Shown piece after piece: positions 1 through 24,866 of a stretch of 24,866 nucleotides of DNA. How positions within the stretch are numbered: the first letter of the stretch is position 1; every line of letters begins with the position of its first letter. This stretch comes from a virus, in the IMG/VR virus record IMGVR_UViG_3300032087_001058, positions 1 to 24,866 of that record, one strand, 5' to 3'. Under the pieces are notes generated by a model. It did not search any database and was not told the origin of the DNA. It saw only the letters and a list, made by a program, of their open reading frames with translations. Both the position numbers and the translations under genes were made by a program.

Positions 1-1174
1 GGTAGGGTATACGTGCCGGTGTGAATGGATTCAACACACAACGAAGGATTATTGTACCACACACCCAGATGTTGACCTGCATTTGGTCAAACTCTGACAT
101 GTCTTCTGCGCCTTCAAAGCCTACTTCTTTTGCAAACTTTGCGTCAAGAACGCCCCAATACTCAAGAACTTCGTATCTGTTTTCAGAAATGTGTGGTTCT
201 GTTTCGTCTTCACGAATGGTGTCTTCGTAGTATTTATCTTCGTAGTTTGGTCCTTTTGCAAGGCACTCTTCGATTGCTTGGGCGTCAAAGTGTGGGCGCA
301 TGACAAGGCTGCGTAGCTGCTGCCGGTTCATACGGTGCCGTTCAATGACGTACTCGCAGTCTTCTACGGACGTAGCGGAGGGATCAGGATGAAAGTCCCA
401 ACACGAAACGTGTTCAATGCGAGGCACAGTGCGTTCGTACGGAGTGTACTCCCGCTCACCCTCTTCGTTGGTTGTCCACTTGTGTACCCGCTTGTAAAAG
501 TTAAACGGGCCTTTGATCACTCCCGTACCAAACAGTGCTGACTCAAAGATAGCTTTGCGAAACTCACTGACGGCGTTGGTGTCAAGCAACTGATCGTGGA
601 TACACTTTTCCATCTTTCGTGCTTGTTCTTTTGCAGGTTCAAACTGTGGTTCACCCATACGGGACTTGCCCGCAAGGATCATGTCACCAAAGTCTTTACC
701 GTACGATCCCAGTTTGTGCGGATCATCCGCCCTCATGGCACCGGGTGCTAAGTCACGTCCATCCCCCGGAAACCCATAGGGGTCACTTGGTTGTTGGTCT
801 AGTTCGTCAGCGGGGGTACGCATGTGAGCAAACTCTTCAATGCCTTCTGGCATCGGAGTTGATTCCACGACAAGTGGGAACTTTTTGTTGGCAAACAAGA
901 TGTCGATAATTTGCCCGTACGCAGCAAGAACTTTTGTTTTGGTGATCTTGATGAACACCTTTGATCTCTCGCTGTCGCGGTACTGCGTTGTGCTGTCGTA
1001 GATTCCACGAAAGTTTTTGTACGCTTGCAGCCACCGCTGTTCGTTTGAGAACCGTCCGTTCTCTGCGTCGTCAAACCGTGCCCGTATGTGACCCGCAAGT
1101 CCGGGCATCTGCTCGTCAGGGTTGGTTATCGGAATCGCTCGTTCTTCTTCCGGTTCTAGAAAATTATCGGACAT
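1..1174 (-). CDS. Phage portal protein, N-terminal 391 residues (C-terminus beyond left edge)
   Basis: Probable portal protein, the ring at the capsid vertex through which DNA is packaged and ejected. The frame is open from ATG at 1174 to the left edge, with no stop in the window. SD-like AGGAAG stands a few bases before the ATG. The acidic N-terminus (MSDNFLEPEEERAIP) is followed by RFDDAENGRFSNEQRWLQAY and IYDSTTQYRDSERSKVFIKI, then ILFANKKFPLVVES. This is the look of portals from marine podoviruses, where a long helical segment precedes the clip and stem. A later stretch, FRKAIFESALFGTGVIKGPF, fits the portal core. It is the last gene of the operon seen here, downstream of TerS, TerL and two other genes, which is the expected place. 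The fold was not tested; the call rests on sequence feel plus position. Confidence 0.8.
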   Translation of the reverse strand, partial: MSDNFLEPEEERAIPITNPDEQMPGLAGHIRARFDDAENGRFSNEQRWLQAYKNFRGIYDSTTQYRDSERSKVFIKITKTKVLAAYGQIIDILFANKKFPLVVESTPMPEGIEEFAHMRTPADELDQQPSDPYGFPGDGRDLAPGAMRADDPHKLGSYGKDFGDMILAGKSRMGEPQFEPAKEQARKMEKCIHDQLLDTNAVSEFRKAIFESALFGTGVIKGPFNFYKRVHKWTTNEEGEREYTPYERTVPRIEHVSCWDFHPDPSATSVEDCEYVIERHRMNRQQLRSLVMRPHFDAQAIEECLAKGPNYEDKYYEDTIREDETEPHISENRYEVLEYWGVLDAKFAKEVGFEGAEDMSEFDQMQVNIWVCGTIILRCVLNPFTPARIPY

Positions 1175-1183
1175 GTCGCTTCC

Positions 1184-1402
1184 TTAGTAGTCGCGTTCGT
1201 CTGCCATTTTAAAAAGTGAAGCTTCTACCGTAGCTTTTGTTTGCTTCTTTGGCATTGCTTCGATCATTGGGCCGGTTTGAACACGAGTGTCAAATTCCAA
1301 ACCTTCACGATACAGTTGTGATGCGCCTTCGTCTTTATCAACGCTGATTTTGTCTGCGTTCATAATGTACGATGCGCCGTAGTTGTAGTTATTACCGGGC
1401 AT
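1184..1402 (-). CDS. Hypothetical 72-aa protein between portal and 655-aa protein
   Basis: Unrecognised small protein of 72 residues. The ATG at 1402 has a strong SD (GGAGG, 7 bases upstream), and the gene fits tightly between its neighbours, with 9 bases to the portal start and 24 to the gene before it. That makes it very likely translated. It begins MPGNNYNYGASYIMNADKIS and ends with a charged stretch rich in Lys, Glu and Asp (SLFKMADERDY). No membrane segment, cysteine motif or known domain is visible. Its place inside the packaging operon suggests a virion or assembly role, such as a small head protein, but nothing in the sequence proves this. Confidence 0.65.
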   Translation of the reverse strand: MPGNNYNYGASYIMNADKISVDKDEGASQLYREGLEFDTRVQTGPMIEAMPKKQTKATVEASLFKMADERDY

Positions 1403-1426
1403 GTATGCCTCCGTTTGTTGGGTTGT

Positions 1427-3394
1427 TTAGCGGACTACGCCGCCGTAAAGAAACGATGGTGCTTGATCCATCGCGGTTGCTTCCCCCCGCATCGCATTGG
1501 CGCGGGCTTCGGGAACTGGTACGAACCCTTGTGCAGCCATATCAGGCGCAGAGGGTGCGGGATCGGGGATGTTAGGTTGGGGAGCAGCTTCCATCGGGTA
1601 CGACGCAAACTCTGGTTTGATATACCCCATTGCGTCCATCTGTGGTGCTACATCTGTTCGGGGGCCAAGACCTGATCCAGCGGGCATAGTGGCTCGTTGC
1701 TCTTCACGAAAGGGTGCGTCACTGTATGCCATGCCGGGAGGGGCAACGACCTCTGAAGCCCCTGCAGCCAGCCCTTGCATTGCAGCGGAAAACGGGGATG
1801 CTCCTTGTGCTTCTGCTTCTCTAGTAGCCGCTATGGTGCTTGCTCCTATCGCTACAGGCAAAAGACCTTTTATTACTTTTCCACCTACGTCAGTAGCACG
1901 AGATATTATGCCTTTATCAGCCTTTTCAACACCGTATTCTTCCGCCATATCATCTAGGTAGGTATCAAAATTAGCATCAGCTTCTGCTACTTTAGCGGCT
2001 TGTTTTATGTCTTTTTGTTCTTGTCTTAGGGCAGCAAGCTGGTCTTGTCTTTCAATTCCTTCCCTAGCTTTATCAACATCTAGTGCTGCTGCTTTTTCTA
2101 TGTTTTGTTGTTGAAGGTCTAGTGCTTTAGCAGTTTGTTTTTCAGCGGATAAAAACGCAGACGCATCCATTTCAGCTTTTTGTGCCTCAGTTAAAGGCAC
2201 AGCAGGTTGAAGAGCTTGTCCTGCTCCGCGATAATCTTCAACTAATGCTGGAAATGAAGCCGTGCCTTCCGCATTAAATACCGTAGTAGGAATACCAAAC
2301 TTAGCTGCAATTACACTATTAGTCGTAGGGGTATTTAAATTTTTTGCAGTTTGTCTAACGAGATTTTCTGCAATCTCTCCAATCTTAGCTGGATTTGCTT
2401 GCGCTGATTTGTACGCATCTTTTACTTTGTGTCCTGCAAAGTCTTCAGCTAGTGCAAAATTTATTTCAAATTCTTTTTCTAATTGATCTTGAACTGCCGA
2501 CCTAATATCTGTAGGTCGCCATCCGGATTCTCCACTCTTTGGATCGACGGGTATTTGTGTAGGAAATCGTTCTTCTACTATTGGCTTTATGTGTTTGTTA
2601 TGTGCAGCATCTGTTTTACTTTTTGTGGTGTCAAACAGTTTTATGTCTTTTAATTTTTTTCCGGGGTTTGCGGCTTTGGATATATCAAACTGTTCTTTTA
2701 GGAACGCAGCCATAGTTCCTTTGTAAGTAACATCTAGCCTAGTTTTATTTACTCGTTTTTCACCTTTTAAGGTTACGGTTAATTCTTTTGTATTAGGGTC
2801 TTTACTTATAACTATATCTGCTAATGTTGCAGGAGGTTTTGCAGGAGTAGTTTTTGTAGCTTTAGCTCCTAAAACAGTGTCAACACGAACTATGGTGTTT
2901 TTGTGAAAAAATAAAAATCGTTTTGTGTCATCACTAATATTTTTATCAGCATTCATATTTGTAAACGCATCGGCGTAGGCTTCGTCAAGATCCCCCGAAG
3001 GAATAAGGGCTTCCATTGAACGAGTTCGTCTAAGTTGTCCCTCAGAATACCCTCCTCCTTTTAAAATATCTGTTAAGTCTGTTTCAAGACCTAACGTAGA
3101 CAAGTACGGAATTTTTGCTCTTATAAATGCTTTTTTTAACGCACCCTCAAACCCTTGTACTCCAACGTAATAATTTGCTCGTGGAGTATCTACGTTACTT
3201 AAAAAACTTTCACTATTAAGTGCTTCTTTTAAAGGAGTGTCTAGAGTGGTGTCTCCTAATTTTCCAGCCGCAATAGCCTTTTTCAAATCTTGTATTCTAG
3301 AACCAGCTTTAGGCATAGTCATAGCGTGATCTAACGCCTGACCCATAGTCAACTCACCGGATTCTGCTAGTTGTTTAAACTGTTCGGTTTCCAT
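1427..3394 (-). CDS. Putative virion-associated protein, 655 aa, with a degenerate tyrosine-recombinase-like region
   Basis: Large protein between TerL and portal; no confident family. ATG at 3394 abuts the TerL stop. Residues about 150-330 recall a tyrosine recombinase catalytic domain. RFLFFHKNTIVRVDTVLG (R170) sits where box I would be, followed by a Lys-rich beta hairpin (TVTLKGEKRVNKTRLDV). Then come PTDIRSA (R298, with Thr where His is usual) and AGHKVKDAY (H322, Y328). Residues about 400-475 are Gln/Ala/Lys/Glu-rich and probably coiled coil. Residues 504-525 (KVIKGLLPVAIGASTIAAT) are hydrophobic. The last 130 residues are Ala/Pro/Met-rich and end in FLYGGVVR. Base composition changes sharply inside the gene: positions 1501-1560 have 39 of 60 G+C and 2641-2700 have 19 of 60. 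It could be a structural or ejected protein that reuses an integrase fold, or an unrelated scaffold or internal protein. Confidence 0.75.
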   Translation of the reverse strand: METEQFKQLAESGELTMGQALDHAMTMPKAGSRIQDLKKAIAAGKLGDTTLDTPLKEALNSESFLSNVDTPRANYYVGVQGFEGALKKAFIRAKIPYLSTLGLETDLTDILKGGGYSEGQLRRTRSMEALIPSGDLDEAYADAFTNMNADKNISDDTKRFLFFHKNTIVRVDTVLGAKATKTTPAKPPATLADIVISKDPNTKELTVTLKGEKRVNKTRLDVTYKGTMAAFLKEQFDISKAANPGKKLKDIKLFDTTKSKTDAAHNKHIKPIVEERFPTQIPVDPKSGESGWRPTDIRSAVQDQLEKEFEINFALAEDFAGHKVKDAYKSAQANPAKIGEIAENLVRQTAKNLNTPTTNSVIAAKFGIPTTVFNAEGTASFPALVEDYRGAGQALQPAVPLTEAQKAEMDASAFLSAEKQTAKALDLQQQNIEKAAALDVDKAREGIERQDQLAALRQEQKDIKQAAKVAEADANFDTYLDDMAEEYGVEKADKGIISRATDVGGKVIKGLLPVAIGASTIAATREAEAQGASPFSAAMQGLAAGASEVVAPPGMAYSDAPFREEQRATMPAGSGLGPRTDVAPQMDAMGYIKPEFASYPMEAAPQPNIPDPAPSAPDMAAQGFVPVPEARANAMRGEATAMDQAPSFLYGGVVR

Positions 3395-5065
3395 TTAGTA
3401 CCCAAATACTTCGTCTTGAACTTGGTGGACTTGATTCTTTATCGCACCCAGTTGTTTGTGTATGGAAGCATACCCGCTCATGCGTGTCATCATTCCGTAG
3501 CGCAACGCATCGTATGCGTGATCCTCTGCCTTTGTGTCTACGTCTTCGCTGTTTGTTTTGGAGAGCGGGATGCCAGCAATCTGTTTGACTATGTTGCTGC
3601 ACGTAGAAAAGAAGCGGATGCGAGGTTCCTCTGTGTATGGATCATCGGCTAGGCGACGGTGTATTTCCATTTTGCCTTGAATGCGATTGCGGTCTGCTGG
3701 AGTCCAACGAACACCCTGCCGCATCATTACCTCTGCGATTGATGGCCCAAAACCTGTCTTGTTCCAGCAAGACGAGTCAAGGACCGTGTAGTGAGGTATG
3801 GGGTCTAGTTGTTCCGCTGATAGTATTTTAGCGGCTAACTCTTCCGCTGTCAAGTGTTTTTCGTATAATTCTCTATAAATCCAAATGTTGTTATCCCAGT
3901 CGATTGCTCCCCACAGAACACACGAGGGTGCAGCGTAGCCGTAGTCGGCCATTCGTATGCGCGGCCAGTTGGTTGGCAGTTCGAACGGCTCTACGACGTG
4001 CTTGGTGCGGCTAAACTCTGGGAAGGCCGCTCCCTCTGCCACGTCCCAATCCCCTTCAAGAAGTCGCTTTCGTTCGACATCCGGGAGCGATCTGAGCATG
4101 GCCTCGTACTGGCCGTCTGCCATCAGATGGGGATTGTCAGTCAGCCGTGCCGGTACAAACTTACGAAAGAACAGCGGCTGACCTGCTTTTTCGTGGCCGG
4201 GGGGCCACACAAAGTCTTTTTTTGTCTCTATATCGAACGCAGGAAAAGGCTTGTTTTCTGGGGTTCCGTCGATGTAGGTTTTCTTGACCCACCAACCACC
4301 CACTCCTCCGGGGTTGGCAGTGCAGCGCATGTACAGGTGTTGCTGGAGTTCAGGATCAGTAGTACGAAGGCGAGAACGCAGGTAATCCCAGACGTAGGGT
4401 GTAGGATATTGGGTAATCTCATCAATGCCTATCCAGTTGAACGCCTGTCCCTGAAAACGAGTTACGTCTTTGTCTTTGTCTAGGTAGGTAAACCAGATTG
4501 TTGCTCCGGAGGGAAAGTGCCACGTTGACTTGGACTCACGAAACTTTGCACCGGGAAAAGCTTTTGTGTATAGCTGGCGTGACTTGTCGATCAGTTCGGT
4601 TAGTTCGTCCAGAGTGCGACGAAGCAGTAGACCGCGATGGTTGCTATTGTGACAAAAGCGTAACGGGTCTGCAAGAAGCGCGAAACTTTTTCCGCCACCG
4701 GCTGCACCACCGTATAATACGTCGCGTTCACCAGCAGACAAAAACTCTTCTTGCGGCCCAGCGTTGGGCTGGAATACAATCTCACTGTCCTTGACCAACT
4801 CTGAAACGGCACTAGGCAGTTCAGACAAGTCTCCTTGATCAACGACTTTAGTTTCCGTACCAACAAGTGCTTTTTCTACCTTTGTTATCTTTGCTTCAAG
4901 ATTGCGGGCGTATCTGCGTTTGTCTTCGGCTGCTTTTGTTGTTTTGGCTGCGCGGCGTTTGGCTCCGTTCAGTTTCTTTTGAGCAGCACGACGGGCACGT
5001 TCCTTTACGGACAGGTTGTACGAGGCTTTGGGTGCGTTGGGGTCTTTCTTAGGGCGTCCTGCCAC
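3395..5065 (-). CDS. terL: Terminase large subunit (packaging ATPase and nuclease)
   Basis: DNA-packaging motor that cuts concatemers and pumps DNA through the portal. 556 residues from GTG at 5065. The start overlaps the previous stop by one base (TAGTG), and the following gene begins directly after its TAA. Walker A is GGAAGGGKS (119-127) and Walker B is WIGIDE (211-216, catalytic Glu 216). A CTANPGG coupling motif sits at 248-254. The C-terminal RNase H-like nuclease shows candidate metal ligands at D374 (RMADYGY), D430 (YTVLDSS) and D515/D519 (KAEDHAYDA). Residues 1-60 are a very basic Lys/Arg/Ala-rich extension, possibly contacting DNA or TerS. The length suits terminases of podovirus type. 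The pairing with TerS and portal supports the call. Confidence 0.95.
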   Translation of the reverse strand: MAGRPKKDPNAPKASYNLSVKERARRAAQKKLNGAKRRAAKTTKAAEDKRRYARNLEAKITKVEKALVGTETKVVDQGDLSELPSAVSELVKDSEIVFQPNAGPQEEFLSAGERDVLYGGAAGGGKSFALLADPLRFCHNSNHRGLLLRRTLDELTELIDKSRQLYTKAFPGAKFRESKSTWHFPSGATIWFTYLDKDKDVTRFQGQAFNWIGIDEITQYPTPYVWDYLRSRLRTTDPELQQHLYMRCTANPGGVGGWWVKKTYIDGTPENKPFPAFDIETKKDFVWPPGHEKAGQPLFFRKFVPARLTDNPHLMADGQYEAMLRSLPDVERKRLLEGDWDVAEGAAFPEFSRTKHVVEPFELPTNWPRIRMADYGYAAPSCVLWGAIDWDNNIWIYRELYEKHLTAEELAAKILSAEQLDPIPHYTVLDSSCWNKTGFGPSIAEVMMRQGVRWTPADRNRIQGKMEIHRRLADDPYTEEPRIRFFSTCSNIVKQIAGIPLSKTNSEDVDTKAEDHAYDALRYGMMTRMSGYASIHKQLGAIKNQVHQVQDEVFGY

Positions 5066-5523
5066 TAGGACTTCTCCGCGCTGCTTTGTGCGGAGCGGCC
5101 CTTACAAGCAGAACCTCCATGAGCCAGCTTCTCACGGGGTGCCGTGCGTGGCTTTGGCTTGGGCACGGACATTCCTAACTCAGTAGAGTATCCCTTGCTT
5201 GCGCCGGGGAAGTCTAGGTTTGTTTTGTACTCGTTTGCTTTATCGCGCCTTGTTTGACGTATTCCTGCAGCCCTGTCTTTTCCGGATGTGATAGTTCTTA
5301 GCCTGACAGGCTTGAATGTTTCGGAGTCAAACTCACGCAAACGCACACGTCCGCCCATAGTTTCAGAGCTGCTCTTCGGAACAGCAGCAATGTTTTCATT
5401 TGCAACGATCTCATTATAGATTTTACGTTGACCGGGTGTGAGGTCTGCAACCTCTGCCTTCGTAATCTTGCGGAAATTCTCGTTAAATTTCTTTCTGGTT
5501 TTATCGTACTGATCAAGTGCCAT
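5065..5523 (-). CDS. Hypothetical 152-aa basic protein between TerS and TerL
   Basis: Unrecognised protein of 152 residues, basic, with no hydrophobic segment. ATG at 5523 overlaps the 3' end of terS by 11 bases, and its stop overlaps the terL GTG, so translation is likely coupled across all three. The N-terminus is charged and helical (DQYDKTRKKFNENFRKITKA). The middle is Arg-rich (RLREFDSETFKPVRLRTI). The C-terminus is low complexity and ends LAHGGSACKGRSAQSSAEKS. The Gly-Gly near the C-terminus recalls the GG motifs in two other proteins of this window (655 aa and 95 aa). Its place suggests a packaging accessory or minor head protein; the function is unknown. Confidence 0.8.
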   Translation of the reverse strand: MALDQYDKTRKKFNENFRKITKAEVADLTPGQRKIYNEIVANENIAAVPKSSSETMGGRVRLREFDSETFKPVRLRTITSGKDRAAGIRQTRRDKANEYKTNLDFPGASKGYSTELGMSVPKPKPRTAPREKLAHGGSACKGRSAQSSAEKS

Positions 5524-5920
5524 CTATCACGACCTCTTTCTTTGGAGGCAGCAGGACTACACCGTGAACCGCCGTTACGTTGTGGTTGATTGTTTCCGCT
5601 TGTTTGACTCCTACGCGGTTCAGGAGGCTTTCGGCAGCTTTGAGACGCAGATCATCACCTCTTTCGGGGGCGGGATTGTCTATTGTCGCTACAAGTCTGT
5701 TGGCTGCTTTGAATGCGTTCATAGATAGCACGTCTTTTGTGCGTTCTACTATCTCATCTGCCAGTGTTTTGCGTAACCACGACGCACTACCCACAGAATA
5801 TCCTGCATCTGTGGCTGCAGCGGTGATATTTCCGCCGTTTTCAAACAAGATGTCAAGAAAAAGGGACTGTTGGGTGGTTAGTTCCCGTTTTTTGGCGGGT
5901 TGTTGGGGCATCAGGTTCAT
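5513..5920 (-). CDS. terS: Terminase small subunit (DNA recognition)
   Basis: Probable terminase small subunit, which binds the packaging site and hands DNA to TerL. I start it at ATG 5920 (MNLMPQQPAKKRELTTQQ, 135 aa) rather than at a longer in-frame start at 6028. The preceding small gene ends two bases before this ATG, and a GGAGAAG lies 10 bases upstream. Residues 15-50 look like the usual N-terminal HTH of small terminases (QSLFLDILFENGGNITAAA, then a DAGYS turn followed by SASWLRKTL). A helical oligomerisation segment follows, containing AFKAANRLVATIDNP and LRLKAAESLLNRVG. Position directly before the 152-aa protein and TerL fits. Its specific DNA site is not identifiable here. Confidence 0.8.
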   Translation of the reverse strand: MNLMPQQPAKKRELTTQQSLFLDILFENGGNITAAATDAGYSVGSASWLRKTLADEIVERTKDVLSMNAFKAANRLVATIDNPAPERGDDLRLKAAESLLNRVGVKQAETINHNVTAVHGVVLLPPKKEVVIDGT

Positions 5921-5922
5921 TT

Positions 5923-6123
5923 TTACGTGGCTTCTCCAGCTTTGGTAGTGCATCGTGTGCCCGAAACAATCATAAACGGTGTTATTTCTTGTACGTTGCC
6001 TATCATAACCTCTACACGGGCCATACATTCCTCTTTTGTTTTGTACGGACCCCAGTCGTCAGTGACTACCATACATCCCTGCATGGCATTTATGTGACAG
6101 ATGAGTAACATTGCTGTGTACAT
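5923..6123 (-). CDS. Small cysteine-containing secreted or membrane protein, 66 aa
   Basis: First gene of the packaging operon. I choose ATG 6123 (MYTAMLLICHINAMQGCMVV). Longer in-frame starts reach 6243 but lie around the promoter's expected start point. The N-terminal 15 residues are hydrophobic like a signal or short anchor. They are followed by CMVVTDDWGPYKTKEECMAR, VEVMIGNVQE and a late Cys (GTRCTTK). The pattern of a hydrophobic N-terminus, a GPY-T-EEC core and a late Cys is one I associate with small exported proteins common in marine phages, but I cannot name a family or role. The stop is two bases before the terS ATG. No strong SD is visible, so the start is tentative. Confidence 0.6.
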   Translation of the reverse strand: MYTAMLLICHINAMQGCMVVTDDWGPYKTKEECMARVEVMIGNVQEITPFMIVSGTRCTTKAGEAT

Positions 6124-6245
6124 GGTAATCTTTCGGGAAAATGAGGAGTGTAGACCGATCCACTGTAGCCACAATCTCGTGTGTTGTGCAAATATCGCTG
6201 TGAAATCGGAGAGATGTGCTAAGTCTGAATACGACCTACGCACCT

Positions 6246-6274
6246 ATTATGGCTATGTAATACGCAAATGTCAA
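6246..6274 (-). promoter_or_regulatory. Sigma70-type promoter for the packaging/structural operon
   Basis: On the minus strand, TTGACA (6274-6269) is followed by a 17-base spacer and CATAAT (6251-6246), five of six matches to TATAAT. A run of nine T lies just before the -35 box, like an UP element. The predicted start near 6239 leaves a leader of about 115 bases before the first gene at 6123. All seven genes down to the portal read in this direction without a large gap, so this is the natural operon promoter. It suggests use of host RNA polymerase. Confidence 0.75.
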
Positions 6275-6285
6275 CAAAAAAAAAT

Positions 6286-6528
6286 TTAACGCTTGACAAA
6301 TCGTGAATACAACAGTACAATGGGTTTGTAACCCGCCGGGATATACCCCCAGTGTACCCGCCGACTCCCCACTGACTCCCCCAAAGCATTGTTTTTAACC
6401 ATATCGGTAACTACACCCGCCACATTTGCTGTCGGGATTGCATACAGGTACTGGTACACCCCCGGTGGCCCCTGCGACCCGTATCGGGGGTTTATCATCA
6501 TTGATGCCAAGGATGCCAACAATATCAC
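6286..6528 (-). CDS. Doubtful small ORF, 80 aa, hydrophobic N-terminus
   Basis: Open frame from GTG 6528 to a TAA at 6286. It begins VILLASLASMMINPRYG, which could be a short membrane or signal segment, then continues with Gly/Pro/Tyr-rich sequence (QGPPGVYQYLYAIP). The GTG overlaps the TGA of a 29-codon ATG frame (6525-6614) in GTGA fashion, which would fit translational coupling. Against it: no clear SD, an odd amino-acid mix, GC-rich codons unlike the operon to the left, and a location downstream of a strong terminator with no visible promoter. It may be real, a decayed gene or chance. Confidence 0.3.
   Translation of the reverse strand: MILLASLASMMINPRYGSQGPPGVYQYLYAIPTANVAGVVTDMVKNNALGESVGSRRVHWGYIPAGYKPIVLLYSRFVKR
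6293..6321 (+). promoter_or_regulatory. Plus-strand promoter-like element with no gene downstream
   Basis: TTGACA (6293-6298), a 17-base spacer and TACAAT (6316-6321, five of six to consensus) form a near-ideal sigma70 promoter on the plus strand. It is back to back with the packaging-operon promoter, about 20 bases away. The -10 is followed by GGGTT-TGT-AACCC (6322-6334). No convincing plus-strand gene follows, so it would make an antisense or small RNA, or be a relic. Confidence 0.4.
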
Positions 6529-6730
6529 CCCGCCGACACAATCCCGCCGGACAAACCCGCATTCCTTACTGCGTCCGATGGTCTTGTTTTACCATTGCCT
6601 GACATTTTTCCCATGTCGTTAAGTTTTGGGGCTGTTTGTTGGTGTCACCAAGCGCAGCATTCCCCGAACACAAGCCCCGCCAGATTATCCCGCCATTACA
6701 AGCCGCTGATCTATTAACTGGACCCCACGC
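6529..6730 (-). other. Unassigned GC-rich stretch, possible gene remnant
   Basis: No convincing gene. On the minus strand a frame without a credible start ends at 6566 with GNAALGDTNKQPQNLTTWEK and then CQAMVKQDHRTQ. That vaguely recalls the Cys-containing C-terminal part of small exported phage proteins such as the 66-aa product at 5923-6123. Its only upstream start codon (TTG 6748) lies inside the terminator hairpin. A 29-residue ATG frame (6614-6525, MGKMSGNGKTRPSDAVRN at its start) also exists. I read the stretch as decayed or non-coding. Confidence 0.25.
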
Positions 6731-6764
6731 ATAAAAAGACCCCCGCAACTATTGCCACGGGGGT
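6731..6764 (-). terminator. Rho-independent terminator ending the 6812-9552 transcript
   Basis: Minus strand: ACCCCCG (6764-6758) pairs with CGGGGGT (6745-6739), a 7-bp GC-rich stem. Alternatively a GCAA-TAG-TTGC inner stem extends it with a small bulge. CTTTTT follows directly (T tract at 6737-6733). It sits 48 bases after the 75-aa gene and would keep accessory-island transcription out of the packaging operon. Confidence 0.8.
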
Positions 6765-6778
6765 AAGGTAAGGGAGAA

Positions 6779-6800
6779 CCCGGCTATTAGCCCCGCCGGG
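6779..6800. repeat. Short inverted repeat, hairpin without T tract
   Basis: CCCGGC (6779-6784) and GCCGGG (6795-6800) form a 6-bp stem with a 10-base loop. It lies just after the stop of the 75-aa gene and before the terminator. No T run follows on either strand, so it is more likely a 3' RNA-stabilising hairpin or an extra fold of the terminator region than a terminator itself. Confidence 0.4.
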
Positions 6801-6811
6801 AGGGTAACAGG

Positions 6812-7039
6812 TTATTTGTTTTTGGGGTTCTTTGGATGCGAGAAAGAGTACTCCGCAACCTTTTTGACTGGCTGCTTTTCATCCAAAAACACATTGACTT
6901 TGATATCGTTGCCATACTGATCGGTGCCCACGACTTTAAGCACTTTGAATTTTTCGTGGGTAGTGGTCACGATTTTAACGTGCGGGGTATAATGCTTGTT
7001 GGTGCCTTCAGACTTTTTTGCGTGGATGTTAAGTTCCAT
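6812..7039 (-). CDS. Hypothetical 75-aa basic protein
   Basis: Small soluble protein, 75 residues, ATG 7039 preceded by GGAAGAGGG. It starts MELNIHAKKSEGTNKHYTPH and has alternating hydrophobic and charged residues (VKIVTTTHEKFKVLKVVG, then GNDIKVNVFLDEK), suggesting a small beta-rich fold. It ends in a Lys/Asn/Pro tail (SHPKNPKNK). No cysteine motif or membrane segment is seen. It is the last gene before the terminator at 6731-6764, in the same direction as the winged-helix and DUF932-like genes. Function unknown; a small nucleic-acid or protein-binding modulator would fit but is a guess. Confidence 0.7.
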   Translation of the reverse strand: MELNIHAKKSEGTNKHYTPHVKIVTTTHEKFKVLKVVGTDQYGNDIKVNVFLDEKQPVKKVAEYSFSHPKNPKNK

Positions 7040-7105
7040 GATATTTCCCTCTTCCTTTGGTTGTTGAGGCGGGCAACCGCGCCCGCCCCATCGTTATGGC
7101 ACAGA

Positions 7106-7555
7106 TTACGCAGACTTTGCAAGCCGGTAGATTTTATTATAGCCGCCGCGATTGTTTCCAGTGTTGCGAGACTGGATATCATAACCCGCCCGTTTCAAGT
7201 GCTGCATGTAATCGTAAACGGTCTGTTTCTTCACATTGAGATGCCCGGCAAGAGTAGGAACCGCAATATAACCCTTTTCCAAATAGCCAAGCATTTGGCG
7301 GTGGGACCTAGTAAACGGTACAACCCCGCCCGCTGCCGGGTGACTGTTCCCCGCCAGCGATTCCCCGTGCATTCCCGTATTCATGCCGACTGCCTGAGTC
7401 TTGCCGAATTCCGCCACGGGGAAAGTGCCGTTGCGAATGGCCTTTTTGACCCGTGCGTGAATCTTTATGCGCTCGTCTGCCCGGATTGCGTTTTCAATGT
7501 CGTTGGTCAATTCAGTGAAACGTTTGATCAAGTGATCAGGTAGTGTCTTTTTCAT
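7106..7555 (-). CDS. Winged-helix DNA-binding protein, 149 aa
   Basis: Probable transcription or replication regulator. Residues about 85-145 form a winged helix: a helix (SHRQMLGYLEKGYIAV), the HTH proper (TLAGHLNVKKQTVYDYMQHL) and a wing (GYDIQSRNTGNNRGGYNKIY). The shape resembles HTH_11-type or phage pi-like wHTH domains. The N-terminal half (MKKTLPDHLIKRFTELTNDI onwards) is charged and helical and may dimerise. I start at ATG 7555, since the frame further up lies inside the DUF932-like gene; it overlaps that gene by 20 bases, suggesting coupling. The SD is weak (GAAAGAA). Its target sites are unknown. Confidence 0.75.
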   Translation of the reverse strand: MKKTLPDHLIKRFTELTNDIENAIRADERIKIHARVKKAIRNGTFPVAEFGKTQAVGMNTGMHGESLAGNSHPAAGGVVPFTRSHRQMLGYLEKGYIAVPTLAGHLNVKKQTVYDYMQHLKRAGYDIQSRNTGNNRGGYNKIYRLAKSA

Positions 7556-8681
7556 TGTCGTGTTCTTTCTGCCCAATGGGCGTTGCAACTAGCCAAAAAC
7601 GGCCAGAATAATCAGGACCAGTAAAACGATCCAAACAAGTTTGAAAGCTGAGGCTATTATATCGTGCATTCTTATGCCGCCACCCTTTCGAAAGATTGCC
7701 AAGCCGGTGAAGCCAAACAGACCGGACCATATCCATCCGCTGCCGTTGCACGTTGTGGGTTTTAGCAGTCTTTTTCTGGCCGACTAATTCAACCCCTTTT
7801 TCATTGGTCCACCCCTTGTCCGTATGGGTTGACCAATCGGTAAGGGCATTGTAACCGGCCCACATAGTGCTGCCCAGTTCCTCCCGTTCCTGCTGGAACC
7901 CATGCAAAAGCCGGTTGAGCAAAGTTTCGTTCACTTGCGAACCCTGCCCCGCTGCTGCTGCTTCGGTCTTTTTCTTGCAGATTGTACCGGCCAAAACATT
8001 GGCAAAATCATCCCGTGACATAGTTGAACCGGACCACAATTTCATCTGGTCCCTGTTGTTCTGCCAGACTTCCAGCCCCATTGTGGCCTTGTTGATGACT
8101 GCCTCCGGTGCCAGATTGCGGGTGTGTTTCCGCCGCTGGTGGTAAGCTTTTTCCCCGCCAAATACCAAAGTATTTCGGCACAGATCACGATATGCCCCGC
8201 TGAATATCTGGAAAGCCCAAGACATATCGACACTGTTGAAGATATCCATGCGGCATTGTACGCGGTCCCCTTTTTTGCCGACATCACTTGCGAGATCGTC
8301 AAACAATACGGTCCGGTGTGCTTTCAACCCGCCATCATACAGCCGATCAATGACCCGCACGTTATCGGTGGGCAGTTCGGAATCCCACAACATTTCAGCC
8401 TGTTTTGCAAACAAGAGATCGTGGGGGACCAGATTGTAAGATTTGCCGATTGGACGGGTGTCGAGTAGTTCCCCGCTGGCGGCATTGATTAGGGCGGAAT
8501 AGTTCGTTAGAGACTGGCAATCAATCAGTTCTGAACCATCCTCATTAGTGTGGCCGGTTGGGACCATCGCTTCTAGCGGAACCCGCCGGACCTTTCCCCG
8601 TTCGGCAAACAAGCTGCAATCATCCAGCCGTTCGTGGTGAAAAACATCGTTGATTTTTTGTGTTACAATATCAAGTGGCAT
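7536..8681 (-). CDS. DUF932-like phage/plasmid protein, 381 aa
   Basis: Resembles the DUF932 family found in phages and plasmids, whose role is unclear (often near replication or recombination genes). Typical stretches are LIDCQSLTNYSALINAASGE (52-71), LYDGGLKAHRTVLFDD (114-129), VDMSWAFQIFSGAYRDLCRN (151-170) and KHTRNLAPEAV (185-195). ATG 8681 has a strong SD (AAAGGGGG, 5-bp gap). Codons are GC-rich (8581-8640 is 36 of 60 G+C). The last 44 residues (338-381) look unlike the family, being rich in Trp, Arg and Asn. They are overlapped in another frame by a hydrophobic ORF (7589-7669), so either the tail is an overprinted extension or a frameshift lies near residue 325. First gene of a transcript with the winged-helix and 75-aa genes. 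Confidence 0.8.
   Translation of the reverse strand: MPLDIVTQKINDVFHHERLDDCSLFAERGKVRRVPLEAMVPTGHTNEDGSELIDCQSLTNYSALINAASGELLDTRPIGKSYNLVPHDLLFAKQAEMLWDSELPTDNVRVIDRLYDGGLKAHRTVLFDDLASDVGKKGDRVQCRMDIFNSVDMSWAFQIFSGAYRDLCRNTLVFGGEKAYHQRRKHTRNLAPEAVINKATMGLEVWQNNRDQMKLWSGSTMSRDDFANVLAGTICKKKTEAAAAGQGSQVNETLLNRLLHGFQQEREELGSTMWAGYNALTDWSTHTDKGWTNEKGVELVGQKKTAKTHNVQRQRMDMVRSVWLHRLGNLSKGWRHKNARYNSLSFQTCLDRFTGPDYSGRFWLVATPIGQKEHDNEKDTT
7589..7669 (-). CDS. Possible 26-aa single-pass membrane peptide overlapping the DUF932-like gene
   Basis: In a frame different from the 381-aa gene that contains it, ATG 7669 opens MHDIIASAFKLVWIVLLVLI and ends five residues later (LAVFG plus the shared I). That is an almost pure transmembrane helix after a short polar start. 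A GGTGG-like SD stands about 9-10 bases upstream. Such short hydrophobic peptides are common as phage membrane effectors or spanin or holin parts. The frame also continues upstream without a stop (FTGLAIFRKGGG), so it could instead be the true end of the DUF932-like protein after an indel. Confidence 0.35.
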   Translation of the reverse strand: MHDIIASAFKLVWIVLLVLIILAVFG

Positions 8682-8734
8682 GGCTGCCCCCTTTCGTTGG
8701 TTGTTGCGCTGCCGGACAACCCGACAACAAGTGA

Positions 8735-8763
8735 ATCATGGCACAGTATTTGCACAAGTTGAA
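8735..8763 (-). promoter_or_regulatory. Weak promoter candidate for the DUF932-like transcript
   Basis: In the 256-base gap 8682-8937, the minus strand has TTCAAC (8763-8758), 17 bases, then CATGAT (8740-8735), 54 bases before the ATG. Matches to consensus are only 3 and 4 of 6. The rest of the gap is a GC-rich tract (8802-8848) beside an A-rich run (8851-8861). I see no gene there; a 91-codon ATG frame crossing it has no coding feel. Confidence 0.3.
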
Positions 8764-8893
8764 CCCCTGAGCCAAAATTAATTGAAAAAGTTGACCGGCT
8801 GGCCCCGCGACTCGCCGCCGATCCGATCGCCCCGTCACCCCGCCCCCGAAAGAAACAAAAAAAGCGGAAACATCCAGACAATCCCCAATTAAG

Positions 8894-8941
8894 TTTGAAG
8901 CAATGAGCTGACAATATTTTGAAGCAATGCGCTGACATTAT
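8894..8941 (-). repeat. Two tandem 24-bp repeats containing GCTGACA
   Basis: Plus strand: units TTTGAAGCAATGNGCTGACA plus four A/T bases at 8894-8917 and 8918-8940, followed by a partial third (TTTGA, 8941-8945). Read on the minus strand, the second unit supplies the TAA stop of the 204-aa gene and an immediately overlapping ATG (TAATG). The GCTGACA core is the same as in the array at 9742-9934. Confidence 0.8.
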
Positions 8942-9552
8942 TTGATCCCGTACCGATCCCGCCACACTCGCCAAGTGATAGCCTGTAGTTGATACGGCAT
9001 GATGTTGATCTGTTGCGCGGCATCCTTGTACGCATCTTGCAGCCCGCGATACTCCCGAACACCTATATTGGTCCGATCATCGGTTAAGCCAATCCGCTCA
9101 TCATAGGCAATGTTTCGTGCGTGACCATCGATTGTCACGTTGAACTCGCCCATTATATCACAAAAGAAAGACGTGATCTTTTGTCCCTTGAGCATCCTTT
9201 TTGCACCGTCATAGTCCGGTTTAACCGCAAGAATGCCCCAAGCTTTCTTTTTCATAGCGTGGTAAGTTGACACTTTCACCGAATCAATACCATCGCCGCG
9301 AATAAACGCACCGATTAACGCATCAGCATTTTTGACATTACGCGCCCATTTATTATTTGGGGACAACGCAGAAACAACCGCAACAACGATATACACCGGC
9401 ACGTCATATTTTATGCCGATATCATACGCTGCATCGTAGGCGTTAGCATACCATGCCATGCCACCGGCTATCTGTTCCGGTGTGGCATCCAGATAGCAGT
9501 GGGTAATGTTGCTGATCATTTTGGGTTGAGATAGTTTGGTCGGGCGTTTCAT
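8938..9552 (-). CDS. Uncharacterised phage protein, 204 aa (helical, DNA-glycosylase-like feel)
   Basis: I recognise this as a widespread phage protein type without a known job. Conserved-looking blocks are VAVVSALSPNNKWARNVKNA (57-76), then KGQKITSFFCDIMGEFNVTI followed directly by DGHARNIAYDE, and PYQLQAITWRVWRDRYG at the end. A Leu-Ser-Pro turn, a Lys-Ile-Thr-x-Phe helix and a catalytic-style Asp (VTIDGHA) recall helix-hairpin-helix DNA glycosylases, but that likeness is my inference. ATG 9552 has SD AAAGGA. All residues look polar or helical; no signal peptide. The stop lies inside a 24-bp tandem repeat. A DNA-modifying or DNA-binding role is possible. Confidence 0.75.
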   Translation of the reverse strand: MKRPTKLSQPKMISNITHCYLDATPEQIAGGMAWYANAYDAAYDIGIKYDVPVYIVVAVVSALSPNNKWARNVKNADALIGAFIRGDGIDSVKVSTYHAMKKKAWGILAVKPDYDGAKRMLKGQKITSFFCDIMGEFNVTIDGHARNIAYDERIGLTDDRTNIGVREYRGLQDAYKDAAQQINIMPYQLQAITWRVWRDRYGIK

Positions 9553-9585
9553 GGTAGTTCCTTTCGCTTGTTGTGTAAAAACAGA

Positions 9586-9780
9586 CTAGGGATAATATCC
9601 GGTGTGGTCAAGCTGAATTATTCGCCCACCCGTTTTTTTAAGATAACACACGGAACACAGCACGGTCTGCTCAACGTGGATCGTGGCCGGTTCGCCGCAC
9701 CGCTCACAAGTTATGCCAGCGTCATCCTTTTGGGGATAGACGCTGACAATATTTTGGCTGACAATATTTGACGCTGACAT
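9586..9780 (-). CDS. Small zinc-ribbon protein, 64 aa
   Basis: Small protein with two CxxC knuckles (CERCG at 25-29 and CSVC at 42-45), which together should bind one zinc. It ends in a short basic/aromatic tail (QLDHTGYYP). ATG 9780 is itself part of a GCTGACA repeat, read on the minus strand as AATAATGTCAGC. The first 15 residues (MSASNIVSQNIVSVY) are simply the translation of three repeat copies, so the N-terminus may have been created by repeat spread. The SD is weak (CAGGT). Likely a nucleic-acid or protein-binding adaptor. Confidence 0.6.
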   Translation of the reverse strand: MSASNIVSQNIVSVYPQKDDAGITCERCGEPATIHVEQTVLCSVCYLKKTGGRIIQLDHTGYYP

Positions 9781-9934
9781 TATTTTACCTGACTAAAATC
9801 GGGGCAACCACAGGGTGCCATCCTTTACGGCTGACAAAAGGGCTGACAATTCTTTGCGTTCACGCTGACAATCTTTGCCGTGCCATTCTTTGTCACTGAC
9901 AATTTTGCGTAAACGGCTGACATTATTGCTGACA
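9742..9934 (-). repeat. Array of eight GCTGACA repeats, all in one orientation
   Basis: Exact GCTGACA on the plus strand begins at 9742, 9757, 9773, 9830, 9842, 9864, 9916 and 9928, with a variant ACTGACA at 9895. Most are followed by AT-rich sequence (ATATTT, TTATT or ATTCTTT). Two more are at 8907 and 8931. The array spans the start of the zinc-ribbon gene and most of the 64-aa gene, and it falls in all three codon frames of the latter. Spacing is irregular (12-52 bases). This looks like a DNA- or RNA-level motif: iteron, operator cluster or small mobile repeat. Confidence 0.85.
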
Positions 9935-9987
9935 TTATACAGGCGCGGGTCTACATCGTTGGTTGGGTATTCAATCGGTCGGTACAT
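9793..9987 (-). CDS. Hypothetical 64-aa protein rich in repeat-encoded residues
   Basis: Small charged, helical protein (MYRPIEYPTNDVDPRLYNVS at the start, ending VKDGTLWLPRF). ATG 9987 overlaps the HTH gene by 17 bases. The central 40 residues are built around GCTGACA repeats read as NVS, IVS, CQ and LSA according to frame. That argues the DNA motif, not the peptide, is under selection. The first 16 residues and the last 15 are repeat-free and could be the older protein. No domain is recognised. Confidence 0.5.
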   Translation of the reverse strand: MYRPIEYPTNDVDPRLYNVSNNVSRLRKIVSDKEWHGKDCQRERKELSALLSAVKDGTLWLPRF

Positions 9988-10219
9988 TTGTCATCCTTTT
10001 GGGTTCTAGCGTAAACCCTAACACATTGTAACACGCCTCAAGGTCGGTGATTCGCGGTACTGTTCGCGTCCGCCAATCTTTGAGGGTGTTTTTGTTTATG
10101 CCAGTACGCTCTGCCATGTCAAGCACTCCAATCCGCTGGTAACGCATCTCCTCAAAAAGAGTACGCACCCACGGATTGCAACGCTCCGGAATAGATACGG
10201 GTGTGTATCTCTCCCTCAT
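9971..10219 (-). CDS. XRE/Cro-type HTH regulator, 82 aa
   Basis: Small helix-turn-helix protein. Residues about 28-55 (QRIGVLDMAERTGINKNTLK, DWRTRT) form a classic XRE HTH: a first helix, a turn at TGIN and a recognition helix NTLKDWR. These are followed by VPRITDLEACYNVLGFTLE, like the later helices of Cro-type repressors. I start at ATG 10219, which overlaps the previous stop by one base (TGATG), rather than at the TTG one codon earlier. It lies directly upstream of the repeat-bearing genes on the same strand, so those repeats are possible binding sites; that link is a guess. Confidence 0.8.
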   Translation of the reverse strand: MRERYTPVSIPERCNPWVRTLFEEMRYQRIGVLDMAERTGINKNTLKDWRTRTVPRITDLEACYNVLGFTLEPKRMTNVPTD

Positions 10220-10389
10220 CAACTAATACCAAAGTTGAATTCAAACTGTTGGTCACCCAAGTCGAGTTCGGCCCGTGTCTTGTTGTATATCTCTATGCAA
10301 GACTCGCCGTGCTTTTCTGTCCACTCTTCACGGGTCATGTCCAATGCGTCTTCTTGCATTTCAATGTGCCAGTCGCTCATCTTACCCAT
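10219..10389 (-). CDS. Hypothetical 56-aa acidic protein
   Basis: Short acidic protein starting MGKMSDWHIEMQEDALDMTR and ending DLGDQQFEFNFGIS. I place the start at ATG 10389, with AGGA 8 bases upstream, rather than at further in-frame starts inside the previous gene. A second ATG three codons on is also possible. It overlaps the previous gene by 8 bases and the HTH gene by one. The sequence is helical and charged (EEWTEKHGESCIEIYNKTRA) with no known domain. It belongs to the run of tiny early-type genes at 9586-11973. Confidence 0.6.
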   Translation of the reverse strand: MGKMSDWHIEMQEDALDMTREEWTEKHGESCIEIYNKTRAELDLGDQQFEFNFGIS

Positions 10390-10558
10390 CGTTACTATCC
10401 TTAATTCTATCCCACTGTGAGTTAAGGTCTTGACGAAATGCAGGGTCAACATCGTAGAGCCACTCCAACAACCCAGCCACATATTCGGCTATACTTTCAT
10501 CGCCTTGATAGGCACTCAAATCGTCCTTCGCCACCTTTATAAAATCAATTTCATTCAT
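10382..10558 (-). CDS. Hypothetical 58-aa acidic protein
   Basis: Small acidic helical protein (MNEIDFIKVAKDDLSAYQGD at the start; WLYDVDPAFRQDLNSQWDRI later). ATG 10558 is chosen because GGAGGT lies 9 bases upstream and the preceding gene stops two bases before it. An alternative start at 10585 would sit inside that gene. No cysteines or membrane segment. Function unknown; size and acidity are typical of phage early proteins that act on host factors, which is only context. Confidence 0.65.
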   Translation of the reverse strand: MNEIDFIKVAKDDLSAYQGDESIAEYVAGLLEWLYDVDPAFRQDLNSQWDRIKDSNDG

Positions 10559-10560
10559 CG

Positions 10561-10734
10561 TCACTGTACCTCCACTGTTGTACACTCACACTCGTAGTTG
10601 TCGTTTATCATCAGACCATCGTCTAGTTCTTTGCAACACGCCTCCTCTACAGCACCATCTGCGTCTTCTGCGGTGACAAAAAACTCGTAGTCCTGTTTGA
10701 CTGTCAATACTACGCGATAGGTTCGGTCAATCAT
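10561..10734 (-). CDS. Hypothetical 57-aa acidic protein
   Basis: ATG 10734 overlaps the stop of the 95-aa gene by one base (TGATG), and its own TGA is two bases before the next ATG. So although it is only 57 residues, it fits the chain of coupled genes well. The sequence begins MIDRTYRVVLTVKQDYEFFV: alternating hydrophobic residues suggest a beta hairpin. An acidic helix follows (AEDADGAVEEACCKELDDG), then NDNYECECTTVEVQ. The layout of strand, strand, helix and final strand is that of small phage proteins with a dsRBD- or MTH538-like mini-fold, but I cannot assign a family. Confidence 0.65.
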   Translation of the reverse strand: MIDRTYRVVLTVKQDYEFFVTAEDADGAVEEACCKELDDGLMINDNYECECTTVEVQ

Positions 10735-11021
10735 CACCCATCCCCCCGCATATTAAACTGATAGCCAAACCTTTCCATAAGCACTTCAAGTTCCTGCAAT
10801 TCATAGGCTGATACATACTTGATGCCGCCGTTGTCTGGATAGAGGGCCACTTCCAGCACTTCCCTTAATTGCTTGTACAGCCCCCACGCAACTGCCAGTT
10901 GTTCCTCTGACAAATGAGACATAGCGTCTTGCCGTGCTGCTCTTTCCTTTGCACGTTCTTTTTCCCAGTGTGCTTCACGTTCTGCATAGGTCATGTCTTT
11001 TGTTTGTTTAGCTTTTGCCAT
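10734..11021 (-). CDS. Hypothetical 95-aa charged helical protein
   Basis: Starts at ATG 11021 (MAKAKQTKDMTYAEREAHWE), chosen for the SD AGGAAGGG about 9 bases upstream. The longer frame to 11132 has a hydrophobic, unlikely N-terminus. The first half is a highly charged helix, probably coiled coil (KERAKERAARQDAMSHLSEE). The second half is LAVAWGLYKQLREVLEVALY, then GIKYVSAYELQELEVLMERF. No motif is recognised. It is the first of a tight set of four coupled genes ending at the HTH regulator. Confidence 0.65.
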   Translation of the reverse strand: MAKAKQTKDMTYAEREAHWEKERAKERAARQDAMSHLSEEQLAVAWGLYKQLREVLEVALYPDNGGIKYVSAYELQELEVLMERFGYQFNMRGDG

Positions 11022-11080
11022 TTGTTTAACCCTTCCTGTTGGTTTCAATACATAAGCCATATCGGTAATCGGTGTGGGTG

Positions 11081-11260
11081 TCAACACAAAAAAGAACGGG
11101 GCCAAGAAATTAATCTCAGCCCCGCTCCCCACAACAACGAAAGGTAAAACACTAATCTAGCTGCTACTGATGCAGTACCTACACTAGAACCACCGACTTG
11201 TACATTTGCTTGAGGCAACGTATTCAGAGGCCGCGTGGGTGTTTTAGTATCCCCTACAAG
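11081..11260 (-). other. Open frame without a good start, possible gene fragment
   Basis: In the 232-base gap 11022-11253, the minus strand is open from 11260 to a TGA at 11081. The stretch reads TKTPTRPLNTLPQANVQVGG, then SSVGTASVAARL, then a hydrophobic VFYLSLLWGAGLRLI. Only a TTG (11218) could start it. The protein-like composition suggests a truncated gene or a small TM protein, but no SD is seen. CGGGGC and GCCCCG at 11097-11124 could also form a weak hairpin. Confidence 0.25.
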
Positions 11261-11511
11261 CTACCAACCTCGTAAGGAATGCCTAGTTTTACCAGCACAG
11301 GTCTGTACCTGTCAAGCCAATTTTTGCATTCTTGTTCACTTTTTCCGACAAAGACAGTGACAAGGCGTAGATAGTCCACACGTTGTTTGCGTTTGACAAG
11401 ATCGCGGCTTGTCTCTCCAATACGGACAGACGACACCGGAGCAACAACCTCCCACCGCCACCGGTTGACAATCTCTATCTCAAGAGGCTTGGTCTTCAGA
11501 TTATTTTTCAT
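11254..11511 (-). CDS. Hypothetical 85-aa basic protein
   Basis: Starts at ATG 11511 (MKNNLKTKPLEIEIVNRWRW) with AGGAG 6 bases upstream; a GTG one codon earlier is less likely. It overlaps the previous gene by 11 bases. A basic, mixed alpha/beta sequence: VVAPVSSVRIGETSRDLVKR, then VDYLRLVTVFVGKSEQECKN, then WLDRYRPVLVKLGIPYEVG. The C-terminal part reads like a small ferredoxin-like fold. No family is recognised. It belongs to the leftward early-gene block. Confidence 0.65.
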   Translation of the reverse strand: MKNNLKTKPLEIEIVNRWRWEVVAPVSSVRIGETSRDLVKRKQRVDYLRLVTVFVGKSEQECKNWLDRYRPVLVKLGIPYEVGSL

Positions 11512-11677
11512 CACGCACTCCTATGGGAAAACAAACCAGCTTTTCGTTTGGGGTGACAAAATCCATGTCGCGGATGGTCTTCTCGTAGTAGCACTCAGCC
11601 ATATGACTGTAGGTGTCTACAACTTCCACAGTTATCTCACCCTCACTGTTCATCAGAAATATCAGAATCCATTTCAT
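11501..11677 (-). CDS. Hypothetical 58-aa small protein with hydrophobic N-terminus
   Basis: ATG 11677 is preceded by GGAGG at 9 bases. The protein (MKWILIFLMNSEGEITVEVV, then DTYSHMAECYYEKTIRD, then NEKLVCFPIGVRDEK) has a short hydrophobic start and two Cys. The layout is hydrophobic strand, short acidic strand, helix with Cys and final strand with Cys. It is similar in style to the 66-aa product at 5923-6123, and both could be members of a loose family of small exported phage proteins. It overlaps its neighbours on both sides. Function unknown. Confidence 0.6.
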   Translation of the reverse strand: MKWILIFLMNSEGEITVEVVDTYSHMAECYYEKTIRDMDFVTPNEKLVCFPIGVRDEK

Positions 11678-11855
11678 CGTCAAGTGCCTCCAAGTAAATG
11701 TCGATAGCTTCCCTCATCAAATCAGACACAGCTAACTGTTCCCTTGATTTCTTTTGTAGACGTTCAGAGTGTTCAGCTAGTCTGTCATACTGTTTGACTG
11801 ACATTAACAGACTGTATGTTTTTGATGGTTCATCTATCTTCGCTGGTCTTGCCAT
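11643..11855 (-). CDS. Ribbon-helix-helix-like DNA-binding protein, 70 aa
   Basis: Probable CopG/Arc-type regulator. The N-terminal strand region (ARPAKIDEPSKTYSLLMSVK) is followed by QYDRLAEHSERLQKKSREQL and VSDLMREAIDIYLEALDDE. This matches the ribbon, helix A, turn, helix B order, with SVKQYDRL and SDLMREAI typical of such helices. The tail is acidic (EMDSDISDEQ). I start at ATG 11855 (SD AAGGA) rather than the GTG one codon up. It is second in the leftward block, right after the divergent control region, so it is a good candidate for an early repressor acting on sites at 11977-12058; that target is inferred. Confidence 0.65.
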   Translation of the reverse strand: MARPAKIDEPSKTYSLLMSVKQYDRLAEHSERLQKKSREQLAVSDLMREAIDIYLEALDDEMDSDISDEQ

Positions 11856-11973
11856 CACGTATGTCCTTTTTAGCTTGTTTGTCTTTTAGTTTGTTACGTT
11901 TGTCTGGTATTACTTGTTTACCAAACTTTGGTAACAGTTTAGCTATAGGGTTAATTTTATTAATCTTTTTCAT
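11830..11973 (-). CDS. Very basic 47-aa protein, first gene of the leftward early block
   Basis: ATG 11973 opens MKKINKINPIAKLLPKFGKQ and VIPDKRNKLKDKQAKKDIRD, ending GKTSEDR; about a third of the residues are Lys or Arg. Its stop overlaps the start of the ribbon-helix-helix gene by 26 bases. The SD (AGGGGA) falls within a palindrome, AGGGGAACCCCT, so translation may be controlled by RNA folding. The charge suggests nucleic-acid or membrane binding. It is too short for family assignment. Confidence 0.55.
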   Translation of the reverse strand: MKKINKINPIAKLLPKFGKQVIPDKRNKLKDKQAKKDIRDGKTSEDR

Positions 11974-11976
11974 AAC

Positions 11977-11994
11977 AGGGGTTCCCCTATAGGG
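11977..11994. promoter_or_regulatory. Overlapping palindromes at the ribosome-binding site of the 47-aa gene
   Basis: AGGGGTTCCCCT (11977-11988; 5-bp arms around TT) overlaps CCCTATAGGG (11985-11994; perfect 10-bp palindrome). They lie 4-21 bases upstream of the ATG at 11973, at the leftward edge of the divergent control region. They could be a repressor operator or, as RNA, hide the SD. Confidence 0.5.
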
Positions 11995-12019
11995 TGTTGT
12001 TCTTTGTGTGTAGCTGATT

Positions 12020-12081
12020 TGTCAACAGCCGTCAACAAGTTTTTTTTTGTTGTTGACAAGGTTTGCCATGTCGGTTAGTCC
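12020..12081 (+). promoter_or_regulatory. Divergent control region: GTCAACA boxes and rightward promoter
   Basis: GTCAACA occurs at 12021 and 12031 (10 bases, one helical turn, apart) and inverted as TGTTGAC at 12051-12057. GTCAACAA (12031-12038) and TTGTTGAC (12050-12057) form an exact 8-bp inverted repeat around a T-rich spacer. The inverted copy is also the -35 box TTGACA (12053-12058), preceded by nine T, as in the promoter at 6246-6274. The best -10 at 17 bases is TAGTCC (12076-12081), which is poor, so an activator may be needed. The replication operon starts at 12121. Confidence 0.5.
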
Positions 12082-12120
12082 TTGTGTCACTGTCTTTGAC
12101 AAACAAAGAGGAACACAACG

Positions 12121-12921
12121 ATGAGATCACCAGCTTGGCTGACAGGATATGTTGAGTCGCTAGACTTTCCCGCACTGACGCGGTACCGGTCTGACTGCCC
12201 TGTTTGCGGCAAGAAAAACACATTTAGCGTATCTGACGACGGATTGCAACGGCTGTGGTATTGTTTTCACGCAGACTGTAACGTGTCTGGTCGTACGGGT
12301 ATTACGCTGACAAGAGATCACGCATCAAAAATGTTTAGCAAGAGCAAGGAACCACCACCTGCTGCAGCCCAACAGTCTTTTGAAATGCCTGACACGTTTG
12401 TCAGTCTTTCTCGTAACTTAAACGCTGAACTTTATGTAAAGCGTGTACAGTCATATGATGCGTACCTTGCCGGTCGTGCAGACATACGCTATGACTTCAA
12501 GCGTAACAGGGCCGTCTACCTTGTAAAAGACGGCAACAGAGTTGTAGATGCGGCGGGGAGATCGCTAGATGGTAGAAATCCTAAGTGGTATCGTTACGGC
12601 ACTAGCCAGCACCCTTTCATCTGTGGACATCATGGTGCTGCTGTTATTGTAGAAGATTGCGCTAGTGCATGTGCAATTAGCAACATTGTTACCGGAGTGG
12701 CACTGATGGGCACTAATCTGCTGCCACAGCATCTTGACACACTGTCTAATTACCCGAACTTTTTTGTGGCGTTGGACAAAGATGCGACTGACAAAGCTAT
12801 CGACATGGTTCGCACTCTACGGGGTATCGCGCCGACAAAGATGATAATATTAAAACACGACTTGAAAAACATGAAAAAGGACGAACGGGATGACTTCATA
12901 CGATCCTACACAGATAGATAA
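12121..12921 (+). CDS. DNA primase with zinc finger and TOPRIM domain
   Basis: Makes RNA primers for lagging-strand synthesis. Residues 26-53 are a zinc-binding motif (CPVC at 26-29, then C48, H50, C53) like T7 gp4 and CHC2 primases. The catalytic TOPRIM core follows: E178 (VIVEDCASACAIS), G197 (ALMGTNLL) and D219/D221 (FVALDKDA), with KHDLKNMKKDE near the end. 266 residues, short and lacking a helicase domain; the DnaB-type helicase is the next gene, overlapping by 32 bases. The T7-style fused primase-helicase is therefore split here. First gene of the rightward operon; SD AGAGGA. Confidence 0.9.
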   Translation: MRSPAWLTGYVESLDFPALTRYRSDCPVCGKKNTFSVSDDGLQRLWYCFHADCNVSGRTGITLTRDHASKMFSKSKEPPPAAAQQSFEMPDTFVSLSRNLNAELYVKRVQSYDAYLAGRADIRYDFKRNRAVYLVKDGNRVVDAAGRSLDGRNPKWYRYGTSQHPFICGHHGAAVIVEDCASACAISNIVTGVALMGTNLLPQHLDTLSNYPNFFVALDKDATDKAIDMVRTLRGIAPTKMIILKHDLKNMKKDERDDFIRSYTDR

Positions 12922-14119
12922 ACAGATACTTGGCTTTTGTTTGAGTACAGACTTTTTCTCAAAGGTAGCTGATATCATTGGGCGTGATATGTTCACGAAG
13001 GAAATGCGCGATGTGTTTGACGTGATCTTTCACTCTCACACTGAATACGCAAAGGACATCACGATAGGTGAGTTGGCAGTCATGTTCAATGACCGCAATC
13101 CTGCCATGCCCGACTCAACACGGGAAAAGGCACAAGAACTAATCTTGACGCTTGATCGGGGCAATCCTGAGAACACAGAGATGCACTTGGACATGGTGCG
13201 TAACTTCTGGTTACGGGACCGTGCGCGTATCATTGGCGAAAAGGCCATTGAGATATTCACCGGAGAAAGCGAAGAGTTTGGTGAGTTACGTACGCTGATA
13301 GAGGCGGTTGAGGATGGGCGCATATCTGACAAGACTACCTACACAAAGGTAGAGGCAGACATATCGGAACTGTTAGACAGTCACACTGGACCCAAAGATT
13401 TTCCCTTTGAGTTTGATTTGATAAATGAGCGTATTGACGGTTTGGACAGAGGTAATTTAGGTATCTTGTTTGCTCGTCCGGAGGTAGGTAAAACAACCTT
13501 TTGTTGCTTTCTCGCCGCATCGTACATCCGACAAGGATTCAAGGTTACCTACTGGGCAAACGAAGAACCAGCAGAAAAAATAAAATTACGTATCATACAG
13601 TCATACTTTGCTTTGAAGCGGGATGAGATGATAGAACAGCGCGAATCTCTTGCATCACGGTACAACGCAGAGGTCGCACCTTACCTAACCGTCATGGACT
13701 CTGTTGGAACTTCTATGGAAGAGGCAAATGAATACGCCAAGCTAAACAATCCTGATATCATGTTCATGGATCAGCTAGACAAGTTTCGTGTCAACGGTGA
13801 ATACAATCGTGGAGATGAGAGGCTTAAAGAGACGTACGTTCTTGCCCGTGAAATAGCCAAGCGAAATGATTTGCTTGTGTGGGCTGTTAGCCAAGCAAGC
13901 AACGATGCACATGACCGTCAATTTATTGACTACTCAATGATGGACAACTCTAAAACCGGTAAGGCTGGCGAGGCTGACATCATCATTGGTATAGGTAAGA
14001 CGGGTGCCAGTGACGTTGACAACATCGTGCGTCATGTTTGTATATCCAAAAACAAACTCAACGGGTGGCACGGTACAATCAACACGCAGATAGATATACA
14101 CAGAGGGGTGTATTACTGA
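12890..14119 (+). CDS. Replicative DNA helicase, DnaB-like
   Basis: Ring helicase that unwinds the fork 5'-3'. 409 residues from ATG 12890. The N-terminal domain (1-105) is helical, as in DnaB. The RecA-like domain carries the DnaB-style P-loop ARPEVGKTT (195-203), Glu in WANEEPAE (222-229), Walker B DIMFMDQ (289-295) and motif H4 LLVWAVSQAS (328-337). A later GKAGEADIIIGIGK is also typical of the DnaB C-terminus. It overlaps primase at its start and a 49-aa gene at its stop (TGATG). The set of primase, helicase, exonuclease and polymerase makes the phage replisome. Confidence 0.95.
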   Translation: MTSYDPTQIDKQILGFCLSTDFFSKVADIIGRDMFTKEMRDVFDVIFHSHTEYAKDITIGELAVMFNDRNPAMPDSTREKAQELILTLDRGNPENTEMHLDMVRNFWLRDRARIIGEKAIEIFTGESEEFGELRTLIEAVEDGRISDKTTYTKVEADISELLDSHTGPKDFPFEFDLINERIDGLDRGNLGILFARPEVGKTTFCCFLAASYIRQGFKVTYWANEEPAEKIKLRIIQSYFALKRDEMIEQRESLASRYNAEVAPYLTVMDSVGTSMEEANEYAKLNNPDIMFMDQLDKFRVNGEYNRGDERLKETYVLAREIAKRNDLLVWAVSQASNDAHDRQFIDYSMMDNSKTGKAGEADIIIGIGKTGASDVDNIVRHVCISKNKLNGWHGTINTQIDIHRGVYY

Positions 14120-14268
14120 TGAGTAACCACCAAAACGAAGAGATACTTGAAAGTCTGTACGATGAAGAGTACCATCGTCTTGAGACAAAATATCCACAGT
14201 TAAATCCACAACAGATAGCCACACTGGCTAGATACTTTGCAAAGAAACAGTGGGAGGAGATGGAGTGA
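14119..14268 (+). CDS. Hypothetical 49-aa acidic protein between helicase and exonuclease
   Basis: ATG 14119 shares one base with the helicase stop, and its stop (14266-14268) overlaps the GTG of the exonuclease (GTGA). The longer frame to 14038 only repeats helicase DNA. The protein (MSNHQNEEILESLYDEEYHR, then LETKYPQLNPQQIATLARYF, AKKQWEEME) is two amphipathic helices with a Pro turn. The size and place suggest a replisome adaptor, but no function is known. Confidence 0.65.
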   Translation: MSNHQNEEILESLYDEEYHRLETKYPQLNPQQIATLARYFAKKQWEEME

Positions 14269-14846
14269 ACGTGCTGACGTTTGATGTGGAGACAACCCAC
14301 ACACACAAGCCGTCCGGTGGCACCACTGCCCTGCCGTACTTTGGTAATCGTTTGGTTTCAATAGGTTACAAGTGGTTGGACGAGGAACAGGTGTTCTATG
14401 ACTGTTACTACCACGAAACTGAACCGCCCACGCACAGTGCGGCAGAGGACTTCCAAACATCTCTTGACTACGCTGATGTAGTTGTGGGACAAAACATTAA
14501 GTTTGATCTGTCGTGGATACGTGACTGTGGGTTCACATACACAGGAGAAATCTATGATACTATGGTTGCAGAGTATGTTTTATCGAAAGCGCGGCGATGG
14601 CCTCTTGGACTTGCTGCTCTTGCAAAAAAGTATGACACGGTGCAAAAAGAGAAAGACCTCGTTGAGCCGTTTATGGCGGCGGGAAAAACCTTTTTCGAAA
14701 TACCGTGGGAAATAGTAAAAGAGTACGGCATAGCTGACGTTGCAGCTACAGAGCAGATTGCTCTCAAACAACTTGAAGCCTTTGGCACTACATTTGAGGA
14801 ACTATACAATGAACGATCTACTACCGACATTGCGTCTGTCGCTTGA
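14265..14846 (+). CDS. 3'-5' exonuclease, DnaQ/Pol I proofreading type (stand-alone)
   Basis: Proofreading nuclease, here a separate gene from the polymerase. I begin at GTG 14265 (MNVLTFDVETT), which has GGAGG 7 bases upstream and a GTGA overlap; GTG 14271 is the alternative. Exo I is FDVET (D7, E9), Exo II is GQNIKFD (N77, D81) and Exo III is YGIADVAA (Y154, D158). D98 (IYDTMVAEY) fits the usual DTM. 193 residues. Its 3' end overlaps the polymerase start by 38 bases, so the two products are likely made together and act together like a broken Pol I. Confidence 0.9.
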   Translation: MNVLTFDVETTHTHKPSGGTTALPYFGNRLVSIGYKWLDEEQVFYDCYYHETEPPTHSAAEDFQTSLDYADVVVGQNIKFDLSWIRDCGFTYTGEIYDTMVAEYVLSKARRWPLGLAALAKKYDTVQKEKDLVEPFMAAGKTFFEIPWEIVKEYGIADVAATEQIALKQLEAFGTTFEELYNERSTTDIASVA

Positions 14847-16344
14847 GATGACTGACACACTAGCCCGCATCGAACGCAACGGGCTGCGTGTCAACCTAGA
14901 CACACTGGATGAAATCGAAAAGCTGTACCAAGATGAGTTTGATGCGCTGGAGTTGCGTCTCAACGACATGGCCCGTGCAGCTATGGGGGACACACCCATC
15001 AGCCTGACCAGCCCCGATGACAGGTCAATGCTGCTATACTCACGCAAAGTCAAAGACAAAAAGTCGTGGGCATCTATGTTCAACTTGGGCATGGAGCAGC
15101 GCGGTGCCACAATGAAACCAAAGCAACGCACTCGTATGTCCGCCAAAGACTTTCGTATTTCTGTACGAAACAACACAGACGTGGTGTTCAAAACACGGGG
15201 TGAGCAGTGTCTTGCGTGTGTCGGTACAGGCCGTGTGCGTCCCGTACGTAAAGACGGAACTCCCAGCAAAGCGTTGCGTGTCTGCAAGCAGTGCAGCGGC
15301 AAGGGTGTTATATACCGGTCTACCGGAGAGGTGGCTGGGTTCAAGATTGTACCCCGCAACGTGCGTGACGTAGCATCTGCTGGGTTTAAAACAGACAAGG
15401 ATACACTGGCTGAACGGGAACTAGAACTGTCGGGTCCAGCCCGTGAGTTTGCATCTGCGTACGTGCGGTACAACGCACTGCGTATGTATCTTGGTACGTT
15501 TGTAGAGGGAATGAAAAACAATGTCGATGACCACGGTTTCATACATCCGGAATTTATGCAGTGTGTTACGGCGACGGGTCGCCTTTCGTCTCGCAATCCT
15601 AACTTTCAAAATATGCCACGAGGTAACACGTTTGAAATACGGAAGGTTGTGGAGAGTCGTTTTCCGCAGGGTAAGATTGTGGAGGGGGACTACTCGCAGT
15701 TAGAATTTAGAGTCGCAGGATTTCTAGCACAAGACAGTCAAGCCTATGCTGACGTAGAGGCTGGCACAGACGTACACAGTTACACTGCCAGTGTGATTGG
15801 CTGTTCACGGCAAGAAGCAAAGGCACACACCTTCAAGCCTCTCTACGGCGGCACTACGGGCACAGAGGCCCAACAACGCTACTACAGGGCGTTCAAAGAG
15901 AAGTATGGTGGGGTAGCACTCTGGCATGAAGACCTCCAGCGAGAGGCCGTTACACACCGCGTAGTGACGTTACCGTCTGGAAGACAGTACGCTTTCCCTG
16001 ATGCGCGGTGGACAAAGTACGGTACGGCTACACACCGCACAAACATCTGCAACTATCCCGTGCAAGGCTTTGCAACGGCTGATCTGTTGCCCGCTGCATT
16101 GGTACGCTTGGACAAATTATTTCAAGAAAACGAACTGCAATCTGTAATTTGTAATACGGTACACGATTCGATTGTACTGGACTGTCACCCTGATGAATTT
16201 AACATTTGTATCAGGCTGATGCGTGAAGCAATGTTGTCGTTACCCCAAGAAACTTTAAGACGTTATAACATTTGTTATGACATGCCTGTCGAAATTGAGA
16301 TAAAAAGCGGCGATAATTGGCTTGACTTAACTGTTGTAGAATAG
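14809..16344 (+). CDS. polA: Family A DNA polymerase with DnaJ-type zinc finger
   Basis: Replicative polymerase, 511 residues from ATG 14809 (GAGG 9 bases upstream). Motif A is GDYSQLEFR (293-301, catalytic D294). Motif B is RQEAKAHTFKPLYGG (334-348) with Phe at the E. coli 762 position (F342). Motif C is TVHDSIVLD (450-458), with HDS where HDE is usual. Residues 134-166 insert CLACVGTG and CKQCSGKG, the CxxCxGxG zinc repeat of DnaJ. Such a hybrid was reported in the SAR116 phage HMO-2011. The thumb region is short and no exonuclease domain is present (it is the preceding gene). Lys-Pro after F342 replaces the usual Gly-Leu of the O-helix. Confidence 0.95.
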   Translation: MNDLLPTLRLSLEMTDTLARIERNGLRVNLDTLDEIEKLYQDEFDALELRLNDMARAAMGDTPISLTSPDDRSMLLYSRKVKDKKSWASMFNLGMEQRGATMKPKQRTRMSAKDFRISVRNNTDVVFKTRGEQCLACVGTGRVRPVRKDGTPSKALRVCKQCSGKGVIYRSTGEVAGFKIVPRNVRDVASAGFKTDKDTLAERELELSGPAREFASAYVRYNALRMYLGTFVEGMKNNVDDHGFIHPEFMQCVTATGRLSSRNPNFQNMPRGNTFEIRKVVESRFPQGKIVEGDYSQLEFRVAGFLAQDSQAYADVEAGTDVHSYTASVIGCSRQEAKAHTFKPLYGGTTGTEAQQRYYRAFKEKYGGVALWHEDLQREAVTHRVVTLPSGRQYAFPDARWTKYGTATHRTNICNYPVQGFATADLLPAALVRLDKLFQENELQSVICNTVHDSIVLDCHPDEFNICIRLMREAMLSLPQETLRRYNICYDMPVEIEIKSGDNWLDLTVVE

Positions 16345-16389
16345 TAGTATCAATTCACTAACCCTAAATGCAAAGGAGATTTACGGATC

Positions 16390-17262
16390 ATGCTTGGGAA
16401 CGAACTAATGGAAATGGATAACGATCTTGATAGCATCGTGGCAGCAATGTCTAGCGATAATGTCGAGGAGATGATGAAGCTTACTGGTCAGGGCGGTGCC
16501 GTGACAGAGAAGGTAGGACTGCCTCGTCTTAACATTAACTACGATCAAGAGACAGACGATGGTCACAACCTCACACGGGGTGACTGGAAGATGTATCTTG
16601 ACGGACGCTTTATCTTTGCAAAAGAGGTAAAGCTACGTGCGCTGCTGCGTACCTACGAGTACAGTATGTGGGATGCAGAGGCAAACGAAGGCAAGGGTGG
16701 ATTCTCCTGTAAGTCAGTACAGAAGACATCCTTTGGGGGAATGTTCCCCGACACGCAGGGCGGCAACAAGTGTGGTCGTCTGACTCGTGACGAAGAAGAC
16801 GCACTAGATAAGGATGACCATCGTTATCTAACCTCCCGTGCGGTGGTATGTAATCAGGTAATCTACGGACGTATCAGTGGTGAATTCACTGAGGCGGACG
16901 GAACTCCTTGTATTGTCTCAGACGAGCCTGTCATTGCATACTTCAAGCGTTCTGGTTTCAAACCAATCTCTGACTTCATTCAGGGTTTGACGAAGCAGAA
17001 CAAGTTGATGGCACATACATCTATCCTTCTGCGTACAAACAAGCAAAAGAAGGGCAGCGTTACGTATTGGACGCCTATGCCAACCTTTGAAAGCACTGTA
17101 CCTATCACAGATGCGGACAAAGAGTTGATGGGCACCTTTGCGGAAACGGTCAAGGGTCACAACGAAAATGTTATGAACGGACATCGTGAAGCATTGAAAC
17201 TTATGTCAGATGATGCAGACATTGATCTGGCGGCAGACTTTGCTGATGCTGACGCTGCTTAA
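16390..17262 (+). CDS. Putative single-stranded-DNA-binding protein (inferred), 290 aa
   Basis: Unrecognised by family, but its context and tail suggest an SSB. It is made from a strong SD (AAAGGAGAT at 16372-16380), better than most genes here, as expected of an abundant protein. The C-terminus is very acidic (DDADIDLAADFADADAA), the hallmark of SSBs that dock replisome partners. The body is beta-rich with aromatic and basic residues (GDWKMYLDGRFIFAKEVKLR, then YLTSRAVVCNQVIYGRISGE). It lies between polymerase and exonuclease, where T7-like phages place gp2.5. It is longer than gp2.5 (232 aa). Call by inference only. Confidence 0.6.
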   Translation: MLGNELMEMDNDLDSIVAAMSSDNVEEMMKLTGQGGAVTEKVGLPRLNINYDQETDDGHNLTRGDWKMYLDGRFIFAKEVKLRALLRTYEYSMWDAEANEGKGGFSCKSVQKTSFGGMFPDTQGGNKCGRLTRDEEDALDKDDHRYLTSRAVVCNQVIYGRISGEFTEADGTPCIVSDEPVIAYFKRSGFKPISDFIQGLTKQNKLMAHTSILLRTNKQKKGSVTYWTPMPTFESTVPITDADKELMGTFAETVKGHNENVMNGHREALKLMSDDADIDLAADFADADAA

Positions 17263-18139
17263 CATTCAAGACTATATGTCTAAGGCTTTGCGGGGGGAGA
17301 CTAGCGTTTCCCCCGCAGGTCTTTCTGAATTTGTAAACGACACAAAGTATTCTGTGGAGCGGCAGCTTACCGACAAGCGTGGTGAGTACCGTATCCGTAT
17401 GTCTGGTTTGGGACGGCCCCTGTGTCAGCAGGTGTTAGACAAGCACGGCATAAAAGAGTCGATGCAGTACAACACACTGTTTCGTTTTTTGTTTGGGGAT
17501 ATAACGGAAGCCATACTCATGCTGGTGATGAAAGAAGCCGGTGTGGACATCGTGGACTCTCAGCGAGGGGTTGAACTAAAGCTGGGTGGACATACTATCA
17601 AGGGAACGCTTGACGTAATCATACGGGATGAAACCGGCACAGAGAAAGTGTGGGACATCAAGTCTGCAAGCGACTGGGCATTCAAAAACAAATTCACTGG
17701 GTTCGGTGGCTACGATGGATTAAAAGAAGACGATCCGTTTGGCTACGTTATGCAGGGTTACTTGTACTCTGCCGCCACTGGTATGCCGTTTGGTGGGTGG
17801 ATTGTAGTCAACAAGTCTAGTGGTGAGGTAGCCGTGGTTGAGGCTCCTGACTGGCAAGATGAGGACCGTGCCAAATATTTGGCTGACGCAGAAGAGCGTG
17901 TCAAGTTTTTGACAGACCCAAAGGTGGAACCATTCCGGCCATACTCCGATGAGTTTGAAACATACAGACGCAAGGGTGAGACTTTGCGTACTGGAAACAA
18001 GGTGTTAGCAAAAGAGTGCAACCTGTGTGGATACCGGCAGCACTGCTGGCCAAACGCACAACTACACGCCCGTGTAACATCTCAAGCCAAGTCGCCACCA
18101 CAAGTCTGGTACACACGCCTCAAAACAAAGGAACTGTGA
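17246..18139 (+). CDS. PD-(D/E)XK exonuclease, Cas4/RecB-like with Fe-S-type cysteines
   Basis: Nuclease for recombination or host DNA breakdown. The active site reads FGDITEAI (E88), GTLDV (G120, D123) and WDIKSAS (D137, K139), with the Q-motif-like YVMQGYLYSAAT (167-178). A Cys at 60 (GRPLCQQ) plus C258, C261 and C267 (CNLCGYRQHC) match the one-plus-three cysteines that bind an Fe4S4 cluster in Cas4 and AddB-like nucleases. I start at ATG 17246 (MLTLLNIQDYM); ATG 17276 or 17210 are possible and no start has a clear SD. It overlaps the SSB-like gene by 17 bases. 297 residues. Confidence 0.85.
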   Translation: MLTLLNIQDYMSKALRGETSVSPAGLSEFVNDTKYSVERQLTDKRGEYRIRMSGLGRPLCQQVLDKHGIKESMQYNTLFRFLFGDITEAILMLVMKEAGVDIVDSQRGVELKLGGHTIKGTLDVIIRDETGTEKVWDIKSASDWAFKNKFTGFGGYDGLKEDDPFGYVMQGYLYSAATGMPFGGWIVVNKSSGEVAVVEAPDWQDEDRAKYLADAEERVKFLTDPKVEPFRPYSDEFETYRRKGETLRTGNKVLAKECNLCGYRQHCWPNAQLHARVTSQAKSPPQVWYTRLKTKEL

Positions 18140-18140
18140 T

Positions 18141-18521
18141 ATGCCGTACTTGTTTGTGCGTGACTACGAAGTTGAGTTGATGGAGATGAACAAAGGACTC
18201 CATCACATATACGTTGAAGCCCACAGGGGCGGTGGTGGTGAGCGTAAAATAGTATACCTACGACAAAACGAACGAGGGCTTCCGCTGACGTTGCGGGATA
18301 ATTACTCCAACATGGGTGACCTATCTTCCAACACAGAGAAGCGTGATATAACTACCGTTGAATCTGAACTACAAAAGATAGGAAGATTGTCTCAATCCGG
18401 AGTTATTGTATGCGTTCCACTGAATCATCTGACAAACGAACTTACCACAATAGAAAAACTTTCCCCAAAAGTGGCAGGGTACGTGATAAAAAGAATGGGG
18501 TCAGTAGGAATGCAAATATGA
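18141..18521 (+). CDS. Hypothetical 126-aa protein
   Basis: Unrecognised. ATG 18141 with SD AAGGA follows the exonuclease stop by one base; its stop overlaps the endonuclease ATG (ATGA). The sequence begins MPYLFVRDYEVELMEMNKGL and is beta-rich at first, with a Gly-rich loop (HRGGGGERKIVYLRQNERG). A helical end follows, containing IEKLSPKVAGYVIKRMG. No membrane segment. Being held between two nucleases may mean a DNA-processing accessory; nothing more can be said. Confidence 0.7.
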   Translation: MPYLFVRDYEVELMEMNKGLHHIYVEAHRGGGGERKIVYLRQNERGLPLTLRDNYSNMGDLSSNTEKRDITTVESELQKIGRLSQSGVIVCVPLNHLTNELTTIEKLSPKVAGYVIKRMGSVGMQI

Positions 18522-18907
18522 AACGAAGTTCTGCTAGTAAGGCGGGCTTTCGTTCTAACTTTGAATTGGGCATTGCCCGTTCATTGGGTAACAAGGCAGT
18601 GCCCTACGAATACGAAAACGTCAAGCTAACGTACATACCAAAGCCACGCACATACACTCCTGACTTCTACCTTGTAGATCAGGATATTTTTGTCGAAGCA
18701 AAAGGCTACCTTGACAAAACAGACAGAGTAAAGATGCAGCTAATCAAAGAACAGCATCCTGATCTAGACATACGGTTTGTTTTCCAAAACGCACAAAACA
18801 AGATTTACAGAGGCAGCAAGACCACGTATGCTAGGTGGGCTGAACGCTACAATTTCAGATGGGCTGAAGGTAGCATACCAGAGGAGTGGTTGAAGAATGG
18901 CGATTGA
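18518..18907 (+). CDS. T7 endonuclease I-like Holliday junction resolvase
   Basis: Junction-resolving nuclease that debranches replicating DNA and helps degrade the host chromosome. 129 residues from ATG 18518 (ATGA overlap with the previous stop). It follows T7 gp3 closely: FELGIARSLGNKAVPYEYEN, YTPDFYLVDQDIFVEAKGYL (catalytic D-x20-ish-E-x-K set at PDF and VEAKG), IKEQHPDLDIRFVFQNAQNK and YRGSKTTYARWAERYNFRWA, then IPEEWLKN at the end. T7 endonuclease I is 149 aa, so length fits. Confidence 0.93.
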   Translation: MKRSSASKAGFRSNFELGIARSLGNKAVPYEYENVKLTYIPKPRTYTPDFYLVDQDIFVEAKGYLDKTDRVKMQLIKEQHPDLDIRFVFQNAQNKIYRGSKTTYARWAERYNFRWAEGSIPEEWLKNGD

Positions 18908-19229
18908 TGAGCGTGACTTTGAACGGGCGAGTCTGCTGCCCGATAGATGGTATGTTATCTTGCGTAAGGTGGATGAAGAAAGCTTTTCCATCTCTGCGTA
19001 CGATACCACTGCCGAAGAAGACGAAGAGTTTTACGAGGCTGGTACGGTTGTAATCAACGGCGTCATGGAGTTGCTTGAGTCTGACTTTGAGCGAGTAATG
19101 CAAGCAGGTATGGCACGGCTGGCGTTTGATCATGTCAAGGAAAGTCTGACTAAAGATGATGACGGCCCCACAGTAAAGCATGAAGAAGGAACCAACATAG
19201 TCAAGATAGACTTTGGTAAGGTGCAATGA
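18897..19229 (+). CDS. Hypothetical 110-aa acidic protein
   Basis: Acidic protein (MAIDERDFERASLLPDRWYV at the start) with no recognised domain. Residues 15-55 read as beta strands (WYVILRKVDEESFSISAYDT), followed by an acidic loop and a long helix (VVINGVMELLESDFERVMQA). The tail is NIVKIDFGKVQ. It overlaps the endonuclease by 11 bases, and MazG overlaps its stop (ATGA). Gene order suggests coupled expression with both. Function unknown. Confidence 0.75.
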   Translation: MAIDERDFERASLLPDRWYVILRKVDEESFSISAYDTTAEEDEEFYEAGTVVINGVMELLESDFERVMQAGMARLAFDHVKESLTKDDDGPTVKHEEGTNIVKIDFGKVQ

Positions 19230-19561
19230 TTAAGAACAACTGGAACTTGAACAACTATCAGCGGCAAGCAAAAGAAACCGCCATATATCCTGAGAACGCT
19301 AAGATTGTGTACCCTGCGCTGGGTCTAGCGGGAGAGGCCGGTGAAGTTGCTGACAAGGTGAAGAAGACCATCCGTGACGGACGTAATGATGCGGAGTATT
19401 ACAATCAAATTGCAAAAGAATTGGGTGACGTACTTTGGTATTGCGCCGTTCTTGCGGATGACTTAGGATACTCGTTACAGCAAATTGCAGAGATGAACGT
19501 ATACAAGTTACAATCCCGTAAAGTTATGGGTACGATACGCGGTGACGGAGATGACCGGTGA
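19226..19561 (+). CDS. mazG: MazG-like nucleotide pyrophosphohydrolase
   Basis: Hydrolyses nucleoside triphosphates to monophosphate and PPi; phage MazG may clean non-canonical dNTPs or adjust host alarmone or nucleotide pools. 111 residues, the single-domain size. Metal ligands are in GLAGEAGEVADKVKK (E37, E40) and KELGDVLWYCA (E65, D68), the standard ExxE and ExxD pair. The start Met overlaps the previous stop in ATGA fashion. Downstream are a DUF3310 protein, a zinc ribbon and ribonucleotide reductase, a nucleotide-metabolism set. Confidence 0.93.
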   Translation: MIKNNWNLNNYQRQAKETAIYPENAKIVYPALGLAGEAGEVADKVKKTIRDGRNDAEYYNQIAKELGDVLWYCAVLADDLGYSLQQIAEMNVYKLQSRKVMGTIRGDGDDR

Positions 19562-19803
19562 GACATGAGGAATACATGAAGAAAGCAGGGCAAGCCAATG
19601 ATAACGTCAATCACCCGCTACACTACAATCAAGCAGGTATCGAATGCCTTGATGCAATCGCGGCGGCGACAGGCGACGGTTTTGAACACTACCTGCAAGG
19701 AAACATCCTCAAGTATCTCTGGAGATACAGATACAAAAACGGGCTTGAAGACCTCAAAAAAGCGCAGTTTTACCTCGACAGATTGATTGAAACAAAAACA
19801 TGA
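19558..19803 (+). CDS. DUF3310-family small protein
   Basis: Matches the DUF3310 (SaV-like) family of phage proteins: VNHPLHYNQAGIECLDAI (17-34), YLQGNILKYLWRYRYKNG (45-62) and LEDLKKAQFYLDRLIE (63-78). The family is common beside nucleotide-metabolism and replication genes and often treated as a nucleotide kinase-like or unknown protein; its biochemistry is not established to my knowledge. GTG 19558 (GTGA overlap with mazG, GGAG 7 bases upstream) gives 81 aa; ATG 19576 is the alternative start. Confidence 0.9.
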   Translation: MRHEEYMKKAGQANDNVNHPLHYNQAGIECLDAIAAATGDGFEHYLQGNILKYLWRYRYKNGLEDLKKAQFYLDRLIETKT

Positions 19804-19958
19804 ATTGTTGGCACTGCAATCACGAATTGATATGGGGCGGTGATCACGATCTAGAAGAAGAGGACTACGTTATGGTTACTAACCTGCACTGCCCACACTG
19901 TAATTCTGTAGTCTATGTATATTATCCAAATCAAAAAGAAGGAACAGACAATGAATAA
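19800..19958 (+). CDS. Small zinc-ribbon protein, 52 aa
   Basis: ATG 19800 overlaps the DUF3310 stop (ATGA). The 52-residue product has MNCWHCNHELIWGGDHDLEE and LHCPHCNSVVYVYYPN: two CxxC knuckles (C3, C6, C31, C34) forming a rubredoxin-like zinc ribbon around an acidic loop. Its stop overlaps the ribonucleotide reductase start by 8 bases. A redox or adaptor role beside the reductase is conceivable, but CxxC knuckles of this kind normally hold zinc. It is a coupled gene too short for simple ORF cut-offs. Confidence 0.75.
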   Translation: MNCWHCNHELIWGGDHDLEEEDYVMVTNLHCPHCNSVVYVYYPNQKEGTDNE

Positions 19959-21948
19959 TTTACTGCCCACTCCCTACCAAGAATTCATACACAAGTCACG
20001 TTACGCCCGTTGGATCGAAGACGAAGGTCGTCGTGAGAACTACGATGAAACTGTAGACCGATACATTAGTTACATGGTGTCTCACCTCAAAGACAAGTTT
20101 GACTACGACTTGTCTGATGAAGACACAGAAGACTTGCGCGAAGCTGTGTTGAACTTGGAAATTATGCCATCCATGCGGGCTATGATGACCGCTGGACCCG
20201 CTTTAGCGCGAGACAACATCTGTGGGTACAACTGCAGTTACATACCAGTAGACAGTCCTCGTTCGTTTGACGAGTGCATGTACATTCTTATGTGCGGCAC
20301 GGGTGTGGGCTTTTCTGTTGAGCGTGAAAACGTAGAGAAGCTGCCTGTTGTATCAGACAACTTTAGTAAGTCTAACACAGAAATAAACGTAGCTGACAGC
20401 AAGCCGGGATGGGCGAAGGCTTACAGAGAATTGATTGCGCTGTTGTACGCTGGGCAAATACCACAGTATAACGTAGACGGCATCCGTCCTGCAGGGGCAC
20501 GACTAAAGGTTATGGGTGGACGTGCCTCTGGGCCGCAGCCTCTTGTCGATCTGTTCAACTTCACTATCGACACATTTAAAAAGGCAAAAGGACGTAAGCT
20601 GTATCCAATAGAGTGTCACGATCTTATGTGTAAAGTAGGAGAAGTAGTGGTCGTTGGGGGTGTACGCCGCAGCGCACTCATCAGTCTGTCTAATTTAAAC
20701 GACGACCAAATGGCACACGCTAAGTCCGGTCAGTGGTGGGAACACGAGGGGCAACGTGCCCTAGCCAACAACTCTGTAGCGTACAAAACCAAACCAGAAA
20801 TGGGTACGTTTATGCGTGAGTGGTTGTCCCTTTACGATAGCAAGTCTGGGGAGCGTGGCATCTTTAATCGTGAAGCGGCTATTAAACAAGCTGCAAAAAA
20901 TGGTCGTAGAAAACTGCACGACAAACCATTACTTGATGATTCAGATTCACATTATACCATGCACCCACACAGAGATAAGTCAAGCTATATTGATTTTGGT
21001 ACAAACCCCTGCAGTGAAATTATACTGCGCCCGTATCAGTTCTGTAACTTGTCAGAGGTGGTGGTTCGGGAACACGATACCCTGCAAACCCTCAAGCGCA
21101 AAGTTCGTTTGGCAACCATCTTGGGGACTATACAGTCTACCCTGACTGATTTTAAATACCTTCGCAAAGTGTGGAAGGACAACACAGAAGAAGAACGTCT
21201 GCTTGGTGTTTCACTTACCGGTATTATGGATCACTCTGTTTTGTCAAAGAATGTGGACAGTAAGCGGTGGTTAGAAGAGATGCGTGACACTGCAGTCGAA
21301 ACAAACGAAGTGTACGCCAAGACTTTGGGCATACCACAGTCCGCTGCTATTACTTGCGTAAAGCCATCTGGGACCGTCTCACAGCTTGTTGACGCTGCTA
21401 GTGGTATACACGCTCGTCACAATAAACACTACGTGCGTACGGTGCGCGGAGACTCCAAAGACCCGCTTACCCAGTTCCTTATAGACTCTGGTGTACCTGC
21501 AGAACGTGACGTAACTAAGCCTGATTCCGTTATCGTGTTTTCTTTTCCTATGCAGTCACCACAGGGGGCAGTGACACGTACAGACATGAGTGCTGTCAAC
21601 CAGCTAGAGTTGTGGAAAACATACGCACTGCACTGGTGTGAACACAAACCGTCTATCACTGTTACTGTCAAAGAAGATGAGTGGATGGAAGTTGGTGCGT
21701 GGGTGTACGAGAACTTTGACGTGGCATCTGGTGTGTCATTTCTTCCGTTTAGTGATCACACATACCAACAGGCACCATACCAAGACATAGAACCGGATGA
21801 ATATCTTGAGTGGAAAGATCGTATGACATACGTCAATCTTGACTGGTCACGGCTTACGGACTTTGAACGTGAGGACAATACAACAGGTTCGCGGGAGTTA
21901 GCGTGTACTGCTGGGGTGTGTGAAGTGGTAGACCTCAATGCAGCCTAA
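19951..21948 (+). CDS. Adenosylcobalamin-dependent ribonucleoside-triphosphate reductase (class II, monomeric)
   Basis: Reduces NTPs to dNTPs using a cobalamin-generated thiyl radical, supplying phage DNA synthesis. 665 residues from ATG 19951 (AAGGA 7 bases upstream), near the 739 of Lactobacillus leichmannii RTPR. The thiyl site is NPCSEI (C354, E356), and C365 (QFCNLSE) is 11 residues on, as for C408/C419 of that enzyme. C95 (GYNCSYIPV) should be its disulfide partner. The C-terminal redox pair is CTAGVC (C-x4-C). Other typical blocks are MPSMRAMMTAGPALARDNIC and CVKPSGTVSQLVDAASG. No adenosylcobalamin riboswitch was seen. It depends on host B12 and thioredoxin-type reductant. Confidence 0.95.
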   Translation: MNNLLPTPYQEFIHKSRYARWIEDEGRRENYDETVDRYISYMVSHLKDKFDYDLSDEDTEDLREAVLNLEIMPSMRAMMTAGPALARDNICGYNCSYIPVDSPRSFDECMYILMCGTGVGFSVERENVEKLPVVSDNFSKSNTEINVADSKPGWAKAYRELIALLYAGQIPQYNVDGIRPAGARLKVMGGRASGPQPLVDLFNFTIDTFKKAKGRKLYPIECHDLMCKVGEVVVVGGVRRSALISLSNLNDDQMAHAKSGQWWEHEGQRALANNSVAYKTKPEMGTFMREWLSLYDSKSGERGIFNREAAIKQAAKNGRRKLHDKPLLDDSDSHYTMHPHRDKSSYIDFGTNPCSEIILRPYQFCNLSEVVVREHDTLQTLKRKVRLATILGTIQSTLTDFKYLRKVWKDNTEEERLLGVSLTGIMDHSVLSKNVDSKRWLEEMRDTAVETNEVYAKTLGIPQSAAITCVKPSGTVSQLVDAASGIHARHNKHYVRTVRGDSKDPLTQFLIDSGVPAERDVTKPDSVIVFSFPMQSPQGAVTRTDMSAVNQLELWKTYALHWCEHKPSITVTVKEDEWMEVGAWVYENFDVASGVSFLPFSDHTYQQAPYQDIEPDEYLEWKDRMTYVNLDWSRLTDFEREDNTTGSRELACTAGVCEVVDLNAA

Positions 21949-22075
21949 ACAAAATAAACTACTTGTGTGGAAGCGGGGAGTAGATTATATTATCTACAAT
22001 CCTCCACGCAAGTCGGAACAGTGGGATGAGTGGCAGAAAGTGAAAGAAAAGGATGAACAAAAGATTCGCTCCTAA
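21938..22075 (+). CDS. Hypothetical 45-aa basic protein
   Basis: ATG 21938 overlaps the reductase end by 11 bases, and the stop overlaps the GIY-YIG gene by 23. The protein (MQPKQNKLLVWKRGVDYIIY, then NPPRKSEQWDEWQKVKEKDE, QKIRS) is basic with Trp and Tyr-rich strands then a helix. The overlaps and lack of stops suggest a true coupled gene, though the SD is poor. No family known. Confidence 0.5.
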   Translation: MQPKQNKLLVWKRGVDYIIYNPPRKSEQWDEWQKVKEKDEQKIRS

Positions 22076-22538
22076 TCCATACACAGGAAATCCTATGTAT
22101 TACAAGGATAACCCTGATTCTGTTCGTAAAAGAGATGCAAACAGGATGTACGTTAATGGTAAAGAAATATCAAAAAAACATCCCCTACACAAACCCGGAA
22201 ACTACAAATCCCTTAGTCATGCGTGGTCACATGAAAAGATAGATAAAACGCTTGAAGGAGATGTGTACGCTATAGTCAATCCTGCGTGGGAAGGCTGGGT
22301 TAAAATTGGTAAGGCTAGTTTTGCAGACGACAGATTAAATACGTATCAAACATCCTCCCCTCATAGGGACTACACTATACTTGCCCAAATACACACAGAC
22401 AACAAACATGAAAAAGAACTTGTAATGCACAGAATTTTTGAAGATAATGCAGAAGCCCGTAAGGGTGAGTGGTTTAAAATTCCAGAAGCAGACGCAGTGC
22501 TTTTATTTTTACAGGAGAGCGAAGAAGATGACAGATAA
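22053..22538 (+). CDS. GIY-YIG-type nuclease domain protein (T5orf172-like)
   Basis: The C-terminal two thirds match the T5orf172/MUG113 branch of the GIY-YIG nuclease fold. GDVYAIVNPAWEGWVKIGKA (69-88) gives the VYAI and VKIG strands. Then come DDRLNTYQTSSPHRDYTILA, with Arg of the first helix, KELVMHRIFEDN with the conserved His, and KGEWFKI with the Glu. The N-terminal part (KRFAPNPYTGNPMYYKDNPD) is basic and aromatic and may bind DNA. 161 residues. It could be a homing-type or host-DNA endonuclease; such genes are often mobile, but no insertion scar is visible. Confidence 0.85.
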   Translation: MNKRFAPNPYTGNPMYYKDNPDSVRKRDANRMYVNGKEISKKHPLHKPGNYKSLSHAWSHEKIDKTLEGDVYAIVNPAWEGWVKIGKASFADDRLNTYQTSSPHRDYTILAQIHTDNKHEKELVMHRIFEDNAEARKGEWFKIPEADAVLLFLQESEEDDR

Positions 22539-22755
22539 AGAAGAATCTGTAGTAACTATCAACGACAAAGAATATCTACTAAGTGACTTGGATAATACCC
22601 AGAGGTACTTACTTGTGCAAATACAAGAAGTAACAAACAACATACGCAGCTTAAACATGAGAGTTGCACAGGCACAAGCTGCACTTACTATGTTCAAGGG
22701 CACTCTTGTTAAATCTTTGGAAGAGACAGATGATACAAGTGAAGATAACGCCTAG
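22528..22755 (+). CDS. Small coiled-coil protein, 75 aa
   Basis: ATG 22528 (MTDKEESVVTINDKEYLLSD) overlaps the GIY-YIG gene by 11 bases. After a short strand (VTINDKEYLLSDLD) comes one long amphipathic helix (QRYLLVQIQEVTNNIRSLNM, RVAQAQAALTMFKGTLVKSL), probably a coiled coil. The tail is acidic (EETDDTSEDNA). I have the impression that this pattern (a strand DKEYLLSDL then a helix) is common among marine phage and cyanophage small proteins, but the role is unknown. Confidence 0.75.
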   Translation: MTDKEESVVTINDKEYLLSDLDNTQRYLLVQIQEVTNNIRSLNMRVAQAQAALTMFKGTLVKSLEETDDTSEDNA

Positions 22756-23218
22756 TATAATTAGTCGCGCAAAAAAGAAAGCCGCCACTGTAGGTAATCT
22801 ACAGGGCAGCATCACAGGCAGCTTGAGTCATGTGGTGGGTGCAATAGGCGAGATAATTGTAGCCGACATTATGGGTGCGGACGAGTCTAACACCTACGAC
22901 TACGATTTGGTGAGGGACGGGGAGCGTATTGACGTAAAGACAAAACGCTGCAACACCCGCCCCTTTCCACACTACGATTGTTCGGTGGCTGCACACGGGA
23001 CCAACCAAAACTGCGACAGTTATGTTTTTGTTCGTATTCTTACTGACACGTCTCGTGCGTGGATATTGGGATCAATACCTAAATCAGACTTCTACACAAG
23101 GGCAACAAAGTACAAACGGGGCGACATTGATCCCACAAACGGTTTCACGTTTAAGGCCGATTGTTATAATCTACCTATTAGTGAGTTGTCTGATGTCAAA
23201 CAAAGCGTCACTGTTTAA
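22730..23218 (+). CDS. PD-(D/E)XK-like nuclease, 162 aa
   Basis: ATG 22730 (MIQVKITPSI) overlaps the coiled-coil gene by 26 bases. Residues 33-72 suggest a restriction-endonuclease-like active site: SHVVGAIGEIIVADIMG (E41), YDYDLVRDGERIDVKTKR (D59 or D68 and K70). The D-x-K form IDVKTK is typical of this fold. The rest (SYVFVRILTDTSRAWILGSI) continues the core sheet. It could be a phage-encoded nuclease aimed at host DNA or DNA repair. With the Cas4-like, endonuclease I-like and GIY-YIG products it is the fourth nuclease of the operon. Confidence 0.7.
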   Translation: MIQVKITPSIISRAKKKAATVGNLQGSITGSLSHVVGAIGEIIVADIMGADESNTYDYDLVRDGERIDVKTKRCNTRPFPHYDCSVAAHGTNQNCDSYVFVRILTDTSRAWILGSIPKSDFYTRATKYKRGDIDPTNGFTFKADCYNLPISELSDVKQSVTV

Positions 23219-23408
23219 GTTCGAAGCAAACCTACTTCCCAACGGAAAGGTCGAGTTGCTTAGTGAATCAGTAAAGCCTGAAGAGTTTGAGGGTGTAATG
23301 AACAAGGGGATGCCAGAGTACGATGGTTCGCACTCAATAGCATCCCTGTTGCGTTACTTGAAGTTTTGGTCAGATGAAGCTATGGAGAAGTCAACGAAGT
23401 ACGTTTAG
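23193..23408 (+). CDS. Hypothetical 71-aa protein, last gene of the plus operon
   Basis: ATG 23193 overlaps the previous gene by 26 bases. The protein (MSNKASLFKFEANLLPNGKV, then SVKPEEFEGVMNKGMPEYDG, HSIASLLRYLKFWSDEA) seems alpha/beta, with a first hairpin and a C-terminal helix. No known domain. Its TAG (23406-23408) overlaps the TAA (23407-23405) of the opposite-strand gene, so the two operons end head-on with no gap and no visible terminator. Confidence 0.7.
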   Translation: MSNKASLFKFEANLLPNGKVELLSESVKPEEFEGVMNKGMPEYDGSHSIASLLRYLKFWSDEAMEKSTKYV

Positions 23409-23692
23409 CTTTTGCCTTTGCCGTCTGCGGCGTAAAACGGAACCATATCACCGGCTTTGTTCTTTACCATTTTCAGCTTGCCTCCGCCAGCCATCATTGG
23501 CATCATGGGATTCATATTCATGCGCTTGTTCTGACGTTCGTTTTGTGTCATTGTGCTAGTCATCATGCCCCCCGCTTGAGCCTTCTTGCGGGGTTTCTTT
23601 TTAGTTGCCATTCCGCCGTACATCATTGGCTTGCGCTTTGCAGCACCGCCGTACATCATGCCTTTGCGTTGGCCGTTAGTGTAAGTTTTCAT
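23405..23692 (-). CDS. Met/Gly-rich basic 95-aa protein with MMYGG repeats
   Basis: A low-complexity basic protein: KGMMYGGAAKRK and KPMMYGGMATKKK near the start, then AQAGGMMTSTM, MNMNPMMPMMAGGGKLKMV and NKAGDMVPFYAADGKGKS. The repeats of MMYGG flanked by Lys/Arg, with a very high Met content, suggest a disordered DNA- or protein-binding virion component. I know similar sequences as unassigned small proteins beside structural genes in marine phages. The ATG at 23692 shares one base with the previous stop (TAATG), and AAGGAG lies 9 bases upstream. Last gene of the right-hand minus operon. Confidence 0.75.
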   Translation of the reverse strand: MKTYTNGQRKGMMYGGAAKRKPMMYGGMATKKKPRKKAQAGGMMTSTMTQNERQNKRMNMNPMMPMMAGGGKLKMVKNKAGDMVPFYAADGKGKS

Positions 23693-24866
23693 TAGTTTGC
23701 TCCTTGAGGTTGTATCGGCATACCTGCTCCAAATAGTCTTTGTGCATCCGACTGTTGATTATCCTGTATCTCTAAAAGTTGTTGTCGTGATCTTACGGTT
23801 CTACCTACTCTTAAAGCGTCTGTAGGTGCGCCCATTGTAAATTCGTGTCCTGTGTCAGTACGGATTCTTACGGGTTCAGGTTGTTTTGTGGCGTTGTATC
23901 TTTCTAAACCAACAGTGAGCATTTGAAACAACTGTTTTTCTTTTTCAAATGGAAGAGGCTTGCCCGTCCTAACCATCTCCATAAAATACTCACCCACTTT
24001 AGGATTTTGTATAATTTGGGTTAGTATGGACATATTTCTGTTTCGCATTTGTTGTAACACAGCCTCAGTTCCCACATACCTAAAGCTAACTACACCTCTA
24101 TTGATTGCGTAAAAGCGACTGATGTAACTTTCGACTGAGAAACTACGAGGTATGCCAGTAAATCTGATGCGGTTATCTAATTTGGTTTGCTCTTCAGATA
24201 AAAATGCTAACACAGACATGTATGTTTTGTATGCGTCTGCTCCCACTGCTTCTTCCACAGCTTGTGCAACGTCACGATTGTCCAGCCCCAGTAGCTTACG
24301 TAATTCAGGAAGATTTAAATCGTAGTCTGGTGTTAGACGAGTTGCTCCCGTAATACCTTTTGCTCCTGTATTAGCAGTGAACGTGCCTGTAGGAGTAAAA
24401 GCAGCGTTCTCCATAGCGTCAGTTATTACAGCGCGAAGAACTTCCGTTACTTCTTCGTCGGACATCTTGGCAGTTTCTTTTAGATGTTTTTTAAGAACAG
24501 CAATTCTTTCAGGACCACCCTCTATGAGAACACTAGCTGCCTTTCTTGCATCTATGTTTTCTGGGCTAAATCTTTGCAAGAAATCTACGGAAGTTTGTAC
24601 ACCTCTTTTGACCAAAGATACCTGCCGGGTTACTTCTTTTGCATTTTCTTCCGCTACTTTCTTGTACTGTTTTTGTGCGTTGTTAAATGCAAGCTCACCT
24701 ACAGACTCTTCATAAATATCTGTAAACTCCCTAAATATACGTTTGGTGTCTAGCAGAGGCACTTCATTTCCAGCCTCATCTATTCCCGTAAATATTTGTT
24801 CATATCTAGTTGATAGCTGATCAAACTGTTTGAAGGTCATCTGACCATTTTCTATTTGTCCCAACA
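23692..24866 (-). CDS. C-terminal part (about 391 aa) of a large putative internal virion protein
   Basis: The frame is open to the right edge; the only start-like codon there is a TTG (24864), so the true start lies outside. Highly charged and helical: FDQLSTRYEQIFTGIDEAGN, FLQRFSPENIDARKAASVLI and RNMSILTQIIQNPKVGEYFM, then EMVRTGKPLPFEKEKQLFQM. The pattern of repeated helices with a Gln/Pro-rich tail (SDAQRLFGAGMPIQPQGAN) is what I know from the ends of giant internal or ejected proteins of marine podoviruses, but no enzyme motif is visible in this part. DNA here is more AT-rich than in the replication genes. It overlaps the 95-aa gene by one base. Confidence 0.7.
   Translation of the reverse strand, partial: LGQIENGQMTFKQFDQLSTRYEQIFTGIDEAGNEVPLLDTKRIFREFTDIYEESVGELAFNNAQKQYKKVAEENAKEVTRQVSLVKRGVQTSVDFLQRFSPENIDARKAASVLIEGGPERIAVLKKHLKETAKMSDEEVTEVLRAVITDAMENAAFTPTGTFTANTGAKGITGATRLTPDYDLNLPELRKLLGLDNRDVAQAVEEAVGADAYKTYMSVLAFLSEEQTKLDNRIRFTGIPRSFSVESYISRFYAINRGVVSFRYVGTEAVLQQMRNRNMSILTQIIQNPKVGEYFMEMVRTGKPLPFEKEKQLFQMLTVGLERYNATKQPEPVRIRTDTGHEFTMGAPTDALRVGRTVRSRQQLLEIQDNQQSDAQRLFGAGMPIQPQGAN

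Follow-up and report, generated by a model that had tools for sequence, protein, structure and literature searches.

A Directional DNA Word with Two Dialects Co-Varies with the Internal Virion Protein Genes of Uncultured HMO-2011-Type Phages

In the phages described here, two arrays of a short directional DNA word are written in one of two dialects. The comparison of gene trees with word class shows that the dialect co-varies with the genes for the internal virion (ejection-core) proteins, despite the recombination of everything between them, and that it switched repeatedly on the trees of the surrounding genes. The reading that we favor, tentatively and with a little less than even confidence, is that the words serve as directional sites on the DNA and that the factor matched to them is part of the internal virion set.

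The DNA that was analyzed, termed the window, is the whole stretch from position 1 to 24,866 (24.9 kb) of the IMG/VR virus record IMGVR_UViG_3300032087_001058, from a marine phage. Judged by its genes, the window represents part of an uncultured phage of the HMO-2011 type. Its terL is closest to those of HTVC115P and the CRP and HMO-2011 phages, with 47-57% identity to these isolates, and its DNA polymerase (ORF 14740-16344) contains the CXXCXGXG (partial DnaJ) repeats CLACVGTG and CKQCSGKG. A DNA polymerase with CXXCXGXG repeats is a described trait of HMO-2011-type phages (PMC9038755). No near DNA match to the window was found among named phages, and a search of the window for Rfam-type RNA families gave none above threshold and one sub-threshold hit. 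The features of the window that are needed for the argument are the following.

1..1173, minus strand: portal, N-terminal 391 residues; class-B type, 99% to contig G002
1427..3394, minus strand: tyrosine-recombinase-like gene, 655 aa; body common to both classes, C-terminal tail (about 1430-1564) of class A
8793..8828, minus strand: G+C-rich stem-loop (stem, CGAGTCGCGGGG loop, stem), non-coding, after the second array
8907..8937, minus strand: second array; a 24-nt unit present twice and ending in ATTGTCAGC/ATGTCAGC, plus ATTGCTTC
8938..9552, minus strand: DUF7178 gene, 204 aa, between the two arrays; glycosylase-like relatives in cyanophages
9586..9780, minus strand: gene Y, 64-aa zinc-ribbon protein; three words in its variable N-terminal stretch
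9742..9934, minus strand: main array; eight TGTCAGC (gene sense; GCTGACA on the plus strand) plus a variant at 9895
9793..9987, minus strand: gene X, 64-aa protein of no family; contains five words that differ in frame
9971..10222, minus strand: 83-aa HTH ORF, rejected as the matching factor
23692..24864, minus strand: ~1550-aa internal virion (ejection core) protein, C-terminal 390 aa; class-A type

The main array extends over the last two thirds (3') of gene X and into the 5' end of gene Y. On the plus strand, GCTGACA is found at 9742, 9757, 9773, 9830, 9842, 9864, 9916, and 9928, with ACTGACA at 9895, and the two further copies at 8907 and 8931 belong to the second array, which directly follows the DUF7178 stop codon. 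The span, the number of copies, and the positions of the variant and of the two further copies had been given in the initial annotation, made from the letters alone, and all were confirmed, as was its remark that one copy, found here to be that at 9773, supplies the start codon (ATG) of the zinc-ribbon ORF. The local genes are on the minus strand; the transcribed word is TGTCAGC, usually within AATATTGTCAGC, and every word has the same direction relative to transcription. Class-A words recur every 15-16 nt in gene Y and, downstream, every 23-24 nt. Between two relatives, L010 and L012, the copy number in gene Y (upstream of DUF7178) differs by increments of about 15 nt, as slippage or unequal exchange would produce.

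A chance origin of the array was ruled out by two procedures. The whole window contains 16 copies of GCTGACA; none of 100 dinucleotide-shuffled versions reached this number, their average being 3.5 ± 1.75. Synonymous re-coding of the two small genes gave a mean of 0.65 copies and a maximum of 6 in 20,000 trials, compared with the 8 observed. Five more plus-strand copies are scattered within long genes (12138, 12306, 13973, 19349, and 20392); the arrays themselves are restricted to one region and are not genome-wide. The all-frame reading of the word also held up, since in class-A relatives the word occurs in all three frames of both small genes (19/5/9 and 56/18/6). A peptide repeat is therefore rejected, and the repeat is directional and at the level of the nucleotides, as had been proposed.

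Relatives were collected from IMG/VR using the DUF7178 protein as the query. The 80 loci obtained were divided by their words into 22 of class A, 49 of class B, and 9 unclassed, the last mostly incomplete loci. The class-A word is AATATTGTCAGC, and the class-B word is TGACAAA-N6/7-ACRCYA, with a gap of 6 or 7 bases in all 82 of the pairs that were counted. Class-A relatives carry the same word at both places in the same orientation as the window. In class-B relatives the class-B word occupies the same two places, and the class-A word is absent there. No phage was found with both kinds of array; each classifiable phage uses one dialect at both places. The DUF7178 protein of locus L005 is 99% identical to that of the window, yet the class-A word is absent at its arrays. 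CRP-1 and CRP-13, named isolates that carry DUF7178, have no such arrays beside this gene, and when tandem class-A words were sought in IMG/VR beyond this lineage, four contigs (L253, L254, L255, and L258) came up, none of them with arrays. In L261 (10625-10703), L266, L271, and G012 (17342-17549), copies of TGACAAA or of its complement also form a smaller cluster of their own near the primase gene.

The genes at the locus persist through the change of dialect. The conserved residues of gene X (MYRPI-YPTNDVDPRL...LR...WH-K...GTLW-P-F) survive it, and the length of the protein stays at 64-65 aa when the word is exchanged, which disposes of the suggestion that the word is a spreading insertion. 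By the initial annotation, relatives that keep the peptide and vary the DNA word would refute its reading; such relatives were found, but in the class-B ones another word forms the array. In five relatives retrieved via the portal gene (L173, L178, L179, L191, and L203), an unrelated 228-aa gene replaces DUF7178, and arrays still flank it. Along the minus strand, the second array is followed by a non-coding stretch with the stem-loop and then by the DUF932 gene. The stem-loop (8793-8828) is conserved in both word classes, with a near-constant CGAGTCGCGGGG loop and arms that vary between relatives; the arms covary by eye, with only three pairs retained in the RNAalifold consensus, and no Rfam match was found for this element.

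Word class was compared with gene trees at first in 19 long contigs and later in up to 34. In the first 19 contigs the class labels came from the same data that had revealed the split, and the later contigs provide an independent test. The trees of scaffold, the 74-aa gene (which overlaps the end of the portal gene), p464, and p184 were each found to require one change of word class, and the portal tree two (P of 0.0005 or less in each case, from label shuffles in which shared ancestry is not fully accounted for). Numbers of changes near chance were determined for DUF7178 (10), DUF932 (13), the HTH gene HTH145 (9), DnaB (7), PolA (7), the 290-aa protein (7), RNR (6), MCP (4), the tail genes (4-5), and primase (6), for which the P value was the lowest of these (0.03). 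The terminase was also near chance, with 8 changes for terS (P = 0.12) and 6 for terL. These values dispose of another early suggestion, replication iterons for a genome-encoded protein, as neither primase, DnaB, PolA, nor the 290-aa protein follows the word. The neighboring HTH gene, for which the array had been suggested as an operator, is present in 3 of 23 class-A loci (the window included) and in 0 of 49 class-B loci and was discarded as well; the ORF itself exists, with a length of 83 aa rather than the 82 aa first given.

The ~1550-aa proteins adjoin p184 and fall into two families that barely match each other. The core HMMs A and B assigned 17 contigs, all in agreement with their words. 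Only 18 contigs contain both core and arrays, and the cores of G022 and G061 are near-identical. The window's own core fragment clusters with class A. One of the 17 is the very divergent contig G060, which played no part in the discovery of the pattern and which combines two class-A words with a class-A core. The later contigs agree as well: G026 and G009 (by p464), G062, L265, and the later-found portals. The finer variants of the class-B word showed no co-variation with the core proteins (Mantel r about 0), and none of the tested genes followed them. About eight proteins make up the matched block, and the candidate partner is therefore not narrowed to one protein. The co-variation spans genes that are 8 to 30 kb apart, and this makes it a strong handle for finding the partner, whatever the mechanism.

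Two pairs of genomes illustrate this in natural form. The window and G002, the class-B contig of locus L005, are mostly 90-97% identical in DNA across the window, with two lower stretches of 82-85% and a ribonucleotide reductase region of 80-81%. The larger stretches that do not align are 1402-3395, 5065-5517, 9708-10182, 10402-10734, 22020-22522, and 23692 onward. Three of these correspond to the integrase-like gene, the main array with its neighbors, and the ~1550-aa core protein; the second array is swapped within an aligned stretch. (In G002, which is 61.5 kb long, about 6 kb of tail genes seem to be repeated at both ends, probably an assembly artifact.) The window is the sole exception on the portal tree, with class-A arrays and a class-B-type N-terminal part of the portal. 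The first 391 portal residues are of class B in both genomes, and unless the window contig is chimeric near 1402, this speaks against the N-terminal half of the portal as the reader of the words. The second pair combines G061 of class A with G021 of class B; their tail genes are 96.8% identical in DNA over about 10 kb, and one fiber reaches 99.7%.

This second pair bears on the idea that the words form a host-dependent signal, with words and core proteins both adapting to groups of hosts. Ejection proteins must indeed fit the host envelope. A and B phages can, however, have near-identical tail fibers and, therefore, the same receptor and probably the same host, which makes a host effect unlikely. 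They can have near-identical backbones as well, and no agreement with class was seen for other genes whose products meet host factors; we regard this explanation as highly improbable. A better case can be made for the integrase-like gene between terL and portal. This gene is highly diverse, with R170, K210, and R298 nearly invariant; 4 of 20 members match Pfam Phage_integrase and the PHROG integrase, and the best fold matches of its model, which are weak, are topoisomerase IB and Ndc10. On these grounds the gene product is classed as a tyrosine recombinase. In the HMO-2011 record, terL directly adjoins the portal (head-tail adaptor) gene, without a recombinase gene. The last 45 residues follow word class in 25 of 27 nearest neighbors, and the words could then be arm-type or accessory sites of a virion-packaged integrase that is loaded via its class-specific tail, with only an indirect link to the core. 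The arm-type sites of lambda Int are similarly short, directional, and repeated; in lambda Int, however, arm and core binding are located in the N-terminal and catalytic parts, and here these parts follow class weakly (16/20 and 15/20; P 0.02-0.05). Within one class, very different recombinase bodies go with one word, the arrays are 5.5 kb away from the gene, and the tail looks disordered and not DNA-binding. We infer that the tail is a tag for loading the recombinase into the particle, and we consider integrase sites an improbable explanation of the words.

Two other rivals were weighed. On the same co-variation, the words may be a class-specific packaging signal that is read by the core or portal set and not by TerS, so that the genomes of co-infecting relatives are not cross-packaged. 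The arrays are located between terS and the early genes, and pac and cosB sites are likewise directional arrays, but the usual readers, terS and terL, change class on their trees as often as expected by chance. Of the packaging site offered in the initial annotation, the terminase type thus falls away; for a packaging- or ejection-related site, the matching factor would be sought among the internal virion proteins and not in a neighbor. As a separate explanation, a packaging signal appears unlikely, if somewhat less so than integrase sites. Transcription- or RNA-level sites (stoperator-like stops or RNA-protein sites), read by a regulator that is encoded in the core block, would fit the single direction of all words relative to transcription and their spacing, and cluster A stoperators also show an orientation bias and genome-specific dialects (PMC6550527). 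Against this, the nearby regulators HTH145 and the 83-aa HTH protein do not follow class, no recognizable regulator was found in the matched block, and the words sit in one region rather than along the whole genome. We would rate such sites as no more probable than those of an integrase. A virion RNA polymerase with the words as its promoters was also considered and rejected; profile comparisons of the large core proteins with PHROGs, Pfam, and PDB gave no match, and these proteins evolve too fast for a polymerase.

We return to the favored reading, a factor of the internal virion set. A core protein, or something docked in the core, would read the words while the head holds, takes up, or ejects the genome, and a genome with words mismatched to its core would be at a disadvantage. 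In the version that we consider most likely, the core would dock or clamp the genome close to one of its ends, analogous to the clamp proposed for gp16 of T7, with sequence specificity added. The next best reading would be licensing at packaging, for which the reader would be portal or core, because the terminase does not follow the words. The ends of contigs are enriched on the terS side of the arrays, although not sharply. In the open-access literature that was searched, no site dialect matched to internal virion proteins was found. More tentatively still, it is conceivable that podophage cores read directional, sequence-specific sites in the genome, a two-dialect protein-DNA code that is recombined as a set and keeps particles and genomes matched.

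If the favored reading is true, the internal virion proteins of short-tailed phages make a sequence-specific contact with the genome that is undescribed for T7 and its relatives in the literature searched, and a docking or clamping site with sequence specificity would be a novelty. Such a contact would account for the way in which a genome end is held or metered during DNA entry, a question of long standing for T7-like phages. It would also allow phages with a common host to keep particle and genome matched.

Parts of this arrangement are found in known systems. Replication iterons, such as the lambda O sites inside gene O, share the placement of repeats within a coding gene, whereas no replication gene here follows word class. 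The pac and cosB sites share directional repeats near the terminase genes, but the specificity here does not follow terS or terL. The lambda attP arms share short directional repeats and an encoded tyrosine recombinase; here only the tail of the recombinase follows the word and its body does not. The stoperators of cluster A mycobacteriophages are many short asymmetric sites, mostly in one orientation relative to transcription, with a genome-specific dialect matched to a trans factor (PMC6550527). The arrays described here resemble them in being short directional sites with a genome-specific dialect. They differ in being confined to a single region, where they lie within coding frames and behind one stop codon, and in that the matched set consists of virion core genes, with no repressor gene following the word. 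For the core of T7, gp15 and gp16-C were reported to bind DNA, the binding by gp16-C being sequence-independent, and a role for gp16-C was proposed as a clamp on the entering genome near 850 bp (PMC8954989). The gene order p464-p131-p184-p807-p1621 resembles gp14-gp15-gp16. A difference from T7 is that neither of the two large core proteins here matches PHROG, Pfam, or PDB entries.
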